Assembly: GCA_003222395.1 (NCBI GenBank)
Contig: QHWB01000032.1
Location: 62,001-126,000, forward strand
DNA length: 64,000 nt
Reading direction: 5' to 3'
From: Acidobacteriota bacterium
GTDB taxonomy: Bacteria; Acidobacteriota; Vicinamibacteria; Vicinamibacterales; CAVVIG01
Positions within the stretch are counted from its first letter, which is position 1; each line of letters opens with the position of its first letter. Shown here piece by piece: positions 1-64,000 of the stretch. The notes beneath the pieces were generated by a model. That model was not told the DNA's origin. It did not search any database and saw nothing but the letters and a program-made list of their open reading frames with translations. Position numbers and translations under genes: made by a program.

Positions 1-1143
1 CGCCGGCATCTTCCAGTGCGTGAGCGCCGTGCGAAAGTCGGCCAGGGTGCGCGCGCGATCGATCGCGGCCGCAGCCATCTCGGCCGCCGCGCCCGGCTCG
101 AAGCCGCGCCAGCCGACCACGAACGCGAGCCCGCGCTCGCGGTCGGTCGACACGATCACGCCGCGAGGCGTCGATTCGATCTGGAACGCCAACGGGTCTG
201 CGCGTCCCTTGACGGGGATGCGATCGCCGACGACCGTGACCGGCGTCGTGCTCGTGCGCTCGACGTACACGTCCTGGGTGTCGACGTCGATCGGCATCAT
301 CGCCCACGCCACGCGATCGTTGTGGCCGTAGGCGACACCGGGGAGCCACGGCGCGGCAGCGCCGATCACGTTCCAGCCAGGTGCGACGAGATGCACGAGG
401 TATCGCGGCGAAGGCGCGTTCAGCCTCGGCGCCGCTTCGCTGAACGTCACTTCGCCGGCCGAGGCGGCTGCGCGGCCCGCGGCCCTCGTCGCCGTCGCAG
501 AAGCCGGCGGGCCGGACGATCCGATGAAAAACGGCGCGGTGCCGACGGATCGAATCGCATCGCCGACGACATCCGGCAGACCTGAGCGCTCGACTTCCTC
601 CAACGCATCGCCGCTTGCGACGAACGCGTCGGTGCGCGTCAGCAGATCCGGCGGCGCCCAGTACGCCGGCAGCCAGCCCGCGCGTACGAATTCTTCGGGC
701 GGACGCTGGCGCGCGCGCGCGACCCAGGTGTTGACGCCGCGGACGAAGGCGGCGGCGATGGCGTTCGTGGCGTTCGTATCAGGGCCGTAGCTGGCCCACT
801 CGCTCTCGGGATCGCCGCGGTACTGGATGCGCCGCGTCATCGTGTCGCGATCGATGAAGTTTCCGCCGAGCACCTCGGACAGACGGCCGAGCGCCGCGCG
901 CCGCCACAGGTCCATCTGGAACAGGCGGTCCTGCGCCTGGACGAATCCCTGCGCGAAAAACAGATCGTCCCCGGTCTCCGCGTAGATGTGCGGGATGCCC
1001 CACCGATCGCGGACGACGCGCACCGGCGCCGAGAGGCCGACGATCTCGATCACGCCCGAGATCTGCGGGACGAGTGGCGGCGGCTCAGGACTCCGGCGTC
1101 CGCAGCCGACGACACAGAGATGAGAGAGAACACAGAGAAACAT
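1..1143 (-). CDS. Penicillin acylase family lipoprotein, N-terminal part, probably inactive paralogue
   Basis: The frame stays open from an ATG at 1143 to the window edge, so only the N-terminal ~380 residues are seen. The N-terminus MFLCVLSHLCVVGC resembles a short lipoprotein signal, and the family motifs RDRWGIPHIYAETGDDLFF and VHLVAPGWNVIG follow (the latter around residues 246-257). In active relatives such as the protein at 2062-4512, a GSNNW motif (Ser nucleophile) and an NDPHR motif come just before this point. Here the region reads GSSGPPAS (residues 208-215) and then a low-complexity Ala-rich stretch, and both motifs are absent. The first ~45 bases of the gene are made of the neighbouring CTCTGTGT repeat, so the start and signal may be secondary. 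Probably a degenerate or non-catalytic paralogue. Confidence 0.75.
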   Translation of the reverse strand, partial: MFLCVLSHLCVVGCGRRSPEPPPLVPQISGVIEIVGLSAPVRVVRDRWGIPHIYAETGDDLFFAQGFVQAQDRLFQMDLWRRAALGRLSEVLGGNFIDRDTMTRRIQYRGDPESEWASYGPDTNATNAIAAAFVRGVNTWVARARQRPPEEFVRAGWLPAYWAPPDLLTRTDAFVASGDALEEVERSGLPDVVGDAIRSVGTAPFFIGSSGPPASATATRAAGRAAASAGEVTFSEAAPRLNAPSPRYLVHLVAPGWNVIGAAAPWLPGVAYGHNDRVAWAMMPIDVDTQDVYVERTSTTPVTVVGDRIPVKGRADPLAFQIESTPRGVIVSTDRERGLAFVVGWRGFEPGAAAEMAAAAIDRARTLADFRTALTHWKMPA

Positions 1144-1390
1144 GAACCACGGAGACACGGAGACGCAGAGACGCCTCGGTTCGGCGGCGGCGCGAAGCGC
1201 CGCGCGCGACCGGAGTCGGACGGAAACGCGAGCCATTGCGATCCATCCCGGCTCGCGTTTCCGTCCGATTCGGCCGCGCATGCCGGCGTGCTGCGCACGC
1301 CGGCCGCCGAACCGATCGGCGTTCACTCTCTGCGCGCCTCGCGATCTCGGCGTGTGCTCTTCTCCGTGTCTCGGTGTCTCTGTGGTTGAT
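1143..1390. repeat. Palindromic intergenic element with nested inverted repeats
   Basis: The 324-bp space 1144-1467 has no credible gene. It is dominated by nested inverted repeats. An inner stem pairs 1211-1234 with 1250-1273 (22 of 24 bases, 15-base loop), a second hairpin lies near 1283-1305 (GCCGGCGTGCTG), and outer arms of the type ACCACGGAGACACGGAG and CTCCGTGTCTCGG lie near 1144-1170 and 1350-1388. Degenerate CACTCTGTGT copies continue to about 1435. The left arm runs into the start of the upstream minus-strand gene. Confidence 0.7.
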
Positions 1391-1454
1391 GTGATCTCTG
1401 TGTCCTCAGGTCACTCTGTGTCACTCTGTGTCGCTGTCGCCGTCAGAGCGGGAT

Positions 1455-1460
1455 TACACT
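1455..1460 (+). promoter_or_regulatory. -10-like box (TACACT) 7 nt before the DinB start
   Basis: TACACT ends 7 nt before the ATG at 1468 and no Shine-Dalgarno sequence intervenes. The expected transcription start falls at or next to the start codon, which suggests a leaderless mRNA. This is inferred from spacing only. Confidence 0.4.
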
Positions 1461-1467
1461 ACCCTGC

Positions 1468-1959
1468 ATGGCGATGAAAGACGGGCTCCTCGCGGAATTC
1501 GATCATGAGATGGGCACGACGCGGAAGCTGCTCGAGCGGCTCGGCTCGACGAACCTGGCGTGGAAGCCGCACGAGCGATCGATGTCGCTCGGCGGACTGG
1601 CGACGCACCTGAGCACCATCCCGCACTGGGGCGGCACGATTCTGAACGAGCCGTCGTTCGACCTCGCGTCGGCCGGGCCGAACGTTCGGGAGAAGACGTC
1701 GCACGCCGACATTCTCGCCGCGTTCGACGCGAGCACGAAGCAGACGCGCGCGTGGCTGGACAAGAGCGACGCCGAGCTCGCGTCGCCCTGGACGCTGAAG
1801 CGCGGCGGCCAGGAGGTGTTCACGATGCCGCGCGCGGCGGCGTTCCGCTCATTCGTGCTGTATCACATCGTGCATCACCGCGGTCAGCTGAGCGTGTATC
1901 TCCGCTTGAATGGCATTCCGGTCCCAGCGATCTACGGACCGTCGGCCGACGAAGGCTGA
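1468..1959 (+). CDS. DinB superfamily protein
   Basis: The 163-aa product has the four-helix DinB layout and usual length. Putative metal ligands are His47 (GLATHL) and His133/His136/His137 in the hallmark YHIVHHRGQLSVYLR, followed by the typical ending LNGIPVPAIYGPSADE. DinB-like proteins are metal-dependent, often thiol-transferase-like enzymes. The substrate cannot be told from sequence. A second ATG at 1474 is possible, but the first fits the upstream -10 box. The gene stands alone between repeats. Confidence 0.9.
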   Translation: MAMKDGLLAEFDHEMGTTRKLLERLGSTNLAWKPHERSMSLGGLATHLSTIPHWGGTILNEPSFDLASAGPNVREKTSHADILAAFDASTKQTRAWLDKSDAELASPWTLKRGGQEVFTMPRAAAFRSFVLYHIVHHRGQLSVYLRLNGIPVPAIYGPSADEG

Positions 1960-1990
1960 AGGGCTCGACGGCGATTATTACTACGGTTAC

Positions 1991-2025
1991 GAACTATTCC
2001 AAACCGGACAAAACCTTACACGATT
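1991..2025. repeat. Dispersed 35-bp repeat, copy A
   Basis: The 35 bases match 58916-58950 at 28 positions without gaps. Conserved cores are AAACCGGA and CCTTACACGATT. Each copy sits just beyond the 3' end of a minus-strand hydrolase gene. Function unknown. Confidence 0.6.
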
Positions 2026-2061
2026 CGTGCAGGCATCTCGAAGGGCTACGGCGCGAGGGCG

Positions 2062-4512
2062 TCAGCGCGTGACAGCCTTGCCGATCGAGAAATGTGGGGC
2101 GCCACGCGAATAAGAAGTCGCGCCAGGCGTCGGCGTCAGCGTCGTTTTCTGCTCCGTGACCGCCTCCACCTTCGCGCGCGTGTACAAGATCGGGAAGTAC
2201 CCGCCGCGCGCCCAGATCTCGCTCAGATCCCGATAGTGCGGGCTGTCCGGGTCGCCGGACTGACCGGGGTTGTTCAACCCGAGCGAGCTGTCCCAGTTCT
2301 CGGTGTCGGCGATGATCTTCAGCGAGCCGCCGGAGGTCTGATTGTCTGCGTTGCCCGTCGCGCTGACGGTGTAGCTGTCTCCGCCGCGCGGGAACGGTCC
2401 GACGTCTAGCCTTCCAGCGACGTCGCGCGTCGCGATATCTGCGAGCGGGTGGCGAATCGTGGCGTGATGGTAGGCATTCTGTCCCCATCGCCACGCGTTC
2501 ACGTCCGGTCCGAGCTTCTTGGTCAACTCCGCGATCGCTTCGGTCAGGCTGCGCAGCAGGAGCTCGTCGCGCCCCTTCGCGGGATCCGGTCCGAATCGTC
2601 CATCCGGCGCGTCGAGCCAGTCGATGACGCGCTTCATGCTCGGCTGGCCGATGAACGACTGCGCGTCCTTCGGGACCATCAGGCTGCGGATGTTCTCCGT
2701 GAGGCGGCGCTGGAACATCTCGTAGATGCCGGCGGCGATCGAATCAGCGTCGACGCTGTAATCCCACGCGAGGAGCAACTCACGTGCCTTCTCCGGTGTC
2801 GGAGTCGGGGTCGGAGTCGAAGCCAGACCGCGAAGCAGCGGCACGATGCTGCGGGCCGGCAGCGACACGTTGTCGTTCTGCAGCCGCATCATGTCGGCGA
2901 CGGTGTGCAGACGTCCGGAACCGAGCACCTCGCTGATCCGCGACACGCGAAATGGATCGGCCCCGGTGTAGTGCAGCGCTTCCTTGTACTGGAAGTCCGG
3001 CGGGAACAGATAGTTGTTCGCCGTCGCGAAATAGCCCTTCGGCGGATTCAGCACGTGCGGCAGCGCGTTGATCGGCAGGTACCCGTTCCACTCGTAGCGT
3101 CCGTCGCCGGGCACCGGCACGAGGCCCGACCAGTTCGGCCGCAGCGGCGTGATGGCGACCGCCTGATAGCCGATGTTGCCGCTGCGATCGGCCCATACCA
3201 TGTTCTCCGACGGAATTCGGCTGAACGTGCACGCCTGCACGAACTCGTCCCAGCTCTTCGCCTGGTCCATGCGCAGGCTCGCGAGGTACGGCGCCGATCC
3301 GATTTCCATCCACGCCGCGCGCAGCGCGTAGGCCTTGTGACGGGCCGGGTCCTCTGACAGCACCGGACCGTGGCGCGTGTATTTCAACTCGACCGCGACC
3401 GGCGCCTCGCCCTTCACCGGAATCGTGTCCTTGACGACGCGCATGTCTTCCCAGGCGTCGTGATATTTGTATTGATTCGGATTCGCCGGATTCGTCTCGT
3501 ATACGTAGAGATCTTCGGTGTCCGATCCGAAGATCGTCAGACCCCATGCGCCGTACTCGTTGTGGCCGATCGACACGCCGGGCAGGACCGGCTCGCCGCC
3601 GCCGATCACGTTCCATCCCGGCGCGACAAGGTGAACCCAGTACCGCAGCGACGGCACGCTCTGCGTCCGGTGCGGATCGTTCATCATCATCGGGAACCCG
3701 CTCTGCGTCAGCCGCCCGCTGACGACCCAGTTGTTGCTGCCGACGTCTTCCTGCCGCTCACTTCCACCCCGGCTCAGCTCGGGCGCCGTCGGCTCCTCGG
3801 GCGCCGACCCGGCTCCAAACTGCAGCGGCCGGCGGAACGCGTTGTACAGCTCGAGGATCGAACTGTTCACGAGCGAGAGATCGATCGCGGCATCGGGCGT
3901 GATGTTCGGATCGCCGCCCTGAAAGTAATAGATGTCCTTCACTTTCTCCGCGCCGAGCACGCGCACCGCCTGCGCCATGTTGACTTCCTGACCGATGTTC
4001 GCGAGCAGCGCGTTGTGGCGCGAGATGACGACGTCCGGCGTCCACGGCTTCGGCGTGAGGCCGAGCAGCTTGAATTCAACGGGCAGCGACGAGGGATTCC
4101 GATTCGCTTCGGCGATGTACGCGTTCACGCCGCGGACGTACGACGTGATGATGGCCTCGCCGTGCGGGTGGTACCAGTTCAACTCGGATTTCAGATCGCC
4201 GCGGAAGGCGTGGAGCCGTGCGCCGATGTCGCGCTTCAGCTCCCTGCGGCCGAGGATCTCGGCCACGGTGCCGGTCGCCTGACGGCGCCACAGCTCGAAC
4301 TGAAACAGTCGATCGCGCGCCGCGGCGTATCCCTGCGCGAAGAACAGGTCGTTCTCGTTCTTCGCGTAGATGTGATTGATGCCCCAGCGGTCGCGCAGCA
4401 GTTCGACGGGCTCGCTCAGACCGTTGATCCGCAGGGTAGTGTCCGCCGGCGCGGCGCCGGACGCGGCGGACGCGGCTGTCACGAACAGGGCGAAGAAAAT
4501 GGCTCGGCGCAT
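2062..4512 (-). CDS. Penicillin acylase family protein (secreted N-terminal nucleophile amidohydrolase)
   Basis: The 816-aa precursor begins MRRAIFFALFVTAASAASG, a clear signal peptide that sets the start at 4512; the frame extends further upstream but without a better start. Family motifs appear in order: DRWGINHIYAKNENDLFFAQG, a spacer region, then GSNNWVVSG with Ser259 as predicted autoprocessing site and nucleophile, NDPHR, VHLVAPGWNVIGGG and GHNEYGAWGLT. The length fits an alpha-spacer-beta precursor cleaved before Ser259. It would act on an amide or N-acyl substrate in the periplasm. Activity on beta-lactams or acyl-homoserine lactones cannot be told. It is divergent from the gene at 4553, 40 bp away. 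Confidence 0.9.
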   Translation of the reverse strand: MRRAIFFALFVTAASAASGAAPADTTLRINGLSEPVELLRDRWGINHIYAKNENDLFFAQGYAAARDRLFQFELWRRQATGTVAEILGRRELKRDIGARLHAFRGDLKSELNWYHPHGEAIITSYVRGVNAYIAEANRNPSSLPVEFKLLGLTPKPWTPDVVISRHNALLANIGQEVNMAQAVRVLGAEKVKDIYYFQGGDPNITPDAAIDLSLVNSSILELYNAFRRPLQFGAGSAPEEPTAPELSRGGSERQEDVGSNNWVVSGRLTQSGFPMMMNDPHRTQSVPSLRYWVHLVAPGWNVIGGGEPVLPGVSIGHNEYGAWGLTIFGSDTEDLYVYETNPANPNQYKYHDAWEDMRVVKDTIPVKGEAPVAVELKYTRHGPVLSEDPARHKAYALRAAWMEIGSAPYLASLRMDQAKSWDEFVQACTFSRIPSENMVWADRSGNIGYQAVAITPLRPNWSGLVPVPGDGRYEWNGYLPINALPHVLNPPKGYFATANNYLFPPDFQYKEALHYTGADPFRVSRISEVLGSGRLHTVADMMRLQNDNVSLPARSIVPLLRGLASTPTPTPTPEKARELLLAWDYSVDADSIAAGIYEMFQRRLTENIRSLMVPKDAQSFIGQPSMKRVIDWLDAPDGRFGPDPAKGRDELLLRSLTEAIAELTKKLGPDVNAWRWGQNAYHHATIRHPLADIATRDVAGRLDVGPFPRGGDSYTVSATGNADNQTSGGSLKIIADTENWDSSLGLNNPGQSGDPDSPHYRDLSEIWARGGYFPILYTRAKVEAVTEQKTTLTPTPGATSYSRGAPHFSIGKAVTR

Positions 4513-4519
4513 GGGCCGG

Positions 4520-4542
4520 ATGCTAGCACACGGCCTTATAAT
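4520..4542. promoter_or_regulatory. Divergent -10 boxes for the genes at 4512 (-) and 4553 (+)
   Basis: Plus strand: TATAAT at 4537-4542, 10 nt before the ATG at 4553. Minus strand: TAGCAT (4525-4520), 7 nt before the ATG at 4512. No Shine-Dalgarno sequence precedes either start. Both would give leaderless or nearly leaderless transcripts from a 40-bp gap. Confidence 0.5.
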
Positions 4543-4552
4543 GCGGGCTCCC

Positions 4553-5692
4553 ATGAAACTGAACGGCACCTGGCCGCTCGCGGCCGCCGTCGTCCTGTGC
4601 GCGGCGACGGCATCGCTGGTTGCGCAGAACCCGACGCCGGCGCCGAAGAAGAACCCGTTGCTGAAGCTCGTCGAGCCATGGCCGGAGCCGGCCGTGCTCG
4701 AAGCGCGCCGCACCGAAGCGGTTCGCCGGCCGCTGTTCCAGCAGACCGAGCCGCTGTCGTTCACGCTCGCGGCCGATTTCAAGCTTATTAACAAGGATAG
4801 GAATCCTGAGAGCGCCGCGCGGTATCCGGGGGTGATCACGCTGACCGATCCGCGCGGGCGCGAACGGACGCTGCACGTGCGCCTGAGCCCGCGCGGTCAC
4901 CTGCGGCGCATGGCGCGGACGTGCGGCTTCGTGCCGCTGCGCCTCGAGTTCGTCGCGGAGGAAACCGCCGGCACGCCGTTCGAGGGACAGACGAACCTGA
5001 AGCTCGGAACGCATTGCCAGGACGACAAGGCGTTCGATCAGTATGTGCTGCGCGAGCAGCTCGCCTATGCGCTGCTGAATTTCGTCACGCCGCAATCGTT
5101 CCGCGCCCGCCTCGCGCGCGCGACCTACGTCGACGCGAAGAACGGCAAGACCGTCGCAGCGCGCTACGCCATCTTCATCGAGCACGAGAACGACGTCGCC
5201 CGCCGTCTCGGCGGCCGCATCGTCGAATTGCCGCGGCTCACGTTCAAGGACGTCGACGCGGCGGCGCTGAACAACATGATGTTGTTCAACTACATGATCG
5301 GTAACACCGATTTCTCGTTGTATACGCTCCACAACGTCCGCGTCGTGCAGGATCGCGAGCGAACACTGTTCACCGTGCCGTACGATTTCGATCTGTCCGG
5401 CTTCGTGAGGCCGCCGTACGCCATCCCCGATCGCCGCCTCGGCATCCGTACCGTTCAGGACCGGCTCTATCGCGGTCCCTGCCAGAGCGCCGAAGAGCTC
5501 GATAAGGTCGCCGCGGCGTTCCGCGCGAAACGGACGGAGATGGTCGCCGCCATCGATACCGCGAAGGACATGGATGCAGCGGGGCAATCGGCGGCGAAGG
5601 ATTATCTGGAGAGCTTCTTCCGGGCGATCGCTCAACCGAGCGCGATCAAGCGATCGCTCGTGGACGGATGCAAACCGAACCCGACGATGTAG
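4553..5692 (+). CDS. Secreted protein with CotH/HipA-like atypical kinase features
   Basis: The 379-aa protein has a signal peptide (MKLNGTWPLAAAVVLCAATA, cleavage after SLVAQ). It then carries NLKLGTHC, YVLREQLAYALLN, and late motifs NYMIGNTDFSLYTLHNVRVV and PYDFDLSGFV. The N-D...N...DFD spacing resembles the catalytic and metal-binding residues of atypical kinases of the CotH/HipA type, but the match is by eye and weak. The ATG at 4553 is chosen because of the signal peptide and the TATAAT box; an upstream in-frame extension would overlap the divergent gene. Its TAG stop is the first triplet of a palindromic repeat. Confidence 0.7.
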   Translation: MKLNGTWPLAAAVVLCAATASLVAQNPTPAPKKNPLLKLVEPWPEPAVLEARRTEAVRRPLFQQTEPLSFTLAADFKLINKDRNPESAARYPGVITLTDPRGRERTLHVRLSPRGHLRRMARTCGFVPLRLEFVAEETAGTPFEGQTNLKLGTHCQDDKAFDQYVLREQLAYALLNFVTPQSFRARLARATYVDAKNGKTVAARYAIFIEHENDVARRLGGRIVELPRLTFKDVDAAALNNMMLFNYMIGNTDFSLYTLHNVRVVQDRERTLFTVPYDFDLSGFVRPPYAIPDRRLGIRTVQDRLYRGPCQSAEELDKVAAAFRAKRTEMVAAIDTAKDMDAAGQSAAKDYLESFFRAIAQPSAIKRSLVDGCKPNPTM

Positions 5693-5760
5693 CGCGAGGC
5701 TTTTAGCCGAGCGCTACGCTCGTTGCCGAGCGTTACGCTCGCCTGAAAGGCTCGCGCTAC
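5689..5760. repeat. Palindromic element supplying both stop codons of a convergent gene pair
   Basis: Arms 5689-5713 (GTAGCGCGAGGCTTTTAGCC) and 5736-5760 are inverted copies, with two tandem GAGCG(C/T)TACGCTC units between them. The ends carry TAG in both orientations: 5690-5692 stops the plus-strand gene and 5759-5757 stops the minus-strand gene. A related larger element lies at 37684-37816. It may also act as a bidirectional transcription stop. Confidence 0.75.
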
Positions 5761-6965
5761 CTTTCCTGCGTCGCCGCCGGCCGATCGATGACGGTGCCGT
5801 AAAACCCGATCATCATCTCTTCCCACGTCTGATCGCCCCACCGCACGTCCTTCGACGGATCCGGATTGAACCTGTTGTTCGCCGAGTTGTCGTAGTGCGC
5901 GATGACCTCGAGCTCCGTGCCCGCCGGCAGCAGCTTCGGCTTCGCCAGCTCGTACGTGATCTGCCAGCTGAAGTCGTACTTCGGCACCGACAGCAGCGTC
6001 TCGGTCGTGCCGTCGGCATAGTGCGCGATGTAGATCATGTCCTTGCCGCGCACGTGCATGTGCGGCGTCAGCGTCGTGACCAGCGTATCCTTCACGATCT
6101 TCTGCGTCGCGCGCACCTCGGCGTTGCCGTCGTACGCCGGAATCACGAACCGCGGGTTGGCGACGAGGCCGCCCGCCACGAGCTTCGTCGGCGGCTGCTT
6201 CGCGAAGATGATGCCGACCGTCGTGCGATCGGTCGCCGCCTCGCCGTTGGTCGTGTAGTGTATCTGCAGGACGATGTCCTGGTTGCCGCGCAGCAGCCGG
6301 GCCGCGCCCGGTTCGAACACGACGCCCGGCTTGTTGGGCGTGACGCCGCCGATGTTGGTCGGCCCGAGCGCGCCGCCCGGACGAATCGCCTCGCCCGCCG
6401 GCTGCGTGTACGCGATGACGTGGTGCACGTGCGAGCGCGCCCCGGGTTTGATCTCGATCGCCTGAATCCACCTGTCTTCGGTCAGGGCCGTCGGCACCTT
6501 GAAGTACCTGTATGGAATCGTCCCTGACTCGGGAATCTGGAATTCCTCTTCCATCGTGGCGACGAGATCGGGCTGCCCGATCGTCCAGCCGTCGACGAAC
6601 TGCGGGCGTGCGGGCAAATCGGCGTCGTCGCCCTTCGGCGCGCCGTTGTCGGCCCACGCGACGACGGTGTCGATTTCCTGCTGCGTGAGACGGGGATCGT
6701 TCTTGAACGTGCCAAAGGCCGGGTCGGCGCCCCACGGCGGCATCTGCCGCGCGGCCACCTTCTGTTTGATCGACCGCGCGTAGGGCCGCGCGTCCTCGTA
6801 CGTCATCAGCGACATCGGCGCGAACATCGTCGGGCGGTGACACTCCGCGCAGTGTTTGTACAGGATCGGCGCGACGTCCCTGGCGAACGTCACCGGGGAG
6901 TCGGCGCCGGCCCACGCGCGGCCAGGAAACGCGGCGACGGCGGCGAGCAAGAGGACGATTCTCAT
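5757..6965 (-). CDS. Cytochrome c-like plus PHM-type copper monooxygenase-like secreted protein
   Basis: The 402-aa protein has a signal peptide (MRIVLLLAAVAAFPGRAWA). A c-type haem site Cys39-Ala-Glu-Cys42-His43 follows within a short domain ending in MPPWGADP, typical of acidobacterial and planctomycetal cytochrome-like modules. The C-terminal two thirds resemble peptidylglycine alpha-hydroxylating monooxygenase: HVHHVIAY for one copper site, IHYTTNG, and TPHMHVRGKDM for the second. Such fusions suggest a periplasmic redox oxygenase fed by a built-in haem; the substrate is unknown. The ATG at 6965 is set by the signal peptide, and GTGAGGC upstream is a weak ribosome site. Confidence 0.85.
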   Translation of the reverse strand: MRIVLLLAAVAAFPGRAWAGADSPVTFARDVAPILYKHCAECHRPTMFAPMSLMTYEDARPYARSIKQKVAARQMPPWGADPAFGTFKNDPRLTQQEIDTVVAWADNGAPKGDDADLPARPQFVDGWTIGQPDLVATMEEEFQIPESGTIPYRYFKVPTALTEDRWIQAIEIKPGARSHVHHVIAYTQPAGEAIRPGGALGPTNIGGVTPNKPGVVFEPGAARLLRGNQDIVLQIHYTTNGEAATDRTTVGIIFAKQPPTKLVAGGLVANPRFVIPAYDGNAEVRATQKIVKDTLVTTLTPHMHVRGKDMIYIAHYADGTTETLLSVPKYDFSWQITYELAKPKLLPAGTELEVIAHYDNSANNRFNPDPSKDVRWGDQTWEEMMIGFYGTVIDRPAATQER

Positions 6966-7007
6966 GTGCCTCACGGCTGACTCCCTGTTGTCAACGCTGG
7001 GAGCTTC

Positions 7008-7015
7008 AGTATAAC
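7008..7015. promoter_or_regulatory. Overlapping divergent -10 boxes (AGTATAAC)
   Basis: Minus strand reads TATACT (7013-7008) toward the gene at 6965. Plus strand reads TATAAC (7010-7015) toward the ATG at 7029. The two hexamers overlap by four bases, like the pairs at 23543 and 50975. Confidence 0.4.
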
Positions 7016-7028
7016 CGGTCCAGTTGAC

Positions 7029-8150
7029 ATGGCCCGATCCGGCAGCCCACACTCAGTAGTCACGCCCGCACAATCCCGGCAACGCATGTACGGTCCCGTC
7101 GAGCTGAACCTGGAACTGACGCCGCGCGCGCGCGTCGACGTCATCGACGTCCACCACCGCGCCGGCGAGCGCGCCGCGTGTCTGTCGGCGTTCCCGAAGG
7201 CGCTGTACTGCTCGTTCCACACCACCGCGGGATACCTCGAACCGGGGCTTGCCGCGCGGCTCACCCGATCCGACGTGCGGATCAAGCCGTACCTCCAGAT
7301 CTTCAGGACGCTGTTCCCCGAAGCGGCGGGCTACCGCCACGACGAGATGCACCTGCGCGGCGACCTCACCGATGACGAACGACGCGTCGAGCCGCACAAC
7401 GCCGACGCGCACCTCGCGTTCATCGCCGCCGGCCTGCAGTCGTGCGTCAAGTACACGAACCGGCCGCAGGCGCCGGTGTACTTCATCGACCTCGACGGCG
7501 TGGTCGGGAAAGCGCCGCGGCGCCGAACGACGAGCATCCTCGCGTTCAACACCGAGGAGGTCGCGTTCCGCCGGCGCGCGTACGTGCCGGTGTCGTCGCA
7601 TGCGCTCGAATCGGTGAGCCTGAAGCAGCCGGCGTTTGGTCTGTACGACGAGCTCCGCGAACAGATTGCGCGCGAAGGCATCACCAAGGGGCGGGTCCAC
7701 ATCGCGCTGGCGCCGGGCGAACACGAAGTCGGCCTGACGGTCAACGAGTACGAGACGCTGTTGATGCGCCACGATCTCGCCGACGCGCTGCGCGATCCGT
7801 TTCGGTTCGTGGCCGAAGAAGGGCGCCACCTGCTCGCCGAACCGCGGGCGATCGCGCGCAAGACGCTCGATCATTCGAAGTACGACCTCGTGCGCGTCTT
7901 CAACAGGACGTTCGACGCGCTCGACTTGAAGGAGTCGCTGATCGAGAAGCTGCTCGCGCGGCTGATTGCCATTCCGGCGCGGCGGTTTCTCAGGATGAAG
8001 CGGTCGGTCAGCCTCCTGATTTCCGATCGGGAGACGCCGGGCCGCGGCGTCATCGCGGAGGGGCGCTATCAGTGCCCGATTCTCGTCCAGTGGCAGAAGG
8101 CGGAGCGTCAGCAGCGGGCTCTGGATGTCACGGTCACCCGTCTTTGCTGA
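7029..8150 (+). CDS. YjbQ/UPF0047-like protein with long C-terminal extension
   Basis: The N-terminal half has YjbQ-family signs: SFHTTAGYLEPGLAARL, YRHDEMHLRGD, NADAHLAFIAAGLQS, then YFIDLDG and TEEVAFRRRAYVPV. Ordinary YjbQ proteins are about 130-140 aa; this one is 373 aa, and the extra ~180 residues (GLYDELREQIAREGIT onward) match nothing I recognise. YjbQ members can show thiamine-phosphate synthase-like activity. The true role here is unknown. The start is uncertain: ATG 7029 lies 13 nt after a -10 box, and ATG 7086 (MYGPVELNLEL) is the alternative. Confidence 0.75.
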   Translation: MARSGSPHSVVTPAQSRQRMYGPVELNLELTPRARVDVIDVHHRAGERAACLSAFPKALYCSFHTTAGYLEPGLAARLTRSDVRIKPYLQIFRTLFPEAAGYRHDEMHLRGDLTDDERRVEPHNADAHLAFIAAGLQSCVKYTNRPQAPVYFIDLDGVVGKAPRRRTTSILAFNTEEVAFRRRAYVPVSSHALESVSLKQPAFGLYDELREQIAREGITKGRVHIALAPGEHEVGLTVNEYETLLMRHDLADALRDPFRFVAEEGRHLLAEPRAIARKTLDHSKYDLVRVFNRTFDALDLKESLIEKLLARLIAIPARRFLRMKRSVSLLISDRETPGRGVIAEGRYQCPILVQWQKAERQQRALDVTVTRLC

Positions 8151-8162
8151 AGCCCCGACCAT

Positions 8163-8206
8163 CGAACCACGAAACGCACGACAGCACGAAAACTCACGAA
8201 AGAGAA
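8163..8206. repeat. Degenerate CACGAAA repeat
   Basis: Imperfect tandem copies of CACGAAA/GCACGAC fill the gap between the convergent genes ending at 8150 and 8215. No coding signal is present. Confidence 0.55.
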
Positions 8207-8214
8207 CAAATCGA

Positions 8215-9885
8215 CTAAGGCTGCTGCTGTGAACTCGAGGTTCTGACAGTCGGATACTTGATCCCCAGCTGATCGAGATACGACTTGTACTTCGACGGAT
8301 CGTAGTAGTACTTTTTCATCTCGGGCCGGAACTTCTCCATCCGTTCCTTGTTAAGCCAGATCGCGGGCTTGTCTTCCGGCCGCATCAGCGGGATGTACTT
8401 CTTGTCCTTGGTCTGCACGTTGTTGAAGTAATCCCACGCCTGCTGCACCAGCTCCGGGTGCGTCATCAGATCGATAACGGTGAGCGCCACGACCTTTGAG
8501 CCGTACTGGATGCCCTTGTGCGCGATCGGCGTCGCCATCGAGATCGCGTTCGCCCAGTTGTGGCCCGGACCGGCCTGGATGTTCGACGGATAGTTGAGCG
8601 TGACCGTCGGCACGTTCCACGAGATGTCGCCGATGTCGTCCGAGCCTCCGCCCCGTTTCTCCTCGTCGGGCATCGACTCGCGACCGCGAAGCGGATTGAT
8701 CTTCGTCGCCAGCCCGGTCTCCGGCACCTTCATCTCGCGCTGCACCGCCTTGGCGAGCGTGATGTCGGCCTCGCTCCACTGCGGCAGCCCGACCTTCTCG
8801 ATGTTGGCGTGCATCACCTCGGCAACCGTCTTGTTGAAGTGACCGGGCCACGCCGAGCCGAGCACGCGCATGTTCGACATCTCGGTGTCGGTCATCATCG
8901 CGGCGGCCTTGGCCATCGTGTTGCCGATGTCCCACAGCTTCTTGATTTCCTCGTAGCTCGTCTCGCGGAAGTAGTACCAGACCGACGCGTTGGGCGGGAC
9001 GACGTTGGGCTGGTCGCCGCCGTTCTCGATCACGTAATGCGAGCGCTGCGAGATGCGCAGATGCTCGCGGCGGAAGTTCCAGCCGATGTCCATCAGCTCC
9101 ACGGCGTCGAGGGCGGAGCGCCCTCGCCACGGCGCGCCGGCCGCGTGCGCGCTCTCGCCCTTGAAGTTGTACTCGACCGACACCATCCCGTTGCCGGCGC
9201 TGTCGCCCCAGGAGACCTGCATGTTCGAGCCGACGTGCGCGAAGATGCAGATGTCGACGTCCTTGAACGCGCCCGCGCGCACGTAGTACGCCTTCGTGCC
9301 GAGCAGCTCCTCGGCGACGCCCGGCCAGAGCTTCAGCGTCCCCTGCAGGTGGTTCTGCTCCATGATCTTCTTCACCGAGAGCGCCGCGGCGATCTGCAGC
9401 GGCATGCCGGAGTTGTGTCCTTCGCCGTGCCCCGGCGCCCCTTCGATGATCGGCTCGTGCCAGGCGACGCCGGGCTTCTGCGAAGCCTGCGGGATGTCGT
9501 CGATGTCCGACCCGAGCGCGATCACCGGCTTCCCAGTGCCCCACGTCGCCATGAACGCCGTCGGAATCCCGGCCAGGCCGCGTTCGATCTTGAAGCCGTT
9601 CCTCTCGAGGATATCGCTCAGGTACTTCGAGGTCTCGAACTCCTGGAACCCAGGCTCGGCGAAGCTGAAGACGGTGTCGTTCATGCGCTGGATGTCCTCG
9701 CGCATTCCGTCCACCTCGAGCGACACGTCGGCCTTGTACTTGTCGAACGTCGGGTTCGGCGCGACCTTCGCCGCCGGTGTGCTCGACGGCTGCTCCGACG
9801 ACGGTTGTGGTCTCTGAGGCGCCGCCGTCAACGTGGCGGTGACGGTCACCACAGCCGCGACAATCCAAAATCGTGAGGAGTGCAT
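8215..9885 (-). CDS. Secreted M20D (AbgB-like) amidohydrolase
   Basis: The 556-aa protein has a signal peptide (MHSSRFWIVAAVVTVTATLTA) and the M20 two-domain plan. Seen motifs are GSDIDDIP, APGHGEGHNSG, GVAEELLGTKAY (the catalytic Glu-Glu), AHVGSN and the dimerisation part ESAHAAGAPWRGRSALDAVE. The usual metal-site motif of this subfamily is HxCGHD; here it is HGEGHN, so Glu replaces the ligand Cys. AbgB-type enzymes split p-aminobenzoyl-glutamate or other N-acyl amino acids. The start is supported by GGAGGA at 9891-9896 on the minus strand. Confidence 0.9.
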   Translation of the reverse strand: MHSSRFWIVAAVVTVTATLTAAPQRPQPSSEQPSSTPAAKVAPNPTFDKYKADVSLEVDGMREDIQRMNDTVFSFAEPGFQEFETSKYLSDILERNGFKIERGLAGIPTAFMATWGTGKPVIALGSDIDDIPQASQKPGVAWHEPIIEGAPGHGEGHNSGMPLQIAAALSVKKIMEQNHLQGTLKLWPGVAEELLGTKAYYVRAGAFKDVDICIFAHVGSNMQVSWGDSAGNGMVSVEYNFKGESAHAAGAPWRGRSALDAVELMDIGWNFRREHLRISQRSHYVIENGGDQPNVVPPNASVWYYFRETSYEEIKKLWDIGNTMAKAAAMMTDTEMSNMRVLGSAWPGHFNKTVAEVMHANIEKVGLPQWSEADITLAKAVQREMKVPETGLATKINPLRGRESMPDEEKRGGGSDDIGDISWNVPTVTLNYPSNIQAGPGHNWANAISMATPIAHKGIQYGSKVVALTVIDLMTHPELVQQAWDYFNNVQTKDKKYIPLMRPEDKPAIWLNKERMEKFRPEMKKYYYDPSKYKSYLDQLGIKYPTVRTSSSQQQP

Positions 9886-9897
9886 TCGTTTCCTCCG

Positions 9898-9996
9898 CTA
9901 GAAAGTGACCTTCGCTCCTGTCGGCGCGATGCGCGGCGAAGCGACGTCGAGCTGGCGCAGGAACGAGACGGCGGAATTGTAGATCGAACGACCCGC
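9898..9996 (-). pseudogene. Possible orphan C-terminal remnant upstream of the amidohydrolase
   Basis: A minus-strand frame reading RSIYNSAVSFLRQLDVASP then RIAPTGAKVTF ends in TAG 12 nt before the amidohydrolase ATG, an ordinary operon-junction spacing. The frame continues upstream without a plausible start and runs into the TonB receptor promoter region. The rest of 9886-10168 holds no gene. It may be the 3' end of a deleted upstream gene. The family is not recognised. Confidence 0.3.
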
Positions 9997-10168
9997 TGGA
10001 CGGTACGCGGTACGCCGAATGCGAGATCCAAGAAATCGCGGACGCGGCGGCGGACCGATGCTGGCGCGTGAAAAGCGATTGCGCAGACCCGAATTCGGGT
10101 GTAGTGTCCGTCCAATTTCACACTCTTTTTCTCAGGTCCGTCCGCTCTCTCGAACACGAAGGAGGCGC

Positions 10169-13036
10169 ATGAGGCGGCTTCACTGCGAGATTCCGGCGCT
10201 GGTTCTCGTCCTCGCCTTGAGTTCGGTGGCCGGAGCGTTCGGCCAAACCGTCAGCACGACGACGGGCGCGATCAACGGAAAGATCACCGACGCCAGCGGC
10301 GCCATCTTGCCGGGCGTGTCCGTGTCGATTTCCAGCCCGTCGATGCAGGGAACGCGCACCGACGTCACCGGCCCGGACGGCATCTACCGCTTCTCCGCGA
10401 TCCCGCCCGGCGACTACACCGTGCGGTACGAGCTCGCAGGCTTCGAAACCGTGATTCGTGAAGGGCTCCGCGTCGGTCTCGGGTTCACCTCAACCGTGAA
10501 CGTCGAGCTCCGCGTCGCGCGCCTCTCCGAATCGGTCACCGTCAGCGGGCAATCGCCCGTGGTCGACATCGCGACCACGAAGACGTCCACGAACTTCGAC
10601 GCGCAGCAGCTCGCCTCGCTGCCGAACGCGCGCGACTTCTGGGCGATCCTCGCGGCGGCGCCGGCCATCCAGATGCAGCGGATCGACGTGGGCGGGAGCG
10701 CGGCCGGCACGCAGACGGGCTACTCCACCTACGACACGAAGTCCGATCAGCATCGGCCGATGGTCGAAGGCATCGTCAACACCGAGGGGACGAACGCGGC
10801 CGGCTTCTACTACGACTACGGGTCGATGGAGGAAGTCTCGGTGACGACCGGCGCGAACACGCCGGACATGCCGTGGGCCGGCGTGATGACGCAGTTCATC
10901 GCGAAATCGGGCGGCAACACCTATCACGGCCGCATCTACGCCGACTACGAAAACGAGAACATCCAGTCGCGCAACATCGACGACGCGCAGATTGCGCTCG
11001 GCGTCAAGGGCGGCGGCGGTCTCGAGGCGACCGATCTGAACCGACTCCACAGCTATCACGATCTCAACGGCGACGTCGGCGGCTACCTGAAAAAAGACAA
11101 GCTCTGGTGGTACGGCTCGCTGCGCGATCAGGACGCGCAGAGCCTGCTGCCGAACTTTCCGGTGAAGCCGTTCGAAACGCATCTGCAGAACATCACCGGC
11201 AAGGGCACCTACGCGCTGAACGCGAACAACAAGCTGGTCGGGTTCGCTCAGTGGGGCAAGAAGGAGCAGCCGAACCGGCTGGACACGCAACTGATTGGCG
11301 CCACGACTGCGATCCACAACAGCGCCGATTCGACGTGGAACCAATCCTACTGGGCACATACGTACAAGGTCGGTTGGGACAACGTTGCCAGCGACAAGAT
11401 GTTCTTCGAGGTACACGGCGGCCAGTTCCACTACCTCTGGCCGAACTATCGCTACACCCAGGCCCCAGCGTACCAGGACCTGGCCACCAACATCGTCAGC
11501 GGCGGCAACCGGGACGGCTGGTTCCGCGACATCACTCGCAACCAGATCCTCGGATCGCTGAGCTACTTCAAGGACGGCTGGGCAGGCAGTCACAACTTCA
11601 AGTTCGGCGGCGAATTCTTCAACGAGCGCTACGACGATCTTCGCGGGCAAGGCGGCCTCGGCCATGTGCCGAACGACGTGCTGATGGTCCTCAACAACGG
11701 TAGCCCGTCGGAAGTGATCCTGTTTCAGACCCCCTCGGCCTCGCTGAACGGCCTCTGGACGACCGGCTTGTATGCCTCCGACTCCTGGCGGGTCGGCTCA
11801 CGTCTGACTCTCGCGCTCGGCGTCGTCTTCGATCGGTATCGATCGTATCTGCCAGAGCAGACAGGGCCGCCGATCAGCGCGTTCAATCCGACTCAGGTCA
11901 ACTTCCCGGCGGTGAGCAACCTGATCACGTGGAACCTGGCGGCGCCGCGAGCAGGCCTCACGTACGACCTGACCGGAGACGGCAAGACGGTGCTGAAAGC
12001 GAACTACGCGTCGTACTGGTGGAACCCGGGGACGACGTCGATCGATGGGCTGGTGAACCCGAACTCTCCCGAGTGGTTCCGCCGCTATCGGTGGAACGAC
12101 CTGAACGGCGACAAGGTGTGGCAGCCCGGCGAACAGGGTCAGTTGAATTCTTCGACGGGCGGCGTCGGCAGTACGCAGCTCGATTCCAACCTGCAGGACG
12201 AGCGGACGCGCGAGTTCGCGACATTCCTCGAGCGCGAGCTCTTCGCGAACTTCGGCGTGCACGCCGGATTCGTCTGGCGGCGGATCGATCAGCTGTCTCA
12301 AAGCGACAACCTGAATCGGCCGATCAGCGCGTTCAACGTGCCGGTCACGATTCGCGTGCCGGAGCCGAACGGAACCGTCACCGCGAACAGTCCGTCGATT
12401 CAGGCGTTGAATCTGAACCCGGCGAACCTGGCGCTGCCGGTCGTCAACTTCCTGCACAACACGCCGGGCAAGGACGATTTCTACAACCTCGAGCTCACGG
12501 CGAACCGCCGGATGGCCGGTGGCTGGTCGCTGAACGCGTCGTACGCGTATCGCTGGAACCGCGACAACGCGAACGGGTACTTCGGCAACAACCTCCGCGT
12601 GCGGGACGATGTGGCGAATCCCAACGACGCGATCAACACGCAAGACGGACGCTACGTGTTCAATCTCTGGTCGGCGAAAATCAACGGCACGGTCGATGCG
12701 CGCTGGGGCCTGCGCATCACGCCGGCCATCCGCATGCAGTCGGGACAGCCGTACGCGCGAACCTTCCTCGCGACGATGAACTACGGCTCGCAGCGAATCC
12801 TCGCAGAGCCGTTCGGCACCCGCCAGCAGGACAACATCGTCCTCGTCGATACGCGCGTCGAGAAATTGCTCAAGGTCGCGAAGAGCCGTACGATTTCGCT
12901 ATTCGTCGACGGCTACAACCTGACCAACACGAATCCGGCGGCGAACATCGTCTGGAGCTCGGGCACGAGCTTCACGACGCCGACGACGATCGTTCCCCCG
13001 CGTCTCTTCCGGTTCGGAGCGAAGTTCGACTGGTAA
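10169..13036 (+). CDS. TonB-dependent receptor with carboxypeptidase-regulatory-like domain (Oar-like)
   Basis: This is a 955-aa outer-membrane receptor. The signal peptide ends near AGAFGQ. A Cna-B/CarboxypepD_reg domain (about residues 30-110: GKITDASGAILPGVSVSI ... IPPGDYTVRYELAGFETV) is followed by the plug and a long beta-barrel that ends in ...FRFGAKFDW with a terminal aromatic. AAGGAGG at 10159-10165 fixes the ATG at 10169. A TTGCGC/TAGTGT pair lies about 70 bp upstream. It likely imports or binds a large substrate with energy from TonB. The next two genes (TPR, UnbV) form the usual acidobacterial trio. Confidence 0.92.
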   Translation: MRRLHCEIPALVLVLALSSVAGAFGQTVSTTTGAINGKITDASGAILPGVSVSISSPSMQGTRTDVTGPDGIYRFSAIPPGDYTVRYELAGFETVIREGLRVGLGFTSTVNVELRVARLSESVTVSGQSPVVDIATTKTSTNFDAQQLASLPNARDFWAILAAAPAIQMQRIDVGGSAAGTQTGYSTYDTKSDQHRPMVEGIVNTEGTNAAGFYYDYGSMEEVSVTTGANTPDMPWAGVMTQFIAKSGGNTYHGRIYADYENENIQSRNIDDAQIALGVKGGGGLEATDLNRLHSYHDLNGDVGGYLKKDKLWWYGSLRDQDAQSLLPNFPVKPFETHLQNITGKGTYALNANNKLVGFAQWGKKEQPNRLDTQLIGATTAIHNSADSTWNQSYWAHTYKVGWDNVASDKMFFEVHGGQFHYLWPNYRYTQAPAYQDLATNIVSGGNRDGWFRDITRNQILGSLSYFKDGWAGSHNFKFGGEFFNERYDDLRGQGGLGHVPNDVLMVLNNGSPSEVILFQTPSASLNGLWTTGLYASDSWRVGSRLTLALGVVFDRYRSYLPEQTGPPISAFNPTQVNFPAVSNLITWNLAAPRAGLTYDLTGDGKTVLKANYASYWWNPGTTSIDGLVNPNSPEWFRRYRWNDLNGDKVWQPGEQGQLNSSTGGVGSTQLDSNLQDERTREFATFLERELFANFGVHAGFVWRRIDQLSQSDNLNRPISAFNVPVTIRVPEPNGTVTANSPSIQALNLNPANLALPVVNFLHNTPGKDDFYNLELTANRRMAGGWSLNASYAYRWNRDNANGYFGNNLRVRDDVANPNDAINTQDGRYVFNLWSAKINGTVDARWGLRITPAIRMQSGQPYARTFLATMNYGSQRILAEPFGTRQQDNIVLVDTRVEKLLKVAKSRTISLFVDGYNLTNTNPAANIVWSSGTSFTTPTTIVPPRLFRFGAKFDW

Positions 13037-13047
13037 TTCCCTCGCGG

Positions 13048-13081
13048 CGCGGGGGGCGAAGGCGCCTCCTTCTCCCCCGCG
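13048..13081. terminator. GC-rich hairpin between receptor and TPR genes
   Basis: CGCGGGGG (13048-13055) pairs with CCCCCGCG (13074-13081) across an 18-base loop that itself contains GGCGCC. There is no T-run, so this is a possible attenuating or processing hairpin rather than a classical terminator. Confidence 0.35.
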
Positions 13082-13097
13082 TCTCGTCTCCACCCTG

Positions 13098-14594
13098 GTG
13101 TCAGTGACCCGAACGCGCCGATCCAAGCGGACCCAGTCTCCCACCCAGCGCCGGTTCTTCAGCTTTCGACATGCGGCGATTTCGATCGCGGCAGCCGGCG
13201 TGCTGCTCGCGGGCGCCGTCGCGGCATTTCGAGCGCTCCGCGCCAGCCCGCTGGCGCCACCCGCGCTTGCCGATCTCGGTCCCCTCGCACCGGAGATCGC
13301 CGACATCGTCCGCCAGGCGCGAGAAAGCGTCGCGCAAGACCCGCGCGACGGAGCGCGCTGGGGCCGCTTCGGCATGGTGTGCGAGGCGAATGGTCTGATG
13401 GGCGCGGCGCGCACCGCTTACGCCAATGCGGCGGCAATGCAGCCGTCGGAAGCGAAGTGGCCGTTTCATCTCGCCGCCGTCGAATCGCGGCTCGGACGCA
13501 CGGACGACGCGGTTCGCGACATGCGCCGGGCGATCGATTTGAATCCTCAGTACGCGCCGGCGTATTGGCGCCTCGGCCTCTGGCTTCTCGACGAAAACCA
13601 GACCGCAGAGGCCGCGCGCGCATTCGGCCGGGCCACCGACATCGATCCCGCCGATCGGGCCGGTTGGATCGGCCTCGCGCGCGTGTACCTGCAACAGGAC
13701 GAGAATGAGCGCGCCGCTGGACTGCTCGAGCGGCTCGTTGCGTCGGCGCCGGCTGAAGGTTACACGCTGCAGCTGCTCGGCACGGCGTACCGCCAGCTCG
13801 GACGCACGGAGCAGGCGGCATCGGCATCCCAGGTTGGCGCGAAGAACGCGCCGCAGTGGGGCGATCCCTGGACCGACGAGATGCTCGCGTTCCGGCGCGG
13901 CTACGCCGCCCTGTTGAAGGACGCGACCGCATACATCGTCGACGGCCGCTTTCCGCAGGCGATCGGAATCCTCGAAACGCTCGGTCGGGAGAAGCCGGAC
14001 GATCTCGTCCTGATGGCGCATCTGGGTCAGGTATACGTCGCCGCCGGCCGCGACGCCGACGGCGTGTCGCTGCTCGAAGCCGTAGTCGCGCGCGAGCCCG
14101 ATCGGTTCGAAGCGCGCGTCGATCTTGCGACGGGATACATGCATCTGGGCAATCTGGCGAAGGCGCGCGCCGAGGCCGATCGGGCCGTCGCGTTGAACGG
14201 CTCGTACGCGCCCGCACACGAAACGCTCGGACTGATCGAGTGGCGGAGCGGCGATACGCGCGGCGCGATTGCGGCGTTCGATCGCTCGGTCGAGCTCGAT
14301 CCCCGTAACGCGCGAGCGCTCGTATGGAAGGCGATGGCCCAGACCAACGAGGGCCGGGCCGCCGACGCGCTGGCGACCTTCGAGCGCGCCGCACGCACCG
14401 ATCCGACCAGCGTCGACGCGTGGATCGGAATCGCCAACGCGCGGATGAGCCGACACGACCTCTCGGCTGCAGAAGCAGCCGTTCGGAACGCCGAGCGCCT
14501 GCAGCCCGGTCGTCCCGCCGTGAAGGCAACCGGCGATCGCCTGCGATCGCTTCAGACGGCCGCCGGGCGCTCCGTAACGCCGCGCCCGCGATGA
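13098..14594 (+). CDS. TPR-repeat protein with N-terminal membrane anchor
   Basis: The 498-aa protein opens with a basic stretch (RRSKRTQSPTQRRFFSFR), then one membrane segment (AAISIAAAGVLLAGAVAAF), then about ten tetratricopeptide units such as YWRLGLWLLDENQTAEAARAF and AHLGQVYVAAGRDADGVSLL. The start is a GTG at 13098 with no clear ribosome site. The protein probably sits in the inner membrane with periplasmic TPRs that bind partner proteins. Its stop overlaps the next start (ATGA at 14591-14594), so the two are translationally coupled. Confidence 0.88.
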   Translation: MSVTRTRRSKRTQSPTQRRFFSFRHAAISIAAAGVLLAGAVAAFRALRASPLAPPALADLGPLAPEIADIVRQARESVAQDPRDGARWGRFGMVCEANGLMGAARTAYANAAAMQPSEAKWPFHLAAVESRLGRTDDAVRDMRRAIDLNPQYAPAYWRLGLWLLDENQTAEAARAFGRATDIDPADRAGWIGLARVYLQQDENERAAGLLERLVASAPAEGYTLQLLGTAYRQLGRTEQAASASQVGAKNAPQWGDPWTDEMLAFRRGYAALLKDATAYIVDGRFPQAIGILETLGREKPDDLVLMAHLGQVYVAAGRDADGVSLLEAVVAREPDRFEARVDLATGYMHLGNLAKARAEADRAVALNGSYAPAHETLGLIEWRSGDTRGAIAAFDRSVELDPRNARALVWKAMAQTNEGRAADALATFERAARTDPTSVDAWIGIANARMSRHDLSAAEAAVRNAERLQPGRPAVKATGDRLRSLQTAAGRSVTPRPR

Positions 14595-16297
14595 GGTCCG
14601 GCGGAGTCGTCGCGACGCTTGCCTTTGCGCTCATCGCCTGCGGCTCGATGGGCTGCCGACGCAGTGATGAAGCGGGAGCCGCGCCACCAGGCCGCGCTGC
14701 GTGGTTCGAAGAGATCGCTGCGCGCGCCGGCATCCGCTTCGTCCACGCGTCGGGCCACAAGACCAAGCACCTGCTGCCTGAAATCATGGGCGGCGGCGTC
14801 GCCCTCTTCGACATGGACAACGACGGCTTCCTGGATCTGTATCTCGTGCAGAGCGGCGCTCTGTCGTTCGAGCGCGACGATGTCGGCCGTTCGTCGGCCG
14901 ATCCGTCCGGCGGCAACCGGCTGTATCACAACCGCGGTGACGGCACGTTCGAAGACGTGACCGTTCCGAGCGGCGCCGGCGCCGGCGGTTACGGGATGGG
15001 CGTGACGGCCGGCGACTTCGACAACGATGGCTTCACCGATCTGTACGTGACGAATTTCGGCCACAACGTGCTGCTGCGAAACGACGGCCACAGCCGTTTC
15101 GTCGACGTCACGGCGAAGGCCGGCGTCGCGAGCGCGGGCTGGAGCACGAGCGCCGCGTTCGTGGACTACGACGGCGACGGTGCGCTCGACCTGTTCGTCG
15201 CTCACTATCTGAATTGGCGGCCGTCGGCCGAAGTCGAGTGCTTCAGCCTCACCGGCGTGCCCGATTACTGCAGCCCCGCCAGCTACGACCTGCCGTCGGC
15301 GGCGACGCTCTACCACAACAACGGCAACGGAACGTTCACCGACGTCTCGGCGCAAGCGGGCATCCTCGCGGCCGTCGGCAACGGCCTCGGCGTCATCGCC
15401 GGCGACTTCGACGGCGATGGCCGCGTCGACATCTTCGTGGCGAACGACCGGACGCCGAATCAGCTGTGGGCCAATCAGGGAGGCGGCCGGTTCCAGGACG
15501 TCGCGCTGACGACAGGAACCGCTGTCGATCAGGACGGCGCGCCGAAGTCGGGCATGGGCGTCGACGCCGCGGACGTGGATGACGACGGCGATCTCGATCT
15601 GCTGATCGTGAACCTCGACGGCGAATCGGATTCCTTCTTCCGTAATCGCGGCCGGTTCTTCAGCGACGACACTTCGCAGGTCGGCCTTCGCACAAGCAGC
15701 CGGCCGTTCACGCGGTTCGGGACCGCCTTCGTCGATTTCGATAACGACGGGTACCTCGATCTGTACGAGGCGAACGGCCGCGTCGGCATGCAGTCGGAGC
15801 GCTACTCGTCGGATCCCTACGCCGAACCGAGCCTGCTGTTTCGCGGCTTCGCGGGCCCCCGGTTCGAAGAAGTCCGCCCGCGCGGCGGGACGACGCAGCT
15901 TCTCGCTGCAACGAGCCGCGGCGCCGCGTTCGGCGACATCGACAACGACGGCGGCGTCGACATCGTCGTGGTGAACCGCGACGGCGGTCCGTACTTGCTG
16001 CACAACGTCGTGAAGCCGCGCGGCCACTGGATCATGTTGCGTGTCCTCGATGAACATGGGCGCGACGCGCTCGGCGCGCAGGTGACGCTGAAGGTGGGCC
16101 CGAGAACGATCCGGCGCGACGTGCGTGCCGCCTACAGTTACCTCGCGAGCAACGATCCGCGAGTCCACGTCGGGCTCGGCCAGGAAACGGCGGCGCGCGA
16201 CGTCACCGTCAGGTGGCCAGACGGCGCGCGCGAATCCTTCGGCGAGCTACACGCCGATGGCATCGGGATCCTTCGTCGCGGCGCGGGAAAGCGCTGA
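14591..16297 (+). CDS. CRTAC1 family lipoprotein (FG-GAP repeats plus ASPIC/UnbV domain)
   Basis: The 568-aa protein has a signal peptide with lipobox-like IACGSMGC. FG-GAP/VCBS units with calcium-loop motifs follow (DMDNDGFLDLYL, DFDNDGFTDLYV, DYDGDGALDLFV, DFDGDGRVDIFV, DVDDDGDLDLLI, DFDNDGYLDLYE, DIDNDGGVDIVV), giving a seven-bladed propeller. The last ~80 residues (GARVTLK-like GAQVTLKVGPRTIRRDV ... VHVGLGQ ... VRWPDG) are the ASPIC/UnbV domain. It is likely an outer-surface binding lipoprotein working with the receptor and TPR protein upstream. The start ATG is fixed by the ATGA overlap. Confidence 0.92.
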   Translation: MRSGGVVATLAFALIACGSMGCRRSDEAGAAPPGRAAWFEEIAARAGIRFVHASGHKTKHLLPEIMGGGVALFDMDNDGFLDLYLVQSGALSFERDDVGRSSADPSGGNRLYHNRGDGTFEDVTVPSGAGAGGYGMGVTAGDFDNDGFTDLYVTNFGHNVLLRNDGHSRFVDVTAKAGVASAGWSTSAAFVDYDGDGALDLFVAHYLNWRPSAEVECFSLTGVPDYCSPASYDLPSAATLYHNNGNGTFTDVSAQAGILAAVGNGLGVIAGDFDGDGRVDIFVANDRTPNQLWANQGGGRFQDVALTTGTAVDQDGAPKSGMGVDAADVDDDGDLDLLIVNLDGESDSFFRNRGRFFSDDTSQVGLRTSSRPFTRFGTAFVDFDNDGYLDLYEANGRVGMQSERYSSDPYAEPSLLFRGFAGPRFEEVRPRGGTTQLLAATSRGAAFGDIDNDGGVDIVVVNRDGGPYLLHNVVKPRGHWIMLRVLDEHGRDALGAQVTLKVGPRTIRRDVRAAYSYLASNDPRVHVGLGQETAARDVTVRWPDGARESFGELHADGIGILRRGAGKR

Positions 16298-16307
16298 GCG
16301 TCGTCTA

Positions 16308-16796
16308 CTATTTGCCCGGGGCGAACCGCACATCGATCCAGTACTGCTCCTGACGGATTGAGAACGCCAGCCGCACGGTCGTCGCCGCCGGGGCACCGAT
16401 CGGCTGGCCGCTTCCGATCCAGCTCTCCCCCGCGTCGTCTATCTGCAGCGCAATGCGTTCGTCGGCCGCGCCCGGTCTGTGAATCGTCAGCGCTACCTCG
16501 GACGCGACAGAGGCCGGCAGATCTTCGCGGATCGCGTCGGTGAAATACACGCGGTGCGCGCGTCCGGACGGATCGAGCACCACCTCGTAGTGCAGGTCGT
16601 CCCCTTTCATCATCACAATGCCGCCGTGGTGCGGGTTGTGATCGCCATGCGGCACGGATCCGGCGTTGGACACCGGCGCAGGTGCGGCCTGGACGACGGG
16701 CTGCCGTGCGGATGGTGCTCGATTGCAGGACATGAACACCGCCGCGGCGGCTACCGTGACGTGTCGCGCGAAGCCTTTAGGCGAGCGGTGTGTCAT
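16308..16796 (-). CDS. His-rich lipoprotein, possible metal-binding
   Basis: The 162-aa protein has a basic N-terminus and lipobox-like VFMSC. HGDHNPHHGGIVMM follows, then DDLHYEVVLDPSGRAHRVYFTD, a pattern also found in His-rich domains near heavy-metal efflux adaptors. The start ATG overlaps the TGA of the upstream permease (ATGA at 16796-16793), so it is the last gene of that operon. A role in binding a metal ion or helping the ABC system is an inference. No enzyme motif is visible. Confidence 0.75.
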   Translation of the reverse strand: MTHRSPKGFARHVTVAAAAVFMSCNRAPSARQPVVQAAPAPVSNAGSVPHGDHNPHHGGIVMMKGDDLHYEVVLDPSGRAHRVYFTDAIREDLPASVASEVALTIHRPGAADERIALQIDDAGESWIGSGQPIGAPAATTVRLAFSIRQEQYWIDVRFAPGK

Positions 16797-18166
16797 TCCG
16801 TTCGCAGGGCATCGATCGGATCGAGCCGCGACGCGCGGCGGGCCGGATAGAAACCGAAGAAGATGCCAATCGCGGCGGAAATGCCGAACGCGAGGCCGAC
16901 GCCTGCGGCCGATGTGCGCGTGGGCCAGTCGAGCAGCAGCGTCAGCCCGAAGGCGGACACGAATCCGAGGGCGATCCCGATCGCGCCGCCGACGGCGCTG
17001 AGCGTCAGCGCTTCGGTCAGGAACTGCACCAGCACGTCCCGCCGCCGGGCGCCGACGGCACGCCGCACGCCGATCTCCCGCGTGCGCTCCTTCACCGCGA
17101 CCAGCATGATATTCATGATGCCGACGCCGCCGACCACGAGCGAGATCACCGCGACGCCGGCAAGCAGGGCGGTCATCGTCGAGCGCGCGCGCTGCAGCGT
17201 CGCGTTCATCTCGGCCAGGTTCACTTCGTCGAGCTTCGGCATGTTCGCCAGCACGAACGCGGCGACCGACGTGTACAGCCCTTTGGTCAGCGCTTCCGAT
17301 GACTGCGTCTTCACCGTGAAGTCGTCGGGCGCCCCCGCGGCGCCGGCGCCGAACTGCGGCATCTGGTTGCCAGTGATGCCGGCTCGCCGCAGCTTCTCGA
17401 CCGCCGCGTTGATGTGCGCCGCGTGCCGCGACCGGAGCAGCGCCGCCGTTTCGGCGGCGATGCGCGACGCATCGCCCGCCAGGACCGCCTCGATGGTGAT
17501 CGTATGCAGGTACGCGATCCCGAGCGCGTCCTGCAGCGCGGTGTACGGCACGAAGGCCATTTCGATCTGATCGGGATCGGCCGTGTCGGTGACGCCGCCG
17601 ACCGTGAACGACTGGCCGTGGATCGTCACCGTGCGGCTGACGGCTTTCGCACCGGATCCGAAAATCTGATCGCGCGTCGTGCGTCCGACGACGACGATCG
17701 GGCGGCGGGCCGCGACGTCGGCGGCGGTGAACCAGCGCCCTTCGTCGAAGTGCCAGCCGAACATCGAGGCGAACGGCACGTCGGTGCCGAGCACCTGACC
17801 GTAGAAGCGGTGCGAGCCCGACGCGATCCAGCCGCGCAGCCTCACGCCCGGCGCGATGCGCTTGATGCCGGCCACGGTCCGCCCGATCGCCTCGGCGTCG
17901 GCCGGCGTGAGCGTGGTGGCGGCGCCAAGACCGGTGGCGATCCGCGATTCCTCGCCGCCGCGCGTGTAGTTGCCGGCGTTGACGTGGATGAGATTGGTTC
18001 CGGCCGACCGGACGTCCTGCTCCACGGTGTCCTGGGCGCCGTTCCCGAGCGCCACCATCGTCATCACGGCCGCGACGCCGATGATCATCCCGAGCATCGT
18101 CAGGATCGTACGCAGCGCATTGCGGCCGAGGGCGCGGATGGCGAGGCGAACGCTGGTCCGCAGCAT
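16793..18166 (-). CDS. MacB-type ABC transporter permease
   Basis: The 457-aa protein has the MacB/FtsX fold: an N-terminal membrane helix after RNALRT, a periplasmic core (about 45-320), and three C-terminal helices around ISLVVGGVGIMNIMLVAVKERTREIGVRRAVGA-type sequence, ending DPIDALRTE. It lacks an ATPase domain; the ATPase is encoded at 19675-20427. The gap to the sister permease upstream is only 3 bp. Such pairs move substrates out of the periplasm by mechanotransmission rather than through the inner membrane. Confidence 0.9.
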   Translation of the reverse strand: MLRTSVRLAIRALGRNALRTILTMLGMIIGVAAVMTMVALGNGAQDTVEQDVRSAGTNLIHVNAGNYTRGGEESRIATGLGAATTLTPADAEAIGRTVAGIKRIAPGVRLRGWIASGSHRFYGQVLGTDVPFASMFGWHFDEGRWFTAADVAARRPIVVVGRTTRDQIFGSGAKAVSRTVTIHGQSFTVGGVTDTADPDQIEMAFVPYTALQDALGIAYLHTITIEAVLAGDASRIAAETAALLRSRHAAHINAAVEKLRRAGITGNQMPQFGAGAAGAPDDFTVKTQSSEALTKGLYTSVAAFVLANMPKLDEVNLAEMNATLQRARSTMTALLAGVAVISLVVGGVGIMNIMLVAVKERTREIGVRRAVGARRRDVLVQFLTEALTLSAVGGAIGIALGFVSAFGLTLLLDWPTRTSAAGVGLAFGISAAIGIFFGFYPARRASRLDPIDALRTE

Positions 18167-18169
18167 CCG

Positions 18170-19651
18170 CTATTCGTACCGCAGGGACTGGATCGGATCG
18201 AGGCGCGCCGCCTGCCGCGCCGGGTACCAGCCGAAGAAGATGCCGACGGCGGCCGCGACGCTCACCGACACGACCACCGCGCCGGGCGAGATGGTGGTCG
18301 ACCAGTGCAGGTAGCGCGACAGGCCGCTGGCGACGACCAGACCAAGGCAGACGCCAGCGACGCCGCCGGTCACGCTCAGCGTCATCGCCTCGAGCACGAA
18401 CTGCGACCGGACGTCGCGGGCACGCGCGCCGACCGCGCGGCGGACGCCGATCTCGCGCGTCCGCTCGGTGACCGACAGCAGCATGATGTTCATGATTCCG
18501 ATGCCGCCGACGAGGAGCGAGACGGCGGCGATGCCCGCGAGGAGCGCCGTCATCGTCCGCGTCGCGCGATCGAGCGTCTTCCCCAGCTGCTCGAGCGTCA
18601 CCTTGTCCAGCCCCGACACGTTACCGACGACGGCGCGCGCGACGTCGGGCCGCAGCCCTCCCTTCGCGAGCGCCTGGCGCGCCTGCGTCGTCACGGTGAA
18701 GTCGTCGGGCGTCTCGTCGGTGATGCGGTGGCGCGCGCGCAGCAGCATCGTCACGTCGTTCATGATCCGAGACACCTCGCCGGTCGAGGCCGCCGTGATC
18801 GTGATGTCGTTCAGCTTCGTGAGATTCAGCAGACGGTGCACCGTCGTGAACGGAATATAGACTGCGTCGAACTGGTCATCGCCAGGCGCCGGGGCCACCA
18901 TCCAGCTCGCGGTCGTCACGACACCGACCACACGGAACGGCTGCTTCCAGATCGAAACGCTTCGCCCGGCCGGATTCTCGCCGCCGAACAACCGCTCTGC
19001 CGCGACGGCGCCAAGGACGACGACCTGTTCGGCGCGCGACTGCTCGCGCGCGCTGAAGAACCGGCCGTTCGGGAACGTCCACGCGCGCCGGATGAGCGGC
19101 AGCTGCAGATCGGTGCCGTGCAGGCGCGTGAACCACCGCTTCGCGTCCGCCGCGACGTGCACGTTCTGATGGAGTCCCTCGGCGACGTACTGCACGCCGC
19201 GAATACGGCGGATCGCGTCGGCGTCGGCGGAGGTGAGCGTCGCGGCTGATCCGAGCCCGGCTTCGCTGTCGCCGAGCCGCTGGCGAGCCGTCGGGTGATC
19301 GTGCTTCTCCATCGGATCGTCTTCCGGGTGCGCGACGAGCGTCGGCTCGACCAGCGAGAGCGCCCGCCGCCACAACGGATCGGGCAATCCGAGCGCGGCG
19401 GAGGGCTCCACCGCGCCGCCGCCGAAATCGTCGGTCGACTTCACCTTGTAGTTGCCCGCCGTCACCACGATCAGGTTCATGCCGGCGGCGCGAATCTGAT
19501 CGCCGATCGCCGCTTCGGCGCCGGTACCGATCGCGATCATCGCGAGCACCGCGGCAACGCCGATCGTCATGCCGACGATCGTCAGCGACGTCTGCAGGCG
19601 GTTGCGACCGAGCGCGCGGACGGCAATCGCCAGGCTGGATCGGAACGCCAC
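18170..19651 (-). CDS. MacB-type ABC transporter permease
   Basis: The 493-aa paralogue of its neighbour begins MAFRSSLAIAVRALGRNRLQ and has a first membrane segment containing MTIGVAAVLAMIAIG. A longer periplasmic core includes an acidic and His-containing insert (HPEDDPMEKHDHP). The C-terminal three-helix unit carries GGIGIMNIMLLSVTERTRE and the end DPIQSLRYE. It likely pairs with the permease at 16793 as a heterodimer, since the two genes are nearly fused. The substrate is unknown, and no adaptor protein gene is nearby. Confidence 0.9.
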   Translation of the reverse strand: MAFRSSLAIAVRALGRNRLQTSLTIVGMTIGVAAVLAMIAIGTGAEAAIGDQIRAAGMNLIVVTAGNYKVKSTDDFGGGAVEPSAALGLPDPLWRRALSLVEPTLVAHPEDDPMEKHDHPTARQRLGDSEAGLGSAATLTSADADAIRRIRGVQYVAEGLHQNVHVAADAKRWFTRLHGTDLQLPLIRRAWTFPNGRFFSAREQSRAEQVVVLGAVAAERLFGGENPAGRSVSIWKQPFRVVGVVTTASWMVAPAPGDDQFDAVYIPFTTVHRLLNLTKLNDITITAASTGEVSRIMNDVTMLLRARHRITDETPDDFTVTTQARQALAKGGLRPDVARAVVGNVSGLDKVTLEQLGKTLDRATRTMTALLAGIAAVSLLVGGIGIMNIMLLSVTERTREIGVRRAVGARARDVRSQFVLEAMTLSVTGGVAGVCLGLVVASGLSRYLHWSTTISPGAVVVSVSVAAAVGIFFGWYPARQAARLDPIQSLRYE

Positions 19652-19674
19652 CTAAACCACCAAACTCAGTTTCA

Positions 19675-20427
19675 TTACCCGTGCCCACCCCCCGCCAGCT
19701 CCGCCGCCGCCGCGCGGTGGGAGGCGTTCGCCAAATCCGTCACGAGGCGGCCGTCGATGATCTGGATGATGCGCGACGCGTACGCGGCCACTTGCGGCTC
19801 GTGTGTGATGAGGACGATTGTAATGCCTCGCTGCGCGTTCAGCCGCTGGAAGATCTCCATGATCTCGATGCTGGTGCGGCTGTCGAGGTTTCCTGTCGGC
19901 TCGTCGGCCAGCAGAATGGCGGGATCGTTGAGGAGCGCGCGCGCGATGGCCACTCTCTGCTGCTGCCCGCCCGACAGCTGATTGGGGAAGTGACTCGCCC
20001 GATCGGCGAGCCCGACGGCACCGAGCGCGCGCAGCGCGCGGACACGGCGCTCGGCCGGCGCGATGCGGTTTCGGTGCGCGTACAGGAGCGGCAGCTCCAC
20101 GTTCTCGAGCGCCGAGGTCCGCGCCAGCAGGTTGAAGCCCTGGAACACGAACCCGATTTGCCGATTCCGGATTGCCGACAAATCGTCGTCCGACAGACGC
20201 GACACGTCGCGGGCGTCGAGGTGATACGTGCCGCTTGTCGGCCGATCGAGACAGCCGAGAATGTGCATCAACGTCGACTTGCCGGAGCCGGACGGCCCGA
20301 CGACGGCGACGAATTCGCCGCGCTGAATCGCGAGCGTGACGCCGCACAGGGCGTGCACAGGCGGGCCGTCCATGGCGTAGGTTTTCTCGAGATCGCGGAC
20401 GGCGATCAACGGGACGGCGGCCATCAC
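19675..20427 (-). CDS. ABC transporter ATP-binding protein (MacB/LolD type)
   Basis: The 250-aa protein has all ATPase motifs: Walker [11 protein letters not shown]-loop FVFQGFNLL, signature LSGGQQQR, Walker [13 protein letters not shown] and H-loop THEPQ. It energises the permease pair downstream, 23 bp away. The last ~20 residues are Ala/Gly-rich and not conserved in the family. The start may be either of two adjacent ATGs (20427 or 20424). The upstream gap holds a heptamer repeat. Confidence 0.92.
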   Translation of the reverse strand: MMAAVPLIAVRDLEKTYAMDGPPVHALCGVTLAIQRGEFVAVVGPSGSGKSTLMHILGCLDRPTSGTYHLDARDVSRLSDDDLSAIRNRQIGFVFQGFNLLARTSALENVELPLLYAHRNRIAPAERRVRALRALGAVGLADRASHFPNQLSGGQQQRVAIARALLNDPAILLADEPTGNLDSRTSIEIMEIFQRLNAQRGITIVLITHEPQVAAYASRIIQIIDGRLVTDLANASHRAAAAELAGGGHG

Positions 20428-20429
20428 TC

Positions 20430-20457
20430 AATTGACAATTGACGATTTACGATTGAC
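20430..20457. repeat. Heptanucleotide array (AATTGAC)4, degenerate
   Basis: Four consecutive 7-mers read AATTGAC, AATTGAC, GATTTAC, GATTGAC. They fill the whole gap between the ATPase start and the stop of the upstream M20-like gene. Confidence 0.6.
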
Positions 20458-20461
20458 AACG

Positions 20462-22135
20462 TTAGTCGTTCGTCTTGCGCGGCGCCGGCGGAGGGCCGTT
20501 CGTGCCGGCGAAGTTGTAGAAGATCGCCGCCTGCGCTTTCTCGGCGCCGGCCATTCCGTACACCTTGCCGGCGCCCTCGATGACGTAGAACTCGTTCGCC
20601 GCGTGCGCGCCGCCGCCGTGGCCGGCGCCGCCCATGCCGATCGGCATCGACACCGGCGCGACGCGCTGGCCGACTTCCTGGTTCGAGAACAGGTACGACG
20701 GCCAGTAGCCGCCCAGGATCGTCGCGTACTGCGCCGGCTCCCCGTGCGGGATGTTGAACTGGTCGTACATCTGCGTCATCGCGCGCGCGATGTCGGTGTC
20801 GTACGACATCTTCGACCAGGGGACGTCGCCGATGATCTTCATCTCGACGTCCTGGTATCCGTTGCGATCGAGCTGCTCCCGGATCCGCTTCACCATCTCG
20901 AGGCCGTTCATCCTGGGGATGTACCGCATGTTGTGCTTCGACGTGATCTTGTTCGGCAGGATCGCGCCGGCGCCGCCCGCGTACATGTTGCCGCCCCAGA
21001 TGCCGTCCATGTTGAACGAGGTGCCGTAGCGCCCCATCTTCAGCATCGTGAACGGATCGTCGGCGATGAAGCGCGCGACGCCGAGGTTCTCGGCCGCGAT
21101 CTTCATGTCGGTCTTCGCCGCGGCCGTTTTCAGCTGATCGGTCTCGCGCATCGACAGCGGTTCGGCGCCGTCGAGGAAGCCCCTGATGAGCGGCGTGTTG
21201 CCGTCCTTCGACACGAGCGACGCGAGCATCTGGATGTGGCGCCACGCGGGGCTGTCGACCGAACGCTTGTTCGAGCCATGGATGTCGGACTGGACCGGTC
21301 CCCGGCCCCACGACCTGCCGCTCGTCGTCAGCTCGATGTACACGCATCCTTCGGACCCGCCGCCGACGCTGCCGCTGCCGCTCGGCGACTGTTGTCCCGA
21401 TTCGCCGATCAGCGCGTCGACGTTCTTGAAGAGATCCGGATGATCCTTCACGAACTTGCGAACGCCGACGTCCATGCGCTCCTCGTCGCCTTCCGCGACG
21501 AACACGACGTTGACCGGCAGCTTGCCGGTGACCGCCTTGATGGACATCAACGCGTTCAGCTGCGCCATCTCCGGACCTTTCGAGTTCGTGGCGCCGCGGC
21601 CGATGAGAACTTTCTTGTACGGCGGCTGTTCGACGATTCGCGCTTCGAACGGCGGCGCCTTCCAGACGTCGGGCTGCGTGATCGGCATCGTGTCGTACTG
21701 CCAGTAGATCGCCACGGTCTTCGGGGCGCCTTCGTCGCAGCGCGCGTACACCACCGGGTTGCCGGGCGCGCCCCATTCGGTGATGCCGACGTCGTAGACG
21801 CGCGACTCCTGGCAGCCGAGCTGTTCGAAGAAGCCCTTTACCATCTCGGCGCTCTCGGGGATGCCTTCACCGCTGTTCGAGATGCTCGGCTGGCGGATCC
21901 ACTTCTGCAGGTTCACCACGTGATCGTCGATGTGCTCGTCGATGTACGCGAAGACTTTCTTCAGATCCTCGGATTGAATCTTGCTCAGGTCCGGCTGAAT
22001 CTCCGTCTCGCCGGCCGGCCGGATGCCGAGCTTCGGTTGCGCGGGCGCGGGCGCCGCCGCCGCAGGGGTAGAGGGTCCGCGTGAACAACCGGTGCAGATC
22101 ACCGACAGGGCGAGGGCCGCAATCCAGCTGCGCAT
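20462..22135 (-). CDS. M20-like peptidase lipoprotein with altered metal ligands
   Basis: The 557-aa lipoprotein (MRSWIAALALSVICTGCSRG) has the M20 fold: RQPSISNSGEGI, GRGATNSKGPEMAQLNAL, VVFVAEGDEERMDVGV, ESGQQSPSGSGSVGGGSEGC and GGGAHAANEFY. Canonical zinc-site residues differ: the GHYD motif is WQYD (His to Gln), and the bridging Asp of GRGAxDxKG is Asn. The general-base Glu (EGDEE) and the late His are kept. It may be a distinct M20 subfamily or a non-hydrolytic member. AAGGAG on the minus strand at 22148-22143 supports the start at 22135. A frame extension upstream has no signal sequence. Confidence 0.88.
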   Translation of the reverse strand: MRSWIAALALSVICTGCSRGPSTPAAAAPAPAQPKLGIRPAGETEIQPDLSKIQSEDLKKVFAYIDEHIDDHVVNLQKWIRQPSISNSGEGIPESAEMVKGFFEQLGCQESRVYDVGITEWGAPGNPVVYARCDEGAPKTVAIYWQYDTMPITQPDVWKAPPFEARIVEQPPYKKVLIGRGATNSKGPEMAQLNALMSIKAVTGKLPVNVVFVAEGDEERMDVGVRKFVKDHPDLFKNVDALIGESGQQSPSGSGSVGGGSEGCVYIELTTSGRSWGRGPVQSDIHGSNKRSVDSPAWRHIQMLASLVSKDGNTPLIRGFLDGAEPLSMRETDQLKTAAAKTDMKIAAENLGVARFIADDPFTMLKMGRYGTSFNMDGIWGGNMYAGGAGAILPNKITSKHNMRYIPRMNGLEMVKRIREQLDRNGYQDVEMKIIGDVPWSKMSYDTDIARAMTQMYDQFNIPHGEPAQYATILGGYWPSYLFSNQEVGQRVAPVSMPIGMGGAGHGGGAHAANEFYVIEGAGKVYGMAGAEKAQAAIFYNFAGTNGPPPAPRKTND

Positions 22136-22237
22136 CGTGTGCTCCTTGTCATTCGGTTCGTGTGAACGGGCGACGCGTGCGAAGACTCTAGGTGGCGGCG
22201 AGCCGCGCGTCAACCGCGACGCGCGCGTCACAAAAGA

Positions 22238-23536
22238 TTACCTGGCGGGCGCTCGCGGCAGGATCTGCGCGGGATCGGTCACCGCACGCACATACGCGGC
22301 CCAGCTGCCGGAGACGACGCGCGACAACCGGTCGCGGCCGATCGTGTAGGTCGCGGCGTAGCTGCGAAACTGGTTCACGAATTTCAGCGTCGCCTCGGCC
22401 GACGGCATGAGCGCCTCGCGCTCGAGCGCCGCCGCCGCACGGGGAAAATCGAGCGCGCCGTCGAGATACCGGCGCGTCACGTCAGCCTCGACGGGCCATA
22501 ACCGGTCGACGAGGCGGCCGACGGCGACGTGGCGCGCGGCGCCGGACGGAGCGAGGCCGGCGAGCGGAAACAGCACGTCGCGCTCGAACGCGATCCGCGC
22601 CGCATCCCCAAACGCCAGCGCCGGCCCCAGCGACGCCGCCGCTTCGTGCAGAGACGACTGCGGACTGAACAACGGTTGGACGAAGAGCTCCGGACGCCGT
22701 TCGCCGAAGCGCGAGTCGAGCAAGACGCCGATGGTGTGATGGCCCGGATACGTCTCGTGGCACGCGAGATCGAGCGCGCGGTCGACCGTCAGCGGGAGCG
22801 CCGCGTTCACGAGCACGCGGCTGACGAAGCGTCCTTCGTACCGCGTGAAGGCGCTCCACGGCAGGTCTCGGACGTAGTCGACGTCCACACGCTCGCCGGC
22901 GGGCAGCGCGATGTGCTGGCGCGTCGCCGCGCGGCAGCCCTCGATGGCGCGCGAGAAGACGGCGGCGAGTCGATCGGGCGCGACGAGAAACTGCCGATCG
23001 AACGCCGCGTATCGCGCGGCGAGATCTCCGCGTCCGGGCAGCAGCCGATCGAGCTCCGCGCGAACGGCGGCAGATTGAAGCTCGCGTCCGGCATCCTCCG
23101 GTCCGTCTGCCGATCCTCCCTGCTCGTGAGGGTCCAGACCGAAGAGCAGCCGCGCCTCTTCGTCGAACGCGTGACGCGCACCCTGCAGCACATCGACGCG
23201 CGAGGCCACCGCCTCGAGCTGTCCGATCAGGAAGGCGCGGCGCGGCGCGTCCTCCTGAGCGGCGGCGCGCTCCGTCTTCAACGAATCCGCAAGGGTCGCG
23301 GCGGCGGCACGAATCTGCGGGAGCGTAGGTCGCTCGGCCCGTACCTCGGCCTGCCATGCGACCGGGCCGTGGTAGCTGTCGAGCGAATCCGAATCGCGCT
23401 CGCCGAGCGCCAGTACCAAACGGACATAGGTGCGGGAAGCGGCATCGAGCGAGAAGCGGTCCGGATCCGAACGCCGCGCGCCGCATGCGCCGGCGAGGAG
23501 ACCGGCCCACAGCGCCGCGATCACCGCGATTCGCAT
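22238..23536 (-). CDS. DUF885-like zincin lipoprotein
   Basis: The 432-aa protein has a lipoprotein signal (MRIAVIAALWAGLLAGACG). The key motif is HETYPGHHT (minus strand, near 22733-22759), matching the HExxPGH zinc motif of DUF885-type putative peptidases, with an LPWSAF segment before it. The length is shorter than the ~550-600 aa common in DUF885. It is probably a secreted metallohydrolase. The ATG at 23536 lies 6 nt after a CATAAT box, and the divergent hydrolase starts 23 bp away. Confidence 0.8.
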   Translation of the reverse strand: MRIAVIAALWAGLLAGACGARRSDPDRFSLDAASRTYVRLVLALGERDSDSLDSYHGPVAWQAEVRAERPTLPQIRAAAATLADSLKTERAAAQEDAPRRAFLIGQLEAVASRVDVLQGARHAFDEEARLLFGLDPHEQGGSADGPEDAGRELQSAAVRAELDRLLPGRGDLAARYAAFDRQFLVAPDRLAAVFSRAIEGCRAATRQHIALPAGERVDVDYVRDLPWSAFTRYEGRFVSRVLVNAALPLTVDRALDLACHETYPGHHTIGVLLDSRFGERRPELFVQPLFSPQSSLHEAAASLGPALAFGDAARIAFERDVLFPLAGLAPSGAARHVAVGRLVDRLWPVEADVTRRYLDGALDFPRAAAALEREALMPSAEATLKFVNQFRSYAATYTIGRDRLSRVVSGSWAAYVRAVTDPAQILPRAPAR

Positions 23537-23542
23537 CGACCG

Positions 23543-23550
23543 ATTATGAT
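23543..23550. promoter_or_regulatory. Bidirectional overlapping -10 boxes (ATTATGAT)
   Basis: Minus strand: CATAAT (23548-23543), 6 nt before the ATG at 23536. Plus strand: TATGAT (23545-23550), 9 nt before the ATG at 23560. The whole intergenic gap is 23 bp, so both mRNAs would be leaderless if these boxes are used. Confidence 0.55.
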
Positions 23551-23559
23551 CGAACTGGA

Positions 23560-24603
23560 ATGGGCACGATTGTCCGCGACGGTGAGCATCACGACGCGTT
23601 CGTCCCGAGGCCAATGCTCCGCGGCGGTCACGCGATGACGATTTACAGCTGGGGCAACCCGCGCGATTTCCCACGGCTGCCGCCGCCGACGCGCCGCTTC
23701 TTCGACGTCGCGCCAGGCACGCGCGTGGCCGCCGCGTGTCATTGGCAGACGGAGCCGCAGCGGCACGCGACGCTGCTGGCGCTCCACGGCTTGAATGGAT
23801 CCAGCGACGCGCACTACATGCGTGGCCTCGCAGCCAAGGCGTTCGAGCAGGGCATGAATGTCGTGCGGCTGAATCAACGGAACTGCGGCGACACGGAGCA
23901 TCTGTCTTCCGGCCTGTTTCATTCCGGCCTGACGGCCGACGCCGCCCACGTCGTCGACGAGCTGATGCGCGTCGATGGCCTGGCGGTCATCGGTGTGGCC
24001 GGCTACTCGCTGGGCGGCAACCTGGCGCTCAAGATCGCCGGCGAGTACGGCCGCCACGCGCCGCCGGCGCTCCTCGGCGTCGCGGCCGTCTCGCCGATCA
24101 TCGAAATCGAGCCGTGCGTCGTCGCGCTCGAACGTCGTGAGAACGTTCTCTACAACTGGAACTTCGTCCGCGACCTGAAGCGCCGGATACGGCGCAGGGA
24201 ACGCTTCCATCCGGGCCAGTTCGATCGCAGGCGGCTCCGCGCGGTTCGAACGGTTCGCGAGTTCGACGAGACGTACACCGCGCCCTACTTCGGCTTCCGC
24301 AGCGCGAGCGACTACTATCACCGCGCGAGCGCGATGCGCCTCGTCCACCGCATCGCCGTGCCCGCGCTGATCATCACAGCGGACGACGATCCGTTCGTCC
24401 CGTCACAACTGTTTCGCGATCGCAGGGTCGCCGGCAATCCGCACATCCAGGTCCACATCTGCGAGCACGGCGGTCATTGCGGCTTCGTCGGGCCGAAGAA
24501 TGGAAATGAGGACGACGGCTACTGGGCGGAGCGCAAAATCGTGGACTTCTTCGCAGGCCTCGCAGATGTTCCGGAGACACAGCGTCACAGCGCAAATGCG
24601 TGA
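23560..24603 (+). CDS. YheT-family alpha/beta hydrolase
   Basis: The 347-aa hydrolase fits the YheT/ABHD1-3 group: RPMLRGGHAMTIYSW at the N-terminus, oxyanion region LHGLNGSSDAHYM, nucleophile elbow GYSLGGN with Ser150, ADDDPFVP with the acid residue, and HGGHCGF with the catalytic His. Relatives hydrolyse esters or lipids; the substrate here is unknown. There is no signal peptide, so it is cytoplasmic. The start is placed by the -10 box and by the end of the divergent gene. Confidence 0.9.
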   Translation: MGTIVRDGEHHDAFVPRPMLRGGHAMTIYSWGNPRDFPRLPPPTRRFFDVAPGTRVAAACHWQTEPQRHATLLALHGLNGSSDAHYMRGLAAKAFEQGMNVVRLNQRNCGDTEHLSSGLFHSGLTADAAHVVDELMRVDGLAVIGVAGYSLGGNLALKIAGEYGRHAPPALLGVAAVSPIIEIEPCVVALERRENVLYNWNFVRDLKRRIRRRERFHPGQFDRRRLRAVRTVREFDETYTAPYFGFRSASDYYHRASAMRLVHRIAVPALIITADDDPFVPSQLFRDRRVAGNPHIQVHICEHGGHCGFVGPKNGNEDDGYWAERKIVDFFAGLADVPETQRHSANA

Positions 24604-24842
24604 AGCGACGAGCAGGTCTCGGTGGCCTGTGTCGGAACAAGACACGCGATCCATTCGAGAACGCCAGCGTTTCGCGATCGATCGCGGCTCGTGTTCCATA
24701 CAGCCATTCGAACCGCGCGGGCGATGTTTCATCCTTGAGCATTCCGACCGTCGCGGGCCAACCGTCAGCGCTCCGTTAACACGCGTAACTCATTCTTTCG
24801 AAACCAGTACATACGTTTTGGCGATCACGCGTGCTCCGCGGT

Positions 24843-26657
24843 ATGCGCCTTGCGACTGTGCCACGCACCATGTCCCGATTGCGCACCGTGACCGCTGCGC
24901 TCGTCCTGTTGATGGGAGCGCTCTGGGCCTTTTCGAATCGACCGAACCCGTCGTCCAAAGTCGATCGTGCGCTGCGCGATTGGATTCAACATCCGACGAC
25001 GACGTCGATCCGAGCGCTAATCAAGGTTGTCCCAGCGGCGGGACCGCGCGTCTCGCGGCGCCTCCACCGTTCTGAGTCGACGACTGATTTCTTCCCTTCG
25101 ACGACGCCCGACCTCGTCGTCGCGGAATTATCGGCGACCGCGCTTCGTGCTGCAGCGCGCGATCCGGAGGTCATCAACATCTCGACCGACGCCCGGGTCA
25201 AGAGTCTCTCAACGTCATACCTGTCGCAGGACGTGTTGCTCGCCACCGAGGCCCTTCTTCCACGGACCTACGCGGGCGAAAACATCGGCGTGGCGGTCAT
25301 CGACTCCGGCGTGCTGCCGTCGGGCGACGCGAAGTACGTCGTCGTGACCTACGACTTCACGGCGGGCGGCGCCACGAAGGTCGACGGGCAGGATCCGTTC
25401 GGCCACGGCACGCATGTATCCGGGTTGATCGCGAGCACCGGCGCGACGTCGAACGATCTCTATGAGGGCATCGCGCCGGCGACGCGGCTGATCGCGTTGC
25501 GCGCGCTGGATCAGAACGGCTCCGGGTACACCAGCAACGTCATCAACGCGATCAACTTCGCGGTCGCGAACAAGAGCAACCTCGGCATCGACATTATCAA
25601 CCTCTCACTTGGTCATCCCATCTACGAGCCGGCATTCAACGATCCGCTCGTGGCGGCGGTCGAGAAGGCGGTTGCGGCCGGCATCGTCGTCGTCGCATCC
25701 GCCGGTAACTTCGGCGGAGATCCGAGCACTCACGTCCCGGGTTATGGCGGCATCACGTCGCCCGGCAACGCGCCAGACGCGATTACCGTCGGCGCGCTCG
25801 ACACGTTTCAAACCGTCACGCGCGGCGATGACGTCGTCGCGTGGTACAGCTCGCGCGGGCCGACGTGGTACAACGGATTTCAGAAACCCGACCTCGTCGC
25901 ACCGGGATCGCACATGGTGTCCGACGTGCCGACGTCGAGCACACTCGCCAAGTCCTATCCAGGCGGACTGATCAGGACTGACGGGCCAATCGCTCTCATG
26001 AAACTGAGCGGCACGAGCATGGCCGCGGGCGTCGTGAGCGGAGTCGTGTCGTTGATGCTCGACGCGAGCCGGAAGAACCATCCCGGCGCGCGGCTGACGC
26101 CGAATGCCGTCAAGGCGATGCTGCAGTACAGCGCGTTTCCGATGGCGAGCGTAGACACGCTGACGCAGGGCGCCGGCGCGCTCAATGCCGGCGGCGCCGT
26201 CGCACTCGCCGCTGCGATCGATCCGAATCAGCCGGTCAGCGCGTGGTGGCTGTCGACGGGCGTCAACACGTGGACGACGATCGCCAGACAGACGCTGGCC
26301 TGGGGACAGCGCGTCGTCTGGGGCGATCGCGTGATCTGGGGCAATCAGCTCTACACGAACGATCCCGCGTGGGCGCTGCGCGTCGTGTGGGGCGATCGCG
26401 TCATCTGGGGCAACCGCGTCATCTGGGGCAACAGCACAGTCTGGGACGGCAATGCCTCCGTCTGGGGCAATCGGGTGATCTGGGGCAACAGTCTGATCGG
26501 TCAGACGTCTGGCACGAGCACGACGTGGGGCAGCCTCTCCAGCGATGTCACCGCCGATCGTGTGGTGTGGGGCAATGTCAGCAGCCTGAACATCGCGCCG
26601 ACATCGGCGTCGTGGAGCAACGTGGAGCGGGCGAACGGCGACCTCGTCGCCAAGTAA
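24843..26657 (+). CDS. S8 (subtilisin-like) serine peptidase with C-terminal WGN/WGD repeats
   Basis: The protein is 604 aa from ATG 24843, or 595 from ATG 24870, which gives a neater signal peptide (MSRLRTVTAALVLLMGALWAF). The subtilase triad is complete: Asp154 (AVIDSGV), His188 (FGHGTHVSG) and Ser392 (SGTSMAAGV), plus SAGNFGG. An I9-like propeptide lies between the signal and Asp154. From about residue 485 the chain is built of short repeats such as RVVWGDRVIWGN, rich in Trp and Gly, up to the C-terminus. This tail may be a beta-structured surface or wall-binding module. It is likely secreted. Confidence 0.92.
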   Translation: MRLATVPRTMSRLRTVTAALVLLMGALWAFSNRPNPSSKVDRALRDWIQHPTTTSIRALIKVVPAAGPRVSRRLHRSESTTDFFPSTTPDLVVAELSATALRAAARDPEVINISTDARVKSLSTSYLSQDVLLATEALLPRTYAGENIGVAVIDSGVLPSGDAKYVVVTYDFTAGGATKVDGQDPFGHGTHVSGLIASTGATSNDLYEGIAPATRLIALRALDQNGSGYTSNVINAINFAVANKSNLGIDIINLSLGHPIYEPAFNDPLVAAVEKAVAAGIVVVASAGNFGGDPSTHVPGYGGITSPGNAPDAITVGALDTFQTVTRGDDVVAWYSSRGPTWYNGFQKPDLVAPGSHMVSDVPTSSTLAKSYPGGLIRTDGPIALMKLSGTSMAAGVVSGVVSLMLDASRKNHPGARLTPNAVKAMLQYSAFPMASVDTLTQGAGALNAGGAVALAAAIDPNQPVSAWWLSTGVNTWTTIARQTLAWGQRVVWGDRVIWGNQLYTNDPAWALRVVWGDRVIWGNRVIWGNSTVWDGNASVWGNRVIWGNSLIGQTSGTSTTWGSLSSDVTADRVVWGNVSSLNIAPTSASWSNVERANGDLVAK

Positions 26658-26668
26658 ACGGACCCAAC

Positions 26669-27313
26669 ATGGCGATACATCAAAACGTGACTGATCCCGC
26701 TCCGGCCGTCGGACGCGGCCGTGAGTGGCGTCGAGGTTTACCGGTGTTGAACGACGGCGGCGTGATGCTGCGCGAGCTTCGACTGCAGGACGCGCCATCT
26801 CTGCTTGCGCACCTGAACGACGCGCGCGTCCTTCGGTACATCGCGCCGTGTCCGTCGACCGTGGAGGACTTTCGTCGCTTCATCCGCTGGACGCGGGCGG
26901 AGCGACGGCTCGGGTTGCACGCATGCTTCGGCATCATCCCGCCGCAACAGACGACTCCGGCCGGCATCATCCAACTCTGGCCGATCGAGCGCGACTTCTC
27001 GACGGCCGAATGGGGCTTCGTCCTCGGTGAATCGCACTGGGGGACGGGTCTTTTTGCGCGCAGCGCGCGGCTGTTCCTCGATGCGGTGTTCTTCGACGCC
27101 GTGTTCGGTCCTCGTGGCGTATTCCGTCTCGAAGCGCGCGCCGTCGACGCGAACGGTCGCGGGAACGGTGTGCTGCGGAAACTGGCCGCGACGCGCGAAG
27201 GCGTGCTGCGCGGCGCATTTCGCAAGGGGGAAGAAAGCCGCGATCAGGTGATGTGGTCGATCCTTGCGTCCGATTGGCGCGCCCTCCGGGGACGTGACCG
27301 ACGGGTGAATTGA
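26669..27313 (+). CDS. GNAT-family N-acetyltransferase (RimJ/RimL type)
   Basis: The 214-aa protein has the RimL layout: VMLRELRLQDAPSLLAHLND, RYIAPCPSTVEDFRRFI, then AEWGFVLGESHWGTGLFARSARLFLDAVF (acetyl-CoA loop) and RLEARAVDANGRGNGVLRKLAATREGVLRG. It should acetylate an amino group of a protein or small molecule. It starts 11 bp after the S8 peptidase and probably shares its transcript. The ATG at 26669 is the first in the gap; an internal start at MLRELRL is possible. Confidence 0.85.
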   Translation: MAIHQNVTDPAPAVGRGREWRRGLPVLNDGGVMLRELRLQDAPSLLAHLNDARVLRYIAPCPSTVEDFRRFIRWTRAERRLGLHACFGIIPPQQTTPAGIIQLWPIERDFSTAEWGFVLGESHWGTGLFARSARLFLDAVFFDAVFGPRGVFRLEARAVDANGRGNGVLRKLAATREGVLRGAFRKGEESRDQVMWSILASDWRALRGRDRRVN

Positions 27314-27362
27314 CTGGTCGTTGAAACGACGAGGGCGAACACCGCGCGCAGCATGGGTTCCA

Positions 27363-29291
27363 ATGCCGCACGATGAACGGCGCGATGCCCGAGCGATGGT
27401 GCCGCAACCAGACGCCGAGCGCGAAGAGACGCAGTCCCCTCTGTTGAGGGCGTTCGTGCTCGCCGTCATCGTCGGCGGCGCCGCTGTCCTCCTGCACAGT
27501 GCGATCGCCATCCGTCACACGCGGCTCGACGTCTACCTGGTCCTGCTCGCGGCCCTGACGATTGCGAGCGGGCGGTTCGTCATCCGCGTGCCTGGCCGGC
27601 CGGTTACCGTCTCGGTGTCGGAGGTCTTCGTCTTCGCTTCCGTGCTGCTCTACGGCCCGGCGGCAGCGACCCTCATGGTCGCGGCCGATGGCATCTGGCT
27701 CTCGCTGAATCTTCGGCATCGGCGGCTCTATCGCACGCTCTTCAACATCGCGGAGCCGGCGATCTCGACATGGACGGCGGCCCAAGTCTTCCACGCACTT
27801 GCGGGCGCCGATCGATTCGCGCATGCGTTCACCAGCACACCGTCGCTCCTCGCCGCCGTCGGTGCGATGGCCGCGGTGTTCTTCTTCCTCAACAGCGGCC
27901 TCATGGCAATCGCGATTGCGCTCGAGAACCGGGCGTCGGCGTACGACATGTGGCGGCGTCATGCGTGGTACCTCGGGATCAACTACTTCGCCGCGGCGTC
28001 GCTCGCCACCCTGGCGGTGGGCAGCGACGGCACGCTCAATCTGGCCGTGATCGGACTGGCAGCGCCGCTGTTGATCCTTTCGCACGTCGCCTACCGTGAG
28101 GCATCGGCGCGCGTCGACGAGGCGCAGCGCCACGTCGGCGAGGTCGAGCACCTGTACCACGCGGCCGTCGAGATGCTCGCGATCGCCGTCGACGCCAAGG
28201 ACCAGGTCACGCACGGGCACATCCGCCGCGTCCAGCGTCACACGCTCGCCGTCGCGAAAACGCTCGGCGTGAGCGGCGCGGTCGACCTGAGGGCCATCGA
28301 AGCGGGCGCGCTGCTGCACGACATCGGCAAGCTCGCCGTCCCGGACTACGTGCTCAACAAACCGAGCAGCCTGACCCGCGTCGAACACGACACGATGAAG
28401 AAGCACGTGACGATGGGCGCGCGGATCCTGACCGCGGTCGATTTCCCGTACCCTGTCGTGCCGATCGTGCGCCATCACCACGAGCAGTGGGACGGCCGCG
28501 GATATCCCGACGGGCTCGTCGGCGCGGAAATTCCGATCGGCGCACGCATCCTGTCCGTCGTCGATTGCTTCGACGCGCTGACGTCGGATCGTCCCTATCG
28601 GTCCAGGCTGAGCGATGAGCGCGCGATGGAGATCCTGCGATCGCGGAAGGGCACCTTTTACGATCCCGCGATCGTGGAGAAGTTCATCGAGCTGATTCCC
28701 GCGCTGCGGCGCGAAGACGCGGCACACGGCGGATCGGACGTGCGCGGCTTCGTCGTGGCGGGTCTGGCGCAGGCGGCGAGCGAACGCGGTCGCGAGCCAA
28801 CGGTCGCCGGCCTGCCGACCGTGCGGCCGCGCGTCCGCGCGCTCTTCGCCGATCGCATCGCTCGCATCGCGGACGCGGAGGCGTGTCTGTTTGCGGTCGG
28901 TGCCGCCGGCGATCTGCTGCTGGTCGCGCATGCGACACTGCGCCTTGGCGGCTCCGCCGCGTCGCTCCGGATCCCGATCGGCGGCGGCGTGTCAGGTTGG
29001 GTGGCCGTCAACCGCAGTACGATTCGCAACGCCGATCCGCGGCTCGATCTCGGAGACCTCGCCGAATCGCTTGCGCTTCGCGCCTGCATCAGCACGCCAA
29101 TCTTCATGGGCGCGGAACTGTTCGGCGTGCTCACGGTGTACGGAACGCAGGCGGCGGGATTTTCCGACGAAACGATCGCGTCGGTCGGCATGCTCGCGCA
29201 GGAGATCGGCTTGGCCATCGCGCGAGCCGATGCCGACGGCGACGACACGCGCCCCGTTGTCCGCCGCCCGCCGATCGCCGCGGTTTCCTGA
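27363..29291 (+). CDS. Membrane HD-GYP phosphodiesterase with C-terminal GAF domain
   Basis: The protein is about 642 aa. Residues ~20-245 carry several hydrophobic membrane segments of a MASE-like sensor. The HD-GYP domain follows, with HGHIRRVQRHT, LLHDIGKLAVP (His319-Asp320), HHHEQWDGRGYPDGL and DCFDALTSDRPYR. A GAF domain fills the last ~130 residues (GGGVSGWVAVN ... LRACISTPIF). HD-GYP enzymes degrade cyclic di-GMP. The start is uncertain: ATG 27363 is preferred, with a TTG at 27321 possible. The stop is 1 nt from the next start. Confidence 0.88.
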   Translation: MPHDERRDARAMVPQPDAEREETQSPLLRAFVLAVIVGGAAVLLHSAIAIRHTRLDVYLVLLAALTIASGRFVIRVPGRPVTVSVSEVFVFASVLLYGPAAATLMVAADGIWLSLNLRHRRLYRTLFNIAEPAISTWTAAQVFHALAGADRFAHAFTSTPSLLAAVGAMAAVFFFLNSGLMAIAIALENRASAYDMWRRHAWYLGINYFAAASLATLAVGSDGTLNLAVIGLAAPLLILSHVAYREASARVDEAQRHVGEVEHLYHAAVEMLAIAVDAKDQVTHGHIRRVQRHTLAVAKTLGVSGAVDLRAIEAGALLHDIGKLAVPDYVLNKPSSLTRVEHDTMKKHVTMGARILTAVDFPYPVVPIVRHHHEQWDGRGYPDGLVGAEIPIGARILSVVDCFDALTSDRPYRSRLSDERAMEILRSRKGTFYDPAIVEKFIELIPALRREDAAHGGSDVRGFVVAGLAQAASERGREPTVAGLPTVRPRVRALFADRIARIADAEACLFAVGAAGDLLLVAHATLRLGGSAASLRIPIGGGVSGWVAVNRSTIRNADPRLDLGDLAESLALRACISTPIFMGAELFGVLTVYGTQAAGFSDETIASVGMLAQEIGLAIARADADGDDTRPVVRRPPIAAVS

Positions 29292-29292
29292 G

Positions 29293-31023
29293 ATGTCGCG
29301 GAAGACATACGTCGTCATCGCCGGCGTCGTGGTGCTTGCGCTCGGCGGGTTCATGCGGCTCGGTGCGCCGCGCGCTTTCCGAGCGGCGCCGTCGCGGGCC
29401 GATACGCTCGTCGCATCGGTTCGCGCCGAGCCTCGCACGTTCAACCGCTACGTCGCTCGCGATTTCACGACGACTGTCGTCTCGCTCCTGACGCATTCGG
29501 CGCTGGTCCGCGTCAACCGCGTCACCGACCGGCTCGAGCCGGAGCTTGCCGAGAGCTGGGAACTGATGCCGGACGGCCTCACGTATCGTCTTCGTCTGCG
29601 ATCGGGGCTGCGCTTTTCGGACGGCGTCCCGTTCTCCGCCGACGACGTCGTGTTCGCCTTTCGCGCGATTTACGAGACGCCGGAGGCGGGCATTCTCGCC
29701 GACACGCTCCAAGTGCGGGGACGGCCGCTCGACGTCCGATCGGAAGGCGCGACGATCGTGTCGATTCGATTTCCGTCGCCGTTCGGCCCCGGCCTGCGCC
29801 TGCTCGACGGCGTTCCAATTCTGCCGCGCCATCGACTCGAGGCGCGTGTGAGAGCCGGAACGTTTCAGTCCGCGTGGGGCGTTTCCACGCCGCCGTCGGA
29901 CATCGCGGGGCTCGGACCCTTCGTGCTCCGACGCTACGACCCGGGACAGCGGCTCACGTTCGATCGCAATGTGTTCTACTGGCGCCGCCAGGACGGTCGG
30001 CCCCTGCCCAAACTCGACCATCTCGTCCTCGAGATCGTGCCCGATCAGTCGACCGAGGCGCTGCAGCTTCGGAGCGGCGCGATCGATCTCACCCAAAGCG
30101 AGCTTCGTCCCGCCGACATGGCGGCGCTGACACGGGCGTCACGTGCCGGTGAGGTCGCGCTGGAAGATCTCGGCGTCGGCGTCGATGGAGATCTGTTCTG
30201 GATCAATCTGACCGCCGCGAAGGCCAGGGACGTGCGAAGCCGTTGGCTGCAGCATCCTGATTTCAGGCGTGCCGTCTCGCGCAGCATCGACCGGCAGGCG
30301 TTCGTCGATGCCGTTTATCTCGGCGCCGCCGTGCCCTCGTCCGGCATCGTGTCGCCGGGCAACCGAACGTGGTTTGTGGACGCGCCGGCGCCGCCCTACG
30401 ACCTCGCGGCGGCAACGCGCCTGCTCACGTCACTGCAGTTGGTCGATCGAGACCACGATGGAACGCTCGACGACGTGGATGGCAGCCCCGTTCGTTTCAC
30501 GGTGCTCACACAAAAGGGCAACACGTCGCTCGAGCGCGGCGCTCAGGTCCTGCGGGAGAGCCTCGCGCGCGTCGGCGTACGTGTTGACGTCGTCGGCCTC
30601 GAGGTCGGGACGCTCGTCGAGTATCTGACGACCGGCCGCTATGACGCCGCGTATTTTCGGCTTCTGACGACCGACACGGACCCGGCGCTGAACGGAGACT
30701 TCTGGCTCAGCTCCGGCAGCGCGCACGTGTGGAATCCTTCCCAGCGCACCCCCGCGACGCCGTGGGAAGGCGACATCGATCGGCTGATGGACGAAGTGTC
30801 GACGGCCTCCGAGGCGAGCCGGCGCCGCGCGCTGTTCGCGGACGTCCAGGGCATCATGGCGCGCGAGGTGCCGGTGCTCTGTTTTGCCTTCCCGCGCCTG
30901 TCGTACGCCATGGCGCGGCGCGTGGTCGGCGCGACGCCGGCGCCGTTCCGCCCTCCGGTGCTGTGGAATCCGGCGGTCATCGGCGTGAGAGACGTCCCCA
31001 CCGATCCGCTGACCGGCCGATAA
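29293..31023 (+). CDS. ABC transporter substrate-binding protein, family 5 (oligopeptide type), orphan
   Basis: The 576-aa protein has an N-terminal signal or anchor (VVIAGVVVLALGGFM) and the SBP_bac_5 pattern: AEPRTFNRYVARDFTT, LEPELAESWELMPDGLTYRLRLRSGLRFSDG, FSADDVVFAF, GLGPFVLRRYDPGQRLTF, LRSGAIDLTQSEL and HPDFRRAVSRSIDRQAF. It binds peptides or a similar solute. No permease or ATPase gene for such a system is in the window. The ATG lies 1 nt after the HD-GYP stop, so the pair is co-translated, suggesting a sensing role. Confidence 0.88.
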   Translation: MSRKTYVVIAGVVVLALGGFMRLGAPRAFRAAPSRADTLVASVRAEPRTFNRYVARDFTTTVVSLLTHSALVRVNRVTDRLEPELAESWELMPDGLTYRLRLRSGLRFSDGVPFSADDVVFAFRAIYETPEAGILADTLQVRGRPLDVRSEGATIVSIRFPSPFGPGLRLLDGVPILPRHRLEARVRAGTFQSAWGVSTPPSDIAGLGPFVLRRYDPGQRLTFDRNVFYWRRQDGRPLPKLDHLVLEIVPDQSTEALQLRSGAIDLTQSELRPADMAALTRASRAGEVALEDLGVGVDGDLFWINLTAAKARDVRSRWLQHPDFRRAVSRSIDRQAFVDAVYLGAAVPSSGIVSPGNRTWFVDAPAPPYDLAAATRLLTSLQLVDRDHDGTLDDVDGSPVRFTVLTQKGNTSLERGAQVLRESLARVGVRVDVVGLEVGTLVEYLTTGRYDAAYFRLLTTDTDPALNGDFWLSSGSAHVWNPSQRTPATPWEGDIDRLMDEVSTASEASRRRALFADVQGIMAREVPVLCFAFPRLSYAMARRVVGATPAPFRPPVLWNPAVIGVRDVPTDPLTGR

Positions 31024-31078
31024 GACCCCTTCGCGCTCCGTTCATTCGACATTCGCTCGCGATCGTCGGCCTGGCGTT

Positions 31079-31174
31079 CGCGCCGGTGATGAGTCCGTGC
31101 CGGTTCGCCATCGACGGCCGGAACACGACGTCCGCGCCGGCGTGGCTCTTCGCGATGGCGAACGGTTCGGTCAT
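31079..31174 (-). pseudogene. N-terminal remnant of a DUF853/YjgR-type HerA-like ATPase
   Basis: Starting at ATG 31174, overlapping the DUF72 stop as ATGA, the frame reads MTEPFAIAKSHAGADVVFRP and then MANRHGLITGA. This is the conserved opening of DUF853 (YjgR) proteins, whose next residues form Walker A (TGTGKT). Here the similarity breaks exactly at ITGA, and unrelated sequence runs to a stop near 30977. About 450 codons are missing, so this is a truncated, non-functional gene end left by a deletion. Confidence 0.6.
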
Positions 31175-31938
31175 GTGGTCAGTCCGAGGCGAGCCATCAG
31201 CATCCTGGCGAATTCCGGTCCTTTACCTTCCTCTTCGTGCTTGAAGTAGACGAACACGTCGCGGCACGACTCGGTGACGCGCGCGATCGTGTCGCCCCAC
31301 TGCGCGATGTCGTCCGGTTTGTAACCCTCGTCGCGCAGGCGGAAGTACGCGTAATCGGCGGTGACGCGAACCGGCGTCGAAACCTTTCTTACTCCGGGGG
31401 CCCCTACCGTCCGGTCACGCTTCGCGGGGCCCCGAATGCCCCGCTCGCCGCTATCGGCGACGCAGAGCGCGAGGTTTCTCGCGGACAGACGCGTGAAGAT
31501 CTCTTCGTCGAGCCACGACTCGTGGCGGAACTCGAACGCCGCGCAGACCTTCGGCGGAAGGTCGGCGAGGAACGCGTCGAACACCGCGACATCCTTCTTG
31601 AGATTCGGCGGCAGCTGGAACAGCAGCGCGCCGAGCTTGTCGCCGAGCGTGCCCGCCACCTGACAGAATCCGCTGACCAGCGAGGCCGTGTTTTTCATTC
31701 GGCTGTCGTGCGTGATCCGCCGCGGCGCTTTGAGCGTGAGCTTGTAGGGTGACGGCGTCTGCGCTGCCCATCCCGCCGCCAGCTTCTCGTTCGGCATGCG
31801 GTAGAACGTGTAGTTGATCTCGACGGTCGGAAAGCGCTCGGCGTAGTACGGCAGCATCTTCGCTGCCGGAAGATTTTCCGGATAGAAGCTGCCTTTCCAC
31901 TCTGGATAGTTGTAGCCCGAGGTGCCGACCCAAATCAT
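31171..31938 (-). CDS. DUF72 family protein with in-frame insertion
   Basis: The 255-aa protein has DUF72 motifs in order: VGTSGYNYPEWKGSFYP, FPTVEINYTFYRMP, YKLTLKAPRRITHD, LGALLFQLPPNLKKD, FEFRHESWLD, ALCVADS, TADYAYFRLRDEGY and DVFVYFKHEEEGKGPEFA. Between ALCVADS and TPVRVTADY, where relatives have only a few residues, lie ~24 extra ones (GERGIRGPAKRDRTVGAPG plus VRKVS). They are encoded by a palindromic GC-rich insert. The family is TIM-barrel-like and of unknown function. The ATG at 31938 follows a TATAAA box by 10 nt. Confidence 0.88.
   Translation of the reverse strand: MIWVGTSGYNYPEWKGSFYPENLPAAKMLPYYAERFPTVEINYTFYRMPNEKLAAGWAAQTPSPYKLTLKAPRRITHDSRMKNTASLVSGFCQVAGTLGDKLGALLFQLPPNLKKDVAVFDAFLADLPPKVCAAFEFRHESWLDEEIFTRLSARNLALCVADSGERGIRGPAKRDRTVGAPGVRKVSTPVRVTADYAYFRLRDEGYKPDDIAQWGDTIARVTESCRDVFVYFKHEEEGKGPEFARMLMARLGLTT
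31385..31434. repeat. Palindromic repeat inserted in frame in the DUF72 gene
   Basis: TTTCTTACTCCGGGGGCCCC begins the insert, and CGGGGCCCCG at 31425-31434 mirrors CGGGGGCCCC at 31395-31404. The opening TTTCTTACT is shared with the elements at 34074 and 50082. Confidence 0.45.
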
Positions 31939-31948
31939 GACAAACTAG

Positions 31949-31954
31949 TTTATA
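31949..31954 (-). promoter_or_regulatory. -10-like box TATAAA for the DUF72 gene
   Basis: Minus-strand TATAAA ends 10 nt before the ATG at 31938. It overlaps the first base of the divergent SCO1 start codon, and the gap between the two genes is 15 bp. Confidence 0.35.
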
Positions 31955-32847
31955 TGCGCTCTCATCTGCTCCACTCGCTGGCAATCGCGCTGATTGCGAG
32001 CTGCTGTGCTCAGCGCCAGCCGCAGAACACGTACAGACTCCAGGGCCAGGTCCTGTCGATCGAAGCGCCGCGCAAGACCCTTACGATCAAACACTCGGAA
32101 ATCAAAGGGCTGATGCCGGCCATGACGATGCCCTACACGGTGAAAGACGATCGGTTGCTGAACGGCCTCACGCCAGGGGATCTCGTCGACGCCACGCTCG
32201 TCATCGTGTCGAACGATGCTTACTTGACCGCGATCACGAAAACTGGCCAGGCGCCGCTGGAGAAACCGCCGGCCGACGCGCCGATGCCGTCTGCTTCGTC
32301 CGGCCCCAAACTGCTCGAACCGGGCGAAGAGGTGCCCAACGCGTCGTTCGTCGATCAGGACGGCAGGAAGCGGACCTTCAACAGCTTCAAGGGATCGACC
32401 GTCGTGATGACCTTCATCTACACGAAGTGTCCGCTGGCGACGTTCTGTCCGCTGATGGATCGGCATTTCGCGACGCTGCAGACATCCCTTGACGAAGACG
32501 CGGCGAAAAGGGTCCGCCTGGTGACCGTCAGCTTCGATCCGGCGACCGACACGCCGCGCGTGCTGAAACAGCACGCGAGGGCGTTGAAGGCCGACCCGAC
32601 CCGCTGGACGTTTCTCACGGGCGATCAGAACGAGATCGATCGCTTCGCCGCGAGATTCGGCGTCGCCGTCTCGCGTGCGTCGAACGATCCGCGCGACATT
32701 ACCCACAACCTGCGGACGGTCATCATCGATGCCGAGGGAAAGCTCGTGAAGACGTACGTCGGCAACGAGTGGACGCCCGGTCAGGTCCTCACGGACCTGC
32801 GGGACGTGATTCGGGATTCGGGATTCGGGATTCGCCGGGCCTCGTGA
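31954..32847 (+). CDS. SCO1/SenC-type copper chaperone with N-terminal CusF-like domain, lipoprotein
   Basis: The 297-aa protein has a lipoprotein-like start (LAIALIASCC). Residues ~25-105 form a CusF-like copper-binding domain (LTIKHSEIKGLMPAMTMPY). The C-terminal part is a SCO thioredoxin fold: VDQDGRKRTFNSFKGSTVVM, YTKCPLATFCPLMD with Cys159 and Cys165, and ITHNLRTVIID with the copper-ligand His251. Such proteins deliver copper to cytochrome oxidase or act as thiol reductants. The last residues (RDSGFGIRRAS) come from a GATTCGG heptamer repeat and are probably not functional. Confidence 0.92.
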   Translation: MRSHLLHSLAIALIASCCAQRQPQNTYRLQGQVLSIEAPRKTLTIKHSEIKGLMPAMTMPYTVKDDRLLNGLTPGDLVDATLVIVSNDAYLTAITKTGQAPLEKPPADAPMPSASSGPKLLEPGEEVPNASFVDQDGRKRTFNSFKGSTVVMTFIYTKCPLATFCPLMDRHFATLQTSLDEDAAKRVRLVTVSFDPATDTPRVLKQHARALKADPTRWTFLTGDQNEIDRFAARFGVAVSRASNDPRDITHNLRTVIIDAEGKLVKTYVGNEWTPGQVLTDLRDVIRDSGFGIRRAS

Positions 32848-32921
32848 CACGCCGGGCCTCGTGACACGCCGGGCCTCGTGACACGTCCGAAGCGAATCCC
32901 AAGTCCCAAATCCCGAATCCC
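32808..32921. repeat. Composite repeat block: heptamers, 17-bp triplication, inverted heptamers
   Basis: GATTCGG occurs four times at 32808-32835. Then a 17-bp unit (CGCCGGGCCTCGTGACA) repeats three times at 32833-32883. Then CGAATCCC/AAGTCCC-type copies in inverted orientation lie at 32893-32921. The block overlaps the 3' end of the SCO1 gene and the predicted start of the next gene. Confidence 0.7.
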
Positions 32922-33573
32922 GACGCGCTTGACGCCGCGCGAGCGGAGGCTCATAGCGCGGCTTCGGACGCCGACCGACGTTCAGCGGTACCTGAACGCG
33001 CTGCCGTACAACGAAGAGCCGGGCGGCCGCGCGACGCTGCGCAGCTTCCGCGGCGTCGTCGAACACGGCTGCGCGCATTGCCTCGAGGCGGCGCTCTTCG
33101 CCGCGACCGTGCTCGAGCGGCACGGCTATCCGCCGCTCGTCCTGAGCTTCGAGTCGATCGACGAGCTCGATCACGTCATCTTCGTGTACCGCGAGCGGGG
33201 ACGCTGGGGATCGGTCGCGCGGTCGCGCGATCCGGGGCTGCACGGACGCAAGCCGGCGTTCGCCACGACGCGCGCGCTGGCCCTGAGCTATTTCGACGCG
33301 TACATCGACTTCACCGGCCGCCTGACCGGCTACGTCGTCGTCAACCTTGCCGAGTTGATGGGCAAGTACGACTGGCGGTTGTCGGACAGGAATGTGTGGA
33401 AGGTCGAGCGATCGCTGCTCGACTACCCGCATCGATCGATCGCGTCGTCGGACCGGCGCGTCGACAGGCTGCGCGCGAAGTACCAGGCGTTTCGCGCGAA
33501 GTTTCCCGATCGCAAGCCGATCTTCTATCGCGGACGCGAACGGTGGATGGAGTTGCCGCCCGAATTCAGATAA
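32878..33573 (+). CDS. Transglutaminase-like cysteine hydrolase candidate
   Basis: The protein is about 231 aa from GTG 32878. Residues encoded up to ~32925 (KRIPSPKSRIPT) come from the repeat block, so TTG 32929 (LTPRERRLIARL) may be the true start. The core carries EHGCAHCLEAALFAATVLE, DHVIFVYRERGRWGSV and ARSRDPGLHGRKPAF, with Cys, His and Asp in the order and spacing of a transglutaminase/NlpC-like triad. This assignment is by motif only. The tail is rich in basic and aromatic residues. Confidence 0.7.
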   Translation: MTRPKRIPSPKSRIPTRLTPRERRLIARLRTPTDVQRYLNALPYNEEPGGRATLRSFRGVVEHGCAHCLEAALFAATVLERHGYPPLVLSFESIDELDHVIFVYRERGRWGSVARSRDPGLHGRKPAFATTRALALSYFDAYIDFTGRLTGYVVVNLAELMGKYDWRLSDRNVWKVERSLLDYPHRSIASSDRRVDRLRAKYQAFRAKFPDRKPIFYRGRERWMELPPEFR

Positions 33574-33588
33574 GCTCGGGCGCGTCTC

Positions 33589-33708
33589 GTGTCTTCGCTG
33601 ACCTTCATCGCGCTACTGGTGTTTCTCGTATTCGCAATCGATCTCGGCGCGCGCTGGTGGCGCGAGAACGCATGGCGCCGCCGCCGCCGCGACAAAGACG
33701 AGGACTGA
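33589..33708 (+). CDS. Small single-pass membrane protein (39 aa)
   Basis: GTG 33589 opens a frame reading MSSLTFIALLVFLVFAIDLG, then ARWWRENAWRRRRRDKDED and a TGA. It has one hydrophobic helix followed by an aromatic-basic interface and a charged tail, the usual make-up of a real small membrane protein. It starts 15 bp after the preceding gene and is probably co-transcribed. Function unknown. Confidence 0.5.
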   Translation: MSSLTFIALLVFLVFAIDLGARWWRENAWRRRRRDKDED

Positions 33709-33744
33709 CGCCAATCGAAGCGGCAGCGCAGCCCTTCAGGCTGC

Positions 33745-34047
33745 TCAATCGAGATCGAAATCGCGCATCGGCTTGGTGACCGGCTCTTCTTTCGCCTGGC
33801 GCAGCGCTTCCTCGAAGCGGCGCGACAGCGCGTCGCCGCGCGTCTTCTCGGCATCGACCGACTGCTGGAAGATCGCGTCGCGCCGCTTCGCTTCTTCCGC
33901 AAGGATGCGCTGAGCGTCGCTCAGCTCCGGCTTGTTGCCGCGATCGGGCTCGTGATGCGACACGATGCGGCCGAGATTCGTGTCGATGACGAGCGTCGAT
34001 TGACAGCAGGGGCACGTCACTTCGATCTCGGATTTCAGTCTGGCCAT
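33745..34047 (-). CDS. Small protein with CPCC zinc-ribbon-like start and coiled coil
   Basis: The 100-aa protein opens MARLKSEIEVTCPCCQSTLV, a half zinc-ribbon with one CxxC pair. A HHEPDRG segment and a charged helical region (AQRILAEEAKRRDAIFQQSV) follow, likely a coiled coil. The GAGGA sequence ahead of the ATG is a reasonable ribosome site. It may dimerise to complete a zinc site. No known function. Confidence 0.75.
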   Translation of the reverse strand: MARLKSEIEVTCPCCQSTLVIDTNLGRIVSHHEPDRGNKPELSDAQRILAEEAKRRDAIFQQSVDAEKTRGDALSRRFEEALRQAKEEPVTKPMRDFDLD

Positions 34048-34073
34048 TTTTTTATTCCTCGCGGCGCCCCACT

Positions 34074-34121
34074 TTTCTTACTTCGCGTGGGGTCCCACGT
34101 ATCTGGAACAGAACGTCGCCA
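34074..34121. repeat. Dispersed element, copy 1 (TTTCTTACTTCGCGTGGGG)
   Basis: 19 bases at 34074-34092 and 22 bases at 34100-34121 match the element at 50082-50140 almost exactly (one mismatch). Only the short centre differs in sequence and length. Confidence 0.7.
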
Positions 34122-34145
34122 AATTGCCGAACGCGCCGCGGTTCG

Positions 34146-34517
34146 TCAGCGCGTCCGGGGTAGATAGCCCGCCAATCCTCCCGGCTGAAAATGTTTCTTC
34201 AACTCGAGCGGCTTGCCGTCCGGCAGCTTCGCGGTGAGACGCAGATCCTTCACCTGCATGCGGTGGAAGTCGAAGCGCTGGCCGAAGCCGGCGACGAACA
34301 CGTCGAGCGGCGCCTGGAAGCGTCCGCCCGGCGGAAGCGACGGCGTCGTCACGCGATAGTACGTGTTGAGCCACACTTCGACGTGCTTCCACTCCTGCGA
34401 AGTGCGGTTGTCGACCGTCAGGAAGTTGCCGTCGAGGGTGAGCGGATCGCTCGACGGGTCGCCGCACGCCGACGAGATCGCCACGACGAACAGTCCGGCG
34501 AGGAGCGTCCGCGTCAC
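34146..34517 (-). CDS. Small lipoprotein of unknown function
   Basis: From GTG 34517 the 123-aa product begins MTRTLLAGLFVVAISSACGD, a good lipoprotein signal with Cys18. The mature part contains NFLTVDNRTSQEWKHVEVWL and FDFHRMQVKDLRLTAKLPDG, probably a small beta-sandwich. TATGAT ends 6 nt before the GTG. A longer in-frame start would overlap the divergent gene. The family is not recognised. Confidence 0.75.
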   Translation of the reverse strand: MTRTLLAGLFVVAISSACGDPSSDPLTLDGNFLTVDNRTSQEWKHVEVWLNTYYRVTTPSLPPGGRFQAPLDVFVAGFGQRFDFHRMQVKDLRLTAKLPDGKPLELKKHFQPGGLAGYLPRTR

Positions 34518-34522
34518 GACGG

Positions 34523-34529
34523 TATCATA
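34523..34529. promoter_or_regulatory. Bidirectional -10 (TATCATA) in a 17-bp divergent gap
   Basis: Plus strand TATCAT (34523-34528) ends 6 nt before GTG 34535. Minus strand TATGAT (34529-34524) ends 6 nt before GTG 34517. The two start codons are 17 bp apart and the layout is symmetrical, so both transcripts should be leaderless. Confidence 0.6.
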
Positions 34530-34534
34530 GCGTA

Positions 34535-35260
34535 GTGACTCACCCGGCGCGGCCGACGCTGCGCGTCGCAACCTACAACATCCATCGCTGCCGCGGCCTC
34601 GACGGCCGCACCCGTCCCCAGCGGATCGCGGCGGTGCTCCGCACGATCGACGCCGACGTCGTGGCGCTGCAGGAAGTCGTCGGCGCGGGGCCGCACGGCG
34701 GCGGCCACGCCGAAGAGCTCGGCGCGATGCTCGGGATGGGATGGGTGATGTCGCCGGCGCGCGAGCTGCGCGGCCACCAGTTCGGCAACGCGGTGCTGAG
34801 CCGGTTTCCGATCATGCATCACTCCGAGCACGATCTCTCGTGGAAGACGTGCGAGCCGCGGCGCATGCAGCGCGTCGACGTCGTCGTCCACGGCTGCACG
34901 CTGCACCTGTACAACGTGCATCTCGGCACCGCGATCCTCGAGCGGCGGCATCAGGCGCTTCGTCTCGCGTCGATGGTGAGCGATCGGCACATCGCCGGCC
35001 CCAAGCTCGTGCTCGGCGACTTCAACGAGTGGATGCGCGGTCTGGCGACGAAGATGCTGAGCGAGCGGTTGAACAGCGTCGACTTGCGGAATCACCTGCG
35101 GCGGCGGCGTACCTACCCGGGACTCTTCCCGATCCTTCACCTCGATCACATCTACTATGCGGGACGCGTCGAGATCGTCGGCATCGAGCTGCCGCGCACG
35201 CGCCAGTCGCTCGTGGCGTCCGATCACCTGCCTCTCGTGGCGGACGTTCGGATCGGGTGA
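34535..35260 (+). CDS. Endonuclease/exonuclease/phosphatase family hydrolase
   Basis: The 241-aa protein has all EEP motifs: RVATYNIHRC, VVALQEVVG (metal-binding Glu), FGNAVLSRFPI, LYNVHLG, VLGDFNEW (catalytic Asp/Asn) and VASDHLPLVADV (catalytic Asp-His). The Mg-dependent phosphodiesterase fold is certain; the substrate (nucleic acid or phospholipid headgroup) is not. No signal peptide. The GTG start is supported by the -10 box and by the lack of any alternative before the first motif. Confidence 0.9.
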   Translation: MTHPARPTLRVATYNIHRCRGLDGRTRPQRIAAVLRTIDADVVALQEVVGAGPHGGGHAEELGAMLGMGWVMSPARELRGHQFGNAVLSRFPIMHHSEHDLSWKTCEPRRMQRVDVVVHGCTLHLYNVHLGTAILERRHQALRLASMVSDRHIAGPKLVLGDFNEWMRGLATKMLSERLNSVDLRNHLRRRRTYPGLFPILHLDHIYYAGRVEIVGIELPRTRQSLVASDHLPLVADVRIG

Positions 35261-35279
35261 CAAACAACGGAGGGGCGCG

Positions 35280-36446
35280 TCAGATCTCTCTCAACGCCCG
35301 CGCAACCGGAATGCGCGCCGCGCGGATCGCGGGCAGCAATCCGCCGATGCCGCCCATGATCGCCGCGAAGAGGAGGCCGCCGCCGAGCAGACCCGGGGTG
35401 ATCCGAAACTTGAAGGCGAGCTCGCTGAAGCTGGCCATGTTCATGGCGCCGGTCGACAGGCCGTGCACCGGCAGCGCGAGGATGCAGCCGATCACGCCGC
35501 CAATCAACGCGAGCGCGACCGATTCGGCGAGGAACGCCGTGACGATTCGCAGCCGCGAGAAGCCGAGCGCGCGCAGCGTGCCGATTTCGCGCGTGCGATA
35601 GGCGACGGCGGCGTACATCGTGTTCATCGCGCCGAACATCGCGCCGATCGACAGAATAGCGGTCACGAACGTGGCGAACACGCGGATCAGCGTGCCGGTC
35701 GTTTCCGACTGTCCTTCGTAGTACTCGCGTTCGCGCTGCGGCTTGAGATCGAGGCGCGGGTCGGCGCCCATGGCGACGTCGAACGAAGAGAACGCCGCCG
35801 GATCGCTCAGCTTCACGGTGACCGACTGGTAGCCGCCGCGCTGGAACGCCGGCATCATCAGATCGACGTCGCCCCATACCTCCGACTCGAACGAGGCATC
35901 GTCGGCCGTGAAGATGCCGACGACCTTCCACGTCGCGCCGCCGAACTTCACGTCGCTGCCGAACGTGAGCCCCCGGAAGCGGCCGACCGCCTGCCGGCCG
36001 ACGTTGATTTCGCGCGTGCCGGGCACGAAGCGCCGCCCTTCGACAATCTGCAGCGTGTCGCGCACCTCATAAGCGCGCGGGCCGACGCCGCGCAGCGGCA
36101 CGTTCGCCGGCCGGCCGTCCGAAATCCGCGGAAGCGAGATGATGACGACGAGCTCCGGCGACGCGAGGGGATGCCCGTCGCCGTCGCGCGCCACCTGCGC
36201 CATCGATTCGATGATCGGCAGTTGATTCTTCAGCACCGCGCTGACGGTCTCCGACGTTGCGCTCTTGCGCAGCACGATCGCGTTGCCCGTCGATCCGCTC
36301 GCGACGAGCGTCGACCGGAAGCCCTGCGCGATCGCCAGCGTCATCACGAACACGGCGACGACCATCGCAATGCCCATCGCCGTCATCGCCGCCGTACCCT
36401 TGCGCACGAGCATCGATCGCAGGTTGTAGCCGCTCACCAGCCCCAT
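35280..36446 (-). CDS. MacB/FtsX-type ABC permease
   Basis: The 388-aa protein has an N-terminal membrane helix (TAMGIAMVVAVFVMTLAI), a periplasmic core with GVGPRAYEVRDTLQIVEGRRF, and C-terminal helices containing AILSIGAMFGAMNTMYAAVAYRTRE-type sequence, ending RIPVARALREI. It is the last gene of the second export cassette. It pairs with the permease at 36480, 33 bp upstream. Confidence 0.9.
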   Translation of the reverse strand: MGLVSGYNLRSMLVRKGTAAMTAMGIAMVVAVFVMTLAIAQGFRSTLVASGSTGNAIVLRKSATSETVSAVLKNQLPIIESMAQVARDGDGHPLASPELVVIISLPRISDGRPANVPLRGVGPRAYEVRDTLQIVEGRRFVPGTREINVGRQAVGRFRGLTFGSDVKFGGATWKVVGIFTADDASFESEVWGDVDLMMPAFQRGGYQSVTVKLSDPAAFSSFDVAMGADPRLDLKPQREREYYEGQSETTGTLIRVFATFVTAILSIGAMFGAMNTMYAAVAYRTREIGTLRALGFSRLRIVTAFLAESVALALIGGVIGCILALPVHGLSTGAMNMASFSELAFKFRITPGLLGGGLLFAAIMGGIGGLLPAIRAARIPVARALREI

Positions 36447-36450
36447 GCCT

Positions 36451-36473
36451 AGTCCCTAATCCCTAATCCCTAC
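36451..36473. repeat. Heptanucleotide array (TCCCTAA)
   Basis: AGTCCCTAATCCCTAATCCC is a run of TCCCTAA units lying between two permease genes. A second copy lies at 40771-40800. Confidence 0.65.
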
Positions 36474-36479
36474 TTGCTC

Positions 36480-37634
36480 TCAAGCCACGCGCCGCAGCGC
36501 ATCGACGATCTTCAGCCGCGACGCCATGGTCGCCGGGATCATCGCCGCCAGGATGCCGATGAGCACGCTCAGTCCGAGGCCGACGACGACGTTCCAGTTG
36601 TTGACGCCGAAGGCCGGGATGAACCCGCCCGCCATCCCGAGGTATTCGCCGTTGATCACCAGGCGCGCGAGGCCGGCGCCGATCGCGCCGCCGACAATCG
36701 CAACCATCAGACCCTCGCCGACCACGAGCAGGAAGATCGTCGACGCCGGGTAGCCGAGCGTCCGCATCACGGCGATCTCGGTCGTGCGTTCGCGTACCGA
36801 CATCGCCATCGTGTTGCCGGCGACGAACAGCGTCGTGATGACGACCGCGAGCGCGACGCTGCCGAGGAGCAGGTTCAGGTTGCCGAGCATCGACGCGAAC
36901 TGCGCCGAAAACTGTTTTTCGGTATCCGTCTTCGTTTCGTACGGAGAGTTCGCGAACTTCTGATCGATCACCATCGCGATGCGCGCCGCATCGTCGGGGT
37001 TCCGAAGCTGCGTGACGTACCAGCCGACCTGACCGGCGCCGCCCGCGCGCTCGTCGAGATACTTCCAGTGGAACAGGAAGGTCTGGTTGTCGACGTTGCT
37101 GGCGCCGGATCTGTACACGCCGCGGATCGTGAACGTGTAGTCCTGCGTGCCGTAGTACGGAATGCCCGGCTGGATGACGATGCGATCGCCGACGTGCCAG
37201 CCGTATTTCCGGACCAGGCCGTCGCCGACCAGCGCCCCCGTGCGATCCTCGAGGAAGGCGCGCTTCTCCCCGGGCGACACGAGGATCTCCGGATACATCC
37301 GCAGGTAGCTCTCGGCATCGATGCCGAACTGGCCGAAGAAATTCTTCGGATCTTTGTAGATGCCTCCGAACCAGTTCGCCCACGTCACGTCCTGCACGCC
37401 GGGGATGCCGCGAATGACGTCGGCGTGGCTCGTCGGCATGTTGAAGATCATCGACGTCGAGCGAATCGTCACGACGCGCGTCGACGAGCTCGCTTCGGCG
37501 ACGGCGCTGAAGCCGTCGAGCACGGCGCGGAGCGACGCGAACAGAAAGACCGCGATCGCCACGCTGAGGATCGTCAGCGCCGTCCGCCGCTTGCTGCGGC
37601 GCGCGCTCTTGAGAACCAGTCGCGCAAATTTCAT
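36480..37634 (-). CDS. MacB/FtsX-type ABC permease
   Basis: The 384-aa protein begins MKFARLVLKSARRSKRRTAL with a first helix SVAIAVFLFASLRAVL. The periplasmic core (GIPGVQDVTWANWFGGIYKD ... VGDRIVIQPGIPYYGTQ) is of the DUF214/FtsX type. Late helices include AVVITTLFVAGNTMAMSVRER and the end SRLKIVDALRRVA. It likely heterodimerises with the permease at 35280. It is separated from its ATPase gene by a 191-bp repeat-filled gap, which may alter co-expression. Confidence 0.9.
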   Translation of the reverse strand: MKFARLVLKSARRSKRRTALTILSVAIAVFLFASLRAVLDGFSAVAEASSSTRVVTIRSTSMIFNMPTSHADVIRGIPGVQDVTWANWFGGIYKDPKNFFGQFGIDAESYLRMYPEILVSPGEKRAFLEDRTGALVGDGLVRKYGWHVGDRIVIQPGIPYYGTQDYTFTIRGVYRSGASNVDNQTFLFHWKYLDERAGGAGQVGWYVTQLRNPDDAARIAMVIDQKFANSPYETKTDTEKQFSAQFASMLGNLNLLLGSVALAVVITTLFVAGNTMAMSVRERTTEIAVMRTLGYPASTIFLLVVGEGLMVAIVGGAIGAGLARLVINGEYLGMAGGFIPAFGVNNWNVVVGLGLSVLIGILAAMIPATMASRLKIVDALRRVA

Positions 37635-37683
37635 TTTTTTCTGCCCCGCTCGCTGCTGTCTCGCCCGGGAGCGCGCGGGTCTC

Positions 37684-37816
37684 CTTCGCTCGGCTGAAAG
37701 CCTCGCGCTACGTCAACGACGTTGTAGCGCTACGTCGACGACTTGTAGCGCTACGTCGACGACGTTGTAGCGCTACGTCGACGACGTTGTAGCGCGAGCC
37801 TTTCAGGCGAGCGAAG
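37684..37816. repeat. Palindromic element with tandem 22-bp GTAGCGCTAC units
   Basis: 28-bp inverted arms (37684-37711 and 37789-37816, GTAGCGCGAGCCTTTCAGGC) flank three to four tandem copies of GTTGTAGCGCTACGTCGACG plus AC. One copy lacks a base. The arms match those of the element at 5689-5760. There are no spacers, so it is not a CRISPR array. Confidence 0.75.
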
Positions 37817-37825
37817 TCGATCCTC

Positions 37826-38515
37826 TCACGCCCGCGATTCCACCTGCTCGACCAGTGTGCCCTTCTCCAGATGCAGCACGTGCACCGCGCGCTCGGCGGC
37901 GTGCGGATCGTGGGTCACCATCACGATCGTCTTGTTGTATTCCCGGTTCAGCCGCTGCAGCAGCGTCAGCACTTCACCGGCCGACCTCGCATCGAGATCG
38001 CCGGTCGGCTCGTCGGCGAGCAGCAGCGTGGGATCCGTCACGATCGCGCGCGCAATCGCGACGCGCTGCTCCTGTCCGCCCGACAGCTGGCGCGGATAGT
38101 GCTTCTCGCGATCGCCGAGCCCGACGATGCCGAGCGCGGTCATCACGTGATCGCGGCGCTGCTTCTTCGAGAGGCTCGTCAGCAGCAGCGGCAGCTCGAC
38201 GTTCTCGAACGCCGTCAGCACCGGAATCAGGTTGTACAGCTGAAAGATGAAGCCGATGTGCCGCGCCCGCCAGCCGGCCAGCGCGCGCTCCGAGAGGCTG
38301 CTGATCTCGGTGTCGGCGACGCGAATCGAACCGCGCGTCGGCCGATCGATGCCGGCGAGCAGGTTGAGGAGCGTCGACTTGCCGGATCCCGACGGTCCCA
38401 TCAGCCCCATGAAGTCGCCCGCCGGCACGGTGATCGTGACGCCGTTGAGCACCGGAATCTCGAGCGCATCGCGGCGATACGACTTCGAGACGTCGCGCAG
38501 GTCGATGAGTGCCAT
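37826..38515 (-). CDS. ABC transporter ATP-binding protein (MacB/LolD type)
   Basis: The 229-aa ATPase has Walker [11 protein letters not shown]-loop FIFQLYNLI, signature LSGGQEQR, Walker [13 protein letters not shown] and H-loop [10 protein letters not shown]. It starts 6 bp after the adaptor stop and serves the two permeases downstream. The family drives lipoprotein sorting, antibiotic or peptide export, or septal signalling; which one applies is not shown. Confidence 0.92.
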
Positions 38516-38521
38516 GTCCCC

Positions 38522-39796
38522 TCAGCTGCCCTTGACTCGTACGCGCGCCCGGTCGGTCAGACCCGCGGGCGCATTGATGATCACCGTTTCGCCGGCCATC
38601 ACGCCACTCTTCACTTCGATTTGATCGATGCGCTCGGAGCCGAGCGCCACCGGACGCCGCGCCGCCGTTCCGTCGGTGACGACCCAGACGATCGACTGTC
38701 CATTCTGCTCGGAAACCGCCCGTTTGGGGACCGTCACGATGGGGTCGGCCCCAATCTGACTCCCAGTCTGGCCCCGACGCTGACTCGCCGGCTCCTGGAA
38801 CGTGACGCTCGCGGTCATCTCCGGTTTCACGTGGGCGTCGGCGTCCAGGATGCTGACGCGCACCTCGACGATCGCTTTCGCGCGATCGGCCGACGGAAAG
38901 ATCTGCCGCAGCCGCCCCCGATACGTCTGTCCCTGGTATGCCTGCAGCGTCACCTCCGCCGGCATCCCGGGGGTCAGCTTGGCAACGCTGTTCTCGCTGA
39001 CCTCGGTCTGCACCTCGAGCTCGCCGAGATCGGCAATCGTCGCGATGGCGCCGCCTTCGCGCGACGCCTGTCCCTGGACGCCGAAGGGCGACACCGTTTC
39101 GCCGACCTCCGCGCGCTTCTTGATGACCACGCCGTCGAACGGCGCGCGCACGTTCGTGTTCTCGAGCGCTTCCTCCGCGACGCGCACGCGCGCGCGCGCC
39201 GACGCAATCGCCGCCTCGGCCGACTTCACGCGCGCGGCCGAGACGGCCGCCGCCGCCTCCGCCGCCGTCAGGTTCGCGTTCGTCGTGATGCCGTCTCTCG
39301 CGAGCGCGCGCTGGCGATCGAGGTTGCGCACGTCCTCGTCGCGCGCGGCGATGGTCTGCGCCAGCATCGCCTCGGCCTCGGCGACGGCGCGGCGCGCGGC
39401 CTCGAGCTGCGCGTCGATGTCCGCATGCTCGATCTCGGCGATGACGGCGCCGCGGCGCACGCGCGTCCCTTCCTCGAACCTCAGCGTCGCAATGCGTCCG
39501 CCCACCTTGACGCCGACGTCGCTGCTGCGCCGCGCGACGACGTAGCCGGTCGCGACGAGGACGGGCAAGGCGGTGGAACCGCCCGGGGTCGTGACGATCT
39601 GCGTCGCGCGCACCACGTCGACTTCGGGCGCCTGCCGTTCGGCGACGAGCGCGCGCACGCGCGGATACAACCCGGCCGCGGACACCGCCAGCACGACGAC
39701 GGCGACCCACGGCAGCCATCGAAGGCGCGGCGGCGCGTCGCGGTTGATTCGCAGCCGCGAGAGGTCGCTCCCGGATGGTTCGGTGTGAATTGTCAC
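38522..39796 (-). CDS. Periplasmic adaptor (HlyD/MacA-type membrane fusion protein)
   Basis: The 424-aa protein (GTG 39796) has one N-terminal membrane helix (WLPWVAVVVLAVSAAGLYP). A split biotinyl-lipoyl domain follows (VKVGGRIATLRFEEGTRVRRG and NTNVRAPFDGVVIKKRAEVGE) around an Ala-rich coiled-coil hairpin, then beta-barrel and membrane-proximal domains (TVPKRAVSEQNGQSIVWVV). With the ATPase and permeases it forms a MacAB-like tripartite exporter. No TolC-type gene is in the window. Confidence 0.9.
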   Translation of the reverse strand: MTIHTEPSGSDLSRLRINRDAPPRLRWLPWVAVVVLAVSAAGLYPRVRALVAERQAPEVDVVRATQIVTTPGGSTALPVLVATGYVVARRSSDVGVKVGGRIATLRFEEGTRVRRGAVIAEIEHADIDAQLEAARRAVAEAEAMLAQTIAARDEDVRNLDRQRALARDGITTNANLTAAEAAAAVSAARVKSAEAAIASARARVRVAEEALENTNVRAPFDGVVIKKRAEVGETVSPFGVQGQASREGGAIATIADLGELEVQTEVSENSVAKLTPGMPAEVTLQAYQGQTYRGRLRQIFPSADRAKAIVEVRVSILDADAHVKPEMTASVTFQEPASQRRGQTGSQIGADPIVTVPKRAVSEQNGQSIVWVVTDGTAARRPVALGSERIDQIEVKSGVMAGETVIINAPAGLTDRARVRVKGS

Positions 39797-39811
39797 GGGT
39801 ACAAAAGAAAT

Positions 39812-39829
39812 GCAGGACCAGGGTCCTGC
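39812..39829 (-). terminator. Intrinsic terminator candidate after the 74-aa gene
   Basis: GCAGGACC pairs perfectly with GGTCCTGC (39812-39829). On the minus strand the hairpin is followed by ATTTCTTTTG. It lies 50 bp past the stop of the small gene and just before the adaptor start. Confidence 0.5.
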
Positions 39830-39879
39830 GGGCATTTTACCGACGAACGGCGCTCAGCGGGTGACGAAAGGAGGGGTGC

Positions 39880-40104
39880 TCAGCCCTCTTCTTCGAACTC
39901 TTCTTCCTCGGGCGGTCCGAGTCGCGTCGATGCGCGCAGCGCTTCGCGGTAATCGTAGAGCGGCAGATCGCGCACGTGGAGCGGGATGGCGCAGGCCGGC
40001 GACTTCTCGTCGACGACCACGGTGACCGGGCTGCCTTCGACACCCTCGCGGAACGCGATGCGGCAGCCGCAGGCGAGGCGCGCGTGCGTGAATCCCTTCA
40101 ACAT
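39880..40104 (-). CDS. Small acidic-tailed protein of unknown function (74 aa)
   Basis: The product reads MLKGFTHARLACGCRIAFRE at the start, SPACAIPLHVRDLPLYDYRE in the middle, and ends in a run of glutamates (PPEEEEFEEEG). Three Cys residues, two as CGC, could bind metal. TATGAT ends 8 nt before the ATG, which fits a leaderless mRNA. It stands alone with its own terminator candidate. Confidence 0.65.
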   Translation of the reverse strand: MLKGFTHARLACGCRIAFREGVEGSPVTVVVDEKSPACAIPLHVRDLPLYDYREALRASTRLGPPEEEEFEEEG

Positions 40105-40112
40105 CGACCCCG

Positions 40113-40118
40113 ATCATA
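40113..40118 (-). promoter_or_regulatory. -10-like box TATGAT, 8 nt before the ATG at 40104
   Basis: Minus-strand TATGAT with no Shine-Dalgarno sequence before the start codon. Part of the leaderless-type set. Confidence 0.5.
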
Positions 40119-40169
40119 TCACGCCAGGTCGCCGCCGGCAGAGCAAGCTCCTCGCGGGCGGCTCCGCCC

Positions 40170-40724
40170 CTACAGAAGACTCTTGATTTCGTTTTCGAAT
40201 GCGGGCTTCGACGACAGGCCGACGTGTTTGAAGCAGCTCTTGCCGTCGCGCGAGATCAGGACCGTCACCGGCACGCCGAACATCGGACCGAACGCATCCT
40301 GGAGGTCGTCGTGGTCCAGTCCCTGCAGCACCGTGTAATTCATCTTCGCCTGCGCGACGTACGGCTTCAGCTTGTCGAGCGTGTCGTCGATGGAGACGCC
40401 GACGACCTGGAGGCCGGCCTTTCCGTACTTGTTCTGGAACTCGATGAACCACGGAATCTCGATCTTGCACGGGCCGCACCACGTCGCCCAGAAGTCGAGC
40501 AGGATCACCTTGCCCTTGAACGCCGCCAGCTTGACGTCCTTGTTCTCGATGTCCTTCAGGGTGAAGTTCAGATTCGCCGGTTTGGCAGTGGCGGGACACG
40601 CGCCGCCCGCCGCAACGGCGCCCGCGTCGACATGATCGAAGAGCTCCGTCCACGGATCGGCGTTCAGTGTCAGCAGCGCGAGCGCCAGCGCGCCCACCGT
40701 GGCCATGACCCATCGCATGTTCAT
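40170..40724 (-). CDS. TlpA/ResA-like thioredoxin-fold protein
   Basis: The 184-aa protein has a signal or anchor (MNMRWVMATVGALALALLTL) and a TlpA domain: LKDIENKDVKLAAFKGKVIL, WATWCGPCK with redox Cys83 and Cys86, FGVPVTVLISRDG with the cis-Pro, and KHVGLSSKPAFENEIKSLL. It reduces or oxidises periplasmic thiols, perhaps for cytochrome c or copper-site maturation. GGAG seven bases upstream supports the ATG at 40724; a second start at 40718 is close. Confidence 0.9.
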   Translation of the reverse strand: MNMRWVMATVGALALALLTLNADPWTELFDHVDAGAVAAGGACPATAKPANLNFTLKDIENKDVKLAAFKGKVILLDFWATWCGPCKIEIPWFIEFQNKYGKAGLQVVGVSIDDTLDKLKPYVAQAKMNYTVLQGLDHDDLQDAFGPMFGVPVTVLISRDGKSCFKHVGLSSKPAFENEIKSLL

Positions 40725-40770
40725 GATCAAACTCCGCTTCGAACTTCCGCTCGCTACCCGAATCCTGATC

Positions 40771-40800
40771 CGAATCCCTAGTCCCTAATCCCTAATCCCT
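40771..40800. repeat. Heptanucleotide array (TCCCTAA), second copy
   Basis: CGAATCCCTAGTCCCTAATC continues as further TCCCTAA units to 40800, just after the stop of the anti-sigma gene. It is nearly the same as the array at 36451. Confidence 0.65.
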
Positions 40801-40806
40801 GCAAGA

Positions 40807-41610
40807 TCAGTGTAGCGAAGCCTGCACATACGACGCGAGCCGCACCACTTCCAGCCGAGGCTCGCGCGCGACGAGCACGAACGTGCGGTTGCCCACGCAC
40901 CAGATCGCCGCCTCGTGGCCGAGCACTTCGACGAACTGCTGGGCGCGCGCGGCGTTCGGCAGCATGAACACCGAGACCGGCCGTCCTTCGTGACGGTACA
41001 TGATGTGGGCAATCTTGCCTTCACCGTAGAGGCAGGGACGCGCGCCGACGAGCTCGAGCCCGACTCTCGCCGCGTCCTGCGGCAGATGCGCCTGCCATCC
41101 GAAGCCCGACACCATCGCGCTTTCGACCGTCGAGGGCTGCTCGTGCGTGCCGAGCATCGCGTTCATCGCGAAGCACTTCATGTGGTCCGCCGTCAGCTCG
41201 GCCGCCAGCACGCGCGCTGACGAGTCCGTGAGCTGATAGAGGAACGCGCCGCCGACCATGACGACGAGCGATGCCGCGAGCGCGAAGGGCACGGCGCGCG
41301 CGCGCCAGGCCGCGAGGTTGAAGAAAACGCTTCGGCGGACCGCCGGAGCCTTGGCGAAGGCGGTCAGGCGAGCGTCTGTCGATCGCGCCGCCTCCGCGCA
41401 TCGCGCGCGCAGCGCGGGCGGCGCGGACCGCGATTCGAGCGCCGGACGATGGTCGCGAATCAGCGCGCGCACGGCGCGTTCGGCGGCGACGCGCGAGTGG
41501 CACGGCGGGCATCGGTGCACGTGTTCGTCGACGTTGCGCCGATCGGTCTCGGCGAGCTCGCCGTCGACGTATGGGGTGACGAGCGGATCGATGGTTTTAC
41601 AGTCAGGCAT
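40807..41610 (-). CDS. Anti-sigma factor with zinc-finger (zf-HC2) and one membrane segment
   Basis: The 267-aa protein starts with the ZAS motif ([31 protein letters not shown]), which binds the paired sigma factor. A single helix ([17 protein letters not shown]) crosses the membrane. The periplasmic part holds Cys residues ([22 protein letters not shown]) and may sense redox or envelope state. The start overlaps the sigma gene by 8 bp, the usual sigma/anti-sigma coupling. Confidence 0.9.
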
Positions 41611-42169
41611 TGACAGGCCGCAGGTGATTCAGGCGCTCGAACAACAAATGTCTGCCGCGCGAGATGCGCGACATGACGGTGCCAATCGGAATCGACAGCA
41701 TCTCCGCGATTTCGGCGTACGAAAACTCTTCCACGTCGCGTAACCACACCGCCTGGCGGAACACGAGGGGCAGCTCGTCAATCGCCGCCTGCAGCTCCGG
41801 CGCGAGCGTCTCGCGCAGCAGCAGCGTCTCCGGCGTTTCGTAGGGGCCGCCGGCGGAGAACCCTCCCGGTCCCTGTTCGGCGGCGCGATCGACGAGCTCG
41901 CTGTCGATCGCGACGGCGTCGCGGGCCCGATCGCGGGCGCGGTTGCGGGCGGAGTTGTGGAGAATCGTGAACAACCAGGCTCTCAGGTTCGTGCCGGGCT
42001 CGAACTGACCGGCGGATCGGAACGCCTTGAGATACGTTTCCTGCACGAGATCTTCGGCGTCGGCCGGCACCCGCGTCAGCCGCAGCGCGGTGCGATAGAG
42101 GCTGTCGAGCGCCTGGAGCGCTTCGGCCTCGAATGCAGGCGACACCGCACGTAAACCCTTTCGGGCCAT
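41603..42169 (-). CDS. ECF-type RNA polymerase sigma factor
   Basis: The 188-aa protein has region 2 ([38 protein letters not shown]) and region 4 ([40 protein letters not shown]). It fits the SigW/RpoE-like ECF group controlled by a ZAS anti-sigma factor, encoded next. The thioredoxin gene downstream may belong to its regulon. No matching ECF promoter could be assigned by eye. Confidence 0.92.
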
Positions 42170-42497
42170 GGTTTATTCCCACCTTCGCTCGCCTTCGGCG
42201 ACCTTCCGGCGGGCAAGCCCCTTTCTGCCTTCGCTCGCCTTTCGGGGCGAGCAAGCCCTCGTGCTTATCGGCTTGCGACCTTCGGCGTGGCAAGCCTTCC
42301 TGAATGCGGCTTCGCGAGCGTGAGCGGGAGGCGCACTCAGTATAGCGTTGTCATAGGCGTTGTCGCCCGAAAAGGTCGGCGCGCGCGCCCGGGAGAGGAC
42401 AGAACACGTGAAAGAAGCCTGAATCGCCGAGCATGCGGTTTGCAGACACGTCGGCGTCAACAGTAAGATCGCCCGACACTTTTCGAGGTATCTGCTT
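42170..42497. repeat. Repeat-rich intergenic region
   Basis: The 328-bp space has no credible gene. 42185-42305 carries several short palindromes: GCTCGCCTTTCGGGGCGAGC is a perfect hairpin, and CTTGCGACCTTCGGCGTGGC belongs to a similar CTTGC...GCAAG stem. 42430-42497 holds the promoter of the next gene. Confidence 0.55.
42440..42469 (+). promoter_or_regulatory. Sigma-70-like promoter for the peptidase-propeller-barrel gene
   Basis: TTGCAG (42440-42445), 18-bp spacer, TAAGAT (42464-42469). The expected transcript starts about 20 nt before the ATG, with GAGG at 42485-42488 as ribosome site. This gene is therefore not of the leaderless type. Confidence 0.45.
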
Positions 42498-45400
42498 ATG
42501 CGCACGCGCGTGCCGCTGTTGTCCCCTGCCTTCGCTGCCTCCGCGCTCCTCGCCGCGATCGTCGTGACCGGCGGCGCGACGCCGGCGGGCGCGCAGACGT
42601 CGCTGGTCCCCTATTTCGGCAAGAACAACATCCACTACGACAAGTTCAAGTGGATGATCTACACCACCGATCACTTCGAGATTTATTACTACCCCGAGAT
42701 CGAGCAGCACCTGGAGCGGGTCGCCGGCTACGCCGAGAGCGCGTATCAGCAGATCAGCGCCGATCTCAAACACGATCTCTCCTTCAAAGTGCCGCTGATG
42801 CTGTTCAAGACGCACAGCGAGTTCGAGCAGCAGAACGTCGCGGGCCCCGACGCCTCGTCGGAAGGCGTCGCGGCGTTCGCCGAGCCGACGAGAGATCGCA
42901 TGCTGCTGCCGATCGACGAGCCGCCCGACCAGCTGTACGGCCTCATTACGCACGAGCTGACGCACATCTTCGAGTTCGACATCATCCCGCAGTCGCTCAT
43001 CCGCCGCAGCGTGCCGCTGTGGGTGAACGAAGGGCTGTCGGACTACGAGCGCGCGCAGTGGAATCCGATCGATCTCATGTCGGTGCGCGACGCGGCGGTC
43101 GCCGACATCGTGCCGAAGATGACCGAGCTCGAAGGCTACGGCAACACGAACAACCCGAGACTCATCTACAACCTCGGTCACGCGGTCTTCGAGTTCATCG
43201 AGGCGAAGTACGGGAAGGAAGGCATCCGCCAGTTCCTGTTCGCGCTGCGCAAGAGCGTCATCGGCGGCGGCGAGGACGCGTACGAAGAAGCGCTCCGCAT
43301 GAAGAAGGACGAGTTCGATCAGGCCTTCGAGCGCTATCTGAAGGATCGGTTCAAGCCGTTCCGCGACAAGGAGCGGCCGGCCGACTACGGCCGCGATCTC
43401 TCGCCGAACCGCGAGAAGACCAATTACGCCGACGCCTTCACGATCGCGCCGTCGCCCTCGGGCGATCTGATGGCGATCGCGACCGTGAATCGAAAAGACC
43501 GCGAGCTCGACGTGATCCTGCTGTCGACCAAGGACGGCTCGATCGTCCGCAACCTCACGCGCGGCTTCGACAAGGACATGGGCTTCGATCACATCGTCTT
43601 CATGGGCGAGCGGTTCGAGATGCCGTGGATGGCGTGGTCGCCGAGGGGCGACCGGCTCGCGTACTTCGTGCGCACCGAGAAGGAGCGGACGCTCATCGTC
43701 CAGAACGTGCTCACGCGCGAGGTCGAGCTGCGGATCCCGATGGCGACGGTCGACGAGCCCGAGTCGCCGAACTTCTCGCCCGACGGCCGGACGATTGTGT
43801 TCGACGCGCTGCGCGGCGGCGTCGGCGATATCTATACGATCGATCTGCAGTCGAAGGCGATCATCAATCTGACCGACGACAAGTTCTCCGACGCGGCGCC
43901 GGTGTACTCGCTCGACGGCACGTACATCGTCTACAACGTGCGCGTCAGCGGCAACAACAAGCTGTGGCGGCTCGACGTCGACACCAAGAAGAAGACGCAG
44001 CTCACCTTCGGCACGCAGGACGAGACCGCCGCGCAGTTCATCGACGATCACACGATCGTGTTCTCGTCGACGGCGACCGATCCGGCGGTGCCGCTCGAGC
44101 CCGACGTCGCGCGCAACGGCAACATCTACAACATCTGGACGCTCGATCTGAAGTCGGGCGAGCTGCGGCAGTACACCGACGCGCTCGGCGGCAACTGGTC
44201 GCCGGTCGTGCTGAACGACGGCAAGTCGAACCGGATCGCGTTCATCAGCTACTACAAGGGCGAGTACAGCATCCACACGCTCGAGCGGAAGGAGCCGCTG
44301 CACACGGCCGCGAGCGCCGACTTCGGCGCGCCGACCGAAGTCATCGACTTCCAGGCGCCGCTGCAGCACACACTGGTGAAGGAGAACATCCGCAAGAAGG
44401 GCACCTTCGAGAAGATGTTCCTCGAGGGGCGCCCGCCGATTAACGTCGGCGTGACGAGCAACGGCGACATCTTCGGCGGATCGCAGGTGAGCTTCGGCGA
44501 CATGACCGGCGATCAGCAGATCAATCTGTTCGCCGCGTCGATCTCGCAGTACCGCACGCTGTCGCTCTCCTACGTGAACCTGTCGAGCCGCTTCCAGTGG
44601 GCGTTGCAGGGGTACTCGCAGACGGTGTTCTTCTACGGCTCGCTCGGCGGCGTCTTCTTCGATCCGTCGTACTCGCCGTTCATCAGCCGCGACCTGGCGA
44701 TCGCGACGCGGACGATCCGCGGCGGCAGCGCGATCGGCATCTACCCGCTCGATCGCTACCGCCGCCTCGAGCTGTCGGGCGGCCTGCTCCAGTTGAACGA
44801 GGAGTACAACGATCCGGGGCTGCAGCAGCAGGCCGAAGCCTACCAGGCGGCGACGTTCGGCCAGGCGGTGTTCCGCAACGGCACGCTGATGCCGCTCGGC
44901 GCGGCGTTCGTCCAGGAGACGACCATCTTCCGCGAGTTCGGACCGCTCGCGGGCAATACGATGCGGCTCGCCTACGACGCGTCGCCGAAGATCGGATCGA
45001 TGCTTTCGCGCCAGACCTTCGATGCCGACGTCCGCCACTACCTGCGGCTCGGCGGATCGGGCCTGCTCGCGACGCGGTTCCGCGGATTCAAGAGCAAGGG
45101 CGACTTCCCCGACTTCCTGTACTTCGGCGGCAACTCCGAGCTGCGCGGCTACAACTACCTCGAGTTCGCCGGCCAGAACACGGTGTTCGCCGACGCGGAG
45201 CTGCGCTTCCCGCTCATCGAGGCGGCGCTGACGCCCATCGGCGTCATCGGCGGCATTCGCGGCGTCTTCTTCGCGGGCGTCGGCGGCGCGTGGTTCGATC
45301 ATCAGCCGTCGGGCGACACGTGCAGCGGCGGCGGTTACAGGTTCGCGACGAGCAGCTCCGAGATCTGCAGGCCGATCACCGGGTATCAGGTCGACTCGCA

Positions 45401-45665
45401 GGGCAACCCACTGACGGATCTGGCGGGCACTCCGGTACTCACCTATGGCCCGGCGCGCAACATCAGCGGCTTCCGTCTGAAGGACGGGCGTGCCTCGTAC
45501 GGCATCGGCCTCGAGACGTTCGCGCTCGGCTTCCCCATCCACTTCGACTGGGCGTGGCGCACGCTGTTCAACAAGGACTGGGAAGACGTGCTGTTCGCGA
45601 CGCAGGGCGGCAGCTCCAACTTCCGCAAGCCGCGCTTCGCTGTTTGGATTGGATACGACTTCTGA
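42498..45665 (+). CDS. Fusion of HExxH peptidase, TolB-like propeller and BamA-type outer-membrane barrel
   Basis: The 1055-aa protein has three parts after a signal peptide (to about ATPAGAQ). Residues ~40-285 form a gluzincin-like domain: ITHELTHIFEFD (His152-Glu153-His156) and WVNEGLSDYE with Glu178 as third ligand. Residues ~310-640 hold PD40/TolB beta-propeller units (SPSGDLMAIATVNRKD, PNFSPDGRTIVFDALRGG, APVYSLDGTYIVYN). The rest is an Omp85/BamA-type barrel with FGGNSELRGYNYLEFAG and a terminal Phe (WIGYDF). It would sit in the outer membrane with the peptidase and propeller on one face. The substrate is unknown. Confidence 0.9.
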   Translation: MRTRVPLLSPAFAASALLAAIVVTGGATPAGAQTSLVPYFGKNNIHYDKFKWMIYTTDHFEIYYYPEIEQHLERVAGYAESAYQQISADLKHDLSFKVPLMLFKTHSEFEQQNVAGPDASSEGVAAFAEPTRDRMLLPIDEPPDQLYGLITHELTHIFEFDIIPQSLIRRSVPLWVNEGLSDYERAQWNPIDLMSVRDAAVADIVPKMTELEGYGNTNNPRLIYNLGHAVFEFIEAKYGKEGIRQFLFALRKSVIGGGEDAYEEALRMKKDEFDQAFERYLKDRFKPFRDKERPADYGRDLSPNREKTNYADAFTIAPSPSGDLMAIATVNRKDRELDVILLSTKDGSIVRNLTRGFDKDMGFDHIVFMGERFEMPWMAWSPRGDRLAYFVRTEKERTLIVQNVLTREVELRIPMATVDEPESPNFSPDGRTIVFDALRGGVGDIYTIDLQSKAIINLTDDKFSDAAPVYSLDGTYIVYNVRVSGNNKLWRLDVDTKKKTQLTFGTQDETAAQFIDDHTIVFSSTATDPAVPLEPDVARNGNIYNIWTLDLKSGELRQYTDALGGNWSPVVLNDGKSNRIAFISYYKGEYSIHTLERKEPLHTAASADFGAPTEVIDFQAPLQHTLVKENIRKKGTFEKMFLEGRPPINVGVTSNGDIFGGSQVSFGDMTGDQQINLFAASISQYRTLSLSYVNLSSRFQWALQGYSQTVFFYGSLGGVFFDPSYSPFISRDLAIATRTIRGGSAIGIYPLDRYRRLELSGGLLQLNEEYNDPGLQQQAEAYQAATFGQAVFRNGTLMPLGAAFVQETTIFREFGPLAGNTMRLAYDASPKIGSMLSRQTFDADVRHYLRLGGSGLLATRFRGFKSKGDFPDFLYFGGNSELRGYNYLEFAGQNTVFADAELRFPLIEAALTPIGVIGGIRGVFFAGVGGAWFDHQPSGDTCSGGGYRFATSSSEICRPITGYQVDSQGNPLTDLAGTPVLTYGPARNISGFRLKDGRASYGIGLETFALGFPIHFDWAWRTLFNKDWEDVLFATQGGSSNFRKPRFAVWIGYDF

Positions 45666-45673
45666 CACGTAAA

Positions 45674-45775
45674 CTTGCTGGTTGCTGGTTGCTGGCGGTT
45701 GCTGGGACCGTCACCATCCGGTAACCAGCAACCGACCAGCAACCAACCAGCAACCAACCAGCAACCAGCAACCGC
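45674..45775. repeat. Inverted heptamer arrays (TTGCTGG / CCAGCAA)
   Basis: TTGCTGGTTGCTGGTTGCTG at 45675 faces AACCAGCAACC/AACCAGC copies at 45722-45775. The whole gap between two genes can fold into a large imperfect hairpin. Confidence 0.65.
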
Positions 45776-45782
45776 TTTCCAG

Positions 45783-46229
45783 ATGAAATGGGTCGCGATC
45801 GGCGTCGCAGGCCTTGCCGTGCTGATCGTGGCGATCGCGGCGATCGGATCCATGCTGCCGCGCAATCACCGGGCGAGCCGTTCGCTCCGCCTTCACCGGT
45901 CGCCCGACGAAGTCTGGGCCGTCGTCACCGAGCTCGCGCGCGCATCCGATGTGCCGGTGGAAGTGGTCGAGAGCGCGCCGCCGCATCGGCTCGTCACGCG
46001 CGTCACCGAGCAGGAGAAGAACTTCGGCGGCACATGGACGATCGCGATTGCGGGAGAGCCCGGCTCGACGCGGGCCAGCGTGGTGACGATCACCGAAGAC
46101 GGCTGGGTGGCGAATCCGATCTTCCGATTCGTCTCGCGCGTGGTGATCGGCCACCACGCGACGATGGACGGTCTGCTGAAGCAGGTCGCCAGGAAGTTCA
46201 GCGAGCCGGCCGTGCTGTCCGGGGAGTAG
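45783..46229 (+). CDS. Membrane-anchored SRPBCC (polyketide cyclase-like) protein
   Basis: The 148-aa protein has an N-terminal anchor (MKWVAIGVAGLAVLIVAIAA). A START-like fold follows: ASRSLRLHRSPDEVWAVVTE, VEVVESAPPHRLVTRV, GTWTIAIAGEPGSTRASVVT and GHHATMDGLLKQVARKF. It likely binds a hydrophobic ligand. The upstream in-frame part derives from repeats, so ATG 45783 is preferred. Confidence 0.8.
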   Translation: MKWVAIGVAGLAVLIVAIAAIGSMLPRNHRASRSLRLHRSPDEVWAVVTELARASDVPVEVVESAPPHRLVTRVTEQEKNFGGTWTIAIAGEPGSTRASVVTITEDGWVANPIFRFVSRVVIGHHATMDGLLKQVARKFSEPAVLSGE

Positions 46230-46258
46230 TCGCCGCGATGAGCGAACGCGCGGCGAGC

Positions 46259-46264
46259 TATGAT
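46259..46264 (+). promoter_or_regulatory. -10-like box TATGAT, 9 nt before the ATG at 46274
   Basis: TATGAT in the 44-bp gap after the SRPBCC gene, with no Shine-Dalgarno sequence before the start of the thioesterase. It suggests a separate leaderless transcript. Confidence 0.45.
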
Positions 46265-46273
46265 CGCGGCGCG

Positions 46274-46759
46274 ATGACCGAGGTCGTGCTCACACCGAAG
46301 CGTGCGGCTGAATCTGAAACGGAAATGGTTCAGGTCGTGCTGCCGAACGATGCGAATCCCCTCGGATTCATTCTCGGCGGGACGGTGATGCACCTGATCG
46401 ACATCGCCGGCGCGATCGCCTGTCACCGGCACACGCGCACGCTGCTCGTGACGGCGGCCGTCGACGGCCTGGAATTCCTTCATCCGATCAAAGTCGGCGA
46501 CCTCATCATCCTCAAGGCGCGCGTGACCTGCGTGTTCACCACGTCGCTCGAAGTGCGCGTCGATGTCTATTCAGAGGAAACGCTGACGGGCCGGCGCCAG
46601 CTGACGAGCCGCGCGTTCCTCACGTTCGTCGCGATCGATCGCGCCGGCGGCCGCGTCCGCGTGCCACCGCTGCTGGTCGAGTCGGAGGAAGAGCGTCAGG
46701 AGTGTCACGCCGCGCACGGGCGTCGCGCGGAGCGGCTGAAGAGAAAGAGTCAGGCGTAG
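46274..46759 (+). CDS. Acyl-CoA thioesterase, hotdog fold (YciA/BFIT type)
   Basis: The 161-aa protein has the hotdog acyl-CoA hydrolase motifs: MVQVVLPNDANPLGFILGGTVMHLIDIAGAIA (catalytic Asn and Asp region), VTAAVDGLEFLHPIKVGDLI, SLEVRVDVYSEE and SRAFLTFVAID. It releases free acids from acyl-CoA in the cytoplasm. The basic, Glu-rich tail (EEERQECHAAHGRRAERLKR) is typical. Confidence 0.9.
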   Translation: MTEVVLTPKRAAESETEMVQVVLPNDANPLGFILGGTVMHLIDIAGAIACHRHTRTLLVTAAVDGLEFLHPIKVGDLIILKARVTCVFTTSLEVRVDVYSEETLTGRRQLTSRAFLTFVAIDRAGGRVRVPPLLVESEEERQECHAAHGRRAERLKRKSQA

Positions 46760-46793
46760 GGGCCGACCAGCGCCTGCGGCCAGCGCCGCGCCC

Positions 46794-48302
46794 CTACGAT
46801 ACGTTCTTCAGCCTCAGCATCGCGTGCTCGAGATCGATCGCGACGCGGTACTTGCTGAGGAACTTGTGGCCGACGATGCCCCCGAGCTGGAAGCCAAGCA
46901 GCGCGCTCGGCGCATCCAGATTCAGGACGACCACCGGAAAGTTCTTGTACTGAATCGTGTCGAACGACAGATCGATTCCCGGCAGCAGGAAGGCGTCCTC
47001 GTCCCAGCCCGACGTCCCGTACACCTTCAGCGCAATCTTGCGTCCCATTGGCGGCCGGTTCAGCGACGACGCCGTGGCCTGGCTGATTGAAATCACTTCG
47101 CCGCCCGTATCCACCACGAAGTTCGCGTTGTGATCGCGATCGACGATGCCGCGCACCGTCGCGAGGCGATAAATCCGCAGCGGCAGCTCGAAGTCCGCCG
47201 CCTCGACCGGCACGTGCTTGCCGAAGGTGAGCTTGTGGTTCTTGTAGTCGATGATCATCGAGTAGCCGAGCGCGAGCGGCGACAGGCTCTCGGTTTCTTT
47301 CACCGGGATGTCGCGCAGCGGCGGGTTCTTGATGAGCACCGGCACGTTGCGCAGCTTGAGCGATCCGAGCTCCAGTGAGTCGATGCGTGCGAGCTGCAGC
47401 CCGCGCAGGCCGACGCGTCCGACGCCGGCGCTCAGCGTATAGGTGATCGGCGTGATGCCGAGACGCTGCGCGGTCGTCCGCGTGATGACGGTGTTCTCCG
47501 ATCCGGTGTCGACGACGAAGTCCTGCGCCGACGCGTCGTTCACCTTCGCGCGAACGACGACCTTCTCGTTGACCAGCCGGAAGTCGATGGTGAACACGCG
47601 ATCCTCCACGCCCGGATCGGTTTCGAACGGCTGTTTCTGGCCGAACGATCGCAGGAAGCGGATCTCCGCGCGCGACCAGTCGGCTTTCTCGCTGTGATCC
47701 TTGTTCGGCAGCAGGTTCACGTAGTTCGAGTACGCCGCCGCCGCCTCTTCGTACTTGTGCTGACGTTCGAAGATGGTGCCGACCGTGTGGTGAATCTCGA
47801 GGTCACGCGGCGACATTCGCAGCGCCGCCTGCACTTCGTTGAGCGCATCGTCGAGCCGCCCGCGCGCGGCGAGCGATTTCGCCATGCCATGATGGCCGCG
47901 CGCGAGCTCAGGCGCCGCGCCGAGCGCGTCGCGATACTCGGCCTCGGCTTCCTCGAAGAGGCCGGCCGACCATAGCGCATCGCCGTACAGCGCCATCGAG
48001 TCCGGGCTCTTCGGGTCGCTCTGATTGAGCTTCTCGGCTTCCTTGCGCGCCAGGTCGAACTCCGCGACGCGGAGCGCCGAAGCAATGAGGCCGACGCGCG
48101 GCCGCTTCGCCCGGTCCTGCGGCGACGTCCGCAGCGCGTTCTTGTAGGCTTCGAGGGAATCGCTGTACCGCCCTTCGGAGTACAAAAGGTCGCCCAGCTG
48201 AAGCTGTATTTCGAATGACTGCGTCTGAACGTCGGCGCGGATGACGAAAGAGGCCGCCGCGATCAGAACCGCCGCCGCGGCGAATCGAATGCCGCTTTGC
48301 AT
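46794..48302 (-). CDS. TPR protein with two retropepsin-like aspartyl protease domains
   Basis: The 502-aa protein has a signal peptide (MQSGIRFAAAAVLIAAASFV). TPR units follow (QLQLGDLLYSEGRYSDSLEA, MALYGDALWSAGLFEEAEAE, TVGTIFERQHKYEEAAAAYS), then two clan-AA domains. The first has DFVVDTGSENTVI and a hydrophobic glycine late motif (LALGYSMIID). The second has NFVVDTGGEVIS and GGIVGHKFLSKY. Two DTG motifs in one chain could form a pseudo-dimer like pepsin. The start is fixed by AGGGG and the signal peptide. Confidence 0.9.
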   Translation of the reverse strand: MQSGIRFAAAAVLIAAASFVIRADVQTQSFEIQLQLGDLLYSEGRYSDSLEAYKNALRTSPQDRAKRPRVGLIASALRVAEFDLARKEAEKLNQSDPKSPDSMALYGDALWSAGLFEEAEAEYRDALGAAPELARGHHGMAKSLAARGRLDDALNEVQAALRMSPRDLEIHHTVGTIFERQHKYEEAAAAYSNYVNLLPNKDHSEKADWSRAEIRFLRSFGQKQPFETDPGVEDRVFTIDFRLVNEKVVVRAKVNDASAQDFVVDTGSENTVITRTTAQRLGITPITYTLSAGVGRVGLRGLQLARIDSLELGSLKLRNVPVLIKNPPLRDIPVKETESLSPLALGYSMIIDYKNHKLTFGKHVPVEAADFELPLRIYRLATVRGIVDRDHNANFVVDTGGEVISISQATASSLNRPPMGRKIALKVYGTSGWDEDAFLLPGIDLSFDTIQYKNFPVVVLNLDAPSALLGFQLGGIVGHKFLSKYRVAIDLEHAMLRLKNVS

Positions 48303-48431
48303 GACCCCTCCAGGAAGACGTGCGAATCCGGACCGCCGTATTACAAGAACCGGGCCGTTACCCGGCTGCACACGAACCATAGTTTACGCGGGGGCAGCTT
48401 TCAAGAACCGAAAAGAACGGCGAAAACCGTG

Positions 48432-48902
48432 CTACCGGGTGTATTGCTCGATTGCAACGCCGTCGTACATCTGATCGACACGCAGAATCTGGGTTTCCCG
48501 GCTATAGCTTCCGAGCTCGTAGTCCTCGCTCATGATCAGCGCCTTGATCGGCTTGGTCGGGCAGACTTCGGCGCACAGGCCGCAGAAGCTGCAGCGCGAG
48601 AGATTGAAGTCGAAGTAGTCGAGCACCTTGATCTTCGTCCCCGGCTCGCGGTGTCCGCCGAGCGCGATGAGATCGTCGGGACACGCCTTGGCGCATTGAT
48701 CGCAGACGATGCATGTCTGCGCGCCGGTCCCCGGTTCGGTCTGGAGCCTGAGCACGCCGCGGAAGCGAGGCGCTGTCGGACGCCGTTCGGCCGGATACTG
48801 GAAGGTGAACGCCGGCTGCGGCGTGTACTTCAGCGTGACCCACAGCCCTTTGAGGAGGTCGACGAGGAAGATGGTCTTGAAGAACGTGATGACGCGATTC
48901 AC
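48432..48902 (-). CDS. nuoI: NADH-quinone oxidoreductase subunit I
   Basis: The 156-aa iron-sulfur subunit has two 4Fe-4S motifs, [15 protein letters not shown] and [17 protein letters not shown], which carry electrons from the peripheral arm toward the quinone site. The N-terminus ([20 protein letters not shown]) is the usual membrane-facing helix. The start is GTG, overlapping the nuoB stop as GTGA. Other complex I genes are not in the window. The stop at 48432 is followed by a 130-bp gap without a gene. Confidence 0.93.
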
Positions 48903-49435
48903 ACCCGCTCCCCGATGATGACGGGTTCCGACTGACCGAGCGGAATCACGCGGTCCCTGCGCAGCACGGTCCCTTCCTTCCGAATCTTGTCCTGCAGCCG
49001 CATGAGGCCGTACAGCAACGCTTCAGGGCGCGGCGGGCAACCCGACACGTAAACGTCGACGGGGACGACTTTGTCGACGCCCTGCAGCACGCTGTAGGTC
49101 GGGAACGGACCGCCGGCGTTCGAGCAGCTGCCCATCGAGATCACCCATTTGGGCTCGGGCATCTGGTCGTACAGCCGGCGCAGCACCGGCGCCATTTTCT
49201 TCGTGACGGTGCCGGCGACGATCATCAAGTCCGATTGGCGCGGCGAGGCACGGAATACCTCGGCGCCGAAGCGCGCGATGTCGTAGCGCGACGCCGACGC
49301 CGCCATCATTTCGATCGCGCAGCACGCGAGGCCGAATCCCATCGGCCAGATGGACGACTCGCGCGCCCAGTTGAGCACGCGGTCGATGCTCGTCGTGATG
49401 AAGTTGTCTTCAAACCGGTGATCAATGAGTCCCAT
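48899..49435 (-). CDS. nuoB: NADH-quinone oxidoreductase subunit B
   Basis: The 178-aa protein carries the N2 cluster ligands: [20 protein letters not shown] and [11 protein letters not shown], four Cys in the complex I pattern, plus [20 protein letters not shown]. It sits where electrons pass to quinone. The start ATG at 49435 begins [20 protein letters not shown]. It follows the ferredoxin gene by 32 bp. Confidence 0.95.
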
Positions 49436-49467
49436 GCGTATCTCAGAAGAGGCTGGAAGCCAGGCCT

Positions 49468-49725
<258 letters not shown>

Positions 49726-49738
49726 CCTCTTCATGATA

Positions 49739-50125
49739 ATGCAAGGATGCGATCCCGTTCTGACGGCGCTGTTTACGCCGCCAAATCCGCATGTGGGCCG
49801 TTACCAGATCTGCACGACCGAGCGCCGCATCGACGAGGTCGCCGAAGCCGGCTGGACCATCGAATCGCTCGACCCGCAGGACGCGTTCGGCCGCGCGGGC
49901 TCGTACGATCGCGGCGCGCTCGCACGCCTGTACAGAGGCCAGCGACCGCGCGTCGCGCGCGGATGGCGGCGGCAGGGTGACCGGTTCGAATCGGTCACGC
50001 TGATTTCGCCGTATCCGGACGCTTCGTTATCGCACCTGAATCCGGGGACGATGCTGATCGTTTTTTCTGTCGCCAACGACATTTCTTACTTCGCGTGGGG
50101 AATCCACCCCCGCGCGCGTATCTAG
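49739..50125 (+). CDS. Conserved-looking hypothetical protein with repeat-derived tail
   Basis: The product starts MQGCDPVLTALFTPPNPHVG, then RYQICTTERRIDEVAEAGWT and IESLDPQDAFG, and has balanced amino-acid use unlike the shadow frames around it. The core seems to end near PGTMLIVFSVAND. The last residues (ISYFAWGIHPRARI) and the TAG stop come from the element at 50082-50140. The start is uncertain: ATG 49739 is only 13 bp from the ferredoxin start, and GTG 49793 is an alternative. Confidence 0.6.
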   Translation: MQGCDPVLTALFTPPNPHVGRYQICTTERRIDEVAEAGWTIESLDPQDAFGRAGSYDRGALARLYRGQRPRVARGWRRQGDRFESVTLISPYPDASLSHLNPGTMLIVFSVANDISYFAWGIHPRARI

Positions 50126-50140
50126 AACAGAACGTCGCCA
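50082..50140. repeat. Dispersed element, copy 2 (TTTCTTACTTCGCGTGGGG)
   Basis: 50082-50100 is identical to 34074-34092, and 50119-50140 matches 34100-34121 except for one base. The centre is longer here. It covers the 3' end of the preceding gene and gives its stop codon. Confidence 0.7.
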
Positions 50141-50172
50141 CATACTCTTTGCGATCTCCCCGATCTCTGCGT

Positions 50173-50967
50173 TCAACGGTTCACGGTGATCGTGATATCA
50201 CCTTTCACGACATCGAGAGACATCACCGGCTCGCCGGACCCAAGCGTCGCCTCGCCGAAGCGCGGACCGAACTGGTCCTTCTTCGTGAGCGGAATATCCG
50301 ATTCGATCCTGCCGTTGAACGTGACGGCGAGGATGCGCGCGTTCGCGGGCGCGCGCGCGAAGCGCACGCGCAGCGGTCCGTTGAAGACGCGCAGGCGCAG
50401 CATGCCGCCAGGCGTCAGATCGGTGTCGCGGACATCGACGCTGCCGATGCCGCTCTCGAGGCGGACGCGCCCCGCGAGTCCCGTCGCGTCGATGGGTCCT
50501 CGCCGCAGATCGACGTCGCACGCCGCCTTGAGATTCGTGAGCCGCACGCGTCCCTCGAAGACGCGAATCGCCTGAAACACCGCCGCCGCCGGCGAGGCAA
50601 TCGCGATTTCGGCTTTCAGGTTCGCATCCTTTCCTTCGTCGGCCTGCACGACGGCGATTCGCACGCCGTCCGGCTTCGTCTCGACGATCGGCGCGAAGCG
50701 CGTCAGGTCGGCCGCCGTCGGCGCGCGGCGCGCAATCTGCACCTGGAGATCCGGACGATTGGAACCCGTAATGATGACGTCGGCGACGGTCGCGTCGACG
50801 CGGATGGGCGTCCCCTCAGCGAGCGGCACGATCCGGGAAATCCGATCGCTCGCATCGGGAGCCGCAGAGGCTGGTGAAATTCTCGAGAAGACATCGGCGG
50901 GCAGGCCCGGCGCCGACGGCGCTCCCGCGCAAAACAGCAACAGCAGCGCGATCGCCGTGGATCTCAC
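50173..50967 (-). CDS. Secreted DUF4097-like beta-helix protein
   Basis: The 264-aa protein (GTG 50967) has a signal peptide (MRSTAIALLLLFCAGAPSAP). Successive short strands follow, with alternating hydrophobic residues such as VDATVADVIITGSNRPDLQV, GRVRLESGIGSVDVRDTDLT, ILAVTFNGRIESDIPL and SLDVVKGDITITV, the pattern of DUF4097 adhesin-like right-handed beta structures. Function unknown. TATAAT lies 7 nt ahead of the start, shared with the divergent gene. Confidence 0.75.
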   Translation of the reverse strand: MRSTAIALLLLFCAGAPSAPGLPADVFSRISPASAAPDASDRISRIVPLAEGTPIRVDATVADVIITGSNRPDLQVQIARRAPTAADLTRFAPIVETKPDGVRIAVVQADEGKDANLKAEIAIASPAAAVFQAIRVFEGRVRLTNLKAACDVDLRRGPIDATGLAGRVRLESGIGSVDVRDTDLTPGGMLRLRVFNGPLRVRFARAPANARILAVTFNGRIESDIPLTKKDQFGPRFGEATLGSGEPVMSLDVVKGDITITVNR

Positions 50968-50974
50968 GCGGCGG

Positions 50975-50982
50975 ATTATAAT
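50975..50982. promoter_or_regulatory. Perfect palindromic bidirectional -10 (ATTATAAT)
   Basis: TATAAT is read on both strands: minus 50980-50975, 7 nt before GTG 50967, and plus 50977-50982, 12 nt before ATG 50995. The gap between start codons is 27 bp. Confidence 0.6.
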
Positions 50983-50994
50983 TTGGCCCATACC

Positions 50995-52212
50995 ATGAAA
51001 GTCTGGAGCATGGCGGCATGCCTCGCGTGGTTGGCGTTCGCGTGCCGGATGCACGCCCAGACGCTGCCGTCGGAGCCGATCTCAATCGCCGACGGCCGCG
51101 TCGTCGTCAGCGGCGACGTGTCGGGAACGGTAGGGACGGTCGACCCCGGCTTTTTCAACCTCACCGACTACGATCACTCGGCACTCCGGCTGATGCGCGT
51201 CGACGTGTCGGCGACCGTCAACGCCGGCGATCACTTCGCCGTGCTCGGCGAAGTCCGCGCTGAAAATCTCGATGAGCTCAGTCCGTACGCGCTGTTCCTG
51301 CGCGTCAAACCGTGGACGGCGCACGACATCACGATTCAACTCGGTCGGGTGCCGCCGACATTCGGCGCGTTCGCGCGTCGAACGTACCCGGCGGACAATC
51401 CGCTCATCGGCTACCCGCTGGGTTATCAGTACTTGACGTCGCTGCGCGCTGACTCACTGCCCGAGACCGCCGACGATTTGTTGCGGCGGCGCGGTCTGGG
51501 ATGGCTAGATCGTTTCAAGATCGGCAATCAGACGTTCGAGCACGGCCTCCCACTCGTCAATGCGTTTCACTGGGATACCGGCGTGCAGATGCACGCGGCG
51601 ACGGAGAACAACATCGTCAACGGCACCGTGGCGGTTACGGCGGGCACACTCTCGAACCCGCTCTTCCACGACGACAATAACGGCCTGCAGTACGCGGCGC
51701 GCATGGAATTCCGGCCGGTGGCGGGGCTCATCCTCGGCGCCTCCGGCGCGCGCGGTCCGTTCGTCAGCGCCGGGGCGGCGACGGCTGCCGTCGGCGAGGG
51801 CCACGACCGCGAGTTCACGCAGACGGCGTGGGGAGCCGACGTCGAGTACTCGCGCCACTACATGCTGCTGCGGTTCGAGACGATCGTCAGCGAATGGCGG
51901 CTGCCGGTGGTGAGTGAGCCGGCGATTGCCGTACCGCTGCGCGCGGTGTCGACGTCCGTGGAGGGCCGCTACAAGCTGGCGCCGGGACTCTACGTCGCGG
52001 CGCGATTGGATCACCTCGGCTTCAACGACGTCCACGGCACGACGACGACCGCTCCGTGGGACGCGCCGGTGACGCGCGCCGAGGCCGGGATTGGCTTCTC
52101 GATTCAGCGGAATCTGCTGTTGAAGGTCTCGCACCAGTACAACACGCGCGACGGCGGTCCGCTCAGACGGGTAGAGCCGCAGACGGCCGCGCAACTCGTG
52201 TTCTGGTTCTAA
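50995..52212 (+). CDS. Outer-membrane porin-like beta-barrel protein
   Basis: The 405-aa protein has a signal peptide (MKVWSMAACLAWLAFACRMHA). Alternating strands follow (ALRLMRVDVSATVNAGDHFA, ALFLRVKPWTAHDITIQLGR, YMLLRFETIVSEWRLPVV), and it ends in LVFWF, the terminal Phe recognised by the Bam machinery. LGRVPPTFGAF is typical of porin-type reporters in this phylum. It is followed 4 bp later by the cupredoxin gene and probably shares its transcript. Substrate unknown. Confidence 0.85.
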   Translation: MKVWSMAACLAWLAFACRMHAQTLPSEPISIADGRVVVSGDVSGTVGTVDPGFFNLTDYDHSALRLMRVDVSATVNAGDHFAVLGEVRAENLDELSPYALFLRVKPWTAHDITIQLGRVPPTFGAFARRTYPADNPLIGYPLGYQYLTSLRADSLPETADDLLRRRGLGWLDRFKIGNQTFEHGLPLVNAFHWDTGVQMHAATENNIVNGTVAVTAGTLSNPLFHDDNNGLQYAARMEFRPVAGLILGASGARGPFVSAGAATAAVGEGHDREFTQTAWGADVEYSRHYMLLRFETIVSEWRLPVVSEPAIAVPLRAVSTSVEGRYKLAPGLYVAARLDHLGFNDVHGTTTTAPWDAPVTRAEAGIGFSIQRNLLLKVSHQYNTRDGGPLRRVEPQTAAQLVFWF

Positions 52213-52216
52213 TCAG

Positions 52217-52909
52217 ATGATTTCGCCAAGGACGCGCGGGGGATTGATTTTGGGCTGTGTCGCCCTCGTGTCCGTCGTGTCCTTTGTGTGTGTCCCGCAG
52301 GGTACGCAGGCAGCGCGTCCCGGCACGATTCGCGGACGCGTCGAGCTGCGCCGTCCGACGTCCCCGGTGGAGCGGCGCCCCGGCGTCGCGGAGCTCGGCA
52401 GCCCCGCTCCGCGCGACGTGCCGAACCTGCTGCGATCGGTCGTGTACCTCGAGTCGGCGCCGCGCGGGGCATTCGAGACGGAAGAAGGCGGCCACGCGAT
52501 CATGGATCAGCGCAACGAGACGTTCGTGCCGCACGTGCTCGCGATCACGACCGGCACGACGGTCGACTTCCCGAACTCCGACCGGTTCTACCACAACGTC
52601 TTCTCCCTCTCCAAGACGCGGCGCTTCGATCTCGGACGCTACGCGGCCGGCGGCTCGCGGGCGGTTCGATTCGACCGCCCGGGCATCGCCCGCGTGTTCT
52701 GCGACATCCACTCGCACATGAACGCGTTCATCCTGGTCTTCAGCCATCCGTTCTTCGGCGTCACCGACGACGACGGTCGCTACCACATCGATGACGTCCC
52801 GCCGGGCACCTACAACGTGATTGCGTGGCACGAAGGCACATCGTCGGATCCGAAGGCGGCCAGCGTGCCCGACGGCGGCATCGCGGAGCTGGACTTCACG
52901 GTCCGATGA
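52217..52909 (+). CDS. Cupredoxin-like (methylamine utilisation-like) secreted protein
   Basis: The 230-aa protein has a signal peptide (LILGCVALVSVVSFVCVP). Then come IRGRVELRRPTSPVERRPGV, VVYLESAPRGAFETEEGGHA, and a type I copper pattern: DRFYHNVFS (His) and VFCDIHSHMNAFI (Cys, His, Met). A late VTDDDGRYHIDDVPPGTYNVIAWHE is Cna-B-like. It likely binds copper and moves electrons or senses copper in the periplasm. Its stop overlaps the kinase start (ATGA), tying it to the two-component pair. Confidence 0.88.
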   Translation: MISPRTRGGLILGCVALVSVVSFVCVPQGTQAARPGTIRGRVELRRPTSPVERRPGVAELGSPAPRDVPNLLRSVVYLESAPRGAFETEEGGHAIMDQRNETFVPHVLAITTGTTVDFPNSDRFYHNVFSLSKTRRFDLGRYAAGGSRAVRFDRPGIARVFCDIHSHMNAFILVFSHPFFGVTDDDGRYHIDDVPPGTYNVIAWHEGTSSDPKAASVPDGGIAELDFTVR

Positions 52910-54629
52910 AGATTCTGTCGTCGCTGCGCAGCCGCATCTTTCTCGCGAGCGCCTTCCTCGCGGTCCTGTGCATCATCGCGGCGCTGTACGTCGTGAACGT
53001 CCGCGTCACGCAGGAAGCCGAGCGGACGCTCGAGCGCGAAATCGTCGCGACCGGCGCGCAAATCGACCAGCTGCGGGCCGAGCGCTCCCAGACGTTCACG
53101 CTGATGGCGCGCCTCATCGCCGATCTTCCGAAGCTGAAGGCGGCGATCGACACCAACGACCCGACGACGGTCGAGGACATCGCCAGCGGCTACCAGTCGC
53201 AGCTGCACGCGAGCGTGCTGCTGGTGACGAACCGCCAGGGACAGGTGCTCTATTCGGTCGGCGACTCGCCGAAGGTTGCGGACATCGCGGTCGATGAGCC
53301 GGCCGTGCGCGACGCGCTCGGCGGCAAGGACACGGTGAGCCTGCTGCCGCAGCCCAACGGCATCCTGCAGATCGTCACCGTGCCGGTGCTCTTCGAGCGG
53401 CCGCGCGTCGACATCCTCGGGACGTTCAGCGCGGGATTCCTGATCGACGACGCGCTCGCCACCCAGCTGAAGAAGATCACCGGCAGCGATCTCGCCTTCG
53501 GCATGGACGGACGGATTCTCGCGTCGACGCTCGCCCGCGACGACGCGGCGATTCTCGCGCAGCGGCTGCGCACGAGCGGCATCTCGCACGTCGAGATCGG
53601 CGGCCAGGAGTACGCGGTGCTGTCCCGCGCGCTCTCGGCCGGCAGCGACGGCGCCGCCGGACCGGTCGCGCTGATCCTCCGCTCGCGGACCGAACAGCTG
53701 CAGTCGCTGCAAGCCATTCACACGGCGTTCGGCGTCACCGGCGTCGTCGCCATCGTCCTCGCGATGGCGTTCAGCTTCATCGTCGCGCGCACGATCGCGC
53801 GGCCGCTCGCCGCGATCACCAACGTGATGCGGGAGGTGGCGACGACCGGCGATCTCACGCGGAAGATCGCGCCCGGCCACCGCGATCGGTGGCAGGACGA
53901 GGACGCGCGGCTGCTCGCGACGACCTTCAACACCTTGACCGACTCGATCGCGCGGTTCCAGCGCGAGATGTCGCAGAAGGAGCGGCTGACGTCGCTCGGA
54001 CGGCTGTCCACGGTCATCGCGCACGAAGTGAGGAACCCCCTGATGATCATCAAGGCGTCGCTGCACGCCTTGCGCCAGCCCGACGTCACGGCCGAGGCGA
54101 TGCGCGAGGCGGCCGCCGACATCGACGAAGAAGTCGGACGTCTGAACCGGATCGTCAACGAAGTGCTCGACTTCGCGCGTCCGATCCGCTTCGACCTGTC
54201 CAGCGTCGACGTCAACGCGCTGTGCCGCGCGTCTGCGGCGGCGGCGCAGGCGGCGGGCCCCGGCGCGCCGATCGTCCTGCGCCTCGAGGAGCAGCTGAGG
54301 CCGATCACCGCCGACCAGGAACGGCTGCGGATGGCGCTCGTGAACATGCTCGTCAACGCGCGGCACGCCGCCAACGGCGAGGGCGAGGTGACGCTCGCGA
54401 CCGCCGCCAACGGCGAGCGGGTGCACATCACGATCGCCGATCGCGGCGTCGGCATCGGCGCGGAGGATCTGGCGCACATCTTCGATCCGTACTTCACCAC
54501 CAAGCGTGGGGGCACCGGGCTCGGGCTCCCCATCGCCAAGAACATCATCGAAGGGCTCGGCGGCACGATCGCGGTGTCGAGCGCGCGCGGCCGGGGGACG
54601 GAAATCCATCTGGAGCTGCCGCTCCGCTG

Positions 54630-54630
<1 letters not shown>
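52906..54630 (+). CDS. Membrane sensor histidine kinase with HAMP domain
   Basis: The 574-aa kinase has a first helix (IFLASAFLAVLCIIAALYVV), a periplasmic sensor of ~230 residues (dCache-like, QVLYSVGDSPKV, GTFSAGFLIDD), and a second helix (VTGVVAIVLAMAFSFIVA). HAMP follows (ARPLAAITNVMREVA), then the dimerisation helix with His373 (AHEVRNPLMI) and the ATPase part (NMLVNARHAANG, DRGVGIGAEDLAHIFDP, GTGLGLPIAKNII). It phosphorylates the regulator encoded next. ATG 52906 is set by the ATGA overlap. Confidence 0.93.
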
Positions 54631-55994
<1,364 letters not shown>

Positions 55995-56115
55995 CCGGGA
56001 CGATCGACGTAACTGCTTACGCGCCGGGTAAGCCGGCGGGGACGGACCGCTCGCGAGAGTCATCGAAAAGTTGCGACCATTTTGTCGTTCATTATGAGAC
56101 GCTTTTGGACTCGCG

Positions 56116-56138
56116 TGCAGGCATTGCGCTTGCCTGCA
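56116..56138 (+). promoter_or_regulatory. Leader hairpin before the cytochrome gene
   Basis: TGCAGGC (56116-56122) pairs with GCCTGCA (56132-56138) over a 9-base loop, in the 170-bp gap that also holds a possible TTGCGA-16-TATGAG promoter (about 56073-56100). It may affect expression of the cytochrome-barrel-cupredoxin genes. Confidence 0.35.
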
Positions 56139-56164
56139 AGCGATGCCATCCAAGAGGACATCAA

Positions 56165-56617
56165 ATGCTGAAGCGACTCTCCTTGATAGTGGGGCTGTGC
56201 GTGGCGGGCGCCGCGCTGGCTGCGTGCGACGAAAAGCTGTCGACGCTCGCCGGGCCGACGCCGGGACTCGAACCGACCTTCTCGAGCATCCAGCGGGACA
56301 TCTTCGAATCGACCGACAGCGCCGGACGCTCTGCCTGTACGAATTGCCACACGAGCACCGGACGCACGCCGGCGGGTGGCATCAACCTCATTCATGACGT
56401 CGCGTACGATCAGCTCGTGAACGCTCCGGTCCGGGGCAGGGTCGGCGCGATTCGCGTCATCCCTGGCGATCCCGACAACAGCTATCTAATCCAGAAGCTC
56501 GAAGGCCGGGCCGACATCGTCGGACGGCGAATGCCCTTCAATGGACCGCCGTTCCTCACCGACGGCCAAATCCTGATCATCAGGCGGTGGATCGCGATCG
56601 GCGCGCCACGCAACTGA
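56165..56617 (+). CDS. Small c-type cytochrome-like lipoprotein
   Basis: The 150-aa lipoprotein (MLKRLSLIVGLCVAGAALAA, then CDEK) has one haem motif, ACTNCHTS. It also has DIFESTDSAGRSAC, IRVIPGDPDNSYLIQKLEG, RRMPFNGPPFLTDGQILIIR and WI at the C-terminal helix. This is the planctomycete/acidobacterial monohaem (PSCyt1-like) pattern. It likely carries electrons near the outer membrane. AGAGG before the ATG is the ribosome site. The next genes follow in the same direction. Confidence 0.88.
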   Translation: MLKRLSLIVGLCVAGAALAACDEKLSTLAGPTPGLEPTFSSIQRDIFESTDSAGRSACTNCHTSTGRTPAGGINLIHDVAYDQLVNAPVRGRVGAIRVIPGDPDNSYLIQKLEGRADIVGRRMPFNGPPFLTDGQILIIRRWIAIGAPRN

Positions 56618-56678
56618 CGGCCCGCGCGACCAACGTGCCAGCGACAGCGGACCAACGATTACAGAACAGGAGTGTCCT

Positions 56679-57509
56679 GTGAGACGCGTATCGACTCTTT
56701 CCGCAGCTCTGTTGGTTCTCGCGTGCACGTTCGCCGCGCCATCAATCGTCCGCGCGCAGGCGCCCGCCGATGACGATCCGGCCGTGCTGCGGCTCGCGGA
56801 GCCGGACTTCACGCTGATTGGTCTGCCGACGTCGCTGCGGCTGCCGACGTTCGGCAGCTCGTTCCGCGTGACGCACCGCTTCACGCGCCCGCTCGGCCAG
56901 GGCGACTTCGGCGACCTGGCGGGCGATTTCTTCGGCATCGACTCGGGCGCGCAGATCGGCCTGGAGTACCGCTTCGGCCTCGTGAAGAACGGACAGGTGG
57001 TCTTCCACCGGACGAGCACTCGCACGATTCAGTTCTCGGGTCAGTACAGCGTCCTGCGCCAGAGTGGCGGAGCGCCCGTCGACGTGTCCGCGCTGGTGAC
57101 GATCGAAGGGACGAACAATTTCCGGGACAGCTACTCGCCGGCGGTCGGCGCGATCATTTCGCGCGACATCGGGACCTTCGCCGCCTTCTACGTCGAACCG
57201 ATCTGGGTGAACAACACCAACCCGTTCCCGACTCAACTGGTCGATCACAACAATACGTTCATGGTCGGCATCGGCGCACGAATCCGCTTGCTGCCGACGG
57301 TCTACATCACGGGGGAAGTCGCGCCGACCAGCGGTTACAGACCAGGCCAGACGCACGGCGCGTTCGCGATCGAGAAGCGCGTGGGCGGCCACCTGTTCCA
57401 GCTGAACTTCTCGGACAACATCGGCACGACCATGGCGCAGATCGCGCGGGGCGGACCGCCGCAGAACGACTGGTTCATGGGGTTCAACATCTCGCGGAAG
57501 TTCTTCTAG
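56679..57509 (+). CDS. DUF5777-like beta-barrel protein
   Basis: The 276-aa protein starts with GTG after AGGAG. The signal peptide ends at IVRAQ. The mature part is a run of beta strands (FRVTHRFTRPLGQGDFGDLA, IGLEYRFGLVKNGQVVFHRT, FAAFYVEPIWVNNTN, VYITGEVAPTSGYRPGQ) and ends in MGFNISRKFF with a terminal Phe. It fits DUF5777, an outer-membrane barrel family usually beside c-type cytochromes and cupredoxins, exactly as here. It may expose or secrete a redox substrate. Confidence 0.82.
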   Translation: MRRVSTLSAALLVLACTFAAPSIVRAQAPADDDPAVLRLAEPDFTLIGLPTSLRLPTFGSSFRVTHRFTRPLGQGDFGDLAGDFFGIDSGAQIGLEYRFGLVKNGQVVFHRTSTRTIQFSGQYSVLRQSGGAPVDVSALVTIEGTNNFRDSYSPAVGAIISRDIGTFAAFYVEPIWVNNTNPFPTQLVDHNNTFMVGIGARIRLLPTVYITGEVAPTSGYRPGQTHGAFAIEKRVGGHLFQLNFSDNIGTTMAQIARGGPPQNDWFMGFNISRKFF

Positions 57510-57521
57510 AACCAGGCGGCC

Positions 57522-57932
57522 ATGGCAGCAGCGCGTCTCGCCGGTGGTCCGGGCGTCGTCGCGAGCCTTCTCGCGGCGCTCGCGTGCGGGGGCACCTCAT
57601 CCAGCGGCACGTCGCCGTCGCCGTCGCCGACGTGCACCGCGTCGTCGAACACGACGACGATCACCATTTCGAACAACGCCGTCTGCCCGCAGAACATCAC
57701 CGTGTCGCGCGGCGCGCAGGTGACGTTCGTCAACAACGACACGCGCAATCACGACATGGAATCCGACCCGCATCCGGAACATACCGACTGCCCTGAGATC
57801 AACCAGGCGGGCTTCATCGCGCCGGGCCAGAGCCGGCAGACAGGCAATCTGGTGACCGCCCGCCGCTGCGGATTCCACGATCACCAGAACTTCGAGAACA
57901 CGGCGCTCCGAGGAAGCATCACGATTCAGTGA
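57522..57932 (+). CDS. Cupredoxin-fold lipoprotein
   Basis: The 136-aa protein has a lipobox-like LLAALACGG and a Ser/Pro/Thr linker. A plastocyanin-like core follows: TITISNNAVCPQNITVSRGA, VTFVNNDTRNHDMESDPHP, EHTDCPEINQAGF and RRCGFHDHQNFENTALRGSI. Candidate copper ligands are His in NHDM, Cys in RRCGF and the HDH pair. It completes the cytochrome-barrel-cupredoxin group 12 bp after the DUF5777 gene. No obvious ribosome site. Confidence 0.82.
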   Translation: MAAARLAGGPGVVASLLAALACGGTSSSGTSPSPSPTCTASSNTTTITISNNAVCPQNITVSRGAQVTFVNNDTRNHDMESDPHPEHTDCPEINQAGFIAPGQSRQTGNLVTARRCGFHDHQNFENTALRGSITIQ

Positions 57933-57965
57933 GGGTGGGACACGGACGCCGCCTCGGGTTGACGG

Positions 57966-58307
57966 TCAGACGCCCGCGGCCGACGCGCCGGGCGGCACGT
58001 ACGCGAGCTGGCCTGCCTTCTTCATCGCCGCGATGCCTTCCTCGATCGTCATCAGCGGCGTCGTCTTGATGCTCTTGATGCTGCCGCCCGCAGCCGCGGC
58101 GACGGCGAACGCCGCCGCCTCCGTGTTCGCGGGCATCTCCATGACCGCGACGATGTCGTACTCGCCGAACGCGAAGAACGCGGTTTCGAAGCTGCCGCCG
58201 AGCTTCTCGACGACCGGGCGCAAAACCTTCGTGCGATCCTGCGGGTTCTTCACGAGCGCGGCCCACGCCTGAGGGGTGTAGGCGACCTGGACGAGATAGT
58301 GCGCCAT
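57966..58307 (-). CDS. GYD-domain protein
   Basis: The 113-aa protein has the GYD family pattern: MAHYLVQVAYTPQAWAALVK, LRPVVEKLGGSFETAFFAFG, EYDIVAVMEMPANTEAAAFA and SIKSIKTTPLMTIEEGIAAM. Here the name-giving GxYD motif appears as GEYDIV. It is a small ferredoxin-like fold of unknown function. AAGGAGG eight bases ahead of the ATG gives a strong start. Confidence 0.88.
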   Translation of the reverse strand: MAHYLVQVAYTPQAWAALVKNPQDRTKVLRPVVEKLGGSFETAFFAFGEYDIVAVMEMPANTEAAAFAVAAAAGGSIKSIKTTPLMTIEEGIAAMKKAGQLAYVPPGASAAGV

Positions 58308-58381
58308 GGGACCTCCTTGGATGCTGCGCCGGAGGGCGATCCGGCCCGCGGTTTCCGATTGCAGCGGGGTGAGGACGGATT

Positions 58382-58528
58382 CTAGTCCCGCGCCCTGGTC
58401 GTTGCAACGCGGCCGCGAGACAACGTCACGCTTATGGCAACGGCCAGCCAGAACAGGAAGCCGCCGAGCCCGTCCGGGACTCTCGTCGAGTAGGCAAACA
58501 GATCCGGCTCCGCGACAACTCCGTTCAC
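58382..58528 (-). CDS. Small single-pass membrane protein (48 aa), coupled
   Basis: GTG 58528 overlaps the TGA of the upstream gene (GTGA). The frame reads MNGVVAEPDLFAYSTRVPDG, LGGFLFWLAVAISVTLSRGR and VATTRARD, then TAG. One hydrophobic helix is followed by a basic tail, as in real small membrane proteins. The coupling suggests it works with the 92-aa protein. No family recognised. Confidence 0.45.
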   Translation of the reverse strand: MNGVVAEPDLFAYSTRVPDGLGGFLFWLAVAISVTLSRGRVATTRARD

Positions 58529-58803
58529 GAGAGCGGGACTGTCGCGCCAGTATCGCGGGAGTCAGGCACGCTCGATTCGACGAGGCGAATCGTGACGACG
58601 TCGCCGATATTCAGGTGACGTGTCCACTCGGCCCAGTACGGGTCCGCGGCCCCAAGAGGAGCGTTGCCGTCTCGCTGCCCGCACACGCGTAGATCGAATC
58701 CGGAGCCGAACAACGACGTGACATCTGCGTCAACTGACCACACGTCGTCCGCGCCGGCCAGACAGTATCGTTCGCCGTTGACGGCCACTTCTAAACAGAG
58801 CAT
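58525..58803 (-). CDS. Small protein of unknown function (92 aa)
   Basis: The product reads MLCLEVAVNGERYCLAGADD, VWSVDADVTSLFGSGFDLRV, CGQRDGNAPLGAADPYWAEW and TRHLNIGDVVTIRLVESS, with normal acidic composition and three Cys. A longer start at 58866 (MATPAFLPKRG) is possible. It is translationally coupled to the 48-aa membrane protein. The pair stands between a GYD gene and a dispersed repeat. Function not recognised. Confidence 0.55.
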   Translation of the reverse strand: MLCLEVAVNGERYCLAGADDVWSVDADVTSLFGSGFDLRVCGQRDGNAPLGAADPYWAEWTRHLNIGDVVTIRLVESSVPDSRDTGATVPLS

Positions 58804-58915
58804 GTATAGAACCTCTGTTTTTGAGCCGACCGCGCCACGCTTTGGCAGAAAAGCCGGCGTGGCCATCGTCGGCGGTACTGCGACGAAGGCGTTCTGCGGT
58901 GATCACTACGATTTC

Positions 58916-58950
58916 GGACTATCCTAAACCGGAGATCGCCTTACACGATT
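58916..58950. repeat. Dispersed 35-bp repeat, copy B
   Basis: 28 of 35 bases match 1991-2025 without gaps, including AAACCGGA and CCTTACACGATT. It lies just past the 3' end of the amidase gene. Confidence 0.6.
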
Positions 58951-58966
58951 TTCCGGCGCTGCGCTT

Positions 58967-61435
58967 TCAGCGATCCGGCGGCGGGCGACGGTGATGCGTC
59001 GCCTGTTCGTACGCGTGGGCGAGCGAGAGCACGCGCGCGTCGGACCAGAGGCGGCCGAGAAACGAGATGCCGAACGGGTAGCGGCCGCCGAGCAGTCCGG
59101 CCGGCACCGTCACCTGCGGCAGACCGGTCATCGCGCTCTCTTCGCACGTGCCCGGCTCGCCGCCGTAGCGTTCGAGCCCGCCCTCGTGCGTGTGCGGCCG
59201 CGCCTGGTTCGCCGGATAGACGAGCGCGTCGAGACGCTGCGCGTCCATCGCGCTGACGAACAGGCTCCGGAAGCTCTCGCGCCCGGCGTAGAACTTCGCC
59301 GTCGCGGCGCGAAGGTCGTCGCCTTCGGGCGTCGGCCGCAACGCGTCATCGAACCGGCGCGCGCTGTCGGGGGCGAGCTTGCCCGACGCGAGCAGATCGT
59401 CGATCGTCAGCACCTTCTCTCCACGCCCGGCGCCGCGCGAGAGATACGCCGTCCACGCCGCCTTCAGCGATCCGGGCGCGCTGCCGCGCGACGCGCGATA
59501 CTGCGCGTCGAGATCCGCAATGGTGACGTCCACCACTGTCGCCCCGGCCGCGCGAAGCTCCTTGACCACGGTCTCCATCGTCGCGGCGGCCTCCCGCTCT
59601 CCGGTCACGCCGACGAACAGCTGCCGCACGATGCCGATCCGCGCGCCTTTGAGCGCAGCCGGATCGAGCGATGCCGCGAACGATCCGCGGACGTGCTGGT
59701 CCGCTTCCTTCGTCGTCTCGTCTTCGGGATCGACACCGGCCACCTGATCGAGCACGAGCGCGAGCTCGCGAACCGACTTCGCGATCGGACCGACGGCGTC
59801 GTTGAACGTGTTGAGCGGCATCACCCCCGCGCGGCTCGTCAGCCCGCGCGTCGTGCGAATCGTCGCGAGCGACGCGAACGACGCGGGGTTCGAGAGGGAG
59901 TTGCAGGTGTCGGTGCCGAACGCGACGGCCACGAAGCTGCGTGATACGCCGGTCGCGCTGCCGCCGCTCGACCCGGCGGTGCTGAGCGACGCGTCGTACG
60001 CATTGCCGATCGTCCCGCCGACGCTGCTGATGCCGAAGTCGCCGAACGGGAACTCGTCGAGGTTCGTCTTGCCCAGCACGATCGCGCCGGCGCGGCGCAT
60101 GCCGGCCGCCATGTGCGAGTCGCGGCGCGGGCGGTGCTCGACCAGCGCCAGCGATCCGCCCGTCGTCGGCAGCCCGAGCACGTCGATGTTGTCCTTGAAC
60201 GCGACGGGGATGCCGTGAAACGGACTCCGCACGCGGCCGGCCGCGCGCTCGGCATCGAGCGCCCGCGCGTCGCCGAGGGCATGCGGGTTGAGCGCGAGCA
60301 TCGAGCGAAGCGTCGTGCCGTTCCGATCGAACGTCGACAGGCGTCGGAGGTATTCGCGGACGATGTCCTCGGATGTCGTCGCGCCGCTCGCGAGCGCGTC
60401 CTGCAGTTGCGGTGTCGTCTTCTCGACGACGGTGAACGGCGACGGCGCGCTCCGGTCGGGCAGACGCCAGTTGACGATCTGCGCGCGCTGGCGCGGCGTG
60501 AGGCCGCGAAGATCCGGCTCTGCCAGGAGTCGGCGCGCAGTCTCGGTTACAAGCGCGATCTGCGCGCCCGCGGCTGGGATCGCCGGAGTGCCTTGCGAGA
60601 ACGGCGGCTGATGCTTCGGCGCGACGAGGCCGTCGCGGATCGGGATCGGAAAGCCGCCGCGCGGATCGTACGTTTCGCTGAGCCCTTTCACGACGAACAT
60701 CATCAGCGACACAGTGCGTCCCGGCTCGATCGTCAGCGTGAACACGTAGCCGATGTGAGCGGGATCGAAGCCGGGCCACGGATCGACGAACGGATCCGCG
60801 TACATGTCGCCGGCCTTCTTCAGCAATCCGACCGTCCTCGATCCGAGCACGTGCGCCGACGGACCGTGGCCGGATGGCCCCCGCATCGGATCGTCGACGC
60901 CGCGCGCGTTCTGCATCACGGTGACGAAGCCGTCTTCCGGATCGATGGCGCGATTCCCGTTCGACGTGGTCGCAACGGCGACGCGGCCGCCGTCCTCGTA
61001 CGCGCCGGCCGCCCCGCCCCAGGCGACGTCGACGAGGCGCGCCTCGGCGGCGACGTTCGTGAAGCTGTCGACGTATCGCAGATAGTTCGTGTCTCGCGGC
61101 GCGTCAATCGATCGATCGACGACGATGCCGCTCTGCAGGACCGGCGTGATCGAGTCGAAGCGCTCCGAACCGTCGTAGGCGAGGCCGAATCCGCGGAGGT
61201 ACTGGTTGCGCGCGAGCGTCGCGCCATTTGCGAGGCGCACTTGCAGCTTGAGATAGCCGAACCCGTTGAACGGATTCGCGGCACCGCCGGTCGCGATGCC
61301 GCCGCTGTCCTGCGACCACGCGGATGTGTCCTGAATGTCCCAGAACTGGCCGTCGGCCGACGGCGTGCGCGTCACGGCGCGCGGGACCATGGTGGCCGCG
61401 AGCACGATCAGGAGCGCGACGCCGCAGCGCTTCAC
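58967..61435 (-). CDS. Amidase-signature enzyme with large N-terminal beta domain
   Basis: From GTG 61435 the protein is 822 aa. After a signal (VALLIVLAATMVPRAVT) come ~290 residues of beta-rich sequence (FWDIQDTSAWSQDSGGIATG, DAPRDTNYLRYVDSFTNVAA, GYVFTLTIEPGRTVSLMMFV) not found in ordinary amidases. The amidase domain then follows: HGIPVAFKDNID (catalytic Lys), STAGSSGGSATG (cis-Ser) and FGTDTCNSLSNPAS (nucleophile Ser; usual GGS is CNS here). It hydrolyses an amide outside the cytoplasm. It starts 7 bp after the LVIVD gene stop. Confidence 0.9.
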   Translation of the reverse strand: MKRCGVALLIVLAATMVPRAVTRTPSADGQFWDIQDTSAWSQDSGGIATGGAANPFNGFGYLKLQVRLANGATLARNQYLRGFGLAYDGSERFDSITPVLQSGIVVDRSIDAPRDTNYLRYVDSFTNVAAEARLVDVAWGGAAGAYEDGGRVAVATTSNGNRAIDPEDGFVTVMQNARGVDDPMRGPSGHGPSAHVLGSRTVGLLKKAGDMYADPFVDPWPGFDPAHIGYVFTLTIEPGRTVSLMMFVVKGLSETYDPRGGFPIPIRDGLVAPKHQPPFSQGTPAIPAAGAQIALVTETARRLLAEPDLRGLTPRQRAQIVNWRLPDRSAPSPFTVVEKTTPQLQDALASGATTSEDIVREYLRRLSTFDRNGTTLRSMLALNPHALGDARALDAERAAGRVRSPFHGIPVAFKDNIDVLGLPTTGGSLALVEHRPRRDSHMAAGMRRAGAIVLGKTNLDEFPFGDFGISSVGGTIGNAYDASLSTAGSSGGSATGVSRSFVAVAFGTDTCNSLSNPASFASLATIRTTRGLTSRAGVMPLNTFNDAVGPIAKSVRELALVLDQVAGVDPEDETTKEADQHVRGSFAASLDPAALKGARIGIVRQLFVGVTGEREAAATMETVVKELRAAGATVVDVTIADLDAQYRASRGSAPGSLKAAWTAYLSRGAGRGEKVLTIDDLLASGKLAPDSARRFDDALRPTPEGDDLRAATAKFYAGRESFRSLFVSAMDAQRLDALVYPANQARPHTHEGGLERYGGEPGTCEESAMTGLPQVTVPAGLLGGRYPFGISFLGRLWSDARVLSLAHAYEQATHHRRPPPDR

Positions 61436-61442
61436 GACGCGA

Positions 61443-63317
61443 TCAATGCAGCTTGGCCGCCACGCCTTTGAGCGTCGCGGCCAGCGAACGCAGCCGGGCG
61501 GCGTCTCGTCCCACGGCCGCGGCCGCGTCGCGATCGAGCTGCGCGGCCAGGCCGTCGAGCTGATCGATCGCCGCCTGGCTCTTCCCGCGGCTCGAGCGCG
61601 CATCGTCGGCGCGATCGACCGCGGTCCTCACGGCGCGCGCGCGTTCCGGCTCGATCGCCTTGCCGCGCGTGAGCTGATCGAGGTAAGCGCGCGCGACGAC
61701 CGCCGTCGCCGGCCATGCGACCCGTCCCTGCTCCTGCACGTTGAGCTCGTCGGTGCGAACCTGCGTCGCGGCGTCGATCTCGTTCTGCGACAGGTACTCG
61801 CTCGGCGTCAGCCGGAAGACGTCGATGCCGCGCGCGATCTCCGACCCGTAGATGTTGCCGTTGTACCAGTACGCCGACCAGTAACCCCCGGTGATCAGCG
61901 TCTTCGCGTCGATCGGGCCGCGATCGAAGAACGCGATCTCGATCGCGTGCGCCGAGTCGGTGAAGTCGAACACCGAGACGCCACCCTGATACCAGCCCTG
62001 CGCCATGATGTCCCGGCCCGGCACCGGGATGAGCGACCCGTTGTGCGCGACGCAGTTCTCCTGCTCGGTCTGGGCCGCCGGCATCTTGTAATAGCCGCGG
62101 AACTGCAGCTTGCGATCGACGATGTCGAAGATCGCGTCGGCGCCCCACGTCGGCGGATCGGTGGCGCGGCAGCGCGGCCGCGTGCCGCCGCCCCACTCGT
62201 CGGTGAAAATCACTTTCGTGCCGTCGTTGTTGAACGTCGCCGAGTGCCAGTAGGCGAAGTTCTTGTCCGTCGCCTGATCGAGGCGCACCGGATGTTCCGG
62301 GTCGGAGATGTCGAGCAGGATGCCGTTGCCCGAGCAGGCGCCCGCCGCCAGACCGACTTGCGGGAATACCGTGATGTCGTGACACTGATTGGTTTCCGGC
62401 GTCTTCTGCGTGCCGGGTCCGTGTTCGCCGCCGGACCACAGTCCGTTGATCGCGCCGGTCGTCGGATCCGCGAAGATGCGCGGGCGGTTGACGATTTTCG
62501 CGTTCTGCGGCGCCGCGAGCGGCACCTTGATCACGTCGACGCTGAAGAGCGCCGTGTTCGGATCTTCACCGGGCTTGAGCCCCGAGCAGCCGGCGAGCTC
62601 TTCCGCCGATCGGACCAGGCTGGTCCCCGAGCCGTACACATAGAGATTGCCCGGATCCTTCGGATCGGGCACGAGCGTATGCGTGTGCGATCCGCGGCAC
62701 GTCTGAATCGCCGCGATCTGGCGCGGCCTGCTGAGATCGCTGATGTCGAAAATGCGGATGCCGCGGAACCGTTCGGCGCTGACCTTGTCCTGAATACCCT
62801 GCGTGCCGCAGTCGATGCGGCCGCGCGTCTGCTCGACCGACATGAACAGCAGGTTGCCGTGCACCGACACGTCGCCCTGCCCGCCGGGACACACCGCCGA
62901 CGCGAGCAGCCTCGGCTTCCTGGCGATCTCGACGTCGTAGGTATTGAAGCCGTGGAAGTTGCCCATGAAGAGGTGCGTGCCGCTGAACGCGAGGTCGGAG
63001 TTGGCGAATCCGAGCATGTTCGCGAACCGCGGGTCGGGCGGTTCATTCGGATCTGGCGGAGGCAGGTTGGGGTCGCGTTCTGGCGGCGTCGGCGTGCCGC
63101 CGGGCGCCTTCGGATCGAAAAATCCTTCGGGCTTGGGCAGCGTGGCGACGCGCTCCATGTTCTTCGCGGCCTCGCCGGCATCGCGCAGTCCGGCCTTGAG
63201 GCCGACGCGCGGATCGGCGGCGGGCGTCGACCCGCGGCGCTCCTGCGCGCCGCCCGTGACGCCGACACACACGAGCAGAAGCGACATGTACAGAAGGATG
63301 TTTCCGATAGATCTCAT
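61443..63317 (-). CDS. Secreted LVIVD-type beta-propeller protein
   Basis: The 624-aa protein has a signal peptide (MRSIGNILLYMSLLLVCVGV), a Pro-rich linker (PPERDPNLPPPDPNEPPDP), then LVIVD-like blades: FHGFNTYDVEIARKPRLLAS, FRGIRIFDISDLSRPRQIA, GNGILLDISDPEHPVRLD and GGVSVFDFTDSAHAIEIAFF. Conserved His (THTLVPDP, YWHSATFNNDG, VAHNGSLIP) suggest a metal or haem site. The C-terminal ~110 residues are a helical hairpin rich in Ala/Arg. Its start overlaps the DUF305 stop (ATGA). Confidence 0.88.
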   Translation of the reverse strand: MRSIGNILLYMSLLLVCVGVTGGAQERRGSTPAADPRVGLKAGLRDAGEAAKNMERVATLPKPEGFFDPKAPGGTPTPPERDPNLPPPDPNEPPDPRFANMLGFANSDLAFSGTHLFMGNFHGFNTYDVEIARKPRLLASAVCPGGQGDVSVHGNLLFMSVEQTRGRIDCGTQGIQDKVSAERFRGIRIFDISDLSRPRQIAAIQTCRGSHTHTLVPDPKDPGNLYVYGSGTSLVRSAEELAGCSGLKPGEDPNTALFSVDVIKVPLAAPQNAKIVNRPRIFADPTTGAINGLWSGGEHGPGTQKTPETNQCHDITVFPQVGLAAGACSGNGILLDISDPEHPVRLDQATDKNFAYWHSATFNNDGTKVIFTDEWGGGTRPRCRATDPPTWGADAIFDIVDRKLQFRGYYKMPAAQTEQENCVAHNGSLIPVPGRDIMAQGWYQGGVSVFDFTDSAHAIEIAFFDRGPIDAKTLITGGYWSAYWYNGNIYGSEIARGIDVFRLTPSEYLSQNEIDAATQVRTDELNVQEQGRVAWPATAVVARAYLDQLTRGKAIEPERARAVRTAVDRADDARSSRGKSQAAIDQLDGLAAQLDRDAAAAVGRDAARLRSLAATLKGVAAKLH

Positions 63318-63970
63318 CGCTGATGCTCCTTCATCAGTGTGTTGAGCATGGCCCCCATCCGATCGATTTCGGCGGTCTGGTCCGCCTCGACGTCCGACGC
63401 GAACGCGAAGACCTCCGATTCCTGAGCCGCGCCGGGGCTCGCGAACAGGTCCTTCACCATCGTCAGCGCGCCCTCGTGATGTCGAATCATGTATTCGAGA
63501 AAGAGCCGATCGAACTCGACGCCCTTTGCCGCCTCGAGGCGCGCCATGTCGTCCGGCGTGAGCATGCCCGGCATCAGCGCGACTCCGTGCGTGTGATGCT
63601 CGCGGCCGGTCGGCACCTGCTGTCCGCGATCCGCGAGCCATCGCTGCATCATCTTGATCTCGTCGACCTGCGACAGCTCGATGCGCAGCGCGAGCTTCTT
63701 CATAACGTCGCTGCCGCTGTGGGTGCGCAGGAGATCGGTCATCTCGATCGCCTGCGTGTGATGGCCGATCATCCCCTGCATGAACTTGATGTCGGCGCCG
63801 ATGTACTGCACCTGCGAAAGATCGATCGCCTGCTCGGCGCCGATCACCCGCGTCGGCTCGCCCGGAGCGCCCGGCTGGACGATGGGCGGACGCGCCTCAA
63901 CGGCCGTAACGCCAGCGGTGCGGCACGCCGCGAACGAGACCAGCGCCGGAAGCAGAGCGACGACGCGCAT
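63314..63970 (-). CDS. DUF305 lipoprotein
   Basis: The 218-aa lipoprotein (LLPALVSFAAC) has the DUF305 double helical repeat with Met/His motifs: FMQGMIGHHTQAIEMTDLL, EIKMMQRWLADRG, FLEYMIRHHEGALTMVKDLF and EIDRMGAMLNTLM. Such proteins resemble ferritin-like or copper-binding bundles (CopM-like). It is the first gene of a three-gene coupled operon with the LVIVD protein and amidase. TACGAT (63993-63988) may be its -10, 17 nt before the ATG. Confidence 0.92.
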   Translation of the reverse strand: MRVVALLPALVSFAACRTAGVTAVEARPPIVQPGAPGEPTRVIGAEQAIDLSQVQYIGADIKFMQGMIGHHTQAIEMTDLLRTHSGSDVMKKLALRIELSQVDEIKMMQRWLADRGQQVPTGREHHTHGVALMPGMLTPDDMARLEAAKGVEFDRLFLEYMIRHHEGALTMVKDLFASPGAAQESEVFAFASDVEADQTAEIDRMGAMLNTLMKEHQR

Positions 63971-64000
63971 CAGGTCGATGTGCGCCCATCGTACACGAGC

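Follow-up and report, generated by a model that had tools for sequence, protein, structure and literature searches.

Zinc peptidase, TolB-like propeller and BamA-like barrel joined in one predicted outer-membrane protein of the Acidobacteriota

Introduction

A gene of the Acidobacteriota combines, in a single chain, parts that recall three normally separate machines of envelope quality control (Bam, Tol and BepA/M48), and the question that it raises is what such a protein is and what it might do. The gene lies in a window of 64,000 nucleotides (contig QHWB01000032.1, order Vicinamibacterales), for which a first-pass annotation had proposed a gluzincin domain with a HELTH motif, a TolB-like propeller and an Omp85-type barrel, expressed from their own promoter and serving as a 'self-contained' outer-membrane protease or assembly device.

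Part of this architecture has already been described. WD40-Omp85, named in 2014 as a subfamily of the Omp85/TpsB superfamily, has a TolB-like propeller ahead of a POTRA-less Omp85 barrel, and was seen by its authors as a BamA-BamB-like fusion (Heinz and Lithgow 2014, PMC4104836). The main text of that paper does not mention an N-terminal zinc peptidase for these proteins, and the subfamily that it terms 'Metallo' carries a different domain, PF00149. Judged by the published description, the protein considered here belongs to WD40-Omp85, with which it has in common the POTRA-less barrel and an N-terminal propeller closest to TolB, and to which it adds a zinc peptidase. It is thus a variant of an already named subfamily and not a categorically new system; the propeller-barrel fusion is the one that Heinz and Lithgow describe, and the same proteins may well lie within their 2014 set. 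The open-access literature, which is only part of all literature, yielded no paper on the triple architecture, and domain databases may list it already.

Hanson et al. (PMC11116518) count the WD40-like and metalloprotease branches among the Omp85 proteins that still lack good characterisation. The gain here is an apparently intact N-terminal zinc peptidase, found in acidobacterial members of a branch of the Omp85 proteins that is still poorly understood. A studied comparison is the patatin-Omp85 protein PlpD, in which an enzyme domain is likewise fused ahead of an Omp85 barrel and stays in the periplasm (PMC11116518); PlpD, however, has a patatin lipase and POTRA where the present protein has a peptidase and a propeller.

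Domain composition

The features of the locus are collected in Table 1. The reading frame opens with ATG and runs without interruption for 1055 amino acids, so that all three domains are carried by one polypeptide. By eye, its first residues read as a signal peptide with a basic n-region, a hydrophobic core and a site of the AGA-Q type near residue 32; A32 and Q33 are invariant in the alignment. An antisense frame of 1105 amino acids (42351-45668, minus strand) that spans the whole gene was set aside as a GC-rich shadow, because in several orthologues (L018, L020, L021, L024 and L028) stop codons cut the frames of that strand short.

Table 1. Features of the locus, in window coordinates
Feature	Position	Strand	Basis
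Complete gene (1055 aa) for peptidase, TolB-like propeller and Omp85 barrel	42498-45665	+	ORF, orthologues, AlphaFold model
Signal peptide, residues 1-33	42498-42596	+	Read from sequence by eye
Zinc peptidase domain, residues ~48-296	42639-43385	+	Domain model, fold matches, invariant catalytic residues
HELTH motif, residues 152-156	42951-42965	+	Invariant H152, E153, H156
TolB-type beta-propeller, residues ~305-605	43410-44312	+	TIGR02800, PD40, TolB structures
Omp85-type 16-strand barrel, residues ~646-1055; RGY (883-885), ELRFP, C-terminal F	44433-45662	+	Strand count, folds, Omp85 match, motifs
Conserved block upstream of the gene: TTTGCAG and TAAGAT, some 18 bases apart; CGAGGTA before ATG	42442-42497	+	Aligned upstream regions of 16 orthologues
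Divergent ECF sigma factor gene	41603-42169	-	Sigma70_r2/r4_2; present at most order loci
zf-HC2 anti-sigma-like gene	40807-41610	-	zf-HC2 2.6e-9; conserved with sigma gene
TPR protein with retroviral-type aspartyl protease domains	46794-48380	-	Convergent neighbour, conserved in most of order

The full-length AlphaFold model (mean pLDDT 80.4, pTM 0.69; low confidence at residues 1-47 and 114-124) lays out a mostly helical domain at 48-296, a propeller at 305-605 and 16 barrel strands between about 648 and 1051. Domain searches and structure prediction, which had been suggested as checks on the first-pass annotation, recovered each of its three domains, the peptidase and the barrel most clearly by fold.

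The propeller is readily recognised from its sequence, which matches Pfam PD40 (2.6e-6, over the cut-off, and in 31 of 31 family members), solved TolB chains (4.6e-13) and the TolB model TIGR02800 (2e-23), the last with 83 bits against an equivalog cut-off of 343, short of the score expected of a full-length TolB. At model level, residues 322-601 superpose on TolB structures with a Z of about 26 (rmsd 2.4, 245 residues aligned). Fold and sequence similarity are thus common to both, whereas TolB is a separate periplasmic protein.

The barrel gives weak matches in single-sequence searches (0.0039 for the NCBIfam model Omp85_fam) and passes the Pfam Omp85 cut-off of 24 bits in a genome search, with 29.6 bits. 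Its modelled fold is a true Omp85 fold and not an unrelated one: residues from about 645 to 1055 match BamA, TamA and Sam50 with Z scores of 21-22 (rmsd 3.6-4.7, about 300 aligned), the 16 strands are those of the Omp85/TpsB superfamily, and the RG(F/Y) motif of loop 6 is present as RGY. Together with the ELRFP motif, this is what the barrel shares with BamA, TamA and Sam50; POTRA domains, in contrast, were not found by Pfam, and the propeller and peptidase occupy the region where BamA has them. Among 70 scored sequences, R903 is kept in all, and R883 and E901 in 69 each.

The peptidase domain

For the N-terminal domain, sequence and structure speak with different force. The Pfam family Peptidase_MA_2 is matched at 18 bits, under its gathering cut-off of 32.4, although it recurs at E values up to 0.1 in 29 of 31 family members. 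Modelled alone (pLDDT 82.8, pTM 0.82), the domain resembles M9 collagenases (Z 14-16.8, with about 235 residues aligned at an rmsd of about 4), the M30 peptidase lugdulysin (Z 15.2) and, at Z 12-13, M1 aminopeptidases, with about 10-16% identity over the structural alignments. Among the matches listed, the modelled fold is closest to these M9, M30 and M1 gluzincins, with which it shares the HExxH motif and the downstream Glu and Tyr; those enzymes are not barrel-fused. M48 peptidases gave no sequence match in Pfam and are absent from the fold matches listed, an absence that does not exclude M48. The likeness to Bam and Tol drawn in the first-pass annotation stands, in that barrel and propeller are BamA-like and TolB-like by fold, while the kinship to M48 and BepA is not supported by these matches; BepA, an outer-membrane quality-control protease of family M48, is retained as a comparison of possible working only.

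The catalytic elements are those of clan MA. HELTH supplies H152, the motif glutamate E153 and H156, and is followed by PLW(175)VNE178G in the usual gluzincin layout, with E178 as the putative downstream glutamate ligand of zinc on a gluzincin fold. The spacing from E153 to Y224 is 71 residues and resembles that between the positions altered in the lugdulysin catalytic mutant E242Q Y315F (73 residues), which makes Y224 a candidate catalytic tyrosine.

Wherever an orthologue record includes this domain (some records are duplicated between two collections), these five residues are unchanged, as they are in two paralogues. They are kept as well in each of the 74 further homologues, out of 75, that could be scored, a protein of Salinibacter included; the remaining one (L082) was misaligned in scoring, and its translation reads HEFTH ... 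WQIEGLATYEE. Fold and residues agree, then, on the proposed HELTH gluzincin, and no scorable homologue has lost its HExxH motif. The peptidase is also the most conserved part of the protein, with a median identity of 0.79 (0.63 for the propeller and 0.65 for the barrel). An inactive peptidase fold, kept as a scaffold, would account for the low Pfam score; set against the invariance of all five predicted catalytic residues across the phylum, it is barely credible, and the architecture is probably catalytically active. With these residues unchanged in every homologue scored, the question of function can be reduced to a single point mutation, at E153.

Distribution and relatives

An orthologue, either full-length or cut by the end of a contig, is found in 38 of 40 related genomes (the genome of origin being one of them), and 123 of 247 sampled Acidobacteriota genomes hold a match at 1e-20 or better. 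Full-length identity of 56-81% across the order, combined with the invariant catalytic residues, rules out a chance assembly, and judged by these comparisons the architecture is conserved throughout its order and widespread in the phylum. Identity falls from about 50% within the class to about 33-44% within the phylum, a gradient consistent with vertical descent.

The genome of origin encodes three further copies of the same architecture, on contigs C34 (L002), C92 (L003) and C118 (L082), at 29% identity or less. The last of them (L082, 588-4052, minus strand) is a fourth, very divergent peptidase-propeller-Omp85 protein, which adjoins a mutS-like gene and which hhalign relates to the family with 99% probability over 769 columns. 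Separate BamA-like, TamA-like, TolB and M48 genes are present in the same genome, the better TolB candidate (319.8 bits) lying on C118. Replacement of the separate Bam, Tol and M48 machines was therefore rejected: the protein is an extra device, and the description of it as 'self-contained' is not borne out. TolB-profile matches in this genome number 66, which makes for a large number of TolB-like propeller stretches.

A tree of the peptidase-propeller part resolves two old groups, one of which holds the gene described here and the other L002, L003 and the Salinibacter protein. The latter was met through the plasmids in a search that covered Acidobacteriota genomes and plasmids; it is a protein of 633 amino acids encoded by plasmid pSR116 of Salinibacter ruber (Rhodothermota; L081, 4932-6833), annotated as 'basic secretory protein-like', 43% identical to L002 and composed of peptidase and propeller without a barrel. 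The peptidase-propeller unit thus exists alone, and the barrel may be read as its anchor or partner. This points to an enzymatic core able to function on its own and to a barrel that localises it.

Possible functions

We consider it somewhat more probable than all other outcomes together (roughly 0.55) that the protein is an outer-membrane-anchored periplasmic zinc endopeptidase with a docking propeller. The signal peptide would direct its export to the periplasm, and the barrel at the C-terminus would insert into the outer membrane; the propeller and peptidase would come to lie on the periplasmic side, because the barrel is even-stranded and the other domains stand ahead of strand 1. The propeller may then dock substrates or envelope partners, and we infer that the peptidase would cleave client proteins of the periplasm or outer membrane in the manner usual for gluzincins, with H152, H156 and E178 holding zinc, E153 acting as the base and Y224 stabilising the transition state. 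The invariant catalytic residues, the standing of the peptidase as the most conserved domain and fold matches with Z up to 16.8 all argue for an anchored protease of this kind, as do the barrel-less protein of Salinibacter and the precedent of PlpD, whose enzyme domain is periplasmic (PMC11116518). The sub-threshold Pfam match of the peptidase and the two low-confidence segments of the model count against it.

So does the conservation of R883, E901 and R903 in the barrel, which goes beyond what a bare anchor would need. In the main rival reading the barrel itself acts as an Omp85 protein: the chain might be an accessory factor for assembly or translocation at the outer membrane, in which the propeller takes the place of POTRA/BamB as the platform for substrates or partners and an attached editing protease trims or rejects clients in passage. 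Such a role, which Heinz and Lithgow (PMC4104836) propose for WD40-Omp85, accords with the true Omp85 fold and the conserved RGY and ELRFP motifs, and every Omp85 protein studied before PlpD was an assembly or translocation protein (PMC11116518); but with no POTRA domain found by Pfam, BamA and TamA-like genes already in the genome, a barrel less conserved than the peptidase and a relative in Salinibacter that lacks the barrel altogether, we regard it as unlikely. Rather less likely still is that these proteins form a core, phylum-wide class of outer-membrane machines, each of them with an active periplasmic protease built permanently onto an insertase-type Omp85 barrel, so that client assembly and destruction meet in one chain.

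Export of the protein's own peptidase and propeller, for display on or release from the cell and proteolysis of nutrients, would fit the secreted collagenases that are its closest folds among the matches listed. Acidobacteria in soil live on polymers. Yet passage of two folded domains, of about 560 amino acids, through a 16-strand barrel is implausible, and PlpD, once thought to act in this manner, does not (PMC11116518); the odds for self-export are accordingly long.

Upstream region and neighbouring genes

Within the conserved block upstream of the gene, TTTGCAG and TAAGAT have a sigma-70-like spacing and form a putative promoter, while CGAGGTA would be the ribosome-binding site. A promoter of its own, as annotated at first pass, is thus plausible for the gene.

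The divergently adjacent sigma/anti-sigma pair, conserved at most loci of the order, invites the idea that the protein is a protease which senses stress and, by cleaving the zf-HC2 anti-sigma factor, frees the ECF sigma factor. Several members of the order (L027, L028, L033, L036 and L064-L067) have no match to an adjacent pair, however, and the sequence GGAATAA-N16-GTTTAC, a candidate self-recognised promoter of the sigma gene, has a single occurrence in the genome of 7.7 Mb, at that gene, whereas the peptidase gene has the sigma-70-like block instead; such a circuit is very improbable. Since the sigma-side motif is confined to the sigma gene, control of the peptidase gene by the neighbouring sigma factor is likewise unsupported. 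The reading frame of the sigma gene (41603-42180, minus strand) has its first ATG between the conserved GGAATAA and GTTTAC elements, and its translation probably begins at a GTG farther inside the frame. On the other side, beyond the gene for the TPR protein with aspartyl protease domains, lie genes for complex I-type subunits, which are conserved neighbours within the order.
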